The notes beneath the pieces were generated by a model that did no database searches, was not told where the DNA came from, and saw only the letters and a list, made by a program, of their open reading frames with translations. A program made the translations under genes and the position numbers. Positions 1-64,000 of a DNA stretch of 64,000 nt are shown here, in pieces. Source of the stretch: an uncultured Ruminococcus sp. (GTDB taxonomy: Bacteria > Bacillota > Clostridia > Oscillospirales > Acutalibacteraceae); contig CADBZY010000005.1 in the NCBI GenBank assembly GCA_902799245.1, positions 1 to 64,000 on the forward strand. Reading direction: 5' to 3'. Within the stretch, counting starts at the first letter, position 1, and each line of letters begins with the position of its first letter.

Positions 1-84
1 CGCATCAGCAAGAAAAAGCTTATGTTTAAAGCTGCTCTTGAACCCGATCTCTTCGTGAAAATCCTCTTCAATCTTCAAAAGTAA
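1..84 (+). CDS. C-terminal end of an unidentified protein (5' truncated)
   Basis: An open frame enters from the left edge and ends at TAA 82-84, leaving 27 visible residues that are rich in Lys and Leu. A promoter and the DUF1292 gene follow on the same strand. In many Clostridia the gene before DUF1292 is ruvX or a nearby housekeeping gene, but the visible tail does not let me identify it. No function is assigned. Confidence 0.45.
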   Translation, partial: RISKKKLMFKAALEPDLFVKILFNLQK

Positions 85-117
85 ATGCTTTTACCCTGGG
101 TATATTCAAAATACCTG

Positions 118-147
118 TTGACAATACTATATCCGATATGGTAAAAT
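118..147 (+). promoter_or_regulatory. Sigma-A-type promoter of the DUF1292 gene
   Basis: A perfect -35 TTGACA lies at 118-123 and TAAAAT at 142-147, with an 18-base spacer. The predicted transcript start is about 70 bases before the ATG at 219. This rules out a longer reading of the gene that would begin at 138, inside the promoter. Confidence 0.6.
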
Positions 148-218
148 CATCTTTGAAATGCGCTGAACAGGTTGTTTTGGCGTGTTATCCGCGCAAAGCT
201 GCGCCGAAAGGAAGGAAC

Positions 219-530
219 ATGGAAATGAGCGAAGAAAATATCGATATCTTTGACGAGGAAGAGATGGAAAATCTGGTTTATCTCAGCGACGAGGACGGCA
301 ACGAGGTTGCTTTTGAGTATCTTGATTCTGTGGAATACAAGGGCGACGAGTACGTGGTGCTGATTTCTACCGACGAGGACGACGACGAGGTCGTTATTCT
401 CAAGGTGGAGCCGACTCCCGACGATGAAGAAGAAGAGGACTTCGTCACCGTGGAGAGCGAAGAGGTTGCCCAGGCTGTCTTTGACATTTTCAAGGAGAGA
501 AACAAGGATTACTTCAACTTTGCCGAGTGA
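219..530 (+). CDS. DUF1292 family acidic protein
   Basis: A 103-residue, very acidic protein of the DUF1292 (YrzB-like) family. Visible features are the core stretch with LSDEDGNEVAFEYLDSVEY, a beta-rich middle (EYVVLI), and a poly-Asp/Glu segment before VAQAVFDIF. The family is widespread in Firmicutes, usually next to ruvX, and its role is unknown. The ATG at 219 is chosen because AAAGGAAGG sits just upstream; a longer in-frame start has no ribosome-binding site and overlaps the promoter. A bidirectional terminator follows. Confidence 0.8.
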   Translation: MEMSEENIDIFDEEEMENLVYLSDEDGNEVAFEYLDSVEYKGDEYVVLISTDEDDDEVVILKVEPTPDDEEEEDFVTVESEEVAQAVFDIFKERNKDYFNFAE

Positions 531-554
531 TGTTATTTCATTATCAAAAAAAAG

Positions 555-600
555 ACCGTGCCGCATGTGCTTTATGACGTGCGACACGGTTTTAAATTTT
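555..600. terminator. Bidirectional rho-independent terminator
   Basis: A 14-base-pair stem with one mismatch joins ACCGTGCCGCATGT (555-568) to ACGTGCGACACGGT (577-590). It is followed by TTTTAAATTTT on the plus strand and preceded by a run of A, which reads as T on the minus strand. It lies between two convergent genes, DUF1292 and DUF4956. Confidence 0.75.
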
Positions 601-613
601 TGCATAGCAGAGA

Positions 614-1276
614 TTATTCGGCGTAGTCGCCGTTGTAGTTGACCAGAGCGGCGCTCTCCACGCCCTCTATCTTGGTGATTTTCTCAACGAAATGATCGTC
701 GATAGCGTTGTTCTTGACTTCGATGATCGTTTCCACGCCGGCTTTGCCAACGGTGCGGTTGCGGATCTTGCCTTTGACGTCTGCGATCGCCTTGTCGATC
801 TCGTCGGTGACGGAAACGTCATAGCGCACGATGACGAGATAGAGCTTTTCGCAGTCGCTGAGCTTGCACATGATCATGCAGAATATCGTGATAATAATAA
901 CGCATATCAGAGCAAAAATGTACTGCTTGGCACCGATGATGATGCCCATGGAGATGGCCCAGAAAAGGTACATCAGATCGACCGGATCCTTGACGACCGT
1001 GCGGAAGCGGATGATGGAAAGCGCGCCGACCATACCGAGCGACAGCACGGGATTGGCTGTGATGGTGAAGATGATGACGGTGGTAATCAGCGTCATCAGG
1101 ATCAGCGACATGTTGAAGTTATGGCTGTATGCGACGCCGTTGTAGGTCTTTTTGTATACGAAATAGATAATCAGTCCCACGAGGATAGAGAATACAAGCG
1201 CCAGCACATATTCTATGGGGGAAGTCAATTGAAACTGGGCTAAGAATTTGTTTTTGAATACGTCAGTAAAAGTCAT
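614..1276 (-). CDS. DUF4956 membrane protein
   Basis: A 220-residue protein with about four transmembrane segments in the first 140 residues, including the conserved loop around SLGMVGALSIIRFRT and the PVDLMYLFWAI segment typical of DUF4956. The C-terminal 80 residues are a soluble alpha/beta domain. It is the second gene of a minus-strand pair, only 2 bases after the VTC-domain polyphosphate polymerase. This pairing is common in Firmicutes and suggests the membrane protein works with the polymerase, perhaps as a channel or anchor. That role is inference. Confidence 0.8.
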   Translation of the reverse strand: MTFTDVFKNKFLAQFQLTSPIEYVLALVFSILVGLIIYFVYKKTYNGVAYSHNFNMSLILMTLITTVIIFTITANPVLSLGMVGALSIIRFRTVVKDPVDLMYLFWAISMGIIIGAKQYIFALICVIIITIFCMIMCKLSDCEKLYLVIVRYDVSVTDEIDKAIADVKGKIRNRTVGKAGVETIIEVKNNAIDDHFVEKITKIEGVESAALVNYNGDYAE

Positions 1277-1278
1277 GA

Positions 1279-2034
1279 TTAATAAACTGCCTTTCCTAAA
1301 TAATTAGACTGCGCCATGCAGCAGAGTGAGTATTTTGATTCGGCTGACTGCCAGACACTCAGCTTTTTGGAGCGAAGCATCCGGCGAATGAACTGGGGGA
1401 GATAATCGTCGTATTTGACCTCTAAAATCATTTTGCCGTTTTCGTACGCCGGAACGGTGGGAAGGTGAGAGTCAAAAATGCTGCCGGTTCCCTGACCTGC
1501 CCGCAGGTTCATGTCAAATGTCATGCGAACATTGCCTTCGTCGCAGATGAATACCTCGCGGTCGTAGTCCACCACCACCTGAGGACGGAGAATTCTGCAC
1601 GCGCAGTCTATGCAGCCCATTCGCAGCGCGCGGTTTTTTTCCGATTCGGCAGTTGCCCTGTCGTGAAGGATCATATCGCTGACAAATCCGAAGTCTCCTT
1701 TGATGATACTGTCACACTGTTCACGGGTGATAAGGGAGGATTTTTTTGAGATATAGCTGTCGAATTTATCCTTGATCTCGAACTTGATCACGTCGTCTTT
1801 GCAGTCATAAATCCGGATGCGGTATTTCCTTCTGCGGCTTTGTCCGGCATTCTTCTGATTGAAGTCTGCCATATATATGTCATCAAGGTAAAGACTTCTG
1901 ATGAAGTATTTTCCGTCGTTTCCGTGCTCATCGTGACGCATGAAACACAATGCCCTGCTGCGAAGCTCCAGATATTGGGCATAGGATATGCTGTATTTCA
2001 ACTCGTGACGCAAGCCGTGTGTTTTGTAACGCAA
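1279..2034 (-). CDS. VTC-domain polyphosphate polymerase
   Basis: A 251-residue protein with the VTC-domain pattern: an N-terminal RHELKYSIS segment, FIRSLYLDD, a basic patch KYRIRIYD, KFEIKDK, and a C-terminal ILEVKYDDYLP. These basic and acidic strand residues line the tunnel of triphosphate-tunnel enzymes that make polyphosphate from ATP. The start is a TTG at 2032-2034 with AGGTG about 9 bases upstream; no ATG fits. It is the first gene of a two-gene operon with DUF4956. Substrate is inferred from the family. Confidence 0.78.
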   Translation of the reverse strand: MRYKTHGLRHELKYSISYAQYLELRSRALCFMRHDEHGNDGKYFIRSLYLDDIYMADFNQKNAGQSRRRKYRIRIYDCKDDVIKFEIKDKFDSYISKKSSLITREQCDSIIKGDFGFVSDMILHDRATAESEKNRALRMGCIDCACRILRPQVVVDYDREVFICDEGNVRMTFDMNLRAGQGTGSIFDSHLPTVPAYENGKMILEVKYDDYLPQFIRRMLRSKKLSVWQSAESKYSLCCMAQSNYLGKAVY

Positions 2035-2270
2035 AAAGCTTTCACCTGCCTTTTTCAGTCGTCTGATTGCATTTGTATTTTTTTACAGTATGAATAAATT
2101 AACAAGAACTTATTAAAATAATTATATCACAATTCATAACAATGTCAATGGTATAAGTAAAAATGTGAAAAACATTTGTGATATTGCATAAAGAATTAGT
2201 AAACATGCCAAAATGTCATACTTCTTTTTTGGTATGTTTGAAGTTATTTACCAAAATGAATAAAAACATC

Positions 2271-2299
2271 TTGACATCAGCGCTTTAAAGTGCTATACT
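2271..2299 (+). promoter_or_regulatory. Consensus promoter of the TrpXYZ-like operon
   Basis: TTGACA at 2271-2276 and TATACT at 2294-2299 are separated by 17 bases. The transcript would start near 2306, about 50 bases before the ATG. The rest of the 2035-2270 gap is AT-rich, and I see nothing else in it. Confidence 0.7.
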
Positions 2300-2311
2300 C
2301 ACTATCAGCTA

Positions 2312-2340
2312 CTCAACGGGGTAATCCGTGAGTTATTTTT
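2312..2340 (+). promoter_or_regulatory. Short terminator-like hairpin in the ABC operon leader
   Basis: CTCAACGG (2312-2319) can pair with CCGTGAG (2326-2332) with one bulged A and a six-base loop, followed by TTATTTTT. It lies between the promoter and the ribosome-binding site AGGAGG. It looks like a weak attenuator or an RNA-stability element. No T-box or known riboswitch core fits in the roughly 50-base leader. Confidence 0.3.
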
Positions 2341-2356
2341 CAGGAGGTAGAAAAGT

Positions 2357-3340
2357 ATGAAATTCAAAAGAATTCTTGCGGCAGTGCTCTCTTGCGCACT
2401 GATCGCAACATCGCTCATGGCTGTCACAGGCTGCAGCGATGAAACGACCAAGAAGGAAGACGGTACCTACACCGTCGGTATCTGCCAGCTCGTGCAGCAT
2501 CCCGCTCTCGACGCTGCCACTGAGGGCTTCAAGAAGGCTCTCACCGAGAAGCTCGGCGACAAGGTGAAGTTTGACGAGCAGAACGCTTCCGGCGATTCCG
2601 CTACCTGCACCACCATTGTCAATCAGTTCAAGTCTTCCAACGTCGATCTGATTATGGCCAACGCAACTCCCGCTCTTCAGGCAGCAGCTTCTGCCACAGC
2701 GGATATTCCGATCCTTGCCACTTCCATCACCGAGTACGGCGTTGCTCTCGGTATTGATAACTTTGACGGCAAGACCGGCATCAACGTTTCCGGCACATCC
2801 GACCTGGCTCCTCTCGACAAGCAGGCGGCTATGTTCAAGGAGCTTCTTCCCGACGCAAAGAACATCGGCATTGTCTACTGCTCCAACGAAGCAAACTCCA
2901 AGTATCAGGTTAATGTTGTTAAGGCTGAGCTTGAAAAGGCCGGTCTCACCGTAACTGAATACAGCTTTGCTGATTCCAATGATATTGCTCAGGTTGTCAC
3001 GAAGGCTTGTGAAGAGGTTGATGCTCTCTACATCCCCACCGACAACAAGTGCGCTGACAATGCAGAGCTGATCAACAGCATTTCCGAGCCTGCCAAGAAG
3101 CCGATTATTGCCGGCGAGGAAGGCATCTGCAAGGGCTGCGGTATTGCTACCCTTTCCATCAGCTATTCCACCATCGGCTACAACACCGGTTTGATGGCAT
3201 ATGAGATTCTTGTTAACGGCAAGAATCCGGCTGAAATGGCAATCGAATATGACAATGCTCCTGTATACAAGTATGTTCCCGCACGCTGCGAGGCTCTTGG
3301 TATTACACCTCCCGAAGGCTATGAAGCAATTGCCGACTAA
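2357..3340 (+). CDS. TrpX-like ABC transporter substrate-binding lipoprotein
   Basis: A 327-residue lipoprotein: lipid signal peptide with Cys26 in VTGC, then a two-lobed binding fold of the 'ABC transporter substrate binding protein' family (PF04392). Visible signatures are VGICQLVQHPALDAATEGF near the N terminus, KNIGIVYCSNEANS and YIPTDN. It would bind a small ligand outside the membrane and pass it to the permease and ATPase encoded next. Related operons import tryptophan or other aromatic compounds, but the ligand cannot be read from sequence. SD AGGAGG precedes the ATG. Confidence 0.85.
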   Translation: MKFKRILAAVLSCALIATSLMAVTGCSDETTKKEDGTYTVGICQLVQHPALDAATEGFKKALTEKLGDKVKFDEQNASGDSATCTTIVNQFKSSNVDLIMANATPALQAAASATADIPILATSITEYGVALGIDNFDGKTGINVSGTSDLAPLDKQAAMFKELLPDAKNIGIVYCSNEANSKYQVNVVKAELEKAGLTVTEYSFADSNDIAQVVTKACEEVDALYIPTDNKCADNAELINSISEPAKKPIIAGEEGICKGCGIATLSISYSTIGYNTGLMAYEILVNGKNPAEMAIEYDNAPVYKYVPARCEALGITPPEGYEAIAD

Positions 3341-3466
3341 TTGTTGAGGTAATACAATTTAATAAGAAATTTTTGTTTAAAATCTGCGGTAGGGTGTTCC
3401 AATAACGCCTTATCGCTGATTTTGGTATTATCGATTCATTACAAAACGAAAGGAAGTTGGTTTTCA

Positions 3467-4387
3467 GTGCCATTCTTAAACGCCATGCCTGGAGCCATTA
3501 CCCAGGGCATTATCTGGGGAATAATGGCAATAGGCGTTTACCTCACCTTCAAGATTCTTGATGTAGCCGATCTTTCCGTGGACGGCTCCTTTGCCACAGG
3601 CGGCGCCGTGCTGGTTTCCATGGTGACGGCTGGACAAAATCTCTATCTTGCTATGTTCTGCGCATTTCTCGCGGGATGTGCGGCGGGTCTTGCAACAGGT
3701 ATTTTTCACACGAAGTTCGGAATACCTGCCATTCTCGCCGGTATTCTTACGCAGCTTGGACTCTACTCCATCAATCTGAGAATTCAGTCGGACATGGCCA
3801 ACCTGCCGCTTCCCTATTTGAAGTACCACTATCCCATTACGCTGAGAAATATCAACGAATCGCTGATTATCTGCTCGGTGATCGCGGTTGCGCTGATCGC
3901 TTTGCTTTACTGGTTCTTCGGCACGGAGAGAGGTCATTCCCTCCGCGTTACCGGTAGCAATCTGGACATGGCCCGTGCCAACGGCATCAACACCGACAAC
4001 AACAAGATTCTCGGCATTATTCTTTCCAACGGCATTGTGGCTTTTTCGGGCGGAATGCTTTCCCAGTACCAGGGCTTCTGTGACGTCAATATGGGCAGAG
4101 GCGCTATCGTTATCGGTCTGGCGGCGGTCATTATCGGCGAGGTCATATTCGGCAAGATTTTCCATAATTTTGCCCTCAGGCTGCTCGCAACGATTTTTGG
4201 CGGAATCGTATATTACATCGTCATTACCATCGTGCTCAACTTCGGCATGAAGGCCAATGATCTCAAGCTCTTTACCGCACTGGTGGTGGGTCTGTTCCTC
4301 GGCATTCCCTACTGGAAGAATCAGCTCACCCAGAAATTCGGCAAAAAGACCTATTCCGAGAAAGAGGAGGTAATCGAAAATGCTTGA
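3467..4387 (+). CDS. ABC transporter permease (TrpY-like)
   Basis: A permease of about 306 residues with roughly eight or more hydrophobic segments, starting near PGAITQGIIWGIMAIGVYLT and including the conserved VADLSVDGSFATGGAV loop of branched-chain-type permeases. It forms the membrane channel of the TrpXYZ-like importer. A GTG at 3467 is preferred because AGGAAG lies 10 bases upstream; an ATG at 3485 is an alternative. The gene overlaps the ATPase gene by 8 bases, indicating translational coupling. Confidence 0.82.
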   Translation: MPFLNAMPGAITQGIIWGIMAIGVYLTFKILDVADLSVDGSFATGGAVLVSMVTAGQNLYLAMFCAFLAGCAAGLATGIFHTKFGIPAILAGILTQLGLYSINLRIQSDMANLPLPYLKYHYPITLRNINESLIICSVIAVALIALLYWFFGTERGHSLRVTGSNLDMARANGINTDNNKILGIILSNGIVAFSGGMLSQYQGFCDVNMGRGAIVIGLAAVIIGEVIFGKIFHNFALRLLATIFGGIVYYIVITIVLNFGMKANDLKLFTALVVGLFLGIPYWKNQLTQKFGKKTYSEKEEVIENA

Positions 4388-5177
4388 AGTCAAGGGACTC
4401 TATAAAACCTTCAATCCCGGCTCCGTTAATGAGAAAAAAGCACTCAACGGCATTGACCTTACCCTCAACGAAGGCGATTTTGTCACCGTCATCGGCGGCA
4501 ACGGCGCCGGAAAATCCACGATGCTCAATATGATCGCCGGCGTTTACCCGGTGGACAGCGGTACCATTACCATTGACGGCATTAACGTCACCAAGCTCTC
4601 GGAGCATAGACGTGCCAAATACATCGGCAGAGTATTCCAGGATCCCAGAATGGGTACCGCCGCCGACATGTGGCTGGAGGAAAATCTCGCCATCGCCAAC
4701 CGCCGCGGAAAATTCCGCGGTCTGAACTGGGCAATTTCCGGCAAGGAGCGCAAGGAATTCAAGGAAATGCTGGCCAAACTCGATCTCGGACTGGAAAACC
4801 GCCTTACCACCAAGGTGGGACTTCTCTCGGGCGGTCAGCGTCAGGCCGTTACGCTGCTCATGGCGGTCATGAATCACCCGAAGCTCCTGCTGCTTGATGA
4901 GCACACGGCTGCTCTGGACCCGAAAACCGCCAAAAACGTTCTGGAGCTTTCGGATAAGTTCATTGAGGAAAACAACCTGACCGCGCTGATGGTAACGCAC
5001 AACATGCGCGACGCCATCGCCCACGGCAACCGCCTGATCATGATGAACGAGGGACGCATTATTCTTGACGTCAGAGGCGAGGAGAAGAAGAATCTCACGG
5101 TCGAGGAGCTCCTGGAAGAATTTGCAAAGCTCAGCGGCTCGGAGTTCGCAAACGACAGGGCGCTGCTTGCCAACTGA
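4380..5177 (+). CDS. ABC transporter ATP-binding protein (TrpZ-like)
   Basis: A 265-residue ATPase with Walker A GGNGAGKST, the Q-loop (FQDP), signature LSGGQ, Walker B LLLLDEHTAALDP and the switch His in VTHNM. The Glu of Walker B is preserved, so it should hydrolyse ATP to power the importer. It is the last gene of the three-gene operon, starting inside the end of the permease gene and followed by a terminator-like repeat. Confidence 0.9.
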   Translation: MLEVKGLYKTFNPGSVNEKKALNGIDLTLNEGDFVTVIGGNGAGKSTMLNMIAGVYPVDSGTITIDGINVTKLSEHRRAKYIGRVFQDPRMGTAADMWLEENLAIANRRGKFRGLNWAISGKERKEFKEMLAKLDLGLENRLTTKVGLLSGGQRQAVTLLMAVMNHPKLLLLDEHTAALDPKTAKNVLELSDKFIEENNLTALMVTHNMRDAIAHGNRLIMMNEGRIILDVRGEEKKNLTVEELLEEFAKLSGSEFANDRALLAN

Positions 5178-5217
5178 TTTAATTCGTTATTCTTTAGTAT
5201 CCCTTATAAAAAATAAT

Positions 5218-5282
5218 AAGCCCGGCGATTTCTTCATTTTGGTTATTCACTAACAGAATAAGACGGTTGCCCGGGCTTTTGC
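5218..5282 (+). terminator. Terminator-like inverted repeat after the ABC operon
   Basis: AAGCCCGG (5218-5225) pairs with CCGGGCTT (5271-5278), and TTTTGC follows. The loop is long, about 45 bases, so the element is weaker than a classical hairpin. It sits between the ABC operon and the next lipoprotein gene. Confidence 0.45.
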
Positions 5283-5299
5283 TTTAAAAGGTGAGTGTT

Positions 5300-6898
5300 A
5301 TGATGAAAAAAATAACGGCATTGCTTTTATCGGTGATCTTTATGATGTCAATTCTCGGTTCCTGCGGGGCAGATGAAGAGGGAAACAGTATTGAAATCCC
5401 TGTCGTCAAAAAGCCCACCTATATGATTTATTACGGTGAGGTAACGAATGAAGTCGTCAATAATGCCAGACAGTACGACATAGCCATTCTGCATCCCAGA
5501 CAGGGCAATCTTACGCGCAAGCAGGTGGAAAAAATTCAATCCTCCGGAACAAAGGTGTTAGGCTATATCGCCGTGGGTGAGGATCTCCGCACGGCGGGAA
5601 TGACTGCGGAGGAAATGCTTGCCGATGAACGGTTTGTGGGCGACGGAACGGGACCAAAGGTGGATGTACGGGCCGAGGGCGAAACATCGCTGGCGGCGTC
5701 CGACATAAACGGCGTCACTTCTCCCGGCGGTGCAGGCTTTGCTTCGTACTACCTTGACGACAACGACAAGGACGGGAAACCGGATTTCAACCCCTATTTT
5801 ACATGCGCCTATACCAATATAGGCGATCCGAACTGGTATGATGTGCTTGATAAAATGCAATTTGACGGCGACGACAATGTTCCGGGAATCAAGGAAATAC
5901 TGACGACGGATTATGGCAGAGGACTGGGGTGCGACGGTCTTTTCCTTGATACCGTCGATACCTGTGCCCCGAACGGATACACTTCCGATGAGGACCCCGG
6001 CAAGACAAGATTTGAATGGACTGCTCCCGGTGTGAAGAGCTTTTTGAAAAAGATCAAACAGAACTATCCCGACAAGCTCGTTTGTCAGAATCGCGGTCTT
6101 TTCTTCTTCAATCATCTTCTGGAGCACTATCAATTCTCTACCCGGGAGAATGTGGATTATCTTTTCTATGAGAGCTATATGCTGGATTCCAGTTCGGCTC
6201 AGCTTTTCAACGACGGATTCTTTGCCGACAACAAATTCAATCAGCTTCCGAAACTCTCTGTGGAAGCGAACCTTTCCGACGGATTCACAGTGCTGTCACT
6301 GGGGTATGCTGAGGGTCCGGATGAGTTCGGATTGAAAAAGGCGCTGGAAGGCAAGGGCGGTGAGGGACTTGCTATTCTCCGCGGCGATATTGCAGAGACG
6401 GAAAATTATGCGGGCTTCTCTCATTATATTACCAATGCAAATCTTACCATGCTCAACGATTTTGTGATGAACAACAGAATTGCCGAGGATGAGGATGAAC
6501 CGATGTGGAGCAGCGTCTACAATAATTCGACCGAATGGCCGCCCCATGAGCCGGAACCGAGAGTGGGTATCTATGCCGCTGTTCCCACTAAAGGAGGAGC
6601 CGTGGTTTATTGGGATGTGGCACTTGATAAGTCCGGAGTAGCTTATGTTCTTTACTACAGTGAAAAGCCGTTTGATTTTGCCTCCGATCCCGAGCTGAAA
6701 AAGGCAAACAAGGTTCTCCTGGAACCTTCGTTGACACCTGAGTATGAGCAGGGACAGTATGATGCTATTCCGTATCAGGCGGAGGTCAGCGGTTTGGAGA
6801 GCGGTAAGGATTATTATATGGTGATTCGTGCTGTTGATAAATCGGAAAAACACAACACGGAGAAAAACACTGTCTATCAGATGGTCTCACCAAACTGA
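5300..6898 (+). CDS. GH114-like TIM-barrel lipoprotein
   Basis: A 532-residue lipoprotein with Cys22 in LGSC, then a barrel resembling glycoside hydrolase family 114 (endo-alpha-1,4-polygalactosaminidase-like): YDIAILHPRQGNL, KVLGYIAVGE, CDGLFLDTVD, QNRGLFFF and VDYLFYESY. The last 110 residues look like a fibronectin-III-like domain (YAAVPTKGGAVVYWD to YYMVIRAVD). It probably acts on an extracellular or wall polysaccharide; the substrate is inference. The ATG at 5300 follows AAAGGTGAG at good spacing, better than a GTG three codons earlier. Confidence 0.7.
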   Translation: MMKKITALLLSVIFMMSILGSCGADEEGNSIEIPVVKKPTYMIYYGEVTNEVVNNARQYDIAILHPRQGNLTRKQVEKIQSSGTKVLGYIAVGEDLRTAGMTAEEMLADERFVGDGTGPKVDVRAEGETSLAASDINGVTSPGGAGFASYYLDDNDKDGKPDFNPYFTCAYTNIGDPNWYDVLDKMQFDGDDNVPGIKEILTTDYGRGLGCDGLFLDTVDTCAPNGYTSDEDPGKTRFEWTAPGVKSFLKKIKQNYPDKLVCQNRGLFFFNHLLEHYQFSTRENVDYLFYESYMLDSSSAQLFNDGFFADNKFNQLPKLSVEANLSDGFTVLSLGYAEGPDEFGLKKALEGKGGEGLAILRGDIAETENYAGFSHYITNANLTMLNDFVMNNRIAEDEDEPMWSSVYNNSTEWPPHEPEPRVGIYAAVPTKGGAVVYWDVALDKSGVAYVLYYSEKPFDFASDPELKKANKVLLEPSLTPEYEQGQYDAIPYQAEVSGLESGKDYYMVIRAVDKSEKHNTEKNTVYQMVSPN

Positions 6899-6913
6899 AG
6901 TTGATCAAACATA

Positions 6914-6964
6914 AAAAAAGCACAGTCCTTAAGCTGAAAAAGCTGTCTGGACTGTGCTTTTTAA
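6914..6964. terminator. Strong bidirectional terminator
   Basis: AAAAAGCACAGTCC pairs with GGACTGTGCTTTTT across a short loop, giving a T-run on both strands. It separates the GH114-like gene from the convergent S24 repressor gene. Confidence 0.8.
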
Positions 6965-6973
6965 TTACAAATA

Positions 6974-7567
6974 TCAGAAATAACTTACAAATCCGACGGC
7001 CTTGCCGAGAATCCGGATTTCATTCATTTGCTCCCTGCGGTAGACAAGCGGGGAATACTCGCTGTTTTCCGGCATCAGGGTAATGGCGTCGGGCTGTTTG
7101 TAAACCCTTTTCAGTGTCGCTTCTTCGCCGATCAGCACGGCTGCAATTTCACCGTTGCTGCAATCGGGCTGAGAATGAATGAAGACGATGTCGCCGTCGC
7201 AAATGCGTGCGCGTATCATGCTGTCTCCGCGGCAGCGAAGTGCAAAATCGGCGTCGCATCCCAAAGGCGCTGCAATGTAATCCTCGATGTTTTCCTCCGC
7301 CAGTATGGGGCTGCCGCAGGCAATCGTGCCGACGAGAGGGATATTTCTGGTGTTGTTGAATCCAGGCTCGTTCCATCCCATCAGTTCAATGGGAGTTGTA
7401 CCGAGAATTTCCGCCAATGGTTCCACTACGGAGATCGGCAGCTTTTCAATTTCGTGGCTTTCGTATCTGTATAGTGTCGCGCGTGAAATACCCAGCGCTT
7501 CCGCCACATCGTTTGCGTTAAGTCCGAGCTGAAGTCTGCGCTGCTTGATTTTCTCGTTGATGTTCAT
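6974..7567 (-). CDS. XRE-type HTH repressor with S24 self-cleaving domain
   Basis: A 197-residue two-domain regulator. Residues 1-65 form an XRE helix-turn-helix (LGLNANDVAEALGISRATLYRYE). Residues 75-197 form a LexA/cI-type S24 domain with cleavage site ACG (83-85), catalytic Ser116 in RGDSM and Lys153 in TLKRVY, so RecA-stimulated self-cleavage is plausible. The DNA-binding domain is cI-like, not the winged helix of LexA. The ATG at 7567 is chosen for its position 12 bases after AAGAGG. It is divergent from a small membrane-protein gene with operator-like sites between them. Confidence 0.82.
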   Translation of the reverse strand: MNINEKIKQRRLQLGLNANDVAEALGISRATLYRYESHEIEKLPISVVEPLAEILGTTPIELMGWNEPGFNNTRNIPLVGTIACGSPILAEENIEDYIAAPLGCDADFALRCRGDSMIRARICDGDIVFIHSQPDCSNGEIAAVLIGEEATLKRVYKQPDAITLMPENSEYSPLVYRREQMNEIRILGKAVGFVSYF

Positions 7568-7644
7568 TTTTATTACCATCCTCTTTCTAAACTTGTCGCA
7601 TAAAATATACTGAAAATGCAATGGCTGTCTTTGTTGTCAAAAGT

Positions 7645-7673
7645 ATTATAACATATCCTTCTCAAAAATGCAA
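7645..7673 (-). promoter_or_regulatory. Promoter of the S24 repressor with a half-operator in its spacer
   Basis: Read on the minus strand, -35 TTGCAT (7668-7673) and -10 TATAAT (7645-7650) are 17 bases apart. TTGAGAA (7659-7665), matching half of the palindrome at 7733-7748, lies inside the spacer, so a bound repressor would block its own promoter. A further half-site is at 7692-7698. Confidence 0.6.
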
Positions 7674-7732
7674 CCGCAAATCATAAAAAAATTGAGAAGA
7701 AAATTGTAAAAAATATAAAAACTTCAATTATC

Positions 7733-7784
7733 TTCTCAGAATTGAGAAAACGGACTTGACAAAACGAATACCATATGCTATATT
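7733..7784 (+). promoter_or_regulatory. Operator palindrome and promoter of the small membrane protein
   Basis: TTCTCAGAATTGAGAA (7733-7748) is a palindrome with 6-base arms. It lies directly upstream of a near-perfect promoter: TTGACA at 7756-7761, a 17-base spacer, and TATATT at 7779-7784. The palindrome's half-site recurs twice near the divergent repressor promoter. The leader from about 7791 to 7912 is A/T-rich with no obvious structure. Confidence 0.6.
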
Positions 7785-7912
7785 ATCTTTAGTGGTTAGC
7801 AAAAACGCGACCGAAAAAAGGCTGTGTGGCTAGCAAAAGTTAAATTGCAATTTACAATTATTTTTTTTACCTTGTGCGTCTCATATGTGCGAATGAAAGG
7901 ATGGTCTCAAAA

Positions 7913-8230
7913 ATGAAAAAGGATACGAACGTCTTTGTTTTGTTTGTCAGGGAAATGGCTTTGTATGCGGCGGGAATCATCATTGCCGCAGGCTCTATTA
8001 TCGGTATTCTCTACGGTGCCAATCTGATTGCCGAGTTCTTAAGTGGGTTTATCACGGTCGAGATGGGATTGCTCACACTTTTCACCATTGCCGGCGTAGC
8101 CCTCTATATAGATTTCAGGCCTGAAAAGAAGAAAGCTCACGGCCATCGCGGAAAACATGGTGACTGTGAAGTACATCCTGCTGTCAATCCGTCATCGAAC
8201 CGTATGTTGAAGGCGTATTCTGTCAAGTAG
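7913..8230 (+). CDS. Small two-span membrane protein under S24-repressor control
   Basis: A 105-residue protein with two hydrophobic segments (MALYAAGIIIAAGSIIGILYG and LLTLFTIAGVALYI) and a basic, His-rich tail. I recognise no family. The ATG at 7913 gives better spacing from GAAAGG than the ATG at 7901, which abuts it. It has its own consensus promoter next to an operator-like palindrome and is divergent from the S24 repressor, a layout like lexA-yneA in Bacillus. A stress-induced or division-related role would be inference only. Confidence 0.55.
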   Translation: MKKDTNVFVLFVREMALYAAGIIIAAGSIIGILYGANLIAEFLSGFITVEMGLLTLFTIAGVALYIDFRPEKKKAHGHRGKHGDCEVHPAVNPSSNRMLKAYSVK

Positions 8231-8251
8231 GCGGATATACTTATAAGTGAA

Positions 8252-8292
8252 AATGCCCGCAGTCTGGTGCAAAAAGTCAGGCTGCGGGCATT
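8252..8292 (-). terminator. Terminator of the alpha-amylase gene
   Basis: AATGCCCGCAG pairs with CTGCGGGCATT. On the minus strand the stem is followed by ATTTTC, so it mainly serves the amylase gene ending at 8324, and it may also stop the small plus-strand gene ending at 8230. Confidence 0.65.
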
Positions 8293-8323
8293 GAATATTA
8301 TTGGAAAATGATTCTCTACAGAA

Positions 8324-10105
8324 TTATTCACCAGTATCTGTTGGCGTGACAATATCGGACGGAGTAACAATCGGAGGAGCGGTAGTTGTTGTTGTGACAA
8401 ATGTGGAATTCACCTTACCTGGATTGCGAAGTACTGCTACTGTTCTGGGCGGAAGAGTAAGTACTCCGTTCACATAAAACACGGGCGAAGCCATCGGACG
8501 CATGTCAGGAACCTCATACTCGTATCCTTCCATATAGGCCTTAAATTGTTCCTGTTCGATGTAATCGTCGCCGATTACAAATCCGCTCAGTACACTGTAA
8601 TCACCGTAGCCTGCCGCTCTTACATCGACAGTCTTGGGTGTGCCGGTGATATTGGTAATGACCATGACTGCTGAATTGTCATATGCGCATGTATACGAGG
8701 AAATATTGTAATTGAGATCGGATGCGGAAACTACCTGTGCGCGCTGAATCTCGGGATTCATTTGTTTCAGCTTTATCAGTTTCCGATAGTGGTTGACGAG
8801 AGAGGTTTCATGCTCAAGCTGATCGAATACGCCATAATGCGGAGCTTCAACATAATTCGATCCCTTTGGCCGGAGAATTTTGACTTCGCTTTCCTGAGAT
8901 GACCATTTAATCGGTTGGCGTTTATCGGGATCATTGGCCCAGCCTTCCGTCATACCAATTTCCTCTCCGTAATAAATGAAGGGATTTCCCGGAAGCATCA
9001 TGTAAAGGCTTGCGGCGAGTTTCTTTTTTGCAGAACCCTTGAAATAGGTACCGCTGCGAGGTGTGTCGTGATTGGAGATGAACGGCGCATCTATGGCGTT
9101 AATATTCTGGTTGCGTATGTCGATGTTGAATTCCTCAAGATGAGTTCCGATCTTTTTACCGTTGCCGTTGTCTATATTGTGGAAAAGACCGGAGTAAGGT
9201 CCCATAAATGAGCAGTCAAAATTGAAGATGCTGTCCACACCGCTTTTATAATACTGGGCAATCATCCAGGGGCCGTCCCACACTTCCGCGACAAAATAAC
9301 AGTCGGATTTGACGGATTTACCGTAATCGACTATTTGGGCGAGTACGTCAATGCTGTCATTCATGGAGTTGGTGTAATAGCTTTTGCAGGCGTCCAGGCG
9401 GAATCCGTCAACGCCCTTATCAATCCAGAATTTCATAATAGCCTTAATTTCTGCCCATACGTCAGGATTATCGAAATTGAGGTCGGGCATATCTGGTGAA
9501 AATCTGGATTCGTAATAATACCCTTCTTCGTTTCCTGGAACAGCCGTATATCCGGGTGCGTTTCCTTCTTCGTCTAAGGTTTCAGGCTCCGTTGTGAAGT
9601 TGTAGTATGCCACATATTTGTTGTCCAGCTCTCCCTTGTTCAGTGCTTCGACCGCCTGGAGAAACCAGGGGTGCAGCTGAGAGGAATGGTTGACTACCAG
9701 ATCCAGTATGAGATGGATTCCGCGCTCGTGGAATTTCTTCAGCAATTCGTCGAAGTCATCCATCGTTCCGTAGCTTGGATCGATGTTGTAGTAATCTGTC
9801 ACGTCATATTTGTGATCCGATGGGGAAGGGAATATCGGCATGAACCAAACAGCGTCTATGCCGAGCGAATGTGAATCGTCCTGCCCCTTGGCAGCTTTCA
9901 GATAGTCAAGTTTTGACAGAACGCCCTGAAGGTCGCCTATCCCGTCTTCGTTGGAATCACTGAAGGAGCGCACATAAATCTCGTAGAAATTTCTGTAGTT
10001 GTCGTCGTAGACCTTTTTTTCGCCATTGCTTTCAGTGGAGCAGGAAGACATGATGGTCGCCAACATACTTATTGCCAGAAGTAAAGCGATTGCTTTTCTT
10101 AACAC
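8324..10105 (-). CDS. Surface-anchored GH13 alpha-amylase lipoprotein
   Basis: A 593-residue lipoprotein (Cys22 in MSSC) of glycoside hydrolase family 13. The four conserved motifs are present: DLVVNH (135-140), GFRLDA with nucleophile Asp238, AEVWD with acid Glu274, and SNHD with Asp347. It resembles the SusA/neopullulanase-like amylases that cut starch or maltodextrin outside the cell. The C-terminal tail is rich in Thr and Pro, a likely linker. The GTG start at 10105 has GAGAGGTG 7 bases upstream. No dedicated sugar transporter lies next to it. Confidence 0.87.
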   Translation of the reverse strand: MLRKAIALLLAISMLATIMSSCSTESNGEKKVYDDNYRNFYEIYVRSFSDSNEDGIGDLQGVLSKLDYLKAAKGQDDSHSLGIDAVWFMPIFPSPSDHKYDVTDYYNIDPSYGTMDDFDELLKKFHERGIHLILDLVVNHSSQLHPWFLQAVEALNKGELDNKYVAYYNFTTEPETLDEEGNAPGYTAVPGNEEGYYYESRFSPDMPDLNFDNPDVWAEIKAIMKFWIDKGVDGFRLDACKSYYTNSMNDSIDVLAQIVDYGKSVKSDCYFVAEVWDGPWMIAQYYKSGVDSIFNFDCSFMGPYSGLFHNIDNGNGKKIGTHLEEFNIDIRNQNINAIDAPFISNHDTPRSGTYFKGSAKKKLAASLYMMLPGNPFIYYGEEIGMTEGWANDPDKRQPIKWSSQESEVKILRPKGSNYVEAPHYGVFDQLEHETSLVNHYRKLIKLKQMNPEIQRAQVVSASDLNYNISSYTCAYDNSAVMVITNITGTPKTVDVRAAGYGDYSVLSGFVIGDDYIEQEQFKAYMEGYEYEVPDMRPMASPVFYVNGVLTLPPRTVAVLRNPGKVNSTFVTTTTTAPPIVTPSDIVTPTDTGE

Positions 10106-10145
10106 GGAAATACACCTCTCAGAATATTCATAGTAATTTAACACT

Positions 10146-10174
10146 ATTATACAATTATTATAATAAAATGTCAA
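10146..10174 (-). promoter_or_regulatory. Promoter of the alpha-amylase gene
   Basis: On the minus strand, TTGACA (10169-10174) and TATAAT (10146-10151) are exactly 17 bases apart, a full consensus promoter. The transcript would begin about 35 bases before the GTG start. The divergent dehydrogenase gene begins only 59 bases further on. Confidence 0.75.
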
Positions 10175-10232
10175 TTAAAAAGTTCTTATTTCGATAATTA
10201 ATTTGTGTATTATTCATAACAGGTGGTCTATC

Positions 10233-11060
10233 ATGAGCGTTAAGAGAAATTTTGGCTTAAAAGGTAGAAATGTGATTGTGACCGGAGCCTCTGGCGGATT
10301 GGGCAGGGAATTGACGTTGCTTTTGATACGAAGGTATGGCTGCCGTGTGCTTGGTGTGGCGAGGAACGAACAGAAATTGCTGTGGGTCAGAACGGAACTC
10401 GGTGAGCTTTCCGATCATTTTGAGTACATCGCTATGGACGTCTCCCACCGTGAGTGCTGGGAACAGCTTGCGCGATATGTCAGCATGGGGAGATTTAAAG
10501 CCGACGTGCTTATCAACAACGCGGGGATGCTTCCGAGATTTGCAAAGTTTGGAGAGTATTCGCAGGACGAAATCGAGCAATGTCTTTCGCTTGATCAGGA
10601 TTCCGTGATATGGGCTGCGGAAGAATTCATTCCGATATTCGAAAAAAAGACAGGGTGTTCGATTATAAACGTGGCCAGTGCTGACGCGCTCTGTCCGCTG
10701 GCCGGCACATCGGTCTATTCGGCTGCCAAATCGGCCGTTCGTGCGTTTTCGGAGGCACTGCGGGAGGAATACCGTGGAAAAATCTATATTCCGTCTGTCT
10801 GTCCCGGCTTTATCCGCACCGAAATCATGAAAGGACAGGGGCGAAGCGTCAGTCCACTGATAGGCTATTTCAGTATGCCTGCAGAAAAAGCGGCGCGTGT
10901 ACTGCTTCGCAGAGCCAATGCGGGCAGAAGCAGGATTGTGTTCGGCTTGGACGCGCATTTTATGTCGGCGGCATATATAATAGCACCGGTGCTGTCACTG
11001 CGATTCTTCAAGTGGATATTCAAAGTGTCTGGGCTGGAGATGTTCAGGGATATTTTTTGA
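10233..11060 (+). CDS. Short-chain dehydrogenase/reductase
   Basis: A 275-residue classical SDR with the nucleotide-binding TGASGGLG near residue 18, NNAG, catalytic Ser in INVASAD and Tyr/Lys in YSAAK. It should be an NAD(P)-dependent oxidoreductase; the substrate is unknown. The C-terminal 40 residues are hydrophobic (AAYIIAPVLSLRFFKWI), suggesting contact with the membrane. The ATG at 10233 has AGGTGG 6 bases upstream. It is followed by a strong terminator. Confidence 0.85.
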   Translation: MSVKRNFGLKGRNVIVTGASGGLGRELTLLLIRRYGCRVLGVARNEQKLLWVRTELGELSDHFEYIAMDVSHRECWEQLARYVSMGRFKADVLINNAGMLPRFAKFGEYSQDEIEQCLSLDQDSVIWAAEEFIPIFEKKTGCSIINVASADALCPLAGTSVYSAAKSAVRAFSEALREEYRGKIYIPSVCPGFIRTEIMKGQGRSVSPLIGYFSMPAEKAARVLLRRANAGRSRIVFGLDAHFMSAAYIIAPVLSLRFFKWIFKVSGLEMFRDIF

Positions 11061-11072
11061 TAATCTAATTCA

Positions 11073-11110
11073 AAAAGGACACACATAGAACGGTTTCCTG
11101 TGTGTCCTTT
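11073..11110. terminator. Bidirectional terminator
   Basis: AAAGGACACACA pairs perfectly with TGTGTGTCCTTT across a 13-base loop, with A-runs and T-runs on each side. It lies between the convergent SDR and TSCPD genes. Confidence 0.75.
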
Positions 11111-11120
11111 AAATGAAATA

Positions 11121-11381
11121 CTATGCTGTATGGGTGTCATTGTAAGCCTGACGTACCGCTTTGGCAAGCTGGTCTGCGCAGGATGTGGGCTTTCTGCCGC
11201 ATGTGTTACCGCTGAGCGCGTTCTCAATCTGGTCTACCGTCCAGCCGTTGACTAGCTTCGAAACAGCCTTTAAATTGCCGTTGCAGCCGCCGGTGAATCT
11301 GATGTCTTTTATGACTTCTCCGTCAATGTCAAATTCGATTTTAATGGGACATACGCCTCTGGGTGTGTATGAGTAATACAT
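11121..11381 (-). CDS. TSCPD-domain protein (TIGR03905-like)
   Basis: An 86-residue protein with four cysteines in a TSCPD pattern: GVCPIKIEFD, GGCNGNLKAV, GNTCGRKPTSCADQLA. The domain is related to a zinc-binding module at the C terminus of vitamin B12-dependent ribonucleotide reductases, and this stand-alone version is common in anaerobic Firmicutes. Its role is not established. The ATG at 11381 follows GAGGAG; upstream in-frame codons lack a ribosome-binding site. Confidence 0.82.
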   Translation of the reverse strand: MYYSYTPRGVCPIKIEFDIDGEVIKDIRFTGGCNGNLKAVSKLVNGWTVDQIENALSGNTCGRKPTSCADQLAKAVRQAYNDTHTA

Positions 11382-11538
11382 AATAACAGCTCCTCGATTT
11401 TTGATTTCTTTCCAATTATAGTATATTATCTGTCGATTATCAATGGATACACCGCGTATATTTTTGAACTTTGTGTTAAATTGAATCCTTAAAAAAACAT
11501 TAAAATCCCGCAAATCTCTTTTCATCGGGGGTATTGTG

Positions 11539-11547
11539 TGATATAAT
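11539..11547 (+). promoter_or_regulatory. Extended -10 promoter of era
   Basis: TGATATAAT (11539-11547) fits an extended -10 element (TGn-TATAAT). Only a weak -35 is seen 17 bases upstream. The era start lies about 40 bases downstream. Confidence 0.5.
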
Positions 11548-11588
11548 GATATTCAAAGAACAGTTTAAATATTTTGGAGTTGAATGGA

Positions 11589-12512
11589 TTGGATAACAAC
11601 ATCATTAAGACGAAATCGGCGTTTGTCGCCATTGTCGGCAAGCCGAATGTCGGCAAGTCATCGCTGCTCAACCGTTTGCTCGGAGAGAAAATTGCCATCG
11701 TTTCCGCAAAGCCGCAGACCACCCGCAGCAAGATCATGGGCGTGATGAACGCGGGCGAATCCGGTGAAACACAGCTTGTATTCACCGATACCCCCGGAAT
11801 GCACAAGCCCAAGAACAAGTTAGGGGATTACATGGTCAAGACAATAGTCGACAGCATAGGCGACGTCGATCTGTGTCTGATGGTGGTGGAAGAAAGCGGC
11901 AAGCTTCATGAAGCGGAGCTTGAATTGATCGAGAAATTCAAGAAGCTGGACATGCCCGTAGTGCTTGCCATCAATAAAATAGACAGACTGAGCGACAAGA
12001 CCAAGCTGCTCGAACGGATTTCTCAGTTTGCGGAGCTTTACGATTTTGCCGGAATCATTCCCATCAGCGCGCAGGAGGGCGAAGGGGTAGAGCAGCTCAT
12101 CGAAAAGCTGTGTGAAATGGCGGAAGAAGGCCCGCACTTCTTTGACGACGACACGCTCACCGATCAGCCGGAGAGAGTGATAGCCGCCGAGATCATACGG
12201 GAAAAAATGCTCCGTCTGCTCAGCGACGAGGTGCCTCACGGAACAGCCGTGGAGATAGAAAAAATGCGCGAGCGTCCCGATGGCGGCATTATGGACATAG
12301 AGGCCACCGTCTACTGCGAGAAGGAGTCCCACAAGGGTATTATTATTGGCAAAGGCGGCGCCATGCTCAAAAAGATAGGCAGCTATGCCCGTGAAGACCT
12401 TGAAAAATTCCTCGAAATCAAAATCAATTTAAAGCTGTGGGTCAAGGTCACTCCCGACTGGCGCAACAAGGCAGGAGGACTCAAACGCTTCGGCTATGTG
12501 GAGGAAAAATAA
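11589..12512 (+). CDS. era: GTPase Era
   Basis: A 307-residue Era GTPase: G1 GKPNVGKS, TTR for G2, DTPG for G3, NKID for G4 and a SAQEG G5, then a C-terminal KH RNA-binding domain with GKGGAMLKKIG. Era binds the 3' end of 16S rRNA and helps mature the small subunit. The usual length is about 300. I place the start at a TTG (11589) 9 bases after GGAG; two upstream TTGs are possible. It heads an era - YqzL-like - recO order as in Bacillus. Confidence 0.93.
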   Translation: MDNNIIKTKSAFVAIVGKPNVGKSSLLNRLLGEKIAIVSAKPQTTRSKIMGVMNAGESGETQLVFTDTPGMHKPKNKLGDYMVKTIVDSIGDVDLCLMVVEESGKLHEAELELIEKFKKLDMPVVLAINKIDRLSDKTKLLERISQFAELYDFAGIIPISAQEGEGVEQLIEKLCEMAEEGPHFFDDDTLTDQPERVIAAEIIREKMLRLLSDEVPHGTAVEIEKMRERPDGGIMDIEATVYCEKESHKGIIIGKGGAMLKKIGSYAREDLEKFLEIKINLKLWVKVTPDWRNKAGGLKRFGYVEEK

Positions 12513-12673
12513 GCCTGTCACTTTCCACGTGATTCAATAATTTTTTGTAAACAATGCTGCCCTGCGCCCATGTTTATTCATATTCTGTCAATGATAGTAA
12601 TGAGCAGCCGTTTGCGGCATAGTGATTCGCAAAGACTGCTACATGAAATAAATAAACGGGTGATCCAAAGAAT

Positions 12674-12880
12674 ATGGACAGCAGGGAAGCGTGGGAAAAA
12701 TTCATTGAGACCGGCAGGGTGGATTATTATCTTCTCAGCCGGGGAATAGATGTATATGAACAGGGATATGTAAAGCGTCCGCAGCAGGCGCTGGATTCAA
12801 CTGCGGAACAGGAAACCGGAGGGGATGTACATGAATCTGACGGTTTCGGGAATAGTGCTGAAGGTCAGCCAATCGGGTGA
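12674..12880 (+). CDS. YqzL-like small protein overlapping recO
   Basis: A 68-residue reading frame whose first 25 residues carry a W-x2-F-x2-TG-x-VD-x-YLL pattern (AWEKFIETGRVDYYLL), matching the short YqzL proteins found between era and recO in Bacilli. Function is unknown. The ribosome-binding site is weak. The last 50 bases overlap the start of recO in another frame, so its C-terminal tail (after about residue 52) may simply be extension past the conserved core. Confidence 0.6.
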   Translation: MDSREAWEKFIETGRVDYYLLSRGIDVYEQGYVKRPQQALDSTAEQETGGDVHESDGFGNSAEGQPIG

Positions 12881-13574
12881 CAGCGACAGATTCTGCACGA
12901 TCCTGACCGACACTCATGGCGTTATCAGTGCCTTTGCAAGAGGCGCGAAGAACATGAAAAACAAGAATTCCACGGCGACGGCTCAGTTTGTCTACGGCAG
13001 CTATGAGCTGTTTCGCCGCGGGGATCGTTACATTATCGACGAATCGCAGTATGAGGAACTGTACACCGGACTGCGGGAGGACATACTGAGGTTGTCGGTG
13101 GCGCAGTATCTCTGTCAGCTGACGATGGAGCTTGTACCCGGTGAGCAGCCCGCGGCCGAATACCTTTCATTGATGCGCGCGGCGCTGTGGTACCTTTCTG
13201 AGAACAACCGACTGCCGTTACTTGTCAAGGCAGCGGCGGAAATGCGTATGCTGAGCATGGCGGGCTATATGCCCGATCTTGTGATGTGCCGCGAATGCGG
13301 CGCCTACGAGCACGATCTGATGTACTTCATTCCCTCGACCGGTCAGATCTGCTGCGGCCATTGCGGCGTGAAGAGCGGCGAATACCCCGTCAAACTTGGC
13401 AGGGGAGCCATGACGGCGATGCGCCATTCGGTTTATGCCGATCTCAAAAAGCTCTTTGCCTTTTCGCTGCAGGAGGAGAGTCTCCAACAGTTTTCCCAGG
13501 CGGCGGAGGCATTTACATTATCTAAAATAGAAAAGAACCTTACGACACTTGCATTTTTGCATACAATGATGTAG
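12831..13574 (+). CDS. recO: DNA repair protein RecO
   Basis: A 247-residue RecO. The N-terminal OB-fold is visible (VSGIVLKVSQSGDSDRFCTILT, then AFARGAKNMKN), followed by a helical domain and a zinc-binding CxxC...CxxC cluster (CRECGAYEHD and CCGHC). RecO loads RecA onto single-stranded DNA coated with SSB in the RecFOR pathway. The ATG at 12831 has GGAGGGG 6 bases upstream; another ATG at 12825 abuts that site. It overlaps the YqzL-like frame by 50 bases. Confidence 0.9.
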   Translation: MNLTVSGIVLKVSQSGDSDRFCTILTDTHGVISAFARGAKNMKNKNSTATAQFVYGSYELFRRGDRYIIDESQYEELYTGLREDILRLSVAQYLCQLTMELVPGEQPAAEYLSLMRAALWYLSENNRLPLLVKAAAEMRMLSMAGYMPDLVMCRECGAYEHDLMYFIPSTGQICCGHCGVKSGEYPVKLGRGAMTAMRHSVYADLKKLFAFSLQEESLQQFSQAAEAFTLSKIEKNLTTLAFLHTMM

Positions 13575-13599
13575 AATAGGCTTAAGGAAACTGTAACGA

Positions 13600-14382
13600 A
13601 TGATGATGACATACGAAAAAATACTACGCATGGCGATGGAGCAGTCGGCCGTTGATCTGAGCTGCGAGGCGGAGGATTTTTGTTCTGACGGGAACAAAGT
13701 GGTGATCTCACGCAGAAATGAAAATGCCCACAAATACCTTGAGCTGCCGTTTTTCTGCCAGCTGGTTTCATACGGAAATAATGTGGTTGCTTCGGTGAAT
13801 GAAGCATTTGTACCGTTTGCAGGGGATTACATAAACAGATACGGAACGGTGGGATGCTTTGAAACGCCTGCCATTCTCGCTCTGAACGACGAGCTTATGA
13901 AGTACGGCTATAAGGTCTGCTTCATGGCGCGGTATTATCTTCCGGTGCCTTCGCTGATGGATGTGCATGACTGTCCGTATGAGCTGAAGGTCATGGAAAA
14001 GCGCGAATTTGAAAAATACTACCTTCCGCAGTTCGGCAACGCGATTTGCGCAAAGAACAGCGAACGCGACGTGATAGCCGTAGGTGCGTTTGACGGAAGC
14101 GAACTGGTCGGATTGGCGGGAGCTTCCGCCGACTGCGAAAGCATGTGGCAGATAGGCGTGGACGTGCTACCTGCATACCGCAGAAACGGCATTGCCTCTG
14201 CGATTACATCAAGACTTGCATGTGAAATCATGAAGGCGGGTAAGGCGCCGTTTTACTGCGCGGCCTGGTCCAACGTCCGATCGGCGAGAAACGTGGTCAA
14301 ATGCGGATTCCGCCCGGCTTGGGTCGAGCTGACCGCAAAGAGCATTGATTTTGTCAATAAAATGTATACAACGAAAGAGTAA
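13600..14382 (+). CDS. GNAT-family N-acetyltransferase
   Basis: A 260-residue protein with a GNAT domain in the C-terminal half: AVGAFDGSELVGLAGASAD, then the acetyl-CoA-binding VLPAYRRNGIASAIT (R/Q-x-x-G-x-A pattern), and SARNVVKCGFRPAW. The N-terminal 110 residues are not recognised. The acyl acceptor is unknown. It sits between recO and mutS2 with small gaps, likely in one transcript. Three ATG codons in a row occur at the start. Confidence 0.8.
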   Translation: MMMTYEKILRMAMEQSAVDLSCEAEDFCSDGNKVVISRRNENAHKYLELPFFCQLVSYGNNVVASVNEAFVPFAGDYINRYGTVGCFETPAILALNDELMKYGYKVCFMARYYLPVPSLMDVHDCPYELKVMEKREFEKYYLPQFGNAICAKNSERDVIAVGAFDGSELVGLAGASADCESMWQIGVDVLPAYRRNGIASAITSRLACEIMKAGKAPFYCAAWSNVRSARNVVKCGFRPAWVELTAKSIDFVNKMYTTKE

Positions 14383-14391
14383 CGGAGATAT

Positions 14392-16785
14392 ATGGAAAAC
14401 CAAACAAACAGAGATTACAGAGTGCTGGAACTCGGCAAGGTGCTGGAGATGCTTGCGGCCAAATGCTCCTGCGCCGATACGGCTGACGAAGCGCTCAGGA
14501 TTCAGCCGCAGACCGACCTCAATCAGGTTCACGAAATGCTGCAGCAGACCTCCGACGCGTACATGCTGGCAGGCAGGTTCGGAACGCCCGGCTTTGCCGG
14601 AGCGCCGAATATTTCCAACGCCCTCAGAAGGGCGCAGTCGGGTGCGGTTCTCTCAATGGGCGAACTGCTGCGGATCGCCTCGGTCATGCGCACCATACGA
14701 ACGCTGCGCGACTGGCGCAGCCATTGCGAGGGGGTGTCCACCTCGCTGGACGGACTGTTCATGACGCTTGCGTCCAACAACCGTCTGGAGGAAAAAATCG
14801 TCACCTCCATCGACAGTCCCGACGAAATGAACGACCGCGCATCCGCAGAGTTATATGACATACGCCGCAAAATAAAGAACGCAGAAGTCCGCGTGCGCGA
14901 ACAGCTTGACAAGATGATCCGTTCAGCTACCTATCAGAAGTACCTCCAGGAAGCGCTTGTCACCATTCGCGACGGACGATTTGTGGTGCCGGTCAAGGCG
15001 GAATACCGCAGTCAGGTGGCCGGTCTGGTGCATGATACATCGTCATCCGGCGCGACGGTTTTCATTGAGCCTATGGGTGTGGTGGAAACCAATAACGATA
15101 TTAAGCTCCTGAAGGGCAGGGAACAAGAGGAAATTGAGCGGATTCTCACGGCGCTTTCCGGAGAATGCGGCGACAACGCGGATATGCTTATCGCGAGCTA
15201 TCACAATATGATTGCGCTTGATCTTCTTTTTGCCAAGGCGAATCTCGCCTATGACATGGACTGCTCCCTTCCCGTGGTGACGGCGGACGGAGTGATCGAC
15301 CTCAAAAAGGCGCGTCATCCGCTGATTCATAAAAAGAAGGTTGTCCCTTCTGACATCCGTTTAGGCGGAGATTTTGACACGCTGATGATTACTGGCCCCA
15401 ACACGGGCGGCAAGACAGTCACGTTAAAAACATTGGGCCTTCTTACAGCTATGACCATGTGCGGGCTTATGATTCCGGCGGGTGCCAACAGCCGAATTTC
15501 GGTTTTTGACAATATTCTTGCCGACATCGGAGACGAGCAGTCGATTGAGCAGTCGTTGTCCACCTTCTCGGCGCACATGACAAATATCATACGCATCATC
15601 AACGCAACCGGAGAACATTCCCTTGTGCTGCTCGACGAGCTTGGCGCGGGAACCGATCCCATCGAGGGTGCGGCGCTGGCCGAATCCATTATCGAAACGC
15701 TGAGAAACAAGGGTGCGAAGATTGCAGCCACTACCCATTACGCGGAGCTTAAGAGCTATGCGCTCACTACTCTGGGAGTGGAGAACGGCAGCTGTGAATT
15801 TGACGTGGAGACGCTTCGTCCGACCTACAAGCTGCTCATCGGCTTGCCGGGACGCTCCAATGCCTTTGCGATATGCGCTCATCTTGGAATGCCGGAGGAA
15901 GTGGTGGAACGCGCACAGACTTTCGTTTCGGGGGACAATACCCGTGTAGAGGACGTTGTGGCTCAGCTTGACAGCTCCCGGCAGGAGATGGAGCGTAGGC
16001 TTGAAGAGGCGGAAAAAATCCGCACGGAATCCGAGACTTTGAAAACAGAAATGCTCGAAAAAGAGCAACAGTTAGAGCAGCAGAAACGCGATGAAATAGC
16101 AAGCGCCCGACGTGAAGCGGAACGCATAGTATCTCAGGCGCGACGCGAAGTGGATGATCTGCTGAAAGAAATTGACCGGCTGCGCAAGGACTATGAATCG
16201 GCAAAAATTGCGGCTCTGAACGGAGAAGCCAAGGCAAGTCTGCGCGCGAGAATGCGAAGGATAGAGGATTCTGTCAATCCCGTCGAGAACCGTTCCAACG
16301 AGGGCTATGTCCTTCCGCGTGCGCTGAAGATAGGGGACACCGTGGAGGTCTTCGGTCTGAATGAGCGCGGCACGGTGCTGCGGCTGCCGGATAAATCCGG
16401 CAATGTCGAGGTGCAGATGGGAATCATCAAATCCCGCGTCAAGATCGGCGAGCTTCGTCTGGTGGAGGAAAGCAAGGTGACGCTCAACGGTCAGAAACGC
16501 CAGCAGAAGGGAAGTACGACCCGTTCCATCGATACCAGGAAGGTACAGACCGAGGTGGATGTGAGAGGCTGCACCGTGGAGGAAGGAATATTAGAGGTTG
16601 ACCGCGTGATAGATCACGCGGTCGTGATGAAGTTAGGCGAGGTCAGAGTGATTCACGGCAAGGGAACCGGCGCTCTCCGTGCGGGACTACATCAGCATTT
16701 CAGAAAGCACCCGAATGTCAAGTCTTTCCGGCTCGGTGTTTACGGCGAGGGCGAAACCGGCGTCACCATTTTGGAACTGAAATAA
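14392..16785 (+). CDS. mutS2: MutS2 ATPase/endonuclease
   Basis: A 797-residue MutS2: MutS core without the mismatch-recognition domain, Walker A GPNTGGKT near residue 334, Walker B LVLLDELGAGTDP, a His switch in TTHYAELK, a long coiled coil (about residues 520-610) and a C-terminal Smr domain with DVRG and HGKGTGALR. In Firmicutes MutS2 limits homologous recombination and acts on collided ribosomes through its Smr domain. All key residues look intact. It starts 10 bases after the GNAT gene. Confidence 0.95.
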   Translation: MENQTNRDYRVLELGKVLEMLAAKCSCADTADEALRIQPQTDLNQVHEMLQQTSDAYMLAGRFGTPGFAGAPNISNALRRAQSGAVLSMGELLRIASVMRTIRTLRDWRSHCEGVSTSLDGLFMTLASNNRLEEKIVTSIDSPDEMNDRASAELYDIRRKIKNAEVRVREQLDKMIRSATYQKYLQEALVTIRDGRFVVPVKAEYRSQVAGLVHDTSSSGATVFIEPMGVVETNNDIKLLKGREQEEIERILTALSGECGDNADMLIASYHNMIALDLLFAKANLAYDMDCSLPVVTADGVIDLKKARHPLIHKKKVVPSDIRLGGDFDTLMITGPNTGGKTVTLKTLGLLTAMTMCGLMIPAGANSRISVFDNILADIGDEQSIEQSLSTFSAHMTNIIRIINATGEHSLVLLDELGAGTDPIEGAALAESIIETLRNKGAKIAATTHYAELKSYALTTLGVENGSCEFDVETLRPTYKLLIGLPGRSNAFAICAHLGMPEEVVERAQTFVSGDNTRVEDVVAQLDSSRQEMERRLEEAEKIRTESETLKTEMLEKEQQLEQQKRDEIASARREAERIVSQARREVDDLLKEIDRLRKDYESAKIAALNGEAKASLRARMRRIEDSVNPVENRSNEGYVLPRALKIGDTVEVFGLNERGTVLRLPDKSGNVEVQMGIIKSRVKIGELRLVEESKVTLNGQKRQQKGSTTRSIDTRKVQTEVDVRGCTVEEGILEVDRVIDHAVVMKLGEVRVIHGKGTGALRAGLHQHFRKHPNVKSFRLGVYGEGETGVTILELK

Positions 16786-16874
16786 ATCAACGCAATCATT
16801 TGCTGCGGCATATGCTCTGCCGGCGGCAGATAAAATATTCTTTATCAATTCTTTTTAAGAAGGAGAAATGAAAA

Positions 16875-17834
16875 ATGGAAGAAGAAAAAACATTAGCGAT
16901 CCCGCTTGGCGGCAGCACGGCAGAAGGGGAAAAGGTGCATCCTACGTCAGGACCTGTGGAATCGGCGGCGTCTGGCGCTTCTGAATCCAGACAGAAGTCC
17001 GCAAAGTCCATTGTGCGTTCCGGTGGGGATGAAACCCTTGATGTGAGCGGAGGCTCTGTTCTCCCAGGCGAGCCAAAAAAGCCGGGCGTTGTAGGTCGGA
17101 TATTCAAAACGCTGGGCGCGCTGATCATTTTCCTGCTGGTGGTGGCGGTCATCGGAGGAGCGATACTGTTTTTCCTTTCCACAAGAGATGAAATGCCGTC
17201 TGCTCCCGAAATCAAAACCGATATGACGACAGTTGCGACTGATTCGGCCTGGGAGGCTTTGAAGGATAAGGAAATCAGGCTCAATTCTGACGAGATCAAT
17301 CTTTTCTTTTCAACGATAAAAGAAAAATCCGCTGAAAAGGCGGCGGAGCACGGAATCGAGATAACGGATCTGTTCTCGGTGATTGCAGGCGATAAAGCTA
17401 CGATCTACTCCCGTATCAAGTATAAAGGCATTTCATGGCCGGTAAAGATTATCGCCAAGCTGAGCTTTGACGACCCGAACATAATTATCTCCGTGGAAAA
17501 GGCATACCTCGGCAAGATTACGCTTCCTTCCGAGAACATAATGGAGTTTGTCGGCGACAACATTGTCAACGACAATATTTCCGTACACAATGGCATGATC
17601 TATTATGACACGACCCAGTTCAACGACCAGATCACCGAAGTGACTATCAAGCAGCTCGGTCTGGAGGTAGATGATTCCAACCCGGAAGAAAAGAGCTGGT
17701 GGCAGAAGGTCAAGGATTGGTTCAAGGAAAAGACGGCCAGTTTGGTGAGCGATGTGATTCATGACCTTAGGTTTAAAAATGTCACAATTATTGACAACGA
17801 AATAGTGATTACGGTTTCCTATGCCGAGGAGTAA
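16875..17834 (+). CDS. Single-span membrane protein with extracellular domain, unknown
   Basis: A 319-residue protein with a low-complexity N-terminal 75 residues, one transmembrane helix at about 79-104 (TLGALIIFLLVVAVIGGAIL), and an external domain of about 215 residues. The outer domain has alternating strands and resembles the general layout of DUF2140/YpmS proteins (SDEINLFF, KISLP-like turns, VHNGMIYYDTTQFN), but I cannot assign it firmly. SD AAGGAG precedes the ATG. A strong terminator follows, so it ends the era-mutS2 run. Confidence 0.7.
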   Translation: MEEEKTLAIPLGGSTAEGEKVHPTSGPVESAASGASESRQKSAKSIVRSGGDETLDVSGGSVLPGEPKKPGVVGRIFKTLGALIIFLLVVAVIGGAILFFLSTRDEMPSAPEIKTDMTTVATDSAWEALKDKEIRLNSDEINLFFSTIKEKSAEKAAEHGIEITDLFSVIAGDKATIYSRIKYKGISWPVKIIAKLSFDDPNIIISVEKAYLGKITLPSENIMEFVGDNIVNDNISVHNGMIYYDTTQFNDQITEVTIKQLGLEVDDSNPEEKSWWQKVKDWFKEKTASLVSDVIHDLRFKNVTIIDNEIVITVSYAEE

Positions 17835-17870
17835 AGCGCAGGAATCGGCGTAAATTGCAAGAAGTAAATC

Positions 17871-17920
17871 AAAAAGAATCCGGTGAACCATCATGTCTGA
17901 TGTATGCCGGATTCTTTTTT
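17871..17920 (+). terminator. Strong rho-independent terminator
   Basis: AAAAGAATCCGG pairs with CCGGATTCTTTT across a 23-base loop, and the T-run extends to 17920. It closes the plus-strand run that starts at era. Confidence 0.8.
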
Positions 17921-17931
17921 GTAAATGAAAT

Positions 17932-17971
17932 AAAAAAAGGCGGCGCTTCCCGATGGGGAAAAGCTGCCGCC
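17932..17971 (-). terminator. Terminator of the CofE-like gene
   Basis: On the minus strand GGCGGCAGCTT pairs with AAGCGCCGCC (one bulge), followed by seven T. It lies just after the stop codon at 17979. Confidence 0.75.
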
Positions 17972-17978
17972 GATGTTA

Positions 17979-18722
17979 TCAGCCAACTTTGCGTACGATG
18001 CAGAGAGGTGTCTGTTCGTGACCCTGTCCGAGCGGATTGTCCTTGAAGATCTTGGAGAAATATTCGTCGGGAATTTCCTGTGTAGGCTTGCCGAGAATGT
18101 TGACGCCGATGTCGTTTGCGTCAACCACAATGACCATGTTGCCGCCCATTGCCTCGGTGAATTTCTTTGCCGCGTCATGGGGCTTGTCGGGAGCCATTTT
18201 TGCGTATCCGTTGTAGGGAGGAATCGTGCAGTCGCAGGGACCGTCGATGGCTCTCGCGTCCGGACCGAGAATGTTGTAGAACACGCCGCGCTTGCCGAAG
18301 AGCTTGCAGATACCGGAAATGATGGCTGCAAAGATGATCTTGGGTCTGCCGACCGAGCGGATGGCAAGCTCCATTGTTTCGGGCATTCCTAAACCGATGC
18401 CGTAGGGGGATTTGTAAACGAATTTAGTGAGGAACCGTGCGAGACGGGAGGGCTTGATGTCCTCTATCTTAAAGGCTCTGCCCTGACTGATGGCGAGAAT
18501 CTTTTCGCTCATGTAGATCATGTCGCCCTCCTGCAGGTAGGGCTTGACCAGCTCATTCAGCAGCGCTACAAGGTCGTCGCCGCTCTTGATGATAGGGGTC
18601 TTGACGGGGTAGCGCTCAAAGCTGCCGTCGTCGGTGGTTATTACAAGATTCTTGCCCTCGTTGGGGGTAAAGGGCATGTTCTGCGCTGTTTCGGTATTTT
18701 TAACTTCTTCGCTCATAAACAT
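17979..18722 (-). CDS. CofE-like F420-0:gamma-glutamyl ligase family protein
   Basis: A 247-residue protein of the CofE family, seen in VKPYLQEGDMIYMSEKILAISQGRAF, RPKIIFAAIISGI, GVFYNILGP and GGNMVIVVDANDIGVNILG. True CofE adds glutamate to coenzyme F420, which Clostridia generally lack, so this version probably ligates an amino acid to another acceptor; that is inference. Start is ATG 18722 close behind AAGAGG, or ATG 18716 at longer spacing. No F420 genes are nearby. Confidence 0.72.
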   Translation of the reverse strand: MFMSEEVKNTETAQNMPFTPNEGKNLVITTDDGSFERYPVKTPIIKSGDDLVALLNELVKPYLQEGDMIYMSEKILAISQGRAFKIEDIKPSRLARFLTKFVYKSPYGIGLGMPETMELAIRSVGRPKIIFAAIISGICKLFGKRGVFYNILGPDARAIDGPCDCTIPPYNGYAKMAPDKPHDAAKKFTEAMGGNMVIVVDANDIGVNILGKPTQEIPDEYFSKIFKDNPLGQGHEQTPLCIVRKVG

Positions 18723-18898
18723 AATTCCTCTTTTCAACTTGATTGGCGGAGGCAGTGCCAAAGTCGGCAATGCCTGAACGACCTACATATTATACAGCCT
18801 GCATCGGAAAATTGCAAGTATGCAAGTCAATATTCGCCCTTCTTGTGCAAAATAATGCTCGCCGGTAGAAATATTTAAATATATTACCTAAAATAACG

Positions 18899-19768
18899 TT
18901 ATCTCTTCTTTTTGAAGATAACGCCGACTACCTTCGGACCCGCGTTTACCGCGATGGCTGCGCCGATCTGATAGAATCCAGCGGGGGGATAACCCATTTT
19001 CTGGTACATTGCTTTGGCGAGATCGTCACAGACGGAGGTGTCGTTGCCGTAGACAATGCAGTAAGGGGTCTGCGGCTCGATCTCTGCGGCTGTTTTCTTG
19101 ACGATCGTGGGAATAATCATTTTTTCGCCGCGAACCTTATCTTCTGTGGTGATCACATGGTCAAATATTCTCATGATGGGCTTGAGGCCCAGAGCGTCGC
19201 CCACAAAGGCCGCCGCAGCGGGAATTCTACCCGATTTCTTAGCGTATTTGAGAGAATAGGGGGCGAAGAAGATCGTGCAGTTTTCCACCCAGTTGTTGAT
19301 AAAATCAACAATTTGATCGACATCTGCGCCGCGCTGAACCATTTTGGCGGCTTCCACGGCGGCATAGCCGTATGCGCCTGTGTAGCTCCTGCCGTCGATG
19401 GAAATAAATCTGATCTTTCCCACCGCCTCGGGATTGTCCTCATAGAAATTGTCCGCCGCCATGATGGAATTGTTGTATGTAGCAGAGCCCTGCGCATTGA
19501 TAAGCACACAGATGACGTCTGTTACGCCGTCCTTATACATTTCCTCGTATACTTCCTGAAACTCATATGCCGTGAATTGCGAGGTGAGGGGAAGACCGTC
19601 GTATGCTTCCATCATGCTGTAGAATTTATCGTTGTTGAAATCCACACGGCTGACATAGGATTTGTCTCCCATGGCAATCTTGAAGGGAACAACCTTGATG
19701 TTGTATTTCTTCTCGTGCTTTTCGGAAATGTCGCTTGCGGAGTCGGTGATGATCCTTATTTTTGACAT
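18899..19768 (-). CDS. DegV family fatty-acid-binding protein
   Basis: A 289-residue DegV protein: IRIITDSASDIS at the N terminus, PLTSQFTAYEF, ISIDGRSYTGAYG, and SGRIPAAAAFVGDALGLKPIM. DegV/FakB proteins hold a fatty acid for phosphorylation by FakA before entry into phospholipid synthesis. No FakA kinase is in the window. A second DegV gene lies at 42003-42851, which may prefer a different acyl chain (inference). Confidence 0.88.
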   Translation of the reverse strand: MSKIRIITDSASDISEKHEKKYNIKVVPFKIAMGDKSYVSRVDFNNDKFYSMMEAYDGLPLTSQFTAYEFQEVYEEMYKDGVTDVICVLINAQGSATYNNSIMAADNFYEDNPEAVGKIRFISIDGRSYTGAYGYAAVEAAKMVQRGADVDQIVDFINNWVENCTIFFAPYSLKYAKKSGRIPAAAAFVGDALGLKPIMRIFDHVITTEDKVRGEKMIIPTIVKKTAAEIEPQTPYCIVYGNDTSVCDDLAKAMYQKMGYPPAGFYQIGAAIAVNAGPKVVGVIFKKKR

Positions 19769-19850
19769 GTTAATTCTCCTAACGTGTGATGCAAATCAAT
19801 TAATACCAATAACAAACAAAGACAAACAGTAATACGAGTGGCGTAATGGC

Positions 19851-20318
19851 TCAATTCGCCGTGCAGAGCGCTTCCGGCTCCTCAGTGAGTGAAAAGAGCT
19901 TGTCGCTTATGGTGAAAAGCGTGCGGTAGAATACTTCGAGGTCGGATTTGGGAATGGAGCCGCTGACATATTCAAGGGCATTGTCTATGAGATGGTCGAG
20001 GTCTTTTGCAATGCGCTTGCCGGACTCGGTCAGGGTAAATTTATTCTTGTATTTCTGACCGTTTCCTGCGCATCTGGCGATGTAGCCCTTGTCTGTCAGT
20101 TCGGATACCACCCGGGAGATCTGTGCCTTGTCCATGTGTCCCGCACGGGAAAGCTCTGAGGCGGTGAGTCCGTCCTCGCGTTCTCCCAGCTGCACCATAA
20201 AAAGCACATGCGAACTTTTCAGACCGTATGACTGCATGATTTCGCTCTTGATCTTCTGAATACTCTTGCATATCAGCGACATGGAAACATCAAACAATTC
20301 AAATCTGTTTTCCTGCAT
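19851..20318 (-). CDS. MarR-family transcriptional regulator
   Basis: A winged-helix regulator of about 155 residues with the MarR recognition region AGHMDKAQISRVVSELTDKGYIARCAG and the following beta wing. It is 82 bases upstream of the degV gene on the same strand, so it may control lipid genes, as FabT/MarR regulators do; that is inference. Its promoter overlaps a palindrome, suggesting self-repression. Start ATG 20318 is 12 bases after AAAGG; ATG 20327 is an alternative. Confidence 0.82.
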   Translation of the reverse strand: MQENRFELFDVSMSLICKSIQKIKSEIMQSYGLKSSHVLFMVQLGEREDGLTASELSRAGHMDKAQISRVVSELTDKGYIARCAGNGQKYKNKFTLTESGKRIAKDLDHLIDNALEYVSGSIPKSDLEVFYRTLFTISDKLFSLTEEPEALCTAN

Positions 20319-20369
20319 AGATAGCATCGTCCTTTCACAACGCTTGAATTGTATCAGTTATTTACAATA

Positions 20370-20400
20370 ATTATATATGAAATTTGTTGATATGTCAACA
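20370..20400 (-). promoter_or_regulatory. MarR promoter overlapped by an operator-like palindrome
   Basis: On the minus strand TTGACA (20393-20398) and TATAAT (20370-20375) are 17 bases apart. The palindrome TGTTGATATGTCAACA (20385-20400) covers the -35 region. A related palindrome CAACATGTTG lies at 20430-20439. Binding of the encoded MarR protein here would shut its own promoter. Confidence 0.6.
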
Positions 20401-20503
20401 TGCTCACACAAAAAACATATGTAAACCTTCAACATGTTGCGAGTCATATTTTGGTACATAATGTATAAGAATCAAAGAGTTCTTTTGGATGGAGGCGCCA
20501 TAG

Positions 20504-20545
20504 AAAAAACCTCACGGGAAGTTGCGGAGCAATTGTCCCGTGAGG
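20504..20545 (-). terminator. Terminator of the LuxR-type regulator gene
   Basis: CCTCACGGGA (20510-20519) pairs with TCCCGTGAGG (20536-20545). On the minus strand this is followed by TTTTTTC. The gene ends 15 bases upstream at 20560. Confidence 0.78.
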
Positions 20546-20559
20546 CTGTTTGGAATGAT

Positions 20560-22026
20560 TTACACTTCGGTTATCAGCTCTGTCAGTTCATCGGGTTCTG
20601 TCTGCTTGGGTGTATTATCCAGCAGTTTTTCGAAATAATCCCGAAGCCCCGGCAGATCCTCTACATCAAGCTTTTTGAGCAGATTGCGGCTCTGGGCACG
20701 GACGGTGTTGCGGGAGAGCATCATCTTGTCGGGAAGCTGTTCCATGGTGTAGCCGCCAAGGACGACGAGATCGAGAATGTATTTCTCGCGCTCACTTAGC
20801 TGCATTTCCTCCGAAATGCTGATGATAAGCTCTCTGAGATGACGGTGATGTTCCAGACTCTCCTGGGTCAGTCCGTATTTTTTGAGCAGAGAGAATACCG
20901 CGGGACCGCCAATGACAAGCAGAGAACCTATCGCCATGATGATCAGATTTTTGTTCCTGATCGGCAGATAGTAAATGAAAATATCCGCGGCCAACCGCGC
21001 CGCGATCACACAGGCGTATCCGAATGTCGCGTAGAACATGGGGTGCTGTCTGTCCATGGCGAAATGAATGATGAAGATATAGACAAACACAGCAAAGCAC
21101 GCCTGCCCGATAAAGCTGCATACCAGGAACACCGTTTCTTCCGTGCGGGAGAAATAGGGGAGCTGGAGCATGATCGCCGTAATTGCCATAAAGCACACTC
21201 CGTAGACATAGAGCGGCGTTACCTTGTGGAATTTGACAAACATAGCGATGATAAGAGCCGCGGCGACATAAGGAATATAGGTATAAAGCCCGTAATTGCG
21301 GAAGATGGGGACATACATCTCGTAGCCGAGTGTATTGATTCTGCCAAGACACAGATAGTAGAGTCCCGCCAGCACAAAGAGCAGCCAGTAGGCGCCGGGA
21401 ATATTCCTCATCAGTATTTTGTGGGAGGCTTCGGAGTAGCTGATAATGGGCATCTGCTCCCTTGAGAAGCCGGAGGAACGCACTGTCAGCAGCACGAGCG
21501 CTCCCGAAAGAATGGCAAGGGCGTAGATGCCGCGTGTCATATCCATGTATGTATAGATCAGATGATCGGCGTATCTCACAAGACCGCCTATGGCAATGCC
21601 TCCCGCCACGGCGAAGAGTCTGTGGCTTACTCTTATGCTGAGCAGACGAGAGAAAATGGCAAGCACTCCGAACGCCGCGCATATGCCCGTAATGACCGAA
21701 TATATGCTGAACGAATCGGCGTTTGTAAAGGCGAGAGCGATGCCGCTTTCCGCCATCAGTATGGCGGGAACGACCCTGAAATATCTGTGCCCGAGCAGTC
21801 CCTCAAAATCCAGATGGAACATAAGCATGAGCATAACGCCGAGCGTGACTGCAAGTGACGCGCCGAACAGGATGTTTGTCACCTCATAAAGCGACGACGT
21901 GCCGTAAATTTCCAGGCTTTTTTCGCAGATGAATTTTACCGTCAGGTACCAGCCGATAAATCCGCCGATACATACCGCGCCGCCTATGGAGCTTTTTGTA
22001 AAGTTTCCGAATAATTTGTTTATCAC
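20560..22026 (-). CDS. Polytopic membrane protein with C-terminal LuxR-type HTH
   Basis: A protein of about 488 residues. The first 390 residues hold some twelve hydrophobic segments in a transporter-like layout. The last 75 residues form a LuxR/GerE helix-turn-helix (LSEREKYILDLVVLGGYTMEQL, SRNTVRAQSRNLLKKL). This makes it a one-component, membrane-bound regulator that may sense a ligand through its membrane domain. Its targets are unknown. The start is placed at GTG 22026, 9 bases after GGAGG; the ATG pair at 22047 has no ribosome-binding site. Confidence 0.75.
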   Translation of the reverse strand: MINKLFGNFTKSSIGGAVCIGGFIGWYLTVKFICEKSLEIYGTSSLYEVTNILFGASLAVTLGVMLMLMFHLDFEGLLGHRYFRVVPAILMAESGIALAFTNADSFSIYSVITGICAAFGVLAIFSRLLSIRVSHRLFAVAGGIAIGGLVRYADHLIYTYMDMTRGIYALAILSGALVLLTVRSSGFSREQMPIISYSEASHKILMRNIPGAYWLLFVLAGLYYLCLGRINTLGYEMYVPIFRNYGLYTYIPYVAAALIIAMFVKFHKVTPLYVYGVCFMAITAIMLQLPYFSRTEETVFLVCSFIGQACFAVFVYIFIIHFAMDRQHPMFYATFGYACVIAARLAADIFIYYLPIRNKNLIIMAIGSLLVIGGPAVFSLLKKYGLTQESLEHHRHLRELIISISEEMQLSEREKYILDLVVLGGYTMEQLPDKMMLSRNTVRAQSRNLLKKLDVEDLPGLRDYFEKLLDNTPKQTEPDELTELITEV

Positions 22027-22162
22027 CTGTCGATACCTCCGCATCATTTATTGTATGCATAATATATCAATATAATAATACCATGAATTTATGGATTATT
22101 CAATAACCAATGAGAATTTTTTAACAAAATAAAAAAATAATTTAAAGTAATATACAAAACAC

Positions 22163-22191
22163 TTGAATTTTCTTTTTAAATGTGCGATAAT
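22163..22191 (+). promoter_or_regulatory. Promoter of the DUF1232 gene
   Basis: TTGAAT (22163-22168) and GATAAT (22186-22191) are 17 bases apart. The gap 22048-22243 is otherwise AT-rich, and I see nothing more in it. Confidence 0.5.
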
Positions 22192-22294
22192 ATAAGCAGA
22201 AAAGGCGGATGATTTTCCGTAGAAAAGGAGTTGAGCTGGCAGAATGTTTATAAAGTTGCTTCTCGCTCTAATATCATACAAAGGACTGAAAAAA

Positions 22295-22603
22295 ATGGAC
22301 GAAAAATTCAACAAAAACGTAAATCCTGATGGTACATCGCAGGGTGGCAAGAAATCCGGCATCGCATGGAAAATTATCTTGATGGTGGTACTTGCTGTTC
22401 TGGTGCTTTCGCCGATCGACGCACTTCCGGATGTTGTTCCGGTCGTAGGCTGGGTAGACGATGTGGCCTATGTTGCCGGCATTCTCGGTACGGCTGTCGG
22501 TATGCTCAAGGGCAAGAAAACCCAGCAGATTCCCGGCGCTCCCGGCGCACAGGGCTACATTCCTCCGATGTACAATGAAGTCAAGAGCAACAGAAAGAAG
22601 TAA
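22295..22603 (+). CDS. DUF1232 (YkvA-like) membrane protein
   Basis: A protein of about 102 residues with the DUF1232 core VLVLSPIDALPDVVPVVGWVDDVAYVAG inside one long hydrophobic segment, followed by a polar tail. Function of the family is unknown. ATG 22295 has AAAGGA 9 bases upstream. A longer form from ATG 22244 (17 more residues, partly hydrophobic) is possible with AAGGAG at 13 bases. Confidence 0.75.
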   Translation: MDEKFNKNVNPDGTSQGGKKSGIAWKIILMVVLAVLVLSPIDALPDVVPVVGWVDDVAYVAGILGTAVGMLKGKKTQQIPGAPGAQGYIPPMYNEVKSNRKK

Positions 22604-22747
22604 GCTGACCCATTACTGACCGTGCCTTGCGGAAGGTACGGGATTCAAAAATACGTGCATTTTATGCGGTGTTCTTCTCTATTGATGAATGCCGCATTTT
22701 TATGTCAATGCAGTCCGGCAGGATTGTTAGAAGGAGAATTGATAGAA

Positions 22748-23494
22748 ATGTTTGATAATACTGCATGTGTATTCGGAGAATTAAAGAAAATGGCGGCGTT
22801 GGGGCTGGCTGCGGCCCTGATGTTGTCTGCCGTCGTGTCATGTACCCCGAAGAATGATGCCTCCGGGAAGAACAACACCTCATCGCTGAGCGAAAAGGAC
22901 GAACAGTCTTTGGACGCGTTTCTTGTCCGGTTTATCAAAGGCTATCCGGTTTCGTCCGACGGCAAATGGGAATACGACTGTTCCGCTCCGCTTAAGTCGG
23001 ATACCAACATCTTAGCCTGCATCGTCCATCCGACTGCCTGTGATGACTGGACACTTTATTCCGACATCCCGGAGGAGGAATGTTTTATTGAAAAATCAGA
23101 CGATCCGCGGGGATGGGCGAAGGAGACGTATTCCTATAATATGTATGACGCTGAGACGGTGGAGTTTATTGCCCGTGAGATCTTTCATCTGAGTGAAAAC
23201 GATATGCAGGTGTTGACGCAGCTCGGCGAGAGTAAGCATCTGTTTTATAAGGAATCCGGAAAATATTATACCGTCTCAGAGGGAATGAATGATGCCTTCG
23301 CCGACATCCGTCTGATTTCCGTTGAAGAGGAAGGCGGCAGATACTTGGTTCAGTTTGACGCAAACTTCCTCCAAAAAACGGACAACAGCGATGAATATAT
23401 ATCAGTTTCCGGCAAATGCCGCGCCGAAATGGGGCTTAAGAATGTCGGAGGCAGGCAATATTGGTCTCTTTACCATTTCAATAACGTAGATTAG
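22748..23494 (+). CDS. Lipoprotein of unknown function
   Basis: A 248-residue predicted lipoprotein: signal segment from about residue 15 and Cys32 in SAVVSC, then a Ser/Asn/Lys linker and a soluble domain of about 200 residues with no family I can name. Part of the acidic domain reads YSYNMYDAETVEFIAREIF. ATG 22748 follows AAGGAG at 11 bases; a longer open frame extends upstream without a ribosome-binding site. Confidence 0.65.
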   Translation: MFDNTACVFGELKKMAALGLAAALMLSAVVSCTPKNDASGKNNTSSLSEKDEQSLDAFLVRFIKGYPVSSDGKWEYDCSAPLKSDTNILACIVHPTACDDWTLYSDIPEEECFIEKSDDPRGWAKETYSYNMYDAETVEFIAREIFHLSENDMQVLTQLGESKHLFYKESGKYYTVSEGMNDAFADIRLISVEEEGGRYLVQFDANFLQKTDNSDEYISVSGKCRAEMGLKNVGGRQYWSLYHFNNVD

Positions 23495-23589
23495 TGAGAT
23501 AATTTGGTACATATTCTTCTTATCATCCGGCGTATGATCGTTTTGCAAAGATACTTTATTAATTATTTGTAAATCTTGCTCAAAGTTTT

Positions 23590-23617
23590 TTGTATTTTAA
23601 AACTCATGTGTTATTAT
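23590..23617 (+). promoter_or_regulatory. Probable promoter of the PP2C gene
   Basis: TTGTAT (23590-23595) and TATTAT (23612-23617) are 16 bases apart, giving a moderate match. It would drive the phosphatase gene and probably the giant repeat-protein gene after it. Confidence 0.4.
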
Positions 23618-23670
23618 ATATCGCAGTGCATTTTAAATCGGAGTATTTGACGTTTTGAGGTGAGAGCAAA

Positions 23671-24999
23671 TTGAGCGAGGCAAACAAAATACTTATCCGG
23701 GCGGCTGCTGAATCCAACGTTGGCAACGCGAGAGGAAACAATGAGGATAATGTTTATTTCAACGGTGATTACATAACCCCAAGGAATATTGCCAGACCGT
23801 TTGCCATCAAGACCGGAGACTACACTGACGTCAATATTTTCGCCGTGTTTGACGGAATGGGTCGCAACAATACAGGCTCTTTTGCTTCGCTTGTCGCGGC
23901 TACCAAGCTCGATAACCTTGCCGACCGCATTTCATTTGACCCTGACGCGACGCCAGACGATGCCGTGCTTGAATACATGCAGGAAACAAACGAGCTGATC
24001 CGCGACCAGCGCAGGGAAACCGGCGGCGTCCGCACCGCTTCCACGATGGCTTTGCTGATCATTGAGCACGGCAACGCGCATGTATATAATGTAGGTGACA
24101 GCCGCGTTTATCTTTACCGCGACAAACAGCTTGTCAAGCTCACCCGCGACCATGTGGCGGTGGAGGGACAGAAAAGCGTCGCTCTCACCGAGGAAGGCAT
24201 CCGCCATGGAAGGATCACCAAATTCCTCGGCATGAACAGCCGCGAGGGTAAGATGGAACCTTACCGCGCCAAGCCCTTCAAGGTCAAGAAGGGAGACAAG
24301 TTCCTTGTCTGCAGCGATGGCGTTTCCGACCAGCTTGATGAGGACGAGCTTACCGTCTGTCTTGCCAAGCGCAAGGATCCTTTCGGACACACCAATGAGC
24401 TGATGGCGCTCTCCATGAGCGATGACAGTGACGACAACGTATCCGCCATTGTGGTGGAGGCGATAGAGCCGGGTATTCATATCACCCAGAATATGATCAT
24501 GGTCATGGTCGGTTGTCTGATCATGATGTTCGGCGTTGCCGTGGGCTTTGTATTCGGATGGCTCGTGGGCAGCACTTCCTCGGAATATGAGGGATTGAAC
24601 GATTACGACAGCGGTTACTATAATATGGAGGTAATCAAGGGTGTCAGCGGCTCGGATCTTTCGTCAGAAGTCACCGAGGTCAGCAATGTTTCCTCTACCA
24701 TACCTACTACGGTTCCGAACAAGGAAGAGACAAGCTCAGAGGATGTGCAATACACCGTTTACGGTCTGACGCTGCGTCAGAGCAACGATATTACCCTCAA
24801 ACGCGGCAAGAGCGTCAAGCTCTCGGTGGAAATCAATCCCGACAACGTTCCGCAAAGCTATGTGCAGTGGAGTTCCGACAACGAAAAGGTTGCCACGGTT
24901 GACGAAAACGGAAAGGTTGTGGCCAAGAAGAAGGGAAAGGCTACCATTACGGCGAGAGCCGGCGGCAGGACAGCCACATGCCTGATACGTGTACCGTAA
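23671..24999 (+). CDS. Membrane-tethered PP2C phosphatase with external Big_2 domain
   Basis: A 443-residue protein. Residues 1-268 are a PP2C Ser/Thr phosphatase with metal ligands in NNEDN (Asp26), VFDGMG (Asp61), CSDGVSDQL (Asp217) and DSDDN. Residues 275-300 are a transmembrane helix. Residues 362-442 are a bacterial Ig-like (Big_2) domain ending in GKATITARAGG, placed outside the cell. The start is TTG 23671 with GAGGTGAG 7 bases upstream. The giant repeat-protein gene follows 85 bases later with no terminator, so a shared transcript and a functional link are likely. Confidence 0.85.
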   Translation: MSEANKILIRAAAESNVGNARGNNEDNVYFNGDYITPRNIARPFAIKTGDYTDVNIFAVFDGMGRNNTGSFASLVAATKLDNLADRISFDPDATPDDAVLEYMQETNELIRDQRRETGGVRTASTMALLIIEHGNAHVYNVGDSRVYLYRDKQLVKLTRDHVAVEGQKSVALTEEGIRHGRITKFLGMNSREGKMEPYRAKPFKVKKGDKFLVCSDGVSDQLDEDELTVCLAKRKDPFGHTNELMALSMSDDSDDNVSAIVVEAIEPGIHITQNMIMVMVGCLIMMFGVAVGFVFGWLVGSTSSEYEGLNDYDSGYYNMEVIKGVSGSDLSSEVTEVSNVSSTIPTTVPNKEETSSEDVQYTVYGLTLRQSNDITLKRGKSVKLSVEINPDNVPQSYVQWSSDNEKVATVDENGKVVAKKKGKATITARAGGRTATCLIRVP

Positions 25000-25084
25000 A
25001 TTATTGTTTGTGATTATTTGTGATTATCTATAATTTATCGAATATGTCGCCGTCTGTCCGGCGATGGGAAGGATGGTCGTAAAG

Positions 25085-28000
25085 TTGGCTTTTTTCAAGA
25101 GATTCAAAAATCAGAATACGAAAAAACGCTACGAAAATCCTGCTGTCAATCAAGCAATTGATGAAATAAACAAGCGCAAGGAAACAGAAAACGCAGGCAG
25201 CGCACCGGAAAAGAAGTCCGCTCCGGTTTCTTTTGCCGAAAAGTCTTCGGAAAAAAGAAGCGGTGAATTTGCGCCTGTACTTGCATTTGACCCGAGCGGA
25301 GCCGGCGTGGAGAATCTGGTGTACAAACCCGCGCCGATCAATCCCAAGGCTTCACGCTCCGAGCAGTTTGACAAGGAAATGGAAAACCTGGCCGGAATAT
25401 ACGGTGTGGACAAGGCCGAGTCGGAAAGCTACGCCGAAAGTCCCGCGCCAATTATTCCTTCTATGGCGGCCGCTTCTGAGCCTGCACCGGTTCCGATACG
25501 CAGACTTGCGGGGAGCGGTGAATCGCTTGCTTTCATGGATCTGAGCGACCGCACCGATCTGCAGCCGGAAGAGATAGAAGAGGCAAGCGAGATATTCGGC
25601 ATCAAATATCCCGCTGGATTCCGGACCGACCTTGTCAATTACGCGGGAAGGGAGATCGATCTCAGCGATTTCAGCCTGGTGGAAAACCTGCGCTGGAAGC
25701 ATATTGAGAATGCTTCAGACATCAGCGGAATTGTCTTTCCCTCGACGATAGACACCGATTCCTTCAATTTCTACGACAGAAACATCAGCGGCTGCGATTT
25801 CAGTTCCGTCTACGGCCTGCGCTGGAGGCATATCCAGAATGCCCGCGACATCGCCGCCGTCAAATATCCCGCCACCTTTGACATTGACAACGCCGTATTT
25901 GCCGCAAGAAACATTTCCGGCAGCGATTTCAGCCTGATTGGGAGCCTTCGCTGGGAGCACATTATGAGCGCCTCCGACATCAGGGGAATCAAGTACCCGG
26001 CTTCCTTCGACACTTCCGAGGCAAAATATTACGGAAGAGACATCTCCGGAAGCGATTTTTCGCTCTGCAAGGGGCTGAAATGGAGCCACATCAGCCTAGC
26101 TGCCGACCTCAGCGGCATTATTTATCCCGATAATTTTGACTACAGCGAATGCGACTTTACCGATATAGACGTTTCCGGCAGCGATTTTTCCAAGGCTGAC
26201 ACGCTGCAATGGAGCCAGCTTGCAAATGCCTACGATATTACAGGCATCAAGTACCCTGCCGGCTTTGACCCGGACAGCGCGGATTTTTCCGGCAAGGATA
26301 TTTCGGGCAGCAATTTCAGCCGCGTGGCAGGCCTGCAATTTGCACATATCAGACCTGCCAAGAACATCAGAAAGATTGTTTATCCGCCGCAGTTTGACAT
26401 AGACAACGCGGATTTTACCGACCGGGACATCGACCGTTCCGACTTTTCGCTGCTTCCCGGCTTCAACTGGGACAGTGTGAGATTTGCCTCCAGCAGGGAT
26501 AACGTGATATACCCCGCCGGATTTGTCGAGCCAGTGCCTTCCGACGATGATGTGGAGGGCGCTATGCTGATCTATCTGCTCCGGCTCTACAGCCGCGTGC
26601 AGCAGGATCAGTTCAGCACGGAAGCGTTTTACGCCGACATAACCGCTCTCTATCCCGGTCTTACCGACTCCGACGCCGCTGTGCTGATCGAGCGGTCGAC
26701 CGCGAAATGGGAGAGGAAAAACGGCGCACGCCTGATCCGTTCGGATGCGCGCTGTGCCCACACCGGCGACAAGCTCTTCATGACAAAATTAGGCTTCAAG
26801 CTGTTGTATCCCGTCTGCGGAGGAGAAACGGCCGCTCAGATTCTGCGTGAGTCGTTCGGAGACATTATCCGCACACGCGAACAGGAGAAGTTCGAACAGA
26901 GACTTTACGACCTGCAATGCGGCAAATATCTCTCGGCCGCCGAGCTGACAGAAATCGGATTCATGCCGGGCAAGCTGCCGCAGAAGGCGGAGCTTCATGT
27001 CGTCGTCGATAAGCCAAAGAGGGTTCTTCCGGTTCCCACAGAGCTGGAAAGCATGGAGGAAAACGAGCGCAGCACCCGAGTCCGCGCCGTTCCGATGACG
27101 GAGCCTCTGGTTCCGCCGGAGGTTTCTCCCCTCACGGAAATTGCCGACAGAGTCAAGGTAAAGGTTGTGCAGTCGGAGGCTCCGATTTTAGCTTCGGTCA
27201 AGCCGATAGACGCCGCGACTTTACTTTCCGGGCAAAAAAAGGACGAACAGCCGGAGTCGGAGCAGGAGCCGCAGACAGAGGAGACGGCCGATTCTGTTGA
27301 AACGGCGATACCTTCTCAGCCGGAGGAACCCGAACCGGAGCCGGAAGAAGAACCGCTGCCCGAACCGGAGCCAGAACCCGTTTCCGAGCCGGAGACGCCG
27401 CCTGAGAATCCGGAGAATGACCAGCCCGATACAGTTACAGACTTCGAGCCTGTCAATATAGAAGAATACACCGGGAGCAAGCCGCAGGAGCCGCAGCCCA
27501 GAGGCTACAGCTTCGGTGAACGGGTCGCTCCTATCGATGTGGACATCGACACGCCCGCGATGGACGATCAGCAGGAATCCGAGCTGACGTATATTCCCAT
27601 CTCACAGACCGAGCCTTTGCAGGAATACACACCCAAGCAGCCCGAACCGGAGGAGCCTGAAGTCGAGGAACCATCCCCTGTCGGAGAAGCCATCGGCGTA
27701 CGCGAAGAAAGCTTCGAGCCGGTACAGATTCGCATTGATAAACTGCGTGACGCCACTGCCGAGGACGCCGGTGAAAAGCTGCGCCGCAAGAAGCTCAGCG
27801 ACGAGGAAAAGGCCATACGCACAGGCGTGATGGGGATGCTGCTCTATATCAATCAGAGCATAACCGATTCTGACCTCACCAATTCGGAGCTTTTCAGCGA
27901 ATTCATGCGCATCTATCCCGGCGCGCAGCCGAAGGAAACGGCGGCGATGGCTCAGTTTGCCGCCAATACACTCAGCGGCATCAACGCAAAGACACGTTCC

Positions 28001-30832
28001 AAGCTCTTCATGTTCGCGACCAAAGCGGAGCCTGCCGTCAAGAGAAGCCTGATGGACTTTGCCCTCGAACGCTACAGCTACAAGCTGCGGGTCGCTGAGG
28101 ACGAGACTTCCTTCCGGGATTTCCTGCAGACGCTGTGTACCACTCTCTTTGAAGAGGCTGGAGATTATGAGTATTCATCGTTTCTTCTCTCCAAGGGCAT
28201 TCCCAAGGATCCGCCCGAGCAGCGTGAAGCGCATTACAAACAGATTCCCTTCGAGCGTGGCGTGGGCAAGGCCAACCTCTACGCCAATACCCGTTATCCC
28301 TATTACCGCACTCTCGAACAGGTCGGATTTTCCCATTTTACCTTTGAGGCCATCCGCGACAGCCTGAAAATCGAACTGAGCGACAGCCATTATTATGAGG
28401 AATTGGAGGATCTCGTATACCGCAAGTGTGAGCCTACCCTGATGAAATTCGTGGTCATTGAAACCACTATGGGGCTGCTCTATCTCGAACAGAGAACGCT
28501 CGCCGACTGGGGCGTGGACGAGGAGTTTGTCTGGCGCGCAGCCGAAAACAACATGAAGAATGCCCAGTTCCGCGCGAAATATTCCTTCAGCACCGAGACA
28601 TGCAGTCCGTTCAGGTACATTCAGCATGATCTGGCGAGCTTTGTGCTTGCTCTGCCGGAGAAGCTGAGCGAGCTCGCCGACGGACGCGACCTTATCCTTA
28701 CCGCGCCCTGTCGGGAAATCATCTACATCGATTACTACGAGCTTTCCTCTATCAGAGAGATGCTCAGCTTCAGTGCTCATTACGACTGCACCATTCAGCT
28801 CAGCGGCGACCAGTACGAGCATCCTTTCACCCCCGACGTATTTATTTATCACGCCGACGACGGCTCCCTTGAGCGTGTCAACGACGAAACATACATTCTG
28901 CTGGGCGATTCCGTCGCGCGGCGCGAGGTGCTCAAGTCAGTGCTTCCGCAGGATATGAAGGTGGACATTGACGCTATCGTCAGGCCAAAGAGTACCGACG
29001 AGATAGAAATAATCGGCGACGAAACCTACAATCTACAGGCTGCCGCCTTTACGATTCTCAGGCTTTACTCCGAGATGAACGGCGACACGGATTACACCCT
29101 GCCGCAGAATGCCGTCATGGCGGTGTTTGACGATCTGTTCATTTCCTTCGACGCGGTTTATCCGCAGGTTCGCGGCAGAGAGCAGCCTGATCCCATGCAG
29201 CACATTGACGACTGCGCCAGAATGGTGGCACGCGGAGGCAAGACCGTCTGCTGGCTGCTTGTGCAGGCGATTCAGCAGCTCTGCGGCGACGTCAATTACG
29301 AAACGCCGGCAAGCGCTACGATCCGACAGACCACACTGCGCGAGATTTACGGAGACAACGCCAACGCCGTATGGCTCAACTGCGCCACGGCGACGGAATT
29401 CCGCAGACGTTACGAGGCGGTGCGGCGTTATCATGAGATTCCGGTGGCCAATCAGCACCTCACTATTCTTGACGCCAAGGTCGAGGTCGCTATGCACGCG
29501 CTGGTGATGATCTTCCATCAGTTCGGGCAGCGTTACGCTCTCGGACAGGTGCGCAGACATCTGTATAAAATCATTCCCGACGTAAAATTCTGCTATGAGA
29601 TCAATCAGAGCGCGTGGCTTCCCGCTCCCGGTGACGACATTGACGTGGATGTGCAGTCCATCGGAATGATCTTCCGCGGCTTTGACAACGCGACGCAGGA
29701 GAATATTCTCACCGGACTCGCCAACGCCATCGGCGACCGCGATCTTGCCGAAGGCGGCTGGGGTCTGCTCTACTTCATCAAGTTTGTCAAATATGCATAC
29801 CTTGATCCCGCCGAAATGGTGGAGAGATATTTTATCTCACGCAGCAGGCTCATTCCCTCTCAGAATATTCTTAAGCAGCTGTATTACAAGGATCTCAACA
29901 ACGAATTCATCAAGCATATGCGCAAGTCGGTAAAGCAGGTTCTTTCCGAGTACGGCGACAGCTTTGAGGTTATCCGGAACACGCAGGTACGAGGCAGCGA
30001 GAATGAAAAGAACGCGCCTGTCGAGGACTTTGAGAATGTACTCAATTTTGCCCGCGAGATCGAGGAGAAAATGAGTGCTCCCGCCGAAGCTCCCGCAGAG
30101 GGCGAGATGATCAGCCTGCAGGGCAACCGGCCTATGGCGACAACCAAGCCGGATATTCAGCTGCGTCAGGTGGAAAACGGCTTCCTCGAAAAGCGCCTGA
30201 ATTTCGTGCTGGAATCGGTTGACGCAAAAATGGCGGATCAGCTGGTCGACGCGGCGCACTTTGTCACCAAGCTCTTCCATGTTCCCGAAATAGAATTCCG
30301 CGCCAACAACGACATAGAATGTGAGCTGCATTACGGCATCATCCGCAGCAAGAATCAGATTATCGCGCTTCGGTCGCTTGCGTGGACGGTGGCGCAGCTG
30401 ATGTATGAATCGGGACGCGAGCTGCGCGACGTCACCGAGCAGGATATTTACCGTGCCAACGACATTGTGGAGCAGTGCGACAGGAATAATTACAAGAAAT
30501 CCGGCGCGTTTCCGACACTTTGTTCCATGCCTGTGGACGAGGGCATGTATATTCCCGCCTATCAGGAATACATCTTCTTCGCGCAGGAGCTTATGCCGGA
30601 AGTCAAGCTGTCGAGTCTCTTCTCGCTGCAGCAGGAGCTTGCCGATATAGCGCCTATGATGAAGGTGGTTTACGACATACTCAAAGGCGAGAGGCGCGAC
30701 GGTCCGCTTCAACCGGGTACGGTGCTGGCCGACGCTCTCTGCGCATGGAGCGCCTATTGCTTCGCCGCAGTGGATTCCTTCGAGGTGGTCGCAGGCCCGT
30801 CCGCCTACAGCTTTGCTCAGATCAAGAGATAA
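25085..30832 (+). CDS. Giant cytoplasmic protein with 43-residue tandem repeats
   Basis: A 1915-residue protein with no signal peptide or membrane helix. From the chosen TTG start (AFFKRFKNQNTKKR follows the initiator, a common N terminus) the order is: disordered N terminus (1-155); tandem repeats of exactly 43 residues (about 156-480) with ISGSDFS-like motifs at 191, 234, 277, 320, 363, 406 and 449; a helical region (490-630); a Pro/Glu-rich linker (718-868); a second helical region; a segment at about 1093-1268 resembling DUF5688/DUF1444 proteins (LADWGVDEEFVWRAA, LILTAPCREIIYID); and about 650 unrecognised residues. It follows the PP2C gene. Function is unknown; a scaffold or signalling role is inference. 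Confidence 0.8.
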   Translation: MAFFKRFKNQNTKKRYENPAVNQAIDEINKRKETENAGSAPEKKSAPVSFAEKSSEKRSGEFAPVLAFDPSGAGVENLVYKPAPINPKASRSEQFDKEMENLAGIYGVDKAESESYAESPAPIIPSMAAASEPAPVPIRRLAGSGESLAFMDLSDRTDLQPEEIEEASEIFGIKYPAGFRTDLVNYAGREIDLSDFSLVENLRWKHIENASDISGIVFPSTIDTDSFNFYDRNISGCDFSSVYGLRWRHIQNARDIAAVKYPATFDIDNAVFAARNISGSDFSLIGSLRWEHIMSASDIRGIKYPASFDTSEAKYYGRDISGSDFSLCKGLKWSHISLAADLSGIIYPDNFDYSECDFTDIDVSGSDFSKADTLQWSQLANAYDITGIKYPAGFDPDSADFSGKDISGSNFSRVAGLQFAHIRPAKNIRKIVYPPQFDIDNADFTDRDIDRSDFSLLPGFNWDSVRFASSRDNVIYPAGFVEPVPSDDDVEGAMLIYLLRLYSRVQQDQFSTEAFYADITALYPGLTDSDAAVLIERSTAKWERKNGARLIRSDARCAHTGDKLFMTKLGFKLLYPVCGGETAAQILRESFGDIIRTREQEKFEQRLYDLQCGKYLSAAELTEIGFMPGKLPQKAELHVVVDKPKRVLPVPTELESMEENERSTRVRAVPMTEPLVPPEVSPLTEIADRVKVKVVQSEAPILASVKPIDAATLLSGQKKDEQPESEQEPQTEETADSVETAIPSQPEEPEPEPEEEPLPEPEPEPVSEPETPPENPENDQPDTVTDFEPVNIEEYTGSKPQEPQPRGYSFGERVAPIDVDIDTPAMDDQQESELTYIPISQTEPLQEYTPKQPEPEEPEVEEPSPVGEAIGVREESFEPVQIRIDKLRDATAEDAGEKLRRKKLSDEEKAIRTGVMGMLLYINQSITDSDLTNSELFSEFMRIYPGAQPKETAAMAQFAANTLSGINAKTRSKLFMFATKAEPAVKRSLMDFALERYSYKLRVAEDETSFRDFLQTLCTTLFEEAGDYEYSSFLLSKGIPKDPPEQREAHYKQIPFERGVGKANLYANTRYPYYRTLEQVGFSHFTFEAIRDSLKIELSDSHYYEELEDLVYRKCEPTLMKFVVIETTMGLLYLEQRTLADWGVDEEFVWRAAENNMKNAQFRAKYSFSTETCSPFRYIQHDLASFVLALPEKLSELADGRDLILTAPCREIIYIDYYELSSIREMLSFSAHYDCTIQLSGDQYEHPFTPDVFIYHADDGSLERVNDETYILLGDSVARREVLKSVLPQDMKVDIDAIVRPKSTDEIEIIGDETYNLQAAAFTILRLYSEMNGDTDYTLPQNAVMAVFDDLFISFDAVYPQVRGREQPDPMQHIDDCARMVARGGKTVCWLLVQAIQQLCGDVNYETPASATIRQTTLREIYGDNANAVWLNCATATEFRRRYEAVRRYHEIPVANQHLTILDAKVEVAMHALVMIFHQFGQRYALGQVRRHLYKIIPDVKFCYEINQSAWLPAPGDDIDVDVQSIGMIFRGFDNATQENILTGLANAIGDRDLAEGGWGLLYFIKFVKYAYLDPAEMVERYFISRSRLIPSQNILKQLYYKDLNNEFIKHMRKSVKQVLSEYGDSFEVIRNTQVRGSENEKNAPVEDFENVLNFAREIEEKMSAPAEAPAEGEMISLQGNRPMATTKPDIQLRQVENGFLEKRLNFVLESVDAKMADQLVDAAHFVTKLFHVPEIEFRANNDIECELHYGIIRSKNQIIALRSLAWTVAQLMYESGRELRDVTEQDIYRANDIVEQCDRNNYKKSGAFPTLCSMPVDEGMYIPAYQEYIFFAQELMPEVKLSSLFSLQQELADIAPMMKVVYDILKGERRDGPLQPGTVLADALCAWSAYCFAAVDSFEVVAGPSAYSFAQIKR
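25550..26524 (+). repeat. In-frame 129-bp tandem repeat array coding for 43-residue units
   Basis: Seven full units and a partial eighth occur in perfect 129-base register. The ISGSDFS-like motif begins at 25655, 25784, 25913, 26042, 26171, 26300 and 26429. Each unit also carries W-x-HI, A-x-DI-x-GI, YPA-x-FD and an aromatic before RDISG. The DNA copies have diverged, so this is an old protein repeat and not a recent duplication. Confidence 0.9.
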
Positions 30833-30884
30833 TTTCATTCTGCTTTCCAACGGAAAGCAAAGGAAATACAAAAATAGAGACAAG

Positions 30885-30935
30885 AATAATTCCCTTTCCC
30901 GAAGAATTCCCATGGAAAAGGGAATTATTTTGCTT
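30885..30935 (+). terminator. Terminator after the giant gene
   Basis: AATAATTCCCTTT (30885-30897) pairs with AAAGGGAATTATT (30917-30929), followed by a T-rich tail. A small hairpin with GCTTTCC and GGAAAGC lies just before it, near 30843-30858. Confidence 0.65.
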
Positions 30936-30961
30936 TTTATTCAAATTCATTTAATTAACCG

Positions 30962-30990
30962 TTGAAAAAAAGAGAGTTTCCGATTATAAT
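30962..30990 (+). promoter_or_regulatory. Promoter of the YfhO operon
   Basis: TTGAAA (30962-30967) and TATAAT (30985-30990) are 17 bases apart. The transcript would start about 35 bases before the ATG at 31034 and probably covers the next three genes. Confidence 0.65.
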
Positions 30991-31033
30991 ATCTCTATGA
31001 GTAAAAATTCGTTGAGACAGAAGGCTGAGCATT

Positions 31034-33670
31034 ATGAGTAAGATGAAAACCAATGAAAAATCGGAAATCAAGGCCGCAGCTTTGTGGGTGCTGCTTTCAT
31101 TTGCGGTGCCTGCGGCTGTTATGTCTGTGATAATGGCATTCTGCGGTATTGCTCCTTTTGGGGACAGTACCCTTATCAACGAAGGAAATGCAGCTTGGTT
31201 TGAGAGCTTTACGGGAATGTATCGCTCGATAGTCTCGGGAGAGGGTGTTTTTTACCATCTGAATGTGGGCTTTGGCTCCAGCTTTTTTCATGAATTCGCC
31301 TCGGGACTGTGTTCTCCCTTTATGTTCCTTTCTTTTTTCTTCGGTCAGCGCTCACTTGCGACAGCCTATTCCGTCATCACCATTCTCAGAACAGGTGCGG
31401 CGGGAGCGGCGGCATGGTACATGCTTCGCAAATGCACTGGAATCGGCAGGACCATGAGCTTTGCCATGTCCTGCGGCTATTCGCTGTGCGGATTTGCCGC
31501 TTTTGCTGCCTATTATCCTTCGGTCGCGGATGGCGCTGTCTTCCTTCCGCTGCTTGTTTCCGGCATTTACAGCTATGTGCAGGAGTCGCGTCCGGTAAGG
31601 CTGTTTGTGTTTGGCGGGATGTTTTTTCTTACCTGTCCGCGCCTGACGCTGCTTGGATTGATTGCTTCAGGTATACTGTATGCTGCCTTTTATATCCGCA
31701 GGGGCAGCAGGCGGCAGAGAATCTATAAAACCGCCATGTTTGCGGCGACGCTGCTTTGTTCCGCCGCCATCAACGCCGTTCTGGTCATACCCGTCTGGGC
31801 AGGGTCGCTTTATTACAAAAACGGTGTATTTTCCGCGATAAAAGCAAACGATATTGTCAGCGACCTCTGCTTCGGCGGCTTCGGCACAACTCCGGCCGGC
31901 GGTGTTGGTCTTTGTTTGGCTGGACTGCTGCTTATGGGCTTTTTTGCCTTCCTGTTCAATACGAAGATCAGCAGCGGAGAGAAAATTGCAATAGCGTCCG
32001 GGGCAGCGGTTTTGATTTTCTGTCACGCTGTTCCCGTGCTTGCAAAGATCACCCTCGGCTTCGGAAACGCTGACGGGGAATATATTTCCGCGGGATTTAT
32101 GCTTTCTCTGCTTTGTCTCTACGGTACGGCCCGGAATTATGCCGAACGCGATGGCTTGCAGATTTGGGGCGTTGCGGCTTCTGCCGGAATATACTGTGTG
32201 CTGGCGGTCGGTTCGTTTGTCCTGAAAGGAAACGACGTTTTTTCCGTGCTGGCGGAGGCAGGACTTGCGGTTATTGCGTGTGCCGTGTTCATTCAGCTTT
32301 TTGTGAGCGGTGAGGAAACCGTCCGGCTTTCGGCTGTCACCGCAGCGGCGCTCGCGCTTTTCGGTGCGGTGCATTGCGCCGGGGCAGTGGGGAGAATTCA
32401 TTCTGATGTCACTGCAAGCTATCTCAGCATGATTGCCGACAGCAGAACCAAAGCAAAGGAAAAGCTGGAAGCGAGCTATCGGGAAAAGAACGAGGAGATT
32501 CCGCGGTTTTACCGCACAAGAAGTACCGACGGTATCTCGGACAGTGTTGACATCAACCGGAACGCGGTTGCGGGACTCACTCAATTTGCCGAAAGGCTGG
32601 GCATCATGCGCGGTTCACCGTACGGCGGCGCAGACAACTTCACTGAATTTACCGACGTACTCTTCGGCATAGCCAACACGGATTACGGTTATTACACAAA
32701 GGAAGCCGCGCTTCACAAGGCTTGTTCACCTGCGTATCTGATAGGAAACTGGGACAATGTGTTTCCTGACGGTATGAATGCTTTTGAATTGCAGAATTAC
32801 CTCGCTACAAAATGGTTTGGCGTCAAGCTCTTTGCATCTGTCGAACCTGCCAGTCACAGCACAGAAAAATCCTCCGAAAGTGAGCGATACAGATGGACAT
32901 TTGGCAATGAGACGACCGTAGTTGACAAGTATGTATTTGAGGTCATTGAAAAAGAACACATCTATATGCTTGTTCCCGACACAGACTGCTCTTATGCTGT
33001 TGACAGCGACAGCCGCAGCGATTGGAAAAAGGTGTGCGCCGGAGGTATTTACAGCCTGACAGGTGAAGGAGACGGTGCGACGGTTACGGTGTATATTTCC
33101 TATGACGCCACTTCCGACAGTGTTCCGAAGCCGGTCTTTATGGCGTATACAGGCAATATTGACGATGCCGCGAAATCCAAATGCGGCGAATATATCTCCT
33201 ACAGAGGCAGCACGATCCGATTTTTGTATGACATGCAGCAGCCCCAGACAGCCATCACCTCTATTCCGTATGAGAGCGGATGGGAGATCACCGTGAACGG
33301 CGAGAGTGTTGAGCCTGTCGAGCTTTGCGGCGGACTTCTGGGAATACAGCTCGAAAAGGGAACCAACTCGGTGGTGATGATCTATACGCCGCCCTGTTTC
33401 CGTTTCAGCTTCTGGTTATCCGCGATTCTCTTTGTGGTGGGTTCCTACATTACGTTAAAGGTGGAGCATGAAGCCGCACGCCGCCGCAAGGTGCGGATGG
33501 CATTCCGCGCGGTGGAACTGAATATCAGCCGGATGACGGTGGAGCAGCTCGGGAATCTTCCTGACGAGGCGAAGAACAGCCCGGACAGCGAAAAGGTTGT
33601 CGATAACGGCAACGATGACAACCATTCTGGCAGTATGAAGAACGAGGTAAACAATCATGAAGAAGATTAA
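31034..33670 (+). CDS. YfhO family membrane protein
   Basis: An 878-residue protein with a dozen or more transmembrane segments, a large outer domain (about residues 470-770) and a last helix near 795-815. Family marks include GDSTLINEGNAAWFESF near the N terminus, the glycosyltransferase-C-like first loop, and the C-terminal YESGWEITVNGE just before the last helix. YfhO proteins help add sugars to lipoteichoic acids or related envelope polymers in Firmicutes. The target here is unknown. The 3' end overlaps the HAD gene by 14 bases. Confidence 0.85.
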   Translation: MSKMKTNEKSEIKAAALWVLLSFAVPAAVMSVIMAFCGIAPFGDSTLINEGNAAWFESFTGMYRSIVSGEGVFYHLNVGFGSSFFHEFASGLCSPFMFLSFFFGQRSLATAYSVITILRTGAAGAAAWYMLRKCTGIGRTMSFAMSCGYSLCGFAAFAAYYPSVADGAVFLPLLVSGIYSYVQESRPVRLFVFGGMFFLTCPRLTLLGLIASGILYAAFYIRRGSRRQRIYKTAMFAATLLCSAAINAVLVIPVWAGSLYYKNGVFSAIKANDIVSDLCFGGFGTTPAGGVGLCLAGLLLMGFFAFLFNTKISSGEKIAIASGAAVLIFCHAVPVLAKITLGFGNADGEYISAGFMLSLLCLYGTARNYAERDGLQIWGVAASAGIYCVLAVGSFVLKGNDVFSVLAEAGLAVIACAVFIQLFVSGEETVRLSAVTAAALALFGAVHCAGAVGRIHSDVTASYLSMIADSRTKAKEKLEASYREKNEEIPRFYRTRSTDGISDSVDINRNAVAGLTQFAERLGIMRGSPYGGADNFTEFTDVLFGIANTDYGYYTKEAALHKACSPAYLIGNWDNVFPDGMNAFELQNYLATKWFGVKLFASVEPASHSTEKSSESERYRWTFGNETTVVDKYVFEVIEKEHIYMLVPDTDCSYAVDSDSRSDWKKVCAGGIYSLTGEGDGATVTVYISYDATSDSVPKPVFMAYTGNIDDAAKSKCGEYISYRGSTIRFLYDMQQPQTAITSIPYESGWEITVNGESVEPVELCGGLLGIQLEKGTNSVVMIYTPPCFRFSFWLSAILFVVGSYITLKVEHEAARRRKVRMAFRAVELNISRMTVEQLGNLPDEAKNSPDSEKVVDNGNDDNHSGSMKNEVNNHEED

Positions 33671-34352
33671 AGGTATTATTTTCGATTTCAACGGCACACT
33701 GTTTTTTGATACGGAGCAGCATGAACAGGCGTGGCGCGAGTATATCAGGCAGCTTAGCGGCAGGGAAATAACGGATGACGAATTCCGCTACTGCATTCAC
33801 GGCAGGACAAATGCCGACATTCTGAAGTATTTTCTCCACAACGGCCTGACCGACAGGGAGATCGAGCCCCATTCCGAGGCAAAGGAAGAGGTTTACCGCC
33901 GGCTTTGCATGAAGCAGTCGGATAAGCTGCACCTTGCTGACGGTGCTTACGAGATGCTTGATATGCTGAAAGCGGCAGGCGTGCATATGGCTGTCGCCAC
34001 GTCGTCCGGCAGAACCAACACACAGTTTTACATCAAGCGCTTTGACCTGTGGCGCTGGTTCAATCAGAACACATTCATCTACAGCGACGGCTCCATTCCC
34101 GGCAAGCCCGAGCCGGACATCTATATCGCCGCAGCCGAGGCAATCGGTTTGGAACCTTCCGACTGTGTGGTATTTGAGGATATGCCCTCCGGCATAGAAT
34201 CGGCCGTCAAGGCGGGCGCCGCAAGCGTTGTCGCCGTCGCGTCGTCACTCAGTCCGGAGTTCCTGTCTTCTGTCGGCGGTGTTGACGAGGTAATCACTGA
34301 TTTCCGCAATGTGGATTTTGTAAAGCGTCTCATAGAGAAAGTCAGCGACTGA
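33657..34352 (+). CDS. HAD-family hydrolase with DFNGT motif
   Basis: A 231-residue HAD protein of the beta-phosphoglucomutase-like subgroup: nucleophile Asp10 in DFNGTLF, helical cap, motif II TSSGR, Lys in PGKPEPDIY, and acidic motif IV VFEDMPSGIESA. The usual second Asp of DxDGT is Asn12 here. That residue normally acts as acid/base, so activity or substrate may differ from standard phosphatases. It overlaps the end of the YfhO gene and precedes the VanX-like gene by 10 bases, so translation is likely coupled. Confidence 0.85.
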   Translation: MKKIKGIIFDFNGTLFFDTEQHEQAWREYIRQLSGREITDDEFRYCIHGRTNADILKYFLHNGLTDREIEPHSEAKEEVYRRLCMKQSDKLHLADGAYEMLDMLKAAGVHMAVATSSGRTNTQFYIKRFDLWRWFNQNTFIYSDGSIPGKPEPDIYIAAAEAIGLEPSDCVVFEDMPSGIESAVKAGAASVVAVASSLSPEFLSSVGGVDEVITDFRNVDFVKRLIEKVSD

Positions 34353-34362
34353 TTCGTGCGGT

Positions 34363-35187
34363 ATGAATAAATCAGTAATTGTGTTTCATAAAATCAATCG
34401 CGGACGGCTGCTGTATGTCATGGGTTATTTTGCGGCGGCAGCAGTCGTTCTTTCAGCGGTTCTTTTCTACGCGCTTTCGGTGAATAAGAAAGCAGACGAT
34501 GCGGAAAACGTATCGGCATCACATGTGACTGTCAGACGAACGGGGGTTTCACCGGAATACTTCGCCGACGGCAGTACGGCGACCACTGCAAGTCCGTCGG
34601 ACCATACGGTTTCCACCGCCGCAAAGGCAGCTCAAAAGCACGGCAAGTCTGATTTTGTCCGTGTAAGAGAGTATATTCCCGACATTGAGGTGGAATTGGT
34701 CTATGCTACCGACGGTAACTTCACGGGGAAGGTAATTTATGATTTCAGCGACGCGTGGCTGCGGTACGGCACGGTTAAAAAGCTCGCCGCAGCGCAGGAA
34801 ACGCTGAAAAAGCAGGGATTCCAGTTAAAGATTTGGGACGCGTTTCGTCCCGTGAGCGCGCAGTATAAGCTGTGGAAGATCTGTCCGGATGCAAGATATG
34901 TGGCTAACCCCAACAAAGGCTTTTCCTCGCACAGCAGAGGAAACACGGTGGACGTCACGCTGGTGGATACGGACGGAAACAATGTGGCGATGCCTACGGG
35001 CTTTGACGACTTCTCCCGTTTGGCCGACAGGAATTATGCCGACGTAAAGGACAAAAACGCCGTGTCGAATGCCAAGCTGCTGGAAAGGACCATGAAGGAT
35101 TGCGGATTTGTGCCGTATTCAGGTGAATGGTGGCACTTCTCCGACAGCGTGCAATACAGCGTTGCAAAGGATTTTACCCCTGAATAA
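34363..35187 (+). CDS. Membrane-anchored VanX-like D-Ala-D-Ala dipeptidase
   Basis: A 274-residue protein with a signal anchor at about 17-39, a Ser/Thr-rich linker, and a VanX/DdpX peptidase domain (100-270). Catalytic and zinc residues are visible: Arg162 in DAFRPV, His190 and Asp197 in SSHSRGNTVD, Glu255 and His258 in EWWHF. It should cut D-Ala-D-Ala outside the membrane, for wall recycling. No VanA/VanH or VanRS genes are near, so classical vancomycin resistance is not supported. It shares the YfhO-HAD transcript. Confidence 0.88.
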   Translation: MNKSVIVFHKINRGRLLYVMGYFAAAAVVLSAVLFYALSVNKKADDAENVSASHVTVRRTGVSPEYFADGSTATTASPSDHTVSTAAKAAQKHGKSDFVRVREYIPDIEVELVYATDGNFTGKVIYDFSDAWLRYGTVKKLAAAQETLKKQGFQLKIWDAFRPVSAQYKLWKICPDARYVANPNKGFSSHSRGNTVDVTLVDTDGNNVAMPTGFDDFSRLADRNYADVKDKNAVSNAKLLERTMKDCGFVPYSGEWWHFSDSVQYSVAKDFTPE

Positions 35188-35209
35188 AAAGGGGGAGAGG
35201 GTGAATCAT

Positions 35210-36223
35210 ATGAAGGACGCGACGCTTTGTTATATTGAGCGGGACGGCAGGTATCTGATGATGCTTCGCAACAAGAAGCAGAATGACCCGAACGAGGGAA
35301 AATGGATAGGAGTGGGCGGAAAGCTGGAAGAAGGCGAAAGCCCGGAGGAATGTGCCAGGCGTGAGATTCTGGAGGAAACAGGGCTGAATGCAACCGAACT
35401 GATGCATTTCGGCGATGTCCATTTCCGTTCCGACGTCTGGGGAGAAGAGATCATGCGCCTCTTTCTTGTCACCGGATTCGAGGGTGAGCTTGCCGACTGC
35501 GATGAGGGCGAGCTTCACTGGATAGAGCAGGACAGAGTATTTGACCTTAACCTCTGGGATGGCGACAGAATCTTTCTCAAATACCTGATTACCGGCAAGC
35601 GCTTTGACGAAATGACACTGACTTATGAGGGCGAACGGCTTTGCCGCTGCTCTGTAGACGGCAAGGACGTGGAGCTTATCGACGTATACAATGAGGACGG
35701 AAGCCCCGCGGGATATGTCGCTTCACGCGATTATGTGCACTGGAAGGGCCTTTGGCATACCACCAATCATATGTGGATTGTCAGGCAAAACGAAGTCGGC
35801 AGATACGAACTGCTTTTGCAGCTTCGGGCAGCCTGCAAGCGGCTTTTTCCCTCCTGCTGGGATATTTCTTCGGCAGGGCATATTCCGGCGGGCGAGGATG
35901 CGCTGCAGGGCGCTGTCCGTGAAATACAGGAGGAACTTGGTCTTTCTGTGCGGCCGGAAGAGCTGGAATACATCGGTACACTTGTCATGACCTATGACGA
36001 CGATTACGGCGAGGGCTATCACGACCGGGAACACTGCCGGATCAGTATTCTTCGCAGACAGGTAAGTATTTCCGAGATGACGCTGCAGGCGTCGGAGGTC
36101 GAGCGCGTCATGTGGTTCGGTCTTGATGGGCTTGCCGACGCCATGGCGGACGGTACATGGAAGCACTGTCTTTATCAGGAAGAGCTTGATTTCATACGGC
36201 CTCATTTAGAAAACGAATTATGA
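35210..36223 (+). CDS. Fused two-domain Nudix hydrolase
   Basis: A 337-residue protein with two complete Nudix boxes. The first (GKLEEGESPEECARREILEE, ends ETGL) lies in a MutT/8-oxo-dGTPase-like domain (1-150). The second (GHIPAGEDALQGAVREIQEE, ends LGL) lies in a domain like the IPP-isomerase-type Nudix proteins (170-337). Both keep the REUxEExGU metal-binding core. The first domain may clean the nucleotide pool; the second substrate is unknown. ATG 35210 follows AGAGGGTG. Confidence 0.85.
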   Translation: MKDATLCYIERDGRYLMMLRNKKQNDPNEGKWIGVGGKLEEGESPEECARREILEETGLNATELMHFGDVHFRSDVWGEEIMRLFLVTGFEGELADCDEGELHWIEQDRVFDLNLWDGDRIFLKYLITGKRFDEMTLTYEGERLCRCSVDGKDVELIDVYNEDGSPAGYVASRDYVHWKGLWHTTNHMWIVRQNEVGRYELLLQLRAACKRLFPSCWDISSAGHIPAGEDALQGAVREIQEELGLSVRPEELEYIGTLVMTYDDDYGEGYHDREHCRISILRRQVSISEMTLQASEVERVMWFGLDGLADAMADGTWKHCLYQEELDFIRPHLENEL

Positions 36224-36229
36224 TGTTTT

Positions 36230-36278
36230 ACAGCCTGTTTTTGCGGCTCCGGCATACGGGGAGGTAAAAACAGGCTGT
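36230..36278. terminator. 13-bp perfect inverted repeat after the Nudix gene
   Basis: ACAGCCTGTTTTT (36230-36242) pairs with AAAAACAGGCTGT (36266-36278). The stem itself holds the T-run, and none follows, so termination is likely but not certain. It ends the YfhO-HAD-VanX-Nudix transcript. Confidence 0.55.
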
Positions 36279-36304
36279 CTATCGGAAAGGAATTTTTGTT
36301 GCAT

Positions 36305-37018
36305 ATGAAATCTCCGTTTGTTAAAGGAGTGCTTGACGGCGTTCCGATAGCGCTGGGATACCTTTCGGTATCCTTCGGTTTCGGGATACTGGCAGTGCGT
36401 TCGGGGCTGACTTCGCTCGTATCGGTCATTATTTCGGCTTCCAATCTGACTTCGGCAGGACAGGCCGCGGGAATAGCCATCATTGCTGCCGGAGGGTCTT
36501 ATCTTGAAATGGCACTGACCCAGCTGATTATTAATCTGCGCTATGGTCTGATGTCTATTTCCCTTTCGCAGAAGCTCGACAGCACGTTCAATAGCCCAAG
36601 GAGGCTGCTTGTTGCCTACGGCATAACCGACGAGATATTCGCCGTCGCCTCGGCGCAGAAGGGGCTTCTGACCGCCCGCTATATGTACGGACTCATTTCC
36701 GTTTCAACACTTGGATGGTGTACGGGAACGTTTCTCGGCGCTTCGGCAGGTCAGCTGCTCCCGACGTCCCTTACCAATGCCATGGGAATCGTGCTGTATG
36801 CCATGTTTATTGCCATCGTCATTCCTCCAGTCAAAAAGAGCAGAGGCGTGCTGGCCGTGACGGCGACCGCTGCGATTTGCAGCATGATTTTCAAATACCT
36901 CCTTACGCAGGTGTCGGGCGGATTTGCGATTATCTTCAGCGCCATAATTGCGGCGGTTATCGGTGCGCTGGTTTTTCCGGTTGCGGATGAAGAGGAAACG
37001 GAGGTCACGGAGCAATGA
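36305..37018 (+). CDS. azlC: AzlC family amino-acid exporter, large subunit
   Basis: A 237-residue AzlC protein with six or seven membrane segments and the family start FVKGVLDGVPIALGYLSVSFGFGILA, plus SYLEMALTQLIINLRYGLMS. With AzlD it exports branched-chain amino acids or analogues. ATG 36305 is used; a TTG at 36299 sits at better distance (7 bases) from AAAGGA and may be the real start. It overlaps azlD by 4 bases. Confidence 0.88.
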   Translation: MKSPFVKGVLDGVPIALGYLSVSFGFGILAVRSGLTSLVSVIISASNLTSAGQAAGIAIIAAGGSYLEMALTQLIINLRYGLMSISLSQKLDSTFNSPRRLLVAYGITDEIFAVASAQKGLLTARYMYGLISVSTLGWCTGTFLGASAGQLLPTSLTNAMGIVLYAMFIAIVIPPVKKSRGVLAVTATAAICSMIFKYLLTQVSGGFAIIFSAIIAAVIGALVFPVADEEETEVTEQ

Positions 37019-37323
37019 GCCTCGTAATTTATATTGCAGTCATGGCTGGCGTGACATATTTTATCAGAATGATTCCCTTTGCGGCCTTTCGCAGGCAGAT
37101 AAAGTCGCGTTTTTTCCGCAGCTTCCTCTATTATGTGCCGTATGCGGTGCTGACAGCGATGACAATTCCGGCCATTTTTTATTCCACTGGCAGCATGGCA
37201 ACAGCCGCTTTCGGAACCGCTGTGGCGGTGGTGCTGGCTTACTTCGATATGCCGCTTATTGTCGTTGCGCTGGCGGCTTCCGCGGCGGCATTCTCGGCGG
37301 GATATTTCTATAGTTTATTCTGA
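37015..37323 (+). CDS. azlD: AzlD family amino-acid exporter, small subunit
   Basis: A 102-residue protein with four hydrophobic segments and AzlD marks (TYFIRMIPFAAFRRQIKSRF and YYVPYAVLTAMTIPAIF). It pairs with AzlC, whose stop overlaps its ATG (ATGA), so both are translated together. Confidence 0.87.
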   Translation: MSLVIYIAVMAGVTYFIRMIPFAAFRRQIKSRFFRSFLYYVPYAVLTAMTIPAIFYSTGSMATAAFGTAVAVVLAYFDMPLIVVALAASAAAFSAGYFYSLF

Positions 37324-37327
37324 GCTG

Positions 37328-37356
37328 TTGCATTAACCTGTTCGGTATGATATAAT
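37328..37356 (+). promoter_or_regulatory. Promoter of mnmA
   Basis: TTGCAT (37328-37333) and TATAAT (37351-37356) are 17 bases apart. The transcript would start about 35 bases before the mnmA ATG. Confidence 0.65.
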
Positions 37357-37397
37357 AAAAGGTAGTATTACGATTAAAAGGCGGTCATTGACGAAAA

Positions 37398-38447
37398 ATG
37401 AGCAAGGCTATGATAGCGATGAGCGGCGGAGTGGACAGCTCGGTCGCGGCATTGCTGACGCTCCAGCAGGGCTATGAGGCGGTAGGCGCGACTATGCGGC
37501 TGCTGGGCGATTCCAACAACAAAGATATTTCTGACGCGAAAAGCGTCTGCGAACGTCTTGGCATAGAGCACCGGGTGTTTGACATGCGCGAGGAATTTGA
37601 CCGTGAGGTTATGAGGCGGTTTGCCGACATATACCTCAGCGGTGAGACGCCGAATCCCTGCATCATCTGCAACAGGTTCATCAAATTCGGCGCACTTCTT
37701 GACAGGGCGCTGGAAACCGGCTGTGAGCGGATTGTCACGGGACACTACGCTTGTGTCAGGTACGATTCCGGATCGGGACGGTGGCTTCTTGTCAAGGCGG
37801 CCGACCGCTCCAAGGACCAGACCTATTTTCTCTATATGCTGCGTCAGGAGCAGTTGTCCCGGATAGTTCTTCCTGTGGGAGCACTGTCAAAACCGGAGGT
37901 GAGGGAACTTGCGGAGCAGAGCGGCTTCGTGACTTCCCGCAAACACGACAGTCAGGACATCTGCTTTGTTCCCGACGGGGATTATGTGGGCTTTCTCAGA
38001 GGCTACCGAGGCATGGATTTTGCGGGCGGTGATTTCTTGGATCTTGACGGCAACGTCATAGGAAGACACGCCGGAGCGATTCGCTATACGATAGGGCAGC
38101 GCAAGGGACTGGGAATGGGATTCAACAAGCCGATGTACGTCTGCCGGAAGGATATGGCAGCCAACACAGTCACCCTCGGCGACAATGCCGATCTGTTCAG
38201 CAGAAGGGTAGTTGTCCGTGGCGTAAATCTGATTGCTGTATCACGTATTGACCGTCCGATGCGTGTGACCGCGAAGATCCGGTATTCACAGCGTGAGGAA
38301 CCGGCCACACTTTTTCAGACCGGCGAGGACGAGCTGACGCTTGTATTTGACAGTCCGCAGCGGGCCGTCGCTCCCGGACAGGCGGCTGTCTGCTACGACG
38401 GAGACTGCGTTGTCTGCGGCGGCAGGATCGTCCGGGGAGAAAACTGA
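37398..38447 (+). CDS. mnmA: tRNA 2-thiouridine(34) synthase MnmA
   Basis: A 349-residue MnmA: PP-loop AMSGGVDSS at the N terminus, first catalytic Cys in NPCIICN, second in DSQDICF, and the GQRKGLG and DKAxD-like tRNA-binding segments (RSKDQTYFLY). It puts sulfur on U34 of Lys, Glu and Gln tRNAs using a persulfide from a cysteine desulfurase. Both Cys residues are present. Length fits the family. It has its own promoter. Confidence 0.95.
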   Translation: MSKAMIAMSGGVDSSVAALLTLQQGYEAVGATMRLLGDSNNKDISDAKSVCERLGIEHRVFDMREEFDREVMRRFADIYLSGETPNPCIICNRFIKFGALLDRALETGCERIVTGHYACVRYDSGSGRWLLVKAADRSKDQTYFLYMLRQEQLSRIVLPVGALSKPEVRELAEQSGFVTSRKHDSQDICFVPDGDYVGFLRGYRGMDFAGGDFLDLDGNVIGRHAGAIRYTIGQRKGLGMGFNKPMYVCRKDMAANTVTLGDNADLFSRRVVVRGVNLIAVSRIDRPMRVTAKIRYSQREEPATLFQTGEDELTLVFDSPQRAVAPGQAAVCYDGDCVVCGGRIVRGEN

Positions 38448-38539
38448 CGCGATATTTTTACAAATACACGCATTAATTCTTAACAGATCAGGTATATTAT
38501 AGATTGTAAGTTTTTGCAGAAACGGAATGAGGTGCCGAG

Positions 38540-39883
38540 TTGATCCGCAGGTGTTTGTTCAGAGCAGTATCACTGATGGTGGCTGCGTCTGTTGTATTGA
38601 TAAATTTGGCCTCTTGCGGGCAGGATAAGAAAAAGGAAGCTCCCACAGTGACGTTCAGAATCATGTCGTGGAACGAGGATTTCCGCGACTTGATGGAAAC
38701 CTATTTTGTTCCGCGTCACGCGGAGCTGATGGAACATGTCAGGCTGGAATGGGTAACGGACGAAATAAACGGCTATCGCCAGAGCGTCCAGCGGAAACTG
38801 GCGGAGGGAGAGCAGATAGATCTCTTTCTGGGTGACAATGAAATGGCCCCGTATTTTGCCGAGGATGACAATGTGGCCTCGCTTGCGCAGGTGGGAATAA
38901 CGGATGCCGAATTGTCTGCGCAATTCGGCTTTACACGCGTTCTCGGCTCGGACAGCAATGGAGTGCAGAAGGGCTCCGCTTTTACCGCCGAGCCGGGAAT
39001 ACTGCTTTACAGAACAGATTACGCCGAAAAGTACCTTAGTATCACGCATCAGGAAGAAATGCAGGAAAAGCTGTCTTCCTGGGATACTTTTATTTCTGTC
39101 GCACGCACACTCAACGAACAGTCCGGCGGCAAGATCAAAATGCTTCCGAGCAGCGCCGAACTGTGGAAATCCGTGGACTGCGCCATGTACGGTCTGTGGC
39201 TGACTGACGGGAAGCTCTCGGTGTCGGATGATACGGCGCTTCACTGGCTCGACATTGTGAAGGAGCTTGAATCGGTGAAGGCTTTTGCGGGAGTGAAAAC
39301 CCTCGACGACGACTGGTACACATCCCTTGACAGCGGCGTCTTCTGCTTCTATGCCGCGCCGTGGCTCTGCAAGAGCAATTCACCCGAAGCCGCGGACATT
39401 ACCACGATATTCTCCTCCACCAGACGCAGCGGCGCTTCATTCGGCAAATTCAGGACATCCCTTGCACCCAACGGATTTGTTTACGGCGGCAGCTGGCTCT
39501 ATTGTCCTCAAAAATCCGGCCATAAGGACATCGCGGCCGAGATCATCCGGGCGTTTTCCTGCGACAGGGATTTTATGAAGCTCATCGCTTTGGGCGAAAT
39601 GCAGTATGTCAACAACAGCAGGGTGTGCGATGAACTGGCCGGAATGAAGATTCCCAATATGCTTTTTGACGGGCTTGACGCCTTTTCGGTTTACAATTCT
39701 GCCGCGCGCAGTCTGGAATTTTCCGCACCGACCGTTTATGATTCTTCGGTCAGCGGGCTGCTTTACGATCAGACCAAGAAATACGCCAAGGGAGAGATCA
39801 CCGGTAGCGAAGCGGTCGATAAATTCCGTCAGAATGTCTGGAAAAAACATGAGGAAATAGTGGAAGATACGCAGTATGACTGA
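38540..39883 (+). CDS. Orphan extracellular solute-binding lipoprotein
   Basis: A 447-residue lipoprotein (Cys26 in NLASC) of the family-1 solute-binding fold used by sugar ABC importers: TVTFRIMSWNEDFRDLMETYF at the start of the mature protein and an EPGILLYRTDYAEKY hinge. No permease or ATPase is next to it, so it either serves a transporter encoded elsewhere or acts as a receptor. The start is TTG 38540 with GAGGTG 6 bases upstream. Confidence 0.78.
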   Translation: MIRRCLFRAVSLMVAASVVLINLASCGQDKKKEAPTVTFRIMSWNEDFRDLMETYFVPRHAELMEHVRLEWVTDEINGYRQSVQRKLAEGEQIDLFLGDNEMAPYFAEDDNVASLAQVGITDAELSAQFGFTRVLGSDSNGVQKGSAFTAEPGILLYRTDYAEKYLSITHQEEMQEKLSSWDTFISVARTLNEQSGGKIKMLPSSAELWKSVDCAMYGLWLTDGKLSVSDDTALHWLDIVKELESVKAFAGVKTLDDDWYTSLDSGVFCFYAAPWLCKSNSPEAADITTIFSSTRRSGASFGKFRTSLAPNGFVYGGSWLYCPQKSGHKDIAAEIIRAFSCDRDFMKLIALGEMQYVNNSRVCDELAGMKIPNMLFDGLDAFSVYNSAARSLEFSAPTVYDSSVSGLLYDQTKKYAKGEITGSEAVDKFRQNVWKKHEEIVEDTQYD

Positions 39884-39984
39884 GTTAATCACAATAATTA
39901 CCTCAATGGCATCCTTAAGTGTGACAAATCTGTTAAAAATCCTTATCAATATATCCTTACGAGGTTACAGTGCATTAATAATCT

Positions 39985-40013
39985 TTGACAATTGGAAAAA
40001 TGTGTGGTAGAAT
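39985..40013 (+). promoter_or_regulatory. Promoter of the pseudokinase gene
   Basis: TTGACA (39985-39990) and TAGAAT (40008-40013) are 17 bases apart. The leader is about 97 bases long and AT-rich, and I see no clear structure in it. Confidence 0.65.
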
Positions 40014-40116
40014 GTTCTTGATCGTATAAATTGTTCATTATATTGTGATCATATGATGAATTATTTCTGTAGTCATTCATTTCCCTATCAGGTTTGAAAT
40101 AAAAGGAGAGATTTTA

Positions 40117-41859
40117 ATGGAATTCAAAGGTTTGTGCCTTGGCTGCATGAACAACAAGGGCGATGCTATGCAATGCCCTAAATGCGGCTATGTAGAGGGT
40201 ACGCCTCAGGTTTTGCCATACCTTGAACCCGGTACATTGCTCAAAGAAAAATATATCGTCGGCAAGCATCTCAGTGCGAACGGCGAAGGAGTCACCTACA
40301 TCGGATTTGACGTTACCACAAACAAGAAGATCACAGTAAGGGAGTATCTGCCCAAGACGCTGTGTTCGAGGGTCAAGGATGACGACAATATCATTATTGC
40401 CTCTGGAAACAAGCTGGTCTATCAGGATTATCTTCAGGATTTCATGGAGATCGGCAGAGCGCTGGCCAAGCTGTCGAGCCTTCCGTCGATTGTTCCGGTC
40501 ATAGATATGTTCGAGGCGAACAAGACCGCCTATATTGTTTACGAGTTTGTCGACGGCAAGCCGCTTGACGAGATTATCAAAAGGGCACGTCGTTTCACAT
40601 GGGAAGAAGCAAGACCGCTTTTCCTGCCGCTTATCTCTACCATCAATTCGGCACACGCCATAGGATTGGTTCATTTCGGCATTTCGCCCGAGAATATCAT
40701 TATGACACGCAGCGGAACACTGAAGCTGCAGGGCTTCGGAAGCCCTGACGCGCATCTGGCCGAGACAGAGCTTACCGCTGAATTCTATGAGGGTTTCAGC
40801 GCCATAGAGCAGTATTCGCTCGAAGGCAAGAAGGGTAAATGGACTGACGTTTACGCCATGTGCGCTGTGATTTTCTATGCGCTGACCGGTAAGAGACCGC
40901 CGGACGCGGTGTCCCGTTCTTATGAGCCACGTCTGAACATGCCCTCGGACGTTGCCCAGAATATTCCGACGCATGTCGTCACTGCACTTGCTGGGGGATT
41001 ACAGGTCAATATTGAAACACGTACACACTCCATGGAGGAGCTTAAGAATCAGTTTACCAATCCCGTTCCCCGCAGACCGGAACCGAAACCCGTTCCGGCA
41101 ACGGCGCCGACATCTTCTTCCGCTTACGGCGACAGATTTGTCGACGAGCCGCCGTACCAGGATTCCAACGCGCGTTCGGCCGTGCCTGCCGCGTCCGCGC
41201 AGATGAACCGTTCCACCGCGAGGGATTATGAGCCTGACGATGACGAACCGGAGATTTCTCCCTACAAATACGGCATTATTTCGGGTCTTATAGGTTTTGT
41301 GGTTCTCGGTGTGATTGCCTTGATTTGTCTGAACCTGATTGTTATACCCATGATGAACAAGAATAAAGAGGATGAAGGCGACGATGTTTCCTCCTCTTAT
41401 GTTGAGTCCGAGGGTGACAATACCGATTCCCAGCCGACGGTGCTCTACAGGGTGCCGAACCTTGTCAACAAAAAGTGGAGCAGCGTTGACGGCAACGAGA
41501 AGTACAGCAACTTCTATATCCGTCTGAAGGAAGAAGTCTACGATGAAAATTACGAGGAAGGCAGAATCATCTCGCAGACAGTAGAAGCAGGTTCCACTGT
41601 TCCGCAGAATACGCCTATCGGCGTGGTGGTCAGCAAAGGCTCCAAGATGCGCACCGTACCGAATATCATAGGAAAAACCGTTTCCGAAGCGTCAAAGGAA
41701 CTGGAAAGCGCGGGTCTTGCGCTCGGTGATCAGGCGGAGGAATACAGCGACGATGTTGAAAGCGGAAAGATCATCCGTCTCAACGGCATTGAACCCGGCA
41801 AGAAGATTCAGGCGGGCAGCATGATTAATGTTGTCGTCAGCCTCGGACCTGAGGACTAA
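40117..41859 (+). CDS. Zinc-ribbon pseudokinase with two PASTA domains
   Basis: A 580-residue protein. Residues 7-23 are a CxxC...CxxC zinc ribbon. Residues 40-312 align with the PknB-like kinases of Clostridia, but the catalytic residues are lost: the ATP-binding Lys is Arg75 (ITVREYLP), the HRD Asp is Gly188 (HFGISPENI), and the DFG Asp is Gly206 (LQGFGSP). A Pro-rich linker, a transmembrane helix (386-411) and two PASTA domains (445-508, 511-577) follow. PASTA domains bind muropeptides or lipid II, so this likely senses the wall without phosphorylating. AAGGAGAG precedes the ATG. Confidence 0.87.
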   Translation: MEFKGLCLGCMNNKGDAMQCPKCGYVEGTPQVLPYLEPGTLLKEKYIVGKHLSANGEGVTYIGFDVTTNKKITVREYLPKTLCSRVKDDDNIIIASGNKLVYQDYLQDFMEIGRALAKLSSLPSIVPVIDMFEANKTAYIVYEFVDGKPLDEIIKRARRFTWEEARPLFLPLISTINSAHAIGLVHFGISPENIIMTRSGTLKLQGFGSPDAHLAETELTAEFYEGFSAIEQYSLEGKKGKWTDVYAMCAVIFYALTGKRPPDAVSRSYEPRLNMPSDVAQNIPTHVVTALAGGLQVNIETRTHSMEELKNQFTNPVPRRPEPKPVPATAPTSSSAYGDRFVDEPPYQDSNARSAVPAASAQMNRSTARDYEPDDDEPEISPYKYGIISGLIGFVVLGVIALICLNLIVIPMMNKNKEDEGDDVSSSYVESEGDNTDSQPTVLYRVPNLVNKKWSSVDGNEKYSNFYIRLKEEVYDENYEEGRIISQTVEAGSTVPQNTPIGVVVSKGSKMRTVPNIIGKTVSEASKELESAGLALGDQAEEYSDDVESGKIIRLNGIEPGKKIQAGSMINVVVSLGPED

Positions 41860-41889
41860 ATTTTTTTACAACCCAACCATTCTGTTTTT

Positions 41890-41928
41890 GCCGCGTGGCT
41901 GCATCTGCGTCAGTCACGCGGCTTTTTT
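41890..41928 (+). terminator. Strong rho-independent terminator
   Basis: GCCGCGTG (41890-41897) pairs with CACGCGGC (41915-41922), followed by six T. It ends the pseudokinase transcript. Confidence 0.85.
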
Positions 41929-41940
41929 ATGCATATTGAA

Positions 41941-41979
41941 AAGGCACATCAGGAAGAACGTCGCTTCTTGATGTGCCTT
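41941..41979 (-). terminator. Terminator of the minus-strand DegV gene
   Basis: AAGGCACATCA (41941-41951) pairs with TGATGTGCCTT (41969-41979). On the minus strand TTTTC follows. It sits directly after the degV stop at 42003. Confidence 0.75.
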
Positions 41980-42002
41980 AATCGTTTGGAGTGAAAGGAG
42001 AA

Positions 42003-42851
42003 TTAAGCCTCTATGTAGAGAATGCCGAGGGTGTTGGGACCGCAATGGCTGTATATCGTGCAGCCGGCTCTTGTCTCCAGTACCTCGTCAAACATTCCCG
42101 AATCCCTCGCCTGCTGCAAAGCGGCCTCCACAGGCGCTCTGTCTTCAAAGGTGTGGGTAATGAATACCCTTCTGCGCACGACATTGGGGGTGGAATCCAG
42201 TCTGTCTTTGATGTACTGGGGAAGCACCTTGTCGATATTGCCGCGGTATTTTTTACCGACTGACATTTTTCCGTCGACAACCTCTATGCAGGGCTTGAGC
42301 TTAAGCAGATTGGCGCCGAGAGCGGCGACTCCGGAGCATCTGCCGCCCTTCCAGAGGAATTCCAGCGTGTCTATCACAAAGCTGGCGCGAACCTTGGGGA
42401 TGATTTCCGTGAGCTTTTCGACAATTTCCTTTGCGTTCATTCCGCTCTCGATCATATCTGCCGCGGCGAGTATCACTAACAGAATTCCGGTGGAGAGATT
42501 GGCTGATTCCACCACATAAATGTTGTCAAAATTCTGGGCGGCAATGGAGGCGTTTGCGTATGCGGAGGAAAAATCGCTGCTGATCGTGAAGAAAAGCACG
42601 TCGTATTCGTCGCTTTTCCACCGGCTGAAAAGCTCCTCGTATTCGCTGGGAGGCGCAGCGGCGGTCTTAGATAAGTTGCCTGTTTCCCTGTAATACTTCA
42701 GAATATCGTCAGTGGTAATATCCACGCCGTCCTTGAAGCTCTTTTCGCCGAGGTTTACGACAAACGGGTGTATCTCGATGTCGTATTTTTCAGTTAGCTC
42801 GGGGGAAATGTCACAGGTGGAGTCTGCAACGATCTTGATTTTTTTGGACAT
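42003..42851 (-). CDS. DegV family fatty-acid-binding protein (second copy)
   Basis: A 282-residue DegV protein: IKIVADSTCDISPEL, KTAAAPPSEYEELF, ISSDFSSAYANASIAA and WKGGRCSGVAALGANLLKLKP. It is clearly diverged from the copy at 18899-19768. FakB-type proteins carry fatty acids to FakA. ATG 42851 has AAGGTG 6 bases upstream. It lies 54 bases after the GT-C-like membrane protein gene and likely shares its transcript. Confidence 0.88.
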   Translation of the reverse strand: MSKKIKIVADSTCDISPELTEKYDIEIHPFVVNLGEKSFKDGVDITTDDILKYYRETGNLSKTAAAPPSEYEELFSRWKSDEYDVLFFTISSDFSSAYANASIAAQNFDNIYVVESANLSTGILLVILAAADMIESGMNAKEIVEKLTEIIPKVRASFVIDTLEFLWKGGRCSGVAALGANLLKLKPCIEVVDGKMSVGKKYRGNIDKVLPQYIKDRLDSTPNVVRRRVFITHTFEDRAPVEAALQQARDSGMFDEVLETRAGCTIYSHCGPNTLGILYIEA

Positions 42852-42905
42852 TTTTATCACCTTGAAACAAATATATTTACACCAATATCAGCATGAACAC
42901 AGACG

Positions 42906-44366
42906 TCAGATGAACCAGACGCCGTATGCCACACTGCCGACACAGAATGCCAGACAAACAAGCAGAGTGAGCAGATAAAGGATCTGCGAAACAAAGCTGA
43001 GCTTTTTCTTAATGCTGAGCACCTTTATGCCGCAGCAAAGCATGGTGACACCGAGAGCCAGAATGATCGGGACAACGCGGAAATCCATGGTTTCGGCGCT
43101 TGATGAACCTATGTTATGAAGAATGTAGTAGCCTATCGCACAGCCTGAAAGAGCGATGAAGGTCCAGATGTTGACCTTCTTTTTGGAGTCGGCTCTTGCT
43201 ATCATATTGCCGAAAATAGTCAGACCCGCAATAGCTGCGACTGCAAATGTAACGGCTGTAAAGATCTGAAGAATCATCAGATCAAGCTCAATATCCTTTT
43301 CGGTCAGATTGCCGAAGAGGGAGGATTTGACCAGATAAATCCACGCGTTCTGATCCTTCGGATTGACAAATACCTCCAGAAGCTCGTTCAGTTCAAATGA
43401 AAGGAATTTCGTTTTGAAATCAATCGAGCCGCTGTGTGTACCTATCAGCTGGGAAAGCCCCGTGTCTTTGCCGGCGATCATATTTCTCACAGGATAAACA
43501 AAGCTGAGCAATGCCCAGACGCCGACGCCGCAGACTGTCTGAACGCTTGTGGAGAGAGTATTGACAGCGCTTTTGCGCTTGATAACGCGTACCAGATTGA
43601 TGATGACCAGAACCGCGATGACCGGCAGGAACAGCAGCGCAGATATATGGATCATCGTGGCAAGGCCGAAGGAGGCGCTCATAAAGACGAAATCCAGTCC
43701 GTCTGTGAAGTTGTTCCATCTCGCGAGGAAAAGCATCGTCAGGCACAGCACGGAAAACATCGGAAGAAGCGGGCTGATCTCTCCGCCGAGTCTGATCAAA
43801 CCGGGATGAAACGCGATGATCGAGGTGCCGAGATAGACCGCCGAGTCATTGGCTTCCAGTTCACATAAAATATAATACATGGCGATAGCGGCGACAATTC
43901 CCATATATTCCGTCACAATACGCACGATGTCGAGCGCGTAGGGGGCTGTGAAACGGAACAGCTCCATCAGATTGTATACAGCGGCCGCGCCGATGTAGTA
44001 GAGCGGCTGGAACGCTTCCGGAAGGGTCAGATTGGTCTGAACATCGACAAATGTATCGTAATCCTGACCGGTGAAGTTCGTTCCGGATGTGATAATCACA
44101 TAGCATAATCTCAGAACAATCGAAATCAGCAGAATAACATAGATCGTTTTGCGCTCGCTGTCAGATTTTTTCCATTTGGAATAGAGCAATCCGCCTATCA
44201 GGCCCACGATGATCACAGCCGCAAAGATCTTGAGTACAAAGGCTCCGAAAAAGCTGTAAAGCACGTTGAACAGTAAGAATCCTACGCCTGTAAACATGGC
44301 CATCCATAAATAGGACCAGTTGTCAATGCGATTATCCTCGCGCAGCTTTTTTTTGGCAAGAGACAT
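42906..44366 (-). CDS. GT-C-like polytopic membrane protein
   Basis: A 486-residue protein with about eleven to thirteen transmembrane helices. An acidic first outer loop (GQDYDTFVDVQTNL) and a following FQPLYYIGAAAVY resemble the catalytic loop of GT-C glycosyltransferases of the PMT/ArnT type, which use lipid-linked sugars. The acceptor is unknown, and the assignment rests on layout more than clear motifs. ATG 44366 has GGAGGGTG 5 bases upstream. It precedes degV on the minus strand. Confidence 0.65.
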   Translation of the reverse strand: MSLAKKKLREDNRIDNWSYLWMAMFTGVGFLLFNVLYSFFGAFVLKIFAAVIIVGLIGGLLYSKWKKSDSERKTIYVILLISIVLRLCYVIITSGTNFTGQDYDTFVDVQTNLTLPEAFQPLYYIGAAAVYNLMELFRFTAPYALDIVRIVTEYMGIVAAIAMYYILCELEANDSAVYLGTSIIAFHPGLIRLGGEISPLLPMFSVLCLTMLFLARWNNFTDGLDFVFMSASFGLATMIHISALLFLPVIAVLVIINLVRVIKRKSAVNTLSTSVQTVCGVGVWALLSFVYPVRNMIAGKDTGLSQLIGTHSGSIDFKTKFLSFELNELLEVFVNPKDQNAWIYLVKSSLFGNLTEKDIELDLMILQIFTAVTFAVAAIAGLTIFGNMIARADSKKKVNIWTFIALSGCAIGYYILHNIGSSSAETMDFRVVPIILALGVTMLCCGIKVLSIKKKLSFVSQILYLLTLLVCLAFCVGSVAYGVWFI

Positions 44367-44507
44367 AATAACACCCTCCAAAAAGTTCTAATATCGTCAA
44401 CTCAATCATTCTTAGAGATTGACATGTTAATTTTAACATATTTTCTTTGATAATTCAACATTTTTTTAAATTTATATGATAATTTATGTTTTTTTTCGGA
44501 AAAGGAA

Positions 44508-44542
44508 AGAAGTGCTTTAGCGTTTGCGGCCAAAGCACTTCT
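44508..44542 (-). terminator. Terminator of the decarboxylase subunit operon
   Basis: AGAAGTGCTTT (44508-44518) pairs with AAAGCACTTCT (44532-44542), with a T-rich stretch after it on the minus strand. It lies about 70 bases after oadB-like and before the GT-C-like gene. The rest of the 44367-44609 gap is AT-rich with nothing evident. Confidence 0.6.
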
Positions 44543-44609
44543 GGAAAAGATACTGATTTGGATGGAAATAAGTCTGCCGACAAAAACCGAGTTGTCAGCC
44601 TGATGTGAT

Positions 44610-45863
44610 TTATCTGCCCAATACCGCGAGCAGTACGCCTGCGGCAACAGCAGAACCGATAACGCCGGCGACGTTGGGACCGAGCGCGTGCATGAGCAGA
44701 TAATTGGACGGGTTTGTCTCCTGTCCGACCTTCTGCGATACTCTGGCAGCCATGGGAACAGCCGATACACCCGCGGAGCCGATAAGGGGATTGACCTTGC
44801 CGCCGGTGAATATATACATCAGCTTGCCGAAGATTACGCCGAACGCCGTGCCGAGACAGAATGCCGCAAGTCCCAGACCGACAATCATCAGCGTTTCGGT
44901 GGTCAGGAATACTTCCGCTCTTGCGGTCGCGCCGACCGTGGTGCCGAGGAAAATAGTGACAATATTCATCAGCTCATTCTGCGCCGCGTCGGAAATTCTC
45001 TTGACAACACCGCTCTCACGCATGAGATTGCCGAGCATGAGCATTCCGACGAGCGGAGCGGCAGACGGAAGCAGCAGAGCGACGACGATGGTGACGATGA
45101 TCGGGAACATGATCTTTTCGGTCTTGGAAACGGTGCGCAGCTGCGTCATGACAACAGCACGTTCCTTCTTGGTGGTGAGCAGTCGCATGATCGGCGGCTG
45201 GATGATCGGAACCAGAGCCATATAGCTGTATGCCGCAACCGCGATGGGACCGAGATAATCCGCGGCGAGCTTGGAAGTGACGTAGATGGCGGTCGGGCCG
45301 TCCGCACCGCCGATGATGGCGATGGAACCGGCCACATTGGACGGGAAGCCGAGAAGAATCGCGCCGCAGAAGGTGAAGAATATGCCGATCTGGGCGGCAG
45401 CGCCCAGAATGAAGCTCTTGGGATTGGCAATCAGCGGACCGAAGTCGGACATGGCGCCGATACCGAGGAAGATGAGCGGCGGATAGATGCCGAGCTTTAC
45501 GCCGAGATAGAGGTAATAGAGCAGACCGCCGGAATGGGCGACTTCTACATATGTCTGACCGTCAGGCATTACGATCTGACCGTATTTGGCTATCTCGGTA
45601 GCCGACGCCTTGGCGAGCGGAACAAGCTCGGTTGTCGGCACGTCCATAACGCCGGAAAGCGGCAGATTGACAAGCAGCATACCGAATGCGATAGGCAGCA
45701 GGAGCAGCGGCTCAAACTGTCTTCCGATGGCGAGATAAAGCAGGAAACAGGCAATGCCGATCATTAATGCATTCTTCCATCCGTCGCCCTGGAACAGGCC
45801 GAGCAGACCGGAATCACTGAGAATGCTTAAGATGGATGCCCAGATGGAATTGAGAATTTCCAT
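44610..45863 (-). CDS. Na+-translocating decarboxylase beta subunit
   Basis: A 417-residue, highly hydrophobic protein matching the beta subunit of oxaloacetate/methylmalonyl-CoA/glutaconyl-CoA decarboxylases: FGPLIANPKSFILGAAAQ with the Na+-binding Asp before it, IGGADGPTAIY, and GANVAG-like ALGPNVAGVIGSAV. It removes CO2 from the biotin carrier and pumps Na+ out. The carboxyltransferase and biotin-carrier genes are not next to it, so the substrate is open. The ATG at 45863 follows AAGGTGG. The gamma-type subunit gene precedes it. Confidence 0.92.
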   Translation of the reverse strand: MEILNSIWASILSILSDSGLLGLFQGDGWKNALMIGIACFLLYLAIGRQFEPLLLLPIAFGMLLVNLPLSGVMDVPTTELVPLAKASATEIAKYGQIVMPDGQTYVEVAHSGGLLYYLYLGVKLGIYPPLIFLGIGAMSDFGPLIANPKSFILGAAAQIGIFFTFCGAILLGFPSNVAGSIAIIGGADGPTAIYVTSKLAADYLGPIAVAAYSYMALVPIIQPPIMRLLTTKKERAVVMTQLRTVSKTEKIMFPIIVTIVVALLLPSAAPLVGMLMLGNLMRESGVVKRISDAAQNELMNIVTIFLGTTVGATARAEVFLTTETLMIVGLGLAAFCLGTAFGVIFGKLMYIFTGGKVNPLIGSAGVSAVPMAARVSQKVGQETNPSNYLLMHALGPNVAGVIGSAVAAGVLLAVLGR

Positions 45864-45893
45864 AAATTGACCACCTTTCGGGAATTAATACAA

Positions 45894-46343
45894 TCAGAAT
45901 GGACGGGTATTTTCGTAAATGCCGGAAGCGGCCCATGAACTGCGGCCACCGGTCTGACGCTGTGCGCGGGATACCTTTTTGACGGCGTATTTTTTGCCGT
46001 CGCTCATGGCAGCGACAGCTGCGGCAATGACGGCGATGATCTCGCCGGGAATGGTACCGTCGTCAATTGGTTCCGGCGCAGCTGCGGGAGCAGCCGTGAC
46101 AGCCTGCTTTGCTTTTTCCTCAGCCTCCGCCGCCTTTTTGGCTGCGAGCTTCTTTTCCTTTGAGGACGTGACCGCTCTGAAAATGCCGCCGTAGGCGTAG
46201 AAAATGAAAATAAGCAGCAGGAGGATAACAAAGACGATGAGGATTCCTGAACATGTGATAACTGCCATCAGCATACCCTTGCTGTCGGATAATTCCGTAC
46301 CGACTGCCTGCGTAAAAACGGAAGGCATTAACGATGTTAACAT
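45894..46343 (-). CDS. Decarboxylase gamma (OadG-like) subunit
   Basis: A 149-residue protein with one transmembrane helix (about residues 26-50), a charged Ala/Lys-rich linker, and a C-terminal GGRSSWAASGIYENTRPF typical of OadG/MmdD subunits, including EIIAVIAAAVAAM. It anchors the decarboxylase complex. ATG 46343 has GGGAGAG upstream; the longer open frame has no ribosome-binding site. It is 30 bases before the beta-subunit gene. Confidence 0.82.
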   Translation of the reverse strand: MLTSLMPSVFTQAVGTELSDSKGMLMAVITCSGILIVFVILLLLIFIFYAYGGIFRAVTSSKEKKLAAKKAAEAEEKAKQAVTAAPAAAPEPIDDGTIPGEIIAVIAAAVAAMSDGKKYAVKKVSRAQRQTGGRSSWAASGIYENTRPF

Positions 46344-46428
46344 AGTGAAACATCTCTCCCTACATGATTGTTTTTTGCTATCGGGAGGAAAAAAGCCGCT
46401 TCTACCCAATATGCAATACTTGTAAAAT

Positions 46429-46457
46429 ATTATAGCTCACAAATTTGTTTATTTCAA
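46429..46457 (-). promoter_or_regulatory. Promoter of the decarboxylase subunit operon
   Basis: On the minus strand TTGAAA (46452-46457) and TATAAT (46429-46434) are 17 bases apart. The leader is about 80 bases. Confidence 0.65.
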
Positions 46458-46614
46458 CATTGAGTATGGATTTATTATGAGTTCCTGCGTATTTTTTCTG
46501 TTTTAAATATAAATAATAAGATTTTTTTGTTAAGTTGATGCAATCCGGCTCTTTCCAAATTAGTACGGCATTTTTCGGAATTTTTATGTATAGTGTAAAA
46601 TTACAAATATAATG

Positions 46615-46643
46615 TTGCAAATCTGAAATGAAAGTATTATAAT
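46615..46643 (+). promoter_or_regulatory. Promoter of the phosphodiester-glycosidase gene
   Basis: TTGCAA (46615-46620) and TATAAT (46638-46643) are 17 bases apart. The transcript would start near 46650, which argues against a start codon at 46666 because there would be no room for a ribosome-binding site. Confidence 0.65.
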
Positions 46644-46701
46644 AACCAAGATAGTCAATCCACTTTTGAATGAGCAGCGGATGGAGGTTTATCTGAGTAT
46701 T

Positions 46702-47781
46702 ATGTCAAAAGATAAAAGCCGGATCAGTCATGCAATATCGAGGATTAAAGTTGAGGGTAAAAAGGTGAAAAAAAAGAAGGTCGGTTTTAATGACTTGCTG
46801 AATCTGACGATCTTTGCTCTTTTGTTTATCCTTATGATCACTGCACTGGTAAAAATGGATGTCTTCAACATGATGCTGAGCAGTATTATCGACAGTCCGA
46901 CCGAATACAGTCTTTTGTCTGACATAAAGGATGTCTGCGACGAAGCCCGCGAGTCGTCTGCTGACGAAATCAAGAGCAGGGATCCTGTATTGGTTGTGGA
47001 GCTGGATGAATATGTGGCTCCGAAGCCTGATCCGAAGAAATATGACTCCGCGTTTGAGAATTACACTGACGATACCATCGAAGTTCATTATTATAAGGAA
47101 AGAAAGTATAAATCCTGGTTCCATTACATGGAAGTCAAAATCAAGCACCCGTCACAGATCAGGGTTGCGCTTGCCAACAATCAGTACGCCAAAAAAGGCA
47201 AGATCCGCAAGCTCCCTTCCGAGATCTCCGCGGATGTAAACGCGGTTTGTGCCGTGAACGGATGTTTTTACAATGTGCGTTGGGGAGGTATCTTCATTCA
47301 CAGAAGAGAACTGCTCCGGGACCGTCCTTTCGGCATCGATGTGCTGCTGATTGATTCTAACGGAGATTTCCATATTGTGGAGGACAGAAAGCTCAAATCA
47401 AGCGGCCTGCTGGAAGAATATGATATTATCAACGCGCTTTCCTTCGGCCCCGAGCTTGTCCATGACGGGCAGGAGCTTACCATTACCAAGAGAGACTGGG
47501 AGCCTTCTACCAATGAGCCGCGCACGGCGATCTGCCAGTATGACGATCCGCTTCATTATCTGGTGGTTCTTGCGGAGGGCAGAAACAGCCAGAGCGTTGG
47601 CGTGACCATGCAGACCTTTGCGCATGAAGTCGCGGCGACAAATGTCAAGACGGCTTACAATCTCGACGGAGGTCGCTCCGGCACCATGATCATCGGGAAC
47701 CGTTTGAAGAATAAAGTCGGCTGGGGCTCCGAAAAGCCGCAAAGCGATATTATTTATTTTGCGACAGCTATCGATAACTGA
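46702..47781 (+). CDS. Membrane-anchored phosphodiester glycosidase (NAGPA) domain protein
   Basis: A protein of about 359 residues with a basic N terminus, one transmembrane helix (about residues 34-54), and an outer NAGPA domain with CAVNGCFYN, PRTAICQ and the family signature NLDGGRSGTM near the end. The domain cuts phosphodiester-linked sugars; bacterial versions act on wall or exopolysaccharide bonds. The exact target is unknown. The start is uncertain: ATG 46702 lies 14 bases after GGAGG, and ATG 46681 is another choice. Confidence 0.82.
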   Translation: MSKDKSRISHAISRIKVEGKKVKKKKVGFNDLLNLTIFALLFILMITALVKMDVFNMMLSSIIDSPTEYSLLSDIKDVCDEARESSADEIKSRDPVLVVELDEYVAPKPDPKKYDSAFENYTDDTIEVHYYKERKYKSWFHYMEVKIKHPSQIRVALANNQYAKKGKIRKLPSEISADVNAVCAVNGCFYNVRWGGIFIHRRELLRDRPFGIDVLLIDSNGDFHIVEDRKLKSSGLLEEYDIINALSFGPELVHDGQELTITKRDWEPSTNEPRTAICQYDDPLHYLVVLAEGRNSQSVGVTMQTFAHEVAATNVKTAYNLDGGRSGTMIIGNRLKNKVGWGSEKPQSDIIYFATAIDN

Positions 47782-47800
47782 TTTTACATATGGATGACCG

Positions 47801-47843
47801 CCACTTCCTGTCGGATGAATAACTGACAGGAAGTGGATTTTTT
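47801..47843 (+). terminator. Strong rho-independent terminator
   Basis: CCACTTCCTGTC (47801-47812) pairs with GACAGGAAGTGG (47825-47836), followed by ATTTTTTT. The region from 47844 to 48150 after it is AT-rich, and I see nothing further in it. Confidence 0.85.
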
Positions 47844-48150
47844 TATTATTTTCAATGCCCCTTGGCAATGGTTTTCGGAAAAGAAGATGCACAGCTGATT
47901 TTCAATGTCTTTAATGCATTAAAACTTACATAAAGACACGGGAAAAATAGGCAAAACGTAAAAAAGCCTCTGCCGGAAAATTTTTTTGAAATTTGCGATA
48001 CTTTTTAGGTGTCTGAAACGTTTTATTTATGAAAGGCAAAAACAAAGGCAGCCTGAAAAAAAGATTTATGCAAAAATCATTCGCTACAGTAAATATCAGT
48101 TGAATCCGCCTACATTTATTTAATACATATCTATACGAGGAGAACGAATT

Positions 48151-48390
48151 ATGTTTAACAACAGAACCAGAAATATTATCATAAACAGAGTACACCGAGA
48201 GAGTCAGAATACTTCCCTGCGTCCGAACGACAATATGCTTAAGCTGGCCGCGTATTACACGAAGGTTTTTGCGGGAACCGTTGAGAAAATGCACATGACA
48301 GATGAACAGAAGTCACAGGCCATGTCGGCTGTCAATATGGAATATTATGAGATTCTTTCCGCACGCAGGAGCATGGGCATGGTTTCTTGA
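48151..48390 (+). CDS. Small hypothetical protein
   Basis: A 79-residue, basic, probably helical protein with no family I recognise (KLAAYYTKVFAGTVEKMHM in the middle, MEYYEILSARRS near the end). ACGAGGAG lies upstream of the ATG at good distance, which supports real translation. It stands alone between two terminators. Confidence 0.6.
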   Translation: MFNNRTRNIIINRVHRESQNTSLRPNDNMLKLAAYYTKVFAGTVEKMHMTDEQKSQAMSAVNMEYYEILSARRSMGMVS

Positions 48391-48432
48391 TGCTTTGTTA
48401 ACCGGAATTCGGATTATAGAATCCTATATGTT

Positions 48433-48547
48433 TTTGTGGATGGAATGCGCGTGAGCAGGTTGGCGCGGTACGTTTCATGAACCTGCGGAATTTGTGGATG
48501 GGTATTTTTCGATAAAAGAAGCTTCGCACGCGTGGGGCTTCTTTTAT
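48433..48547 (+). other. Structured 3' region ending in a terminator
   Basis: TTTGTGGATGG occurs twice (48433-48443 and 48491-48501). Between the copies GCAGGTT (48455-48461) pairs with AACCTGC (48480-48486). A final hairpin joins ATAAAAGAAGC (48512-48522) and GCTTCTTTTAT (48537-48547), a terminator. It could be the 3' UTR of the small gene at 48151 or a small RNA. Nothing shows which. Confidence 0.4.
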
Positions 48548-48611
48548 TTCAGAAGTCAATTCTTTTATTCTTTTTTTTCGGAGTCAATCGGGTAAAAAAT
48601 CAAAAAAACAC

Positions 48612-48640
48612 TTGACTAATCATAAAATATATGCTATAGT
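48612..48640 (+). promoter_or_regulatory. Promoter of the rpmG-secE-nusG operon
   Basis: TTGACT (48612-48617) and TATAGT (48635-48640) are 17 bases apart. The leader from about 48647 to 48805 is long (about 158 bases) and holds a possible short upstream open frame. Confidence 0.7.
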
Positions 48641-48728
48641 AATCTTACCTCGCATTGGGCGTGTTTTTTTTATGCGTCTGTTTATTTGTATACCGATGCT
48701 TTCAGCGGAGGTATCGAGGGAGGCTGAA

Positions 48729-48779
48729 ATGCCGCGGAGTCGCTCGGTTTATGCAGAGACAGGGCGTTTCCGACGGTAA
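48729..48779 (+). CDS. Possible 16-codon leader peptide (uORF)
   Basis: ATG at 48729 lies 5 bases after GGGAGG and opens 16 codons ([16 protein letters not shown]) ending at TAA 48777-48779. It is Arg-rich and lies 26 bases before the rpmG start. It could act in translational control of the operon, or be chance. Only the good ribosome-binding site supports it. Confidence 0.3.
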
Positions 48780-48805
48780 ATTATTCCGTTACGGGAGGTG
48801 CCGAA

Positions 48806-48955
48806 ATGAGAGTTAAAATTACATTGGCATGCACAGAATGCAAGCAGAGAAACTACTACACTGTCAAGAACAAGAAGAATGACCCTGACAGACTTGAGAT
48901 GAAGAAGTATTGCAGATTCTGCAAGAAGCATACTTCGCACAAGGAAAGCAAGTAA
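48806..48955 (+). CDS. rpmG: 50S ribosomal protein L33
   Basis: A 49-residue L33 starting [19 protein letters not shown] and ending [14 protein letters not shown]. The two CxxC pairs (CTEC and CRFC) form a zinc ribbon, so this is the zinc-bound (C+) form. SD GGGAGGTG precedes the ATG. It heads the rpmG-secE-nusG-rplK-rplA order that is standard in Firmicutes. Confidence 0.95.
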
Positions 48956-48972
48956 GGGAGGACGGATGATCT

Positions 48973-49344
48973 ATGAGCGACAAGTCAACCAAGAAGGACG
49001 ACAAGAAACTCGCTAAGGACACAGGCAAAAAAGCCGTTGCCAAGAAGGATTCGTCCAAAAAGAAGGCAAACCCCATCAAATCAGTGGGTAAGTTCGTTCG
49101 TGAGTACAAGAGCGAGCTGAAAAAGATTTCCTGGCCAAGCGTCAAGGACACCACCAGAAACGCGGCCATAACACTTGCGGCTATCGCAGTTGTAGGCGTA
49201 TTCATCTGGGCGCTGGATTTCGGTCTCAGCCAGATCAGAGATTTGGGTCTGAAGAAGATCCCCGAGTGGTCCGCCGCAGCAAAGGAAGACGATGTGCCTT
49301 CGCCTTCTGATCTTACTGTGACACCGAGCGACACGGCTGAATAA
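48973..49344 (+). CDS. secE: Preprotein translocase subunit SecE
   Basis: A 123-residue SecE. The N terminus is an unusually Lys-rich, low-complexity stretch of about 35 residues, then the conserved FVREYKSELKKISWPS amphipathic segment and one transmembrane helix (ITLAAIAVVGVFIWALDFGL). SecE stabilises SecY in the secretion channel. It lies between rpmG and nusG. A short Ser/Pro/Thr tail extends outside the membrane. Confidence 0.93.
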   Translation: MSDKSTKKDDKKLAKDTGKKAVAKKDSSKKKANPIKSVGKFVREYKSELKKISWPSVKDTTRNAAITLAAIAVVGVFIWALDFGLSQIRDLGLKKIPEWSAAAKEDDVPSPSDLTVTPSDTAE

Positions 49345-49414
49345 TTCACTGTTCAGCTCAAACAATCATACAGGTAGAACCAAAAAGCTGCCTCACGATG
49401 GGAGTGAAAGCAAT

Positions 49415-49996
49415 ATGTCAGATACAACAGGCGTTTCGGGCTCCGCGCATTGGTATGTGATTCACACCTATGCAGGCTATGAAAACAAGGTCGCTTCCGA
49501 CCTTATGACTATAGTGGAAAACCGCAAGCTCCAGGATATGATCATGGATGTTAAGATTCCCACTGAAACCGTCACCGAGACTGTCACGGTCAAAAAGGGC
49601 GGTGTGGAGCAGCAGGTAGAGCGTGAGGTTGAACACAAGCTCTTCCCAGGCTATGTGCTTGTGAAAATGGTAATGACCAATGAAACTTGGTTTATCGTTC
49701 GCAATACCCGCGGATGTACCGGATTTGTGGGTCATGATTCCAAACTCGTTCCCGACTCAAAGCCGGTTCCTCTTACGGATGAAGAGGCGGCCAAGTGGGG
49801 CGTAGAGATGAAATCCGAAAGATTTGCCTTTGAAGTGGGCGAGGAGGTCAAGGTCGTGGACGGCTCTATGTCCGGACACAAAGGTGTTGTCAATGCCATT
49901 GATCACGAGGCGAAGACCGCCACCATCACGCTCGATATGTTCGGCAGAAAGGTCGACGCCGAAGTCGATCTGTCCAGTGTGGTTCCGCTCAATTGA
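49415..49996 (+). CDS. nusG: Transcription termination/antitermination factor NusG
   Basis: A 193-residue NusG: NGN domain from WYVIHTYAGYENKVASDL through FPGYVLVKM and the conserved WFIVRNTRGCTGFVG, then a KOW domain (GEEVKVVDGSMSGHKGVVNAID). It binds RNA polymerase and couples it to ribosomes or Rho. A Gln/Glu/Val-rich insert (about residues 50-70) is longer than in E. coli and common in Firmicutes. Confidence 0.95.
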   Translation: MSDTTGVSGSAHWYVIHTYAGYENKVASDLMTIVENRKLQDMIMDVKIPTETVTETVTVKKGGVEQQVEREVEHKLFPGYVLVKMVMTNETWFIVRNTRGCTGFVGHDSKLVPDSKPVPLTDEEAAKWGVEMKSERFAFEVGEEVKVVDGSMSGHKGVVNAIDHEAKTATITLDMFGRKVDAEVDLSSVVPLN

Positions 49997-50042
49997 CAGA
50001 TTGAGTGCGCTTCACCAAAGAGGCACAGGCTAATTATTTACG

Positions 50043-50175
50043 CGCCGGTGGGTTTCCGGCGGCGGCAGGCAAGACCGCACAATGCTTGCAATAGAGGCAA
50101 GGCGCTTTCGGCGCTTCGCTTCTGTGGGAGAGACAGTAAATTCATTCCAAATAAATGCTGTCTCGGTATTACCAC
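50043..50175 (+). promoter_or_regulatory. Ribosomal-protein leader before rplK
   Basis: The 199-base gap holds hairpins with CGCCGG/CCGGCG (50043-50061) and, near its end, a stem-loop with a lower helix GTGG (50124-50127)/CCAC (50172-50175), an asymmetric internal loop (GA opposite GGTATTA), and an upper helix GAGACAG/CTGTCTC. The same lower helix and loop recur before rplA. It is likely a ribosomal-protein binding site, possibly for L1, that controls translation. Confidence 0.55.
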
Positions 50176-50195
50176 GTATTTGGAGGTGCTTTTTA

Positions 50196-50621
50196 ATGGC
50201 TCAGAAAGTTACAGGTTACATTAAACTTCAGATTCCGGCAGGCAAGGCAACACCCGCTCCCCCTGTTGGTCCTGCCCTTGGTCAGCACGGCGTGAACATC
50301 ATGCAGTTCACCAAGGACTTCAATGAACGCACAAAGAATGATGTGGGTCTTATTATTCCTGTTGTTATCACGGTTTATGCAGACCGTTCCTTCACATTTG
50401 TGACAAAGACTCCCCCTGCTGCTGTCCTTATCAAGAAGGCATGCGGTATCGAGAGCGGTTCCGGCACACCTAACAAGACCAAGGTTGCCAAGATCACCAA
50501 GGAACAGGTCAGAAAGATAGCAGAAACCAAGATGCCCGACCTCAACGCCGGCTCCATCGAGGCTGCTATGAGCATGGTCGCAGGCACTGCCCGCAGCATG
50601 GGCATTACGGTAGAGGACTGA
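50196..50621 (+). CDS. rplK: 50S ribosomal protein L11
   Basis: A 141-residue L11 with [20 protein letters not shown] at the N terminus, [17 protein letters not shown] and a C-terminal RNA-binding domain ([12 protein letters not shown]). It binds 23S rRNA at the GTPase centre. ATG 50196 follows GGAGGTG; the frame stays open upstream through the leader, but that part is not translated as L11. Confidence 0.96.
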
Positions 50622-50646
50622 TTCTCTTTTTGAGATGATGTGCTCT

Positions 50647-50678
50647 ATGTGGGAGGAAAATCTCCGATATTACCACAT
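50647..50678 (+). promoter_or_regulatory. Ribosomal-protein leader motif before rplA
   Basis: ATGTGG (50647-50652) pairs with CCACAT (50673-50678), with GA opposite GATATTA and a short upper stem in between. The core matches the element before rplK (GTGGGAG on the left, GRTATTACCAC on the right). It ends just before the AGGAGG site of rplA, so protein binding could block translation. Confidence 0.55.
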
Positions 50679-50698
50679 TACAGGAGGATATTGACTAA

Positions 50699-51394
50699 AT
50701 GAAACACGGAAAGAAATATGTCGACGCCGCCAAGGCAGTTGACCGTTTGAAGTTATACGATTCCAATGAAGCGCTTGATCTCGTTATCAAGACAGCTACC
50801 GCTAAGTTCGATGAGACCGTTGAGGTTCATGTAAAGTTAGGTGTTGACGGCCGTCACGCAGACCAGCAGGTCAGAGGCGCCATCGTTCTTCCCAACGGCA
50901 CAGGCAAAAGCGTGAGAGTTCTTGCTATCTGCAAGGGCGACGCTCTCAAGGCGGCGGAAGCTGCTGGCGCAGACTATGTCGGCAACGACGAGTACATCCA
51001 GAAGATTCAGTCTGAGGGCTGGATGGACTTTGACGTACTCATTACTACACCCGATATGATGGGTATGGTCGGTCGTCTCGGTAAGATCCTTGGTCCCCGC
51101 GGTTTGATGCCGAACCCCAAGGCAGGTACCGTTACCCCTGACATTGCCAGAGCTATCAAGGAAGCAAAGGCTGGTAAGATTGAGTACCGTCTTGACAAGA
51201 CCAACATCATTCACTGCCCCATCGGCAAGGTTTCCTTCGGCACTGACAAGCTGCTGGAGAACTTCAATGCCCTGCTCGGCGCTGTCAATAAGGCAAAGCC
51301 GGCTGCTGCCAAGGGTCAGTACATCCGCTCCTGCGTCGTCAGCTCGACCATGGGCGTGGGTGTTAAGATCAATCCCAGCAAGGTTACAATGTAA
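50699..51394 (+). CDS. rplA: 50S ribosomal protein L1
   Basis: A 231-residue L1 with [20 protein letters not shown] at the N terminus, the signature [15 protein letters not shown], and the C-terminal conserved [13 protein letters not shown]1 forms the L1 stalk and in many bacteria represses its own operon. A terminator follows; rplJ and rplL, which often come next, are not here. Confidence 0.96.
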
Positions 51395-51448
51395 TTATAA
51401 ATTGTTATGGTCAGCTTGTTTTTGCGGCTGTATATAATTTGCAGTTTA

Positions 51449-51488
51449 CGCCGCATTTAGTCCTGGTTGCCTAAATGCGGCGTTTTTT
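51449..51488 (+). terminator. Strong terminator after rplA
   Basis: CGCCGCATTTAG (51449-51460) pairs perfectly with CTAAATGCGGCG (51471-51482), with six T after it. It ends the ribosomal operon. Confidence 0.9.
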
Positions 51489-51518
51489 ATACTTGATTTT
51501 ATTGAAGAGGTGTTATCT

Positions 51519-52085
51519 ATGGAGTATACGTGCAAAAATTGCGGCAATGTTTTCGGTGATTATCTCACTGGTTGCCCCTCATGCGGTACTGCTATTGACT
51601 CTGTTGCGGAGGAAACGAAGGCAGTCGATGAAGAACCGGAGGTTTTGCCTCGGACAGAAACAGAGCAGCAGTCTGACAGTCAGCCGTCTGAGAATCAGCA
51701 GCAGCCCTATCAGCAGCAGCCCTTCCAGCAGCAATCCTATCAGCAACAGCCTTTCCAGCAGCAGCCCTTCCAGCAGAATGGCTATCAGAACGCAAGCGGA
51801 TATAATTATAATCCTAACGCAACATATCAGGCAGGTGCTCCTGTTTATAATCCCAATATGCCTGTACAGCCTAAGTCAAGACTGGCAGCGGGTCTTCTTG
51901 GTATTTTTCTTGGCGGTCTTGGCGTACACAATTTTTATCTTGGCTTTACCAGTAAAGCAGTGATTCAGATATTGGTTTCCTTTATTACCTGTGGTCTGGG
52001 ATCGATCTGGGGCTTCATCGAAGGAATAATGATTATTGCCGGATCCATCAATACGGATGCTGACGGCAGACCGCTTGGCGAATAA
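51519..52085 (+). CDS. TM2-domain membrane protein with zinc ribbon and Gln-rich linker
   Basis: A 188-residue protein: CxxC...CxxC zinc ribbon (Cys5, 8, 19, 22), an acidic linker, a Gln/Pro/Phe/Tyr-rich repeat segment (QQPF and QQSY units, about 60-90), and a C-terminal TM2 domain with two membrane helices (SRLAAGLLGIFLGGLGVHNFYLG and the following helix). TM2 proteins are common and largely uncharacterised. ATG 51519 follows AGAGGTG. Confidence 0.85.
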   Translation: MEYTCKNCGNVFGDYLTGCPSCGTAIDSVAEETKAVDEEPEVLPRTETEQQSDSQPSENQQQPYQQQPFQQQSYQQQPFQQQPFQQNGYQNASGYNYNPNATYQAGAPVYNPNMPVQPKSRLAAGLLGIFLGGLGVHNFYLGFTSKAVIQILVSFITCGLGSIWGFIEGIMIIAGSINTDADGRPLGE

Positions 52086-52130
52086 TCAATTATTGTATTA
52101 TGTTTGTAATTAACATCTTTTGATTTCTGA

Positions 52131-52168
52131 AAACATCTGCCGCCGCGTTGCGGCAGGTGTTTTCTTTC
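52131..52168 (+). terminator. Terminator before the MATE gene
   Basis: ACATCTGCCGC pairs with GCGGCAGGTGT across a six-base loop, followed by TTTTC. It ends the TM2 gene transcript. Confidence 0.7.
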
Positions 52169-52193
52169 ATTTTTTCTAATGGAGGTGAAAGGG

Positions 52194-53588
52194 ATGAACC
52201 ATACCCTGAATTCATATCTCGGCAACAGGAGCTTTCTGAAGAAATTTCTGATGATCGCCATGCCGATTGCCATTCAGAACGGAATCACTAATTTTGTGAG
52301 TATGCTCGATAATTTAATGGTCGGACAGCTCGGCACTCATCAGATGAACGGCGTTTCCATCGTCAATCAGATCGCTTTTATACCCTATCTTGCCCTTTTC
52401 GGTGCCATGGCGGGAGCGGGAATATTCACTGCCCAATTTTACGGCAGCGGCAACAACGAGGGTATAAAATACACCTTCCGGTTCAAGCTGTGCATCGGCG
52501 CGCTGGTTGTTTCCGGTGCGATATTCACTGTCTGCTTCTGGGGCAGAGAACTGATCTCGCTCTTTCTTCACAGCGAAAGCCGGAATGACATAGAGCTCAC
52601 CATGCAATACGGTCTGGATTATCTGAGCGTAATAATGTGGAGTTTCATTCCGTTCGGGCTGTGTCAGATCTATGTCAGCACGCTGCGCGAAGTCGGACAG
52701 ACTGTCGTCCCCATGAAGGCGGGACTTGTCGCCGTTGTGGTCAACGTCGTCATGAACTGGGTGCTGATTTTCGGCAAATTCGGATTGCCTGCCATGGGAG
52801 TGAAGGGCGCGGCTCTGGCCACTATCTTTGCCAGAGTGACCGAATTGGTGATTGTCGCCGTGTGGCTGCACACACATTCCTCCCAATACGTCTTTGTCAA
52901 GGGATTGCTCAGTTCCCTTTACATTCCGGGAAGGCTGTCGGGCAGGATTATGCTCAAATGTATTCCCCTTATTATCAATGAAAGCCTGTGGGCTTTCGGA
53001 ATGACGGCGCTCAACCAGAGCTATTCCACCAGAGGCCTTGACGCGGTGGCGGGAGTCAATATCTGTTCCACGCTGTCCAATGTATTTTGTGTGTTCTTTA
53101 TTGCCGCAGGCGACGCTATTGCCATCATGATGGGTCAGCTGCTCGGCGCGGGCAAGAAGGACGAGGCGCGAAGCTCCGACCGGATACTGTGCACGTATTC
53201 CGTTATTGGAAGCGCCATGATGGGAGTGATCATGGCTGTATGCGCGCCGTTTTTCCCGTTGTTTTACAATACTACTGACGAGGTGCGGCATCTGGCGACC
53301 GTCATGCTGCTGGTTTCGTCGTTCATGCTTCCGATAACAGCCTTCATCAACGCCGCGTATTTCACATTGCGTTCAGGCGGCAATACGTTTATCACCTTTC
53401 TCTTTGACGGTTTCTACATGCTGTGTGTAGTGGTTCCGCTTGCTTTCCTTCTCACTCGATTCACCGATCTTCCCATCATTCCTGTTTACATGCTCTGTCA
53501 GATTTCCGAGGCAGTCAAGGCTTTGATCGGTTTTGTGATGGTCAGAAAGGGCGTATGGGTGAATAACATTGTGGAAAACGTAACCTGA
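52194..53588 (+). CDS. MATE family efflux transporter
   Basis: A 464-residue MATE exporter with twelve predicted helices and family marks (FLMIAMPIAIQNGITNFVSM, DNLMVGQLG, and the second-half repeat starting ECIPLI-like KCIPLIINESLWAFG). MATE proteins expel drugs or metabolites using Na+ or H+. The substrate is not readable. ATG 52194 follows GGAGGTGAAAGG; an ATG five codons earlier sits inside that site. Confidence 0.9.
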   Translation: MNHTLNSYLGNRSFLKKFLMIAMPIAIQNGITNFVSMLDNLMVGQLGTHQMNGVSIVNQIAFIPYLALFGAMAGAGIFTAQFYGSGNNEGIKYTFRFKLCIGALVVSGAIFTVCFWGRELISLFLHSESRNDIELTMQYGLDYLSVIMWSFIPFGLCQIYVSTLREVGQTVVPMKAGLVAVVVNVVMNWVLIFGKFGLPAMGVKGAALATIFARVTELVIVAVWLHTHSSQYVFVKGLLSSLYIPGRLSGRIMLKCIPLIINESLWAFGMTALNQSYSTRGLDAVAGVNICSTLSNVFCVFFIAAGDAIAIMMGQLLGAGKKDEARSSDRILCTYSVIGSAMMGVIMAVCAPFFPLFYNTTDEVRHLATVMLLVSSFMLPITAFINAAYFTLRSGGNTFITFLFDGFYMLCVVVPLAFLLTRFTDLPIIPVYMLCQISEAVKALIGFVMVRKGVWVNNIVENVT

Positions 53589-53653
53589 TTTTTTGTGTCA
53601 AACGTAGAATGTTCCAAATAACAAAAAAATTTCAAAATTTTGCGTAATTTCGC

Positions 53654-53682
53654 TTGCAATTGTCCGCAAAAGATGGTATAGT
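53654..53682 (+). promoter_or_regulatory. Promoter of the ACT/hom/thrB genes
   Basis: TTGCAA (53654-53659) and TATAGT (53677-53682) are 17 bases apart. The start codon at 53727 lies about 40 bases downstream of the predicted transcript start. Confidence 0.65.
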
Positions 53683-53726
53683 GTTCATTGCTACGATACA
53701 GTCGTACACAGGTGGTGGATTTTGCA

Positions 53727-54167
53727 ATGTCTGACGAATATTATATTGTGAGCAGCAAGGCTCTGCCAGAGGTGTTTGCCAAGGTGGTGCAGGCCAAGCG
53801 GCTGCTCGGCTCCGGTGCGGCGCATTCCGCGTCGGAGGCGGCAAGGCTGGTGGGAATTTCCCGCAGCGCCTTCTACAAGTACAAGGATGTTGTCATGCCC
53901 TACAGGGAAGGCGGACAGGAGAGGGTTCTGACCATTCAGTCGATGCTGGAGGATAAGCCGGGGGTGCTTTCCTCCATGATAACGTCATTCTTTGACGCGG
54001 GAGCCAATATCCTGACGGTCAATCAGAATATCCCGACCAACGGAGCGGCATATGTTACCATGTCTGTCAGTACGGCCAATATGGCAATCAGCGTCCCCGA
54101 GCTTTTTGAGAAGCTGAAATCCCTCGACGGCGTGATCTCGGTTTCGGGAGTAGGCGCGGGCGTCTGA
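53727..54167 (+). CDS. PheB-like ACT-domain protein (UPF0735)
   Basis: A 146-residue protein with a helix-turn-helix-like N terminus (SASEAARLVGISRSAFYKYKD) and an ACT domain (RVLTIQSMLEDKPGVLSSMI) in the C-terminal half. In Firmicutes it sits before hom and may sense an amino acid. Here too hom follows 85 bases later. ATG 53727 follows AGGTGGTGG. Confidence 0.86.
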   Translation: MSDEYYIVSSKALPEVFAKVVQAKRLLGSGAAHSASEAARLVGISRSAFYKYKDVVMPYREGGQERVLTIQSMLEDKPGVLSSMITSFFDAGANILTVNQNIPTNGAAYVTMSVSTANMAISVPELFEKLKSLDGVISVSGVGAGV

Positions 54168-54252
54168 CACACAAAAGGCAACATGCGCATTAACAGGTAT
54201 AATAAATTATTATTATATTATAAACGATAAAACAGGAAAGCAGTGATTATCT

Positions 54253-55491
54253 ATGGTCAAAATCGCAGTTATGGGTCACGGCACAGTAGGTTCCGGCGTT
54301 GTGGAAGTCCTTATGAAGAATCATGAGGGCATCGAGCGCAGAGCAAAGGAAGAAATTCAGGTCAAGTACATTCTCGACCTGCGTGATTTCCCGGATCTGC
54401 CCTACGCGGATAAATTTGTCAAGGACGTCAATATCATTCTGAACGATCCCGAGGTTGAGATTGTTGTGGAATGTATGGGCGGCGTGAAGCCTGCCTTTGA
54501 TTTCTGCATGAGCAGCCTGAAGGCCGGCAAGAGCGTTGTTACCTCCAACAAGGAGCTTGTCGCCGCGAAGGGACAGGAGCTTTTGGAGGTTGCCAAGGCG
54601 AATAATCTCAACTTCCTCTTTGAAGCCAGTGTCGGCGGCGGAATTCCGATTATCAGACCGCTTGCGCAGTGCATGGCGGCCAACGAGATTGATGCGGTCG
54701 CCGGCATTCTCAACGGCACTACCAACTTTATTCTTACCAAGATGATCACCGAGAATATGCCTTTTGATGAGGCTTTGCAGCTGGCGCAGAACTTAGGCTA
54801 TGCCGAGCGCAACCCCACCGCCGATGTAGACGGACATGACGCCTGCCGCAAGATCTGCATACTCGCTTCTCTGGTATTGGGCAAGCATGTCTATCCCAAG
54901 GACGTTTATGTGGAGGGCATCCGCAATATCACGCTTGAGGATGTTCAGTACGCGGATAAATTCAACGCGGCTATCAAGCTGATCGGCATGTTCAAGATCA
55001 TGCCCGACGGCAAGCTGCTGATCAATGTCGCTCCGAGAATGGTTTCCAAGACCTCTCCGCTTGCCGGCGTCAGCGATGTGTTCAACGCCATCTGCGTGAT
55101 CGGCGACGCGACGGACGAGGTTATGTTTTACGGCAAGGGCGCAGGCAAGCTGCCCACCGCCAGTGCCGTCGTCGCCGACGTCATCGACTGCGTGAAGCAC
55201 CGCGTTGCCCGCAAGTATCTCTACTGGGCGCCGGCGGAAGAGGGCATGATTGCTGATTATCACGACGAGCGCTGCTCGATGTACCTGCGTCTGTGCGGCA
55301 AGAGCACCGACGAGCTGATGACCATCGCCAACGAGCTTTGCAGAGAATGCATTTATACCGACGGCGTCAACCCCGACGAAATAGCCATCATTACAGACGT
55401 TGCGACCTACACCGAGCAGGAGATCACGGCAAAGAAATTCCTCGCCAGAGGCGTGAATGTTATCAGCGCCATGAGAACGCTCAGCCGATAA
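54253..55491 (+). CDS. hom: Homoserine dehydrogenase
   Basis: A 412-residue enzyme with a Rossmann start (VKIAVMGHGTVGSGVVEVL), the VVECMGG and TSNKELVA segments, the catalytic core GGGIPIIRPL and NGTTNFILTKM, and a C-terminal ACT domain. It reduces aspartate semialdehyde to homoserine for threonine and methionine. It sits between the ACT protein and thrB. Confidence 0.95.
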   Translation: MVKIAVMGHGTVGSGVVEVLMKNHEGIERRAKEEIQVKYILDLRDFPDLPYADKFVKDVNIILNDPEVEIVVECMGGVKPAFDFCMSSLKAGKSVVTSNKELVAAKGQELLEVAKANNLNFLFEASVGGGIPIIRPLAQCMAANEIDAVAGILNGTTNFILTKMITENMPFDEALQLAQNLGYAERNPTADVDGHDACRKICILASLVLGKHVYPKDVYVEGIRNITLEDVQYADKFNAAIKLIGMFKIMPDGKLLINVAPRMVSKTSPLAGVSDVFNAICVIGDATDEVMFYGKGAGKLPTASAVVADVIDCVKHRVARKYLYWAPAEEGMIADYHDERCSMYLRLCGKSTDELMTIANELCRECIYTDGVNPDEIAIITDVATYTEQEITAKKFLARGVNVISAMRTLSR

Positions 55492-55508
55492 GCGAAGGGT
55501 GATTGCCA

Positions 55509-56408
55509 TTGAAATTCAGAATACCCGCGACCAGCGCCAATATCGGTTCCGGTTTTGACGCTCTCGGCATCGCCCTTTCGATGTACAATGAGGTGGACAT
55601 TGAGGAGAGCGATGATTTACAGATCACTTCGCTTGACGACGTTGAAGTGCCGACAGATGAAAACAATCTGATATATATTTCCGCACGGCGGCTCTATGAA
55701 GAATGCGGCAAGCCGGTCCCGAAGGGGTTTACGATCGCCCAGACCAACGTCATTCCCATGACGCGCGGACTGGGTTCCAGTTCCGCCTGTGTTGTCGCCG
55801 GACTGCTCGGAGCCAATTATCTTTTGGGCAAGCCGCTGAGCAGGGAAGAACTTGTCAATATTGCCTGCACCATTGAGGGACACCCGGACAACACCACGCC
55901 CGCGCTTCTCGGAGGACTGACATCCGCCGCCGTTGAGAACGGAAGAGTGTATGCTGTCACGCTGCACGTCGCAGATAAGTTCCGGTTTGCGGCGTTCATT
56001 CCCGATTTTGAGTTGAAGACCTCGGTAGCAAGGGGCATTTTACCCCAAACAGTCACACGCGAGGATGCTGTCTACAATCTCTCCCGTTCCGCGCTGATGG
56101 CAGGTTCGCTGGCCACCGGAAATGTGGAGAATCTGAAAATCGCCGTGAAGGACAGGCTGCACCAGCCCTACCGCATGGGCCTGATTCCCGGAGCGGAGGA
56201 AATATTCCGTCTGTCTTACGAATTCGGCTCCTACGCGACCTACATCAGCGGCGCCGGCCCCACGGTCATGTCGATCATCAGCCGCCGTCACGAGGAGGAA
56301 TTTGAGTCCGAAATATCCCGCGAGCTTGAAAACCGCGGGCTCGGTAACTGGCGCATGGTGATTCTCGACGTGGATTCCAGAGGCGCGCAGAGAATCAGGA
56401 CAAAATAG
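55509..56408 (+). CDS. thrB: Homoserine kinase
   Basis: A 299-residue GHMP kinase with RIPATSANIGSGFDALGIAL at the N terminus, the ATP-binding PMTRGLGSSSACVVAGL, and a C-terminal ISGAGPTVMS loop. It phosphorylates homoserine on the way to threonine. Start is TTG 55509 with AAGGG 9 bases upstream. It follows hom by 17 bases. Threonine synthase (thrC) is not in the window. Confidence 0.94.
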   Translation: MKFRIPATSANIGSGFDALGIALSMYNEVDIEESDDLQITSLDDVEVPTDENNLIYISARRLYEECGKPVPKGFTIAQTNVIPMTRGLGSSSACVVAGLLGANYLLGKPLSREELVNIACTIEGHPDNTTPALLGGLTSAAVENGRVYAVTLHVADKFRFAAFIPDFELKTSVARGILPQTVTREDAVYNLSRSALMAGSLATGNVENLKIAVKDRLHQPYRMGLIPGAEEIFRLSYEFGSYATYISGAGPTVMSIISRRHEEEFESEISRELENRGLGNWRMVILDVDSRGAQRIRTK

Positions 56409-56528
56409 CGCACCCCGCGATATTTCGCAAATGTCGCTTTCTATACATATTATGAATTAGGGTGTAACAGATAACATCCTGAGGCGTAATGCAAGCACTA
56501 TATTAAAAAACTCGGAGGTATTGAACAC

Positions 56529-57734
56529 ATGGGTTTAATAGTTCAGAAATTCGGCGGCACATCGGTTGCTGACGCCGAGCGCGTCATGAATGTCGCGCGA
56601 ATTGTCACCGATACCTACAAGCAGGGCAACAGAGTCGTTGTGGTGGTATCCGCTCAGGGCGATACGACCGACGACCTGATCGAAAAGGCAAAGGAGATCA
56701 ATCCGTCCGCTTCCAAGCGTGAGCTTGACATGCTGATGACCGCCGGTGAGCAGATTTCCATTTCACTGCTTGCCATGGCCATTCAGAAGCTCGGCTACCC
56801 GGTGATTTCCCTTTTGGGCTGGCAGGCGGGATTTGTCACCAGCTCGGTCTACGGCAGCGCCAGAATCAGACGCATTGAGACAGACAGACTTCAAAGCGAG
56901 CTCGACCAGAATAAGATCGTCGTCGTCGCCGGTTTCCAGGGCCTTAACAAATACGATGACATGACCACCCTCGGCAGAGGCGGCAGTGATACCAGCGCGG
57001 TTGCCATAGCCGCTGCGCTCCGCGCAGACAGGTGTCAGATTTTCACCGACGTGGAAGGCGTTTACACCGCTGACCCGCGCAAGGTGGAGAACGCGGTGAA
57101 GCTCAGTGAGATCACCTATGACGAGATGCTCGAGCTTGCCACACTCGGCGCACAGGTGCTCAACAACCGTTCTGTTGAAATGGCAAAGAAGTATAACGTA
57201 CAGCTTGAGGTGCTTTCATCGCTTGTCAGAAAGCCCGGCACTATAGTTAAGGAGAAGGTTAAAATGGAAAAAATGCTTATCAGCGGCGTAGCCAAGGACA
57301 CTCATGTTGCCAGAATCTCCCTTCTGGGTCTTCCCGATGAACCGGGTATCGCATTCCAGGCGTTCAGCCGTCTTGCCTCCAAGAGTATCAACGTCGACAT
57401 CATCCTCCAGTCCATCGGCAGAGACGGAACAAAGGACATCAGCTTTACCGTTGCCGAGGACAACAGCGACGAGGCTGCTGCCGTTATGGAAGAATTCGTA
57501 TCAAGTGTAGGCGGCAAGGGTGTAGCGATTGATAAGGCTGTCGCCAAAGTCTCCATCGTCGGCGCCGGTATGGAAACACACGCGGGCGTTGCCGCGAAGA
57601 TGTTCGAGGCTCTTTACGGCGCACACATCAACATCAGAATGATTTCCACCAGTGAGATCAAGATTTCCGTGCTTATCAATGAGGAGGATGCAGACAAGGC
57701 TGTTTCCGCAATTCATTCCATGTTCATCGGCTGA
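56529..57734 (+). CDS. lysC: Aspartate kinase
   Basis: A 401-residue aspartokinase: KFGGTSV near the N terminus, the catalytic core LGRGGSDTSAVA, and two C-terminal ACT domains that bind feedback amino acids (starting at about residue 255). It is the first step of the aspartate family. SD CGGAGG lies upstream. No lysine riboswitch is seen before it. An internal ribosome-binding site and ATG suggest a second, shorter product (see next entry). Confidence 0.95.
   Translation: MGLIVQKFGGTSVADAERVMNVARIVTDTYKQGNRVVVVVSAQGDTTDDLIEKAKEINPSASKRELDMLMTAGEQISISLLAMAIQKLGYPVISLLGWQAGFVTSSVYGSARIRRIETDRLQSELDQNKIVVVAGFQGLNKYDDMTTLGRGGSDTSAVAIAAALRADRCQIFTDVEGVYTADPRKVENAVKLSEITYDEMLELATLGAQVLNNRSVEMAKKYNVQLEVLSSLVRKPGTIVKEKVKMEKMLISGVAKDTHVARISLLGLPDEPGIAFQAFSRLASKSINVDIILQSIGRDGTKDISFTVAEDNSDEAAAVMEEFVSSVGGKGVAIDKAVAKVSIVGAGMETHAGVAAKMFEALYGAHINIRMISTSEIKISVLINEEDADKAVSAIHSMFIG
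57264..57734 (+). other. Internal in-frame start: possible regulatory beta subunit of aspartokinase
   Basis: ATG 57264 is codon 246 of lysC, preceded by AAGGAG (57249-57254) at 9 bases. It would give a 156-residue protein with just the two ACT domains. Bacillus subtilis LysC is known to make an alpha/beta pair from such an in-frame start, so the same is likely here. Confidence 0.55.
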
Positions 57735-57758
57735 TTTTGATCATCAACAATCACGGCG

Positions 57759-57800
57759 CATCAGTGCCGGATGCAAATCCGACACTGGTGTGTTTGTGAT
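57759..57800 (+). terminator. Terminator after lysC
   Basis: CATCAGTGCCGGA (57759-57771) pairs with TCCGACACTGGTG (57778-57790) with one mismatch and one wobble, followed by a T-rich stretch. Confidence 0.6.
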
Positions 57801-57831
57801 TTTTGTTGTAATATTTTGGAGGGTAACAGTG

Positions 57832-58521
57832 ATGAAAAAGAAAAACACGATGCTTGTCAGACTGGTTTCATTGGCCGCGCTGGCCGCGCTGATTTTCTGT
57901 ATGGCGGGCTGTTCGGAGGACGGTTCGGGAAAAAAATCATCTGAGACGAAAAACAACAAAAACGCTGACGGAACCTATTTTGACAGCGGCGAGACCTTCT
58001 GCCGCGGCGTCTGGGCAGCCGACGACGGCGAGAACAGAGTGGGCTATTACATATTCTACGACGGTGAGAACGGAAGATTTGACGATGCTCACTTGGGAAT
58101 GAGTGTTCCCTTTGCGGTCAGGATCAATGGAACCGCCGCTGATTTTGCTCTCGGCGCTTCTGATTTTACCGATCCTACCACCGTGGAGAATACCGGAGAC
58201 GGCAAGCGCATTCTCACATGGACAAATGAGAACCGTGTGGAATACCTGACGCTGCTCGGCGAGCAGGAGCCGGACACTTTCCGCTACTATACCCACAACG
58301 ACCTCAGCGAAATGGCGCTGGATTATTATGAGCAGCAGAACGGCAGACGCCCTGAATCCGCTGATGTTTCCATCGCCCCGGACGGTATGGCTTCGATATT
58401 GTTATATGGCAAGAAGAGGAATGAAATTGCCGGTTACAGCGTCGACAGCATTACGGGCAAGGGAACCGAGAACGGGACAGAAAATGAGGTTGTTTTCGTC
58501 ATGCGTTCAACGGACGACTGA
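57832..58521 (+). CDS. Lipoprotein of unknown function
   Basis: A 229-residue lipoprotein with Cys27 in CMAGC, a Ser/Lys/Asn-rich linker, then a domain of about 185 residues with no family I know (YFDSGETFCRGVWAADDGEN, later YYTHNDLSEMALDYYEQQNG). ATG 57832 follows GGAGGG; the open frame extends into lysC but has no ribosome-binding site there. Confidence 0.7.
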   Translation: MKKKNTMLVRLVSLAALAALIFCMAGCSEDGSGKKSSETKNNKNADGTYFDSGETFCRGVWAADDGENRVGYYIFYDGENGRFDDAHLGMSVPFAVRINGTAADFALGASDFTDPTTVENTGDGKRILTWTNENRVEYLTLLGEQEPDTFRYYTHNDLSEMALDYYEQQNGRRPESADVSIAPDGMASILLYGKKRNEIAGYSVDSITGKGTENGTENEVVFVMRSTDD

Positions 58522-58547
58522 TAATAACCGGATTATAATTATTTCTG

Positions 58548-58588
58548 AAAAAGCATGTGTCTCCCACAAAGAGTCACATGCTTTTTGT
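58548..58588 (+). terminator. Strong terminator
   Basis: AAAAAGCATGTG (58548-58559) pairs with CACATGCTTTTT (58575-58586). It ends the lipoprotein gene. Confidence 0.8.
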
Positions 58589-58737
58589 ACATGTTTTTAT
58601 TCTCTTCATGGTTATTAACATATTATTTATATAAAATACACTAAAATTCATTATATCTAAGGCTTATCGGGTGTATAATATAATCAAGCCGGAATGGTTG
58701 TATTCCGACGGTATTACATACGGAGGTGTTTGGTTTT

Positions 58738-59166
58738 ATGGATAACGCTCGCAGAGCTGCGGCGTTTTATCTGGAAGACAGCCGCAGTCATCTTGCCGCA
58801 AAGCTGCTTGCTTTGTGCAGGGATGACGGAGACAAAATGTCGGTGGTGGGCGTGTTCCCGCAATGCGGTCAGGAGTACGCAGAGCGCACCGAGGAGCTTT
58901 TCAGATATTCGTCCTCTATAGGAGCAAATCTTACAGTGCTTTACAGCACACAGCCAGCGGCTGCGCTTCTGAAATATGCCGGAAGCCACGCCATTACGGA
59001 TATTATCATCAGCGAGAGCGACACCAGCGGAGCGGCAAGGCTTATTGAAACGATGCTGCCCGAGGTTTCAGTGACATTGGTTCCGCCCGACGGCGGTACA
59101 TTCAGTTTATTTGCACCCGGCTTCTTTGCCGCCCGTGCAGACGCGGCAAGGATTGCCCGTGCGTAG
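58738..59166 (+). CDS. USP/KdpD-like nucleotide-binding-fold protein
   Basis: A 142-residue protein that looks like a universal-stress or KdpD-type USP domain: alternating strands and helices with GANLTVLYSTQ and AITDIIISESDTSGAARLIE, matching the last strand and phosphate-loop region of KdpD USP domains. The first strand and its ATP-binding Asp are not clear. ATG 58738 follows GGAGGTG. Function is unknown. Confidence 0.55.
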   Translation: MDNARRAAAFYLEDSRSHLAAKLLALCRDDGDKMSVVGVFPQCGQEYAERTEELFRYSSSIGANLTVLYSTQPAAALLKYAGSHAITDIIISESDTSGAARLIETMLPEVSVTLVPPDGGTFSLFAPGFFAARADAARIARA

Positions 59167-59735
59167 TGCCTTTTGGCCTTTTCGGCAGCTTGCATGTGTC
59201 AGCTGCCTGCGCAATTACGCGCACGAATGAATTTGAAAACAGTCAGACTTCCGGCAGAGTTCTGCCGGAACCATGTGAAGTATATTTTTTGACCCGATGA
59301 CAGCCGATTGCAAACGCAGTCGGCTGTTTTTCTTTTTGGTGAAATTGTCATAGCAGGAATGGATGATTGAAATGCCGCATATATTGTATTATTCATGGAA
59401 TTGGTTACAAAAGAATGACAGATCAATTTCGTCAGCTTGCCTAATGATGGATTGTCACGATTTAACGCGATAAATTGCACGCGGAAGATATTGTGTGCGT
59501 TTGTACCAAATGTATTTCTTTACTTTTGCATGTTTTGTATAGTAGAATATTCAGATTGCGCAAAATACACAAAAGTTATTATAAAGTGTTGTTTGACAAC
59601 GCGGGGCAAGGGGATTATAATAGACGCATCGTTCGGGACATGTTCCTGACGGCTTGAAGATTTTGTAAATCCATTTGCTTATTTGTCCGGCGGTGCTGTG
59701 CGAAGCCGTGCAAAAGGGAAAGTGAGGAAAAGATC
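59167..59735 (+). promoter_or_regulatory. Intergenic region with two hairpins, a terminator and a consensus promoter
   Basis: GGCAGCT/AGCTGCC (59184-59207) and TTCCGGCAG/CTGCCGGAA (59249-59270) are two hairpins. ACAGCCGATTGC/GCAGTCGGCTGT (59300-59327), followed by T-runs, is a strong terminator. TTGACA (59593-59598), a 17-base spacer and TATAAT (59616-59621) form a perfect promoter for the next gene. The leader after it is about 108 bases; I see no known riboswitch in it. Confidence 0.7.
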
Positions 59736-60812
59736 ATGAGAATAACAGATTGCATCAACAAAACGGCGGAATTTATCAGGAGCCGCAAGGGTGCGACAAT
59801 GCTGCTCGCTTCCGCTGTGCTGGTGGGTTCCATTTTCATTTCATCCAATATCTCGGTTGTCAAGGTCGTAGACGGAGACCGGACAAGCAAGGTTCTTACC
59901 GCCAAGAGCAAAAGCTCTGTCGAGATCATCAGACAGGCGGGCTTTGCCCTTTCGGACAACGATTCCTATGCGGTCAACGGCGCGGACAACTCCGTGAGAG
60001 AAATAGAGATTATCAGAGCCTTTGACATGAAGGTGATCGACGGCGGCGAGGAAAAGACAATTTCCGCAGTAAGCGGCACTGTTGCCGAGGCTTTGGAAAA
60101 TGCGGGAATTGCCCTTCCCGAGAGAGAGGACACTGTCAACGTCGATCTCCGGTCAGAAGTGGATGAGGGGCTGGTTATCATAATCGACCGCGTGAAGTAT
60201 GTCACCGACACAAAGACCAAGGTCGTAAAATACAAGACCGTCACAAAGAATGACAGCACGCTCGCGGAGGGAAAGACAAAGGTATCTGTGGATGGCGTCA
60301 ACGGTGAGAAAAAGGTGACGACTGTCAAAAAATTCGTTAACGGAAAGCTGACCGACACGGATGTGACAGAGAAGCTGACGAAGAAGGCCGTCAACAAGGT
60401 AGTGCTGAAGGGAACCAAGAAGACTGCCGTCAAAAAGGCCGCTGCCGCGAAGAATTCGACAGTTTCCGTCAATGCGGGCGGTAAGACAATCAGCGTTAAC
60501 GGCAAAGAAATCAGCTACTCCAGGGTGCTTACCGGAACGGGTACGGCATACACCGCGCGCAGAGGCGCACGCACATCGACCGGCAAATCTGTCAAGGTGG
60601 GTCTGGTAGCGGTCGATCCGAGAAAGATACCCTACGGCACCAAGCTCTATATCGTGTCTGCCGACGGCAGGTACACTTACGGCTACGCCATCGCAGCCGA
60701 TACCGGAGGAGCGCTCAGAAGCGGCAGGGTTCTTGTCGATCTCTTTTATAATACGGAGCGCGAGTGCATCAACTTCGGCAGACGACAGGTCAAGGTTTAC
60801 ATACTTGACTGA
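59736..60812 (+). CDS. G5/3D-domain cell-wall protein (YabE/RpfB-like)
   Basis: A 358-residue exported protein: signal anchor (about 20-38), two DUF348 ubiquitin-like repeats (VVDGDRTSKVLT and VIDGGEEKTISA), a G5 domain (about 145-220), a Lys/Ala linker, and a C-terminal 3D domain with the three Asp residues in VAVDPRKIPYG, AADTGG and VDLFY. Related YabE/RpfB proteins are muralytic enzymes or wall remodelling factors. The gene has a consensus promoter and its own terminator. Confidence 0.88.
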   Translation: MRITDCINKTAEFIRSRKGATMLLASAVLVGSIFISSNISVVKVVDGDRTSKVLTAKSKSSVEIIRQAGFALSDNDSYAVNGADNSVREIEIIRAFDMKVIDGGEEKTISAVSGTVAEALENAGIALPEREDTVNVDLRSEVDEGLVIIIDRVKYVTDTKTKVVKYKTVTKNDSTLAEGKTKVSVDGVNGEKKVTTVKKFVNGKLTDTDVTEKLTKKAVNKVVLKGTKKTAVKKAAAAKNSTVSVNAGGKTISVNGKEISYSRVLTGTGTAYTARRGARTSTGKSVKVGLVAVDPRKIPYGTKLYIVSADGRYTYGYAIAADTGGALRSGRVLVDLFYNTERECINFGRRQVKVYILD

Positions 60813-60838
60813 TGAATGATTTCCCATCAACAGAACAC

Positions 60839-60885
60839 AACGCCGTTTCGCAGCGGTTTTTACAGGCTGCGGAACGGCGTTTTTA
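60839..60885 (+). terminator. Strong terminator
   Basis: AACGCCGTTTCGCAGC (60839-60854) pairs with GCTGCGGAACGGCGTT with one mismatch, followed by TTT. It ends the 3D-protein gene. Confidence 0.8.
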
Positions 60886-60944
60886 GTTGCTGCGGCTTTT
60901 TATAAAACTTTTATGAAGAACCCGGCGTTTGATGCAAATTATAC

Positions 60945-61031
60945 TTGATGTAACGGGAGATATGTTGTATAATACTTTTTATGAACTTGTTCTTTTTAAT
61001 GCTATAAGAAAAAATCCTATAAGAAAAAATC
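60945..61031 (+). promoter_or_regulatory. Promoter and 15-bp tandem repeat before the phosphohexomutase
   Basis: TTGATG (60945-60950) and TATAAT (60968-60973) are 17 bases apart. Downstream, CTATAAGAAAAAATC occurs twice in direct tandem (61002-61016 and 61017-61031), just ahead of the AAGGAAGG ribosome-binding site. The duplication lengthens the leader; its effect is unknown. Confidence 0.55.
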
Positions 61032-61055
61032 ATGAAATAAGGAAGGATTATTGCT

Positions 61056-62576
61056 ATGGATAAATTCTGGAAGAACTTCAAAAGCGGCACCGACATTCGC
61101 GGCGTTGCGGTGGACGGCGTGGAGGGCGAACCGCTTAACCTGACTGACGAAGTTGTCGGTAAGATGGCCAAGGCGTTTCTGCGGTGGCTTTCTCAGAAAA
61201 CGGGAAAGAAGTCGGATGCGCTGAAGGTCGCTGTGGGTCACGACAGCCGTATTTCCGCCGACAGAATCCGCTCCGCTGTGGTCAGTGCGATGGTGGAGTG
61301 CGGCGCGAAGGTGCTGGACTGCGGGCTTTCATCCACTCCCTCTATGTTCATGATCACGCTGGACAGGCAGCTGGACGGTTCGGTGCAGATCACCGCAAGC
61401 CATCATCCCTATCATCGCAACGGATTGAAATTCTTTACGCCCGCGGGCGGTCTGGACGGCTGCGACATCGAGGCGATTCTCGGCTTCTGCGATGAGGGCA
61501 GCTTCCCTGAGGCTGCCGAAGGCGGCAGCGCAGAGCCGATCCATTATATGAAGGACTACGCCGCGCATCTGCGCGACATTATCTGCAAGGACATCAACAG
61601 CGAAAACTACGACCGTCCGCTGGAAGGGCTGCATATCGTCGTGGACGCCGGCAACGGCGCGGGCGGATTCTATGCCTATGACGTTCTGGAGCCGCTTGGC
61701 GCGGATATTTCGGGAAGCGTGTTCCTTGAGCCCGACGGAATGTTCCCCAATCACATCCCCAATCCCGAGGACAAGGAAGCCATGCGTTCGATCTGCAATG
61801 CGGTTCTGCAATCCCATGCCGATTTAGGCGTGATCTTTGATACCGACGTGGACAGAGGCGGCGCTGTTGACAGCCTTGGCGCGGAGATCAACCGCAACAG
61901 GCTCGTGGCGCTGGCTTCGGCCATTGCCCTGGAAAACTGTCCCGGAGGAACAATCGTCACCGATTCCACTACATCGGCGGGACTGAGAACCTTTATCGAA
62001 AGCTCTCTCGGAGGGGTGCATTACCGCTACCGCAGGGGCTACCGCAACGTCATCAACCGCGCGGTGGAGCTCAATGAACAGGGAATCGACTGCCCTCTGG
62101 CCATCGAGACAAGCGGTCACGCTGCCATGAGAGACAATTATTTCCTTGACGACGGCGCGTATCTTGTCACGATGATCATCATCAAAATGGCCCAGCTCCG
62201 GGCGCGCGGCGAGAGCCTTGCCGCTTTGACGGCAGATTTGGAGGATCCGCTCGAGGAATGTGAGCTTCGGTTTAAAATCACCGCAGAGGACTTCAAGGAA
62301 TACGGACAAAAGGTACTTTCCGAACTGGAACAATACGCCGAAGCGCGTGAGGATTGGATCATTGCCGACGACAACCGCGAGGGAATCCGCGTTTCCTTTG
62401 AGGACGAGCAGGGCTGGTTCCTGCTGCGCCTGAGCGTACATGATCCTATTATGCCGCTCAATCTTGAAAGCATGAAGCAAGGCGGCAGCAAAGCTATTGC
62501 CAAGAAGCTGTATGGATTCCTCAAAGGCTGCGGCAGCCTTGACTTGACAGCGATAGAGAAATACATCGCTGAATAA
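61056..62576 (+). CDS. Phosphoglucomutase/phosphomannomutase family protein
   Basis: A 506-residue alpha-D-phosphohexomutase: substrate loop GTDIRG, active-site Ser in TASHHPYHRNG, metal site DTDVDR, sugar loop ETSGHAAMRD (in place of GEMSGH), and the C-terminal phosphate-binding loop. The usual TASHNP motif reads TASHHP, seen in some clostridial members. It should move phosphate between C1 and C6 of a hexose; glucose or mannose cannot be chosen from sequence. Confidence 0.88.
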   Translation: MDKFWKNFKSGTDIRGVAVDGVEGEPLNLTDEVVGKMAKAFLRWLSQKTGKKSDALKVAVGHDSRISADRIRSAVVSAMVECGAKVLDCGLSSTPSMFMITLDRQLDGSVQITASHHPYHRNGLKFFTPAGGLDGCDIEAILGFCDEGSFPEAAEGGSAEPIHYMKDYAAHLRDIICKDINSENYDRPLEGLHIVVDAGNGAGGFYAYDVLEPLGADISGSVFLEPDGMFPNHIPNPEDKEAMRSICNAVLQSHADLGVIFDTDVDRGGAVDSLGAEINRNRLVALASAIALENCPGGTIVTDSTTSAGLRTFIESSLGGVHYRYRRGYRNVINRAVELNEQGIDCPLAIETSGHAAMRDNYFLDDGAYLVTMIIIKMAQLRARGESLAALTADLEDPLEECELRFKITAEDFKEYGQKVLSELEQYAEAREDWIIADDNREGIRVSFEDEQGWFLLRLSVHDPIMPLNLESMKQGGSKAIAKKLYGFLKGCGSLDLTAIEKYIAE

Positions 62577-62611
62577 TCAATGAATCGCATGACCGAAGGA
62601 CGGTGTGTGTT

Positions 62612-63040
62612 ATGGATGATATGAATCATAGGAAAATGAATGACTCTTTATTTGACGGTTCTCTTCTTGACGAGCTCAACGGCAGGAAGCCTGACAAGAT
62701 AAGCGAAAGCTCTGAGGATACTTCCGATAAAAAACTGTCGGACAAGTCCGATACTGAAAAAGCCAATTCTGTTAAACCGGCGGAGGACGAACAGCCCGTT
62801 ATCAGCGGCGATGATAACGAACGCTCCAACAAAAAGCTCTTTATTGTAAGAGTGCTTGCGGTGGCTGTCGGCGTACTGGGCGTGATTATGCTGGTCTGCG
62901 GTATAGCGCTTCACAGGCTGGACGAGGAAAGCCGCAGGACTCCTGAAAAGGAGCAGATGCCGGAGGAATACATAGAGGAATTCTTTTCCGATGAGCATTT
63001 CACGCCCAATATCGAGGATTATCTCGAGCCGGAGGCGTGA
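62612..63040 (+). CDS. Small single-span membrane protein, unknown
   Basis: A 142-residue protein with a Ser/Asp/Lys-rich cytoplasmic N terminus (1-70), one transmembrane helix (about 75-98, LFIVRVLAVAVGVLGVIML) and an acidic outer tail. I recognise no family. ATG 62612 is 11 bases after AAGGA. It precedes the M16-family gene by 14 bases, so co-transcription is likely. Confidence 0.6.
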   Translation: MDDMNHRKMNDSLFDGSLLDELNGRKPDKISESSEDTSDKKLSDKSDTEKANSVKPAEDEQPVISGDDNERSNKKLFIVRVLAVAVGVLGVIMLVCGIALHRLDEESRRTPEKEQMPEEYIEEFFSDEHFTPNIEDYLEPEA

Positions 63041-63054
63041 GGAGGTGCTGATAT

Positions 63055-64000
63055 TTGGAGGAAAATGAGAATAATATGTATGTAAGCTCGCTCGGAGAAG
63101 GAATATCCTTCCGGTCGGTCTGGGAGACGAGATTCAAAGATGCTTGCATCGCGATTCATTTCGTTTTTCCCATGAACAGGGACGATGTCACTGTGAACGC
63201 GGTTCTCGGCTCGCTGCTTAACCGCTCGTGTGCGAAATACCGGCAATTTTCCGAGCTGGATCGTGCGCTTGCTATGCTTTACGGGGCATCCGTCAGAACT
63301 GCAATCACAATTTTCGGAAACTGTCAGATGTTAACCGTCGTAATAGGTTTTCTTGACGACAGATTTGTTCCGGGGGACGAATGTGTTTCCGGAGAATGTG
63401 CCGCGCTGCTCAGCGAGATTGTTTTTCGTCCGGTCGTCGGGGAAGACGGCCTTCTGTTTGACGGGGATGAAGTGGAGAGAGCTTTGAGAAACACCGAAGA
63501 GCGTATCAGATCTCGGATCAATGACAAGGAAGAATATGCTTCCGCACGATGCTGTGATATTATGTGCGAGGGTGAGCCGATGTCGATAGAGGCCGGCGGT
63601 TATCTTGAAGATCTGCCGGATATAACACGCGAGGCACTGACGAAGGCGTGGAGGAAGATTCTTTCTACATCGCTCGTGGAGATTATTACGGTAGGCGGTG
63701 TCAACCATGCGTCTGTCGAGAGGATTTTTGCCCGTGAATTTAAAGCGTTTGACCGTCACTGCGCGGAACTTCCAAGGCTTCCCGCGTACAAAGAGCCGAT
63801 CCAGGTCAAAGAAGTCACAGAGCGCATGGACGTACAGCAGAGCAAGCTGATCATGGGATTCCGGCTGCCGATCACGGAACCGGACGACAGGACAATGGCG
63901 GCCCGCCTGATGTCATTGCTTTTCGGCGGAGGAACGACAAGTCTGCTTTTCAACAATGTGCGGGAAAAGCAGGGTCTGTGTTATTACTGTTCGTCTGATT
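63055..64000 (+). CDS. M16-family YfmF-like protein (3' truncated)
   Basis: The first 315 residues of a protein that runs off the window. It matches the YfmF branch of the M16 (insulinase) family, linked with EF-P modification genes: ALAMLYGASVRTAITIFGNCQ, QSKLIMGFRLP, FGGGTTSLLFNNVREKQGLC. The zinc-binding HxxEH motif expected near residue 50 is absent, as is normal for YfmF, which pairs with an active YfmH-type protease likely encoded next. Start is TTG 63055 with GGAGGTG 7 bases upstream. Confidence 0.85.
   Translation, partial: MEENENNMYVSSLGEGISFRSVWETRFKDACIAIHFVFPMNRDDVTVNAVLGSLLNRSCAKYRQFSELDRALAMLYGASVRTAITIFGNCQMLTVVIGFLDDRFVPGDECVSGECAALLSEIVFRPVVGEDGLLFDGDEVERALRNTEERIRSRINDKEEYASARCCDIMCEGEPMSIEAGGYLEDLPDITREALTKAWRKILSTSLVEIITVGGVNHASVERIFAREFKAFDRHCAELPRLPAYKEPIQVKEVTERMDVQQSKLIMGFRLPITEPDDRTMAARLMSLLFGGGTTSLLFNNVREKQGLCYYCSSD

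Follow-up and report, generated by a model that had tools for sequence, protein, structure and literature searches.

What does a gene encode whose translation repeats itself every 43 residues, and with which partner does its product work? The question is raised by positions 25085 to 30832, forward strand, of a 64,000-nucleotide stretch of DNA from an uncultured Ruminococcus sp. (the window), in which an earlier note had recognised a giant repeat protein from the sequence alone. Our tentative answer, to which we give somewhat less than an even chance, is that the giant is an LRR-like solenoid working as a scaffold with a membrane-anchored PP2C phosphatase whose gene directly precedes its own.

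The open frame of the giant (25064..30832, +) is intact, and the 1915-residue reading at 25085..30832 is as the note had stated. Counted from ATG 25064, the protein would have 1922 residues. The TTG at 25085 fits best as the start on sequence grounds, since it sits downstream of GGGAAGGA (25066-25073) and since the TTG matching it is the first start within the frame of two relatives (L036 and L037). Residue numbers given here are counted from the ATG, seven more than from the TTG. The protein would begin with a conserved basic segment, MAFFKRFK (25085..25108, +), which reads MA[FI]FK[RQ] in most relatives seen and in which A9 and F11 are unchanged in 22/22 sequences. This segment is perhaps a membrane-surface anchor on a protein that is probably cytoplasmic.

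The repeat array and its predicted fold

The 43-residue period is far outside chance, with a self-similarity at offset 43 of +2.34 BLOSUM62 per residue against a shuffle maximum of -0.37 (1000 shuffles x 40 offsets). Among the 38 offsets listed, the score is positive only at 43 and 86. Seven ISGSDFS-like motifs, with starts from 25655 to 26429, follow each other in steps of exactly 129 bases, confirming the earlier count; the repeats had also been called exact, which is right for their spacing and wrong for their sequence, the mean unit-to-unit identity in the window being 45%. Motif spacing, predicted structure, and alignment together delimit a half-coil cap at the N-terminal side (SLAFMDLSD, 25523..25549, +), seven units of two coils each (residues 163-463; 25550..26452, +), and a degenerate eighth unit that caps the solenoid at its C-terminal end (residues 464 to about 489; 26453..26530, +). 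A search of the window's own genome at E <= 10 found no second array of this kind.

An alignment of 22 intact sequences, window included, drew on 15 from the window's genus and 7 from four other genera. The eight units (344 columns) contained neither gap cells nor insertion columns, and the period, the copy number, and the lack of insertions and deletions described for the window are borne out across the set. Two array-bearing relatives were left out, one because its contig ends inside the gene (L030) and one for an in-frame TAG (L034); their motif spacings are likewise consistent with a period of 43. The alignments as a whole excluded the fragments L017, L018, L022, L024, and L030 and the TAG-containing L013/L034, this in-frame TAG occurring in one same-genus relative of the giant. 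Unit positions 4, 9, 12, 15, 18, 20, 21, 24, 25, 31, 36, and 39 to 42 are near-constant, and positions 2, 10, 16, and 23 are variable both between units and between species. Positions 1, 19, and 43 vary from unit to unit and are mostly kept across species within one unit, which would look like the pattern expected of unit-specific contacts. Compared with the window, each of the seven units of the relative L041 has its closest counterpart in the unit of the same number, indicating that the array is old and that its units are not being reshuffled.

Structure prediction of the repeat region, the check that the earlier note had proposed, gave a regular solenoid with high confidence within the repeats. 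In the model, each unit consists of two coils, one of about 21 and one of about 22 residues, with a short helix at 6-9, bridges at 14 and 19, a second short helix at 26-28, and bridges at 35 and 40. This layout is identical in units 3-6 and deviates in units 0-2, and DSSP assigned mostly isolated bridges, not strands. Half-unit periodicity (21 or 22 residues) is absent from the window sequence and coil-to-coil agreement in the unit profile is limited to positions 14/35, 15/36, and 17/38; the two-coil reading therefore rests on the model. Structural superpositions (VIA-align) were led by LRR horseshoes, not by beta-helix proteins. Model residues 16-353 aligned to residues 1-444 of a ribonuclease inhibitor chain, which by length would give about one solenoid coil per LRR of the inhibitor. 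The predicted solenoid is rigid and curved, has about 16 coils, and is LRR-like in shape. The stacked solenoid with a longer unit that had been envisaged survives as a solenoid, its unit comprising two coils in place of one long one and its structural matches not being led by beta-helices.

Comparison with LRR and pentapeptide proteins

That no named repeat family fits holds for Pfam, in which the window protein had no match at E <= 10. LRR models in Pfam likewise gave none at E <= 10 for 16 relatives and 30 unit pairs, in a search whose HMMER filters drop most weak matches. The LRR core motif is LxxLxLxxN/CxL. Coil A carries LxxLxL in 154/154 units; its core position 9 is N or C in just 23/154, while the fourth core position of coil B is small (S/C/T/A/G) in 154/154. 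With no profile match and a core that departs at these two positions, canonical LRR membership was rejected. An ordinary LRR protein, for example of the BspA or ribonuclease-inhibitor type, could still have drifted past profile detection. This would agree with the VIA-align matches, with the coil A core I-xx-I-x-Y-P-xx-F, which we liken to the BspA-type LRR core, and with the two alternating repeat types of ribonuclease inhibitor, a feature shared with the giant. LRR horseshoes such as ribonuclease inhibitor (4peq) and RipG4 (9j7j) are also curved solenoids, most of their coils carrying a short helix. The giant differs from them in coils of about 21.5 residues locked in a fixed 43-residue pair and in mostly isolated bridges; together with the silent profiles and the substituted core positions, these features make drift from an ordinary LRR protein unlikely.

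The alternative of a divergent pentapeptide protein reads ADFxx-RDISG-SDFSx as pentapeptide repeat and the solenoid as a four-sided beta-helix, distorted and carrying inserts; it has its origin in a sequence echo. Pfam Pentapeptide (PF00805) matched 7/16 relatives (best E 0.0075) and 7/30 unit pairs (best E 2.2e-4). The unit-pair profile found seven weak matches among PDB sequences (E 0.24 to 8.5), five of which we take, by name or recall, to be pentapeptide or RFR proteins. The strongest self-similarity of the unit profile lies at offset 5, and the bridges are five residues apart; a unit has about three pentapeptide-like steps, a feature shared with RFR/pentapeptide proteins. These matches are at noise level. 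Zn_ribbon_13 outscores Pentapeptide both on unit pairs (E 3.7e-5, 3/30) and on whole relatives (E 0.0013, 1/16), the NCBIfam Alr5209 model reached only E 0.18 and 11.9 bits against a cut-off of 125, and the window protein has no Pentapeptide match at E <= 10. PMC7337050 defines the family by a minimum of eight pentapeptides in tandem. With the relaxed pattern x[DN][LFIVY]xx, the longest series of consecutive matches is four in 22/22 sequences, and canonical membership so defined was rejected. The canonical fold is a right-handed, four-sided beta-helix of four pentapeptides per coil; in units 3-6 of the model, a coil has one short helix and two bridges in place of four, and only half of each coil is pentapeptide-like. 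LRR proteins are the top structural matches; no pentapeptide protein is named among the 50 VIA-align matches listed, a list that cannot exclude the family. We regard this alternative as more doubtful than that of a drifted LRR protein, and the pentapeptide likeness suspected earlier shrinks to a weak echo in sequence.

A further comparison is offered by Brevundimonas, which we take to belong to another phylum than the giant's hosts. The Knotted Solenoid of Brevundimonas, as described in PMC13123833, is also a solenoid limited to one bacterial group and outside the standard families; its reported fold is a knotted beta-solenoid. In the features listed here, the repeat of the giant differs from the known LRR and pentapeptide families.

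Distribution and the proposed PP2C partner

The giant was matched in 17/17 other genomes searched from its genus, split between two contigs in two of these and with the in-frame TAG in one, and on this basis it behaves as a core gene of the genus. Among 42 genomes searched from other genera, one carried it (G028) and two gave weak partial matches (G043 and G059). Family-wide, it occurred in 14/398 genomes and 5/135 genera sampled, the window's own included. Wider samples returned only the window's own genome, namely 1/394 in the order, 1/295 in the order with the C-terminal half as query, and 1/398 in the phylum with the unit-pair profile. A scan of genome contigs, largely the same assemblies as in the genome search, yielded 17 loci labelled uncultured Ruminococcus, Clostridia, Clostridiales, Oscillospiraceae, or Bacillota; goat omasum and abomasum were the source of two.

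Directly upstream on the same strand lies a gene (23671..24999, +; 442 aa) for a protein with a PP2C phosphatase domain (PP2C_2, E 1.4e-12, 48 bits against a cut-off of 24), one hydrophobic membrane segment seen by eye, and a Big_2 Ig-like domain (E 4.7e-16). NED, DGMG, and SDG/TDG, which together with DN we take to be the metal-binding Asp motifs of PP2C, were present in 13/13 aligned PP2C proteins, and DN in 12/13 (DS in L088). By profile and motifs, the partner belongs to the PP2C (PPM) phosphatases. The gene precedes the giant in 23/23 loci (17/17 scan loci; L064, L065; L088 to L091). Among nine window genes searched, it alone was found in all 23, several loci being short or ending near the pair, so that missing other genes are partly due to contig ends. 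In 100 family genomes, 72 had some PP2C or Big_2 match and five had a relative spanning both domains at E <= 1e-80; all five carry the giant. We regard the gene pair as lineage-specific.

The surroundings of the pair differ between loci, with ClpP, ClpX, and trigger-factor genes (by eye) in L041, a polysaccharide deacetylase in L088, an LRR_4 protein in L064, and YfhO near the giant in 9/17 loci. Eight other neighbour genes used as queries (from L037, L064, L065, and L088) matched their own locus only. Just upstream of the PP2C gene in the window is a putative lipoprotein gene, assigned by eye (22622-23494, +; 10/17 loci), whose product is far less conserved than its neighbours at 37 to 54% identity, one short piece aside. 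Divergent from the pair is a LuxR-like gene (20560-22047, -); its product crosses the membrane several times, by eye, and has a LuxR-type DNA-binding domain at the C-terminus. The gene was considered as a third partner and rejected, being found in 14/17 loci and L089-L091 and missing in L036, L037, L041, L064, L065, and L088.

Proposed function and the remainder of the protein

The pairing in every locus examined suggests an undescribed bacterial phosphatase scaffold. The phosphatase would span the membrane, exposing its Ig-like domain outside and keeping its catalytic domain within the cell, and the giant would dock on the membrane face through its basic N-terminus. The solenoid could hold either the phosphatase itself or phosphoprotein substrates; a further binding or effector activity may reside in the C-terminal half. 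Protein kinases were present in 5/5 genomes tested, making phosphoprotein substrates plausible. Location, contact between giant and phosphatase, delivery of substrates, and the direction of control are all our inference. SHOC2-PP1c-MRAS (7upi, among the VIA-align matches) couples an LRR-shaped protein to a Ser/Thr phosphatase in the way proposed here, and PHLPP is another eukaryotic LRR-phosphatase assembly. The giant differs from both in its repeat and in its phosphatase, which is a membrane protein of its own bearing an Ig-like domain; any likeness would reflect convergence.

A very large, modular protein with a long variable linker and a fixed copy number, as in a ruler or frame, could instead be a structural scaffold with a role of its own in cell shape, envelope, or compartment, the PP2C gene being a neighbour through shared expression only. 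That contact with the phosphatase is a proposal leaves room for this reading. We consider it somewhat unlikely, as the pairing is kept in five genera despite differing surroundings and, in the 100 genomes, the full-length PP2C type occurs only where the giant is known. The patchy presence in the family could also point to an anti-phage or other conflict system. This is highly improbable given a gene found in every genome examined from its own genus and the absence of any PADLOC match (E <= 10, 16 relatives), on which the defence reading was rejected; viral contigs yielded no confirmed relative of the giant, and a phage origin was rejected as well.

The phosphatase scaffold also admits a bolder version, an undescribed holoenzyme of membrane PP2C, outside Ig-like sensor, and giant, with substrates chosen much as by SHOC2 or PHLPP in animals. 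Its solenoid of fixed length, half pentapeptide-like and half LRR-like, would be an independently evolved repeat bridging two solenoid classes. We hold this version to be improbable as a whole. A coil seemingly half pentapeptide and half LRR would bear on the relations between solenoid classes. The array adds a solenoid repeat of unusually strict design, seven copies of 43 residues with no indel in 22 sequences from five genera, and its tie to a specific phosphatase opens to experiment the Ser/Thr signalling of gut Clostridia, in which few phosphatase targeting subunits are known. Judged by title and abstract start, nothing on the 43-residue unit or the PP2C-giant pair was found among the literature matches listed, most subscription journals being outside the scope of the search.

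A PASTA gene further downstream (40117-41859, +) encodes a kinase-like domain together with two PASTA stretches and, by eye, a membrane segment. The usual kinase catalytic motifs are HRD and DFG; the domain has HFG and GFG, and its product is likely a pseudokinase. Matches at E <= 1e-15, some to other kinases, occurred in 23/24 genomes. As a third partner it was dropped, because related genes occur in five genomes without the giant and no match was found in the giant-bearing G477.

The remainder of the giant is mostly unrecognised, as the earlier note had it, and profile searches gave no convincing family match. The solenoid is followed by a helical domain in the predicted structure (residues 490-645; 26531..26998, +), weakly similar to residues 905-1060 (profile E 1.9e-4, probability 22.5; the only non-trivial result of 21 comparisons), and by a variable linker with a Pro/Glu-rich mid-part seen by eye (residues 646-904; 26999..27775, +). 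The well-conserved C-terminal half had no match taken as real in Pfam, NCBIfam, PADLOC, or PDB sequences, and its first part (residues 905-1640; 27776..29983, +) had no usable model; the model of residues 905-1922 had a pLDDT of 35.2 and was set aside. DUF1444/YtpQ (PF07285), considered for residues 1060-1320, was rejected for want of profile support. Of 20 genomes searched, 13 were of the same genus, and in their giants it gave no match at E <= 10; its sole match (G004, E 0.19) lies elsewhere. Weak matches to the HpyAIV restriction enzyme in 11/16 relatives (best E 0.031), located at residues 1590-1650 of the window protein, were taken as noise, as were those to Zn_ribbon_13, CDIF630_02480-like, and PsaE. 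The C-terminal domain (residues 1691-1922; 30134..30829, +) was distantly matched, over the last 200 residues of the giant, in part of an otherwise different protein from another family of the order (G043, 29% identity, E 2.3e-7). This large uncharacterised protein (L020, 1-2895, -) also has a sub-threshold BRCT match.
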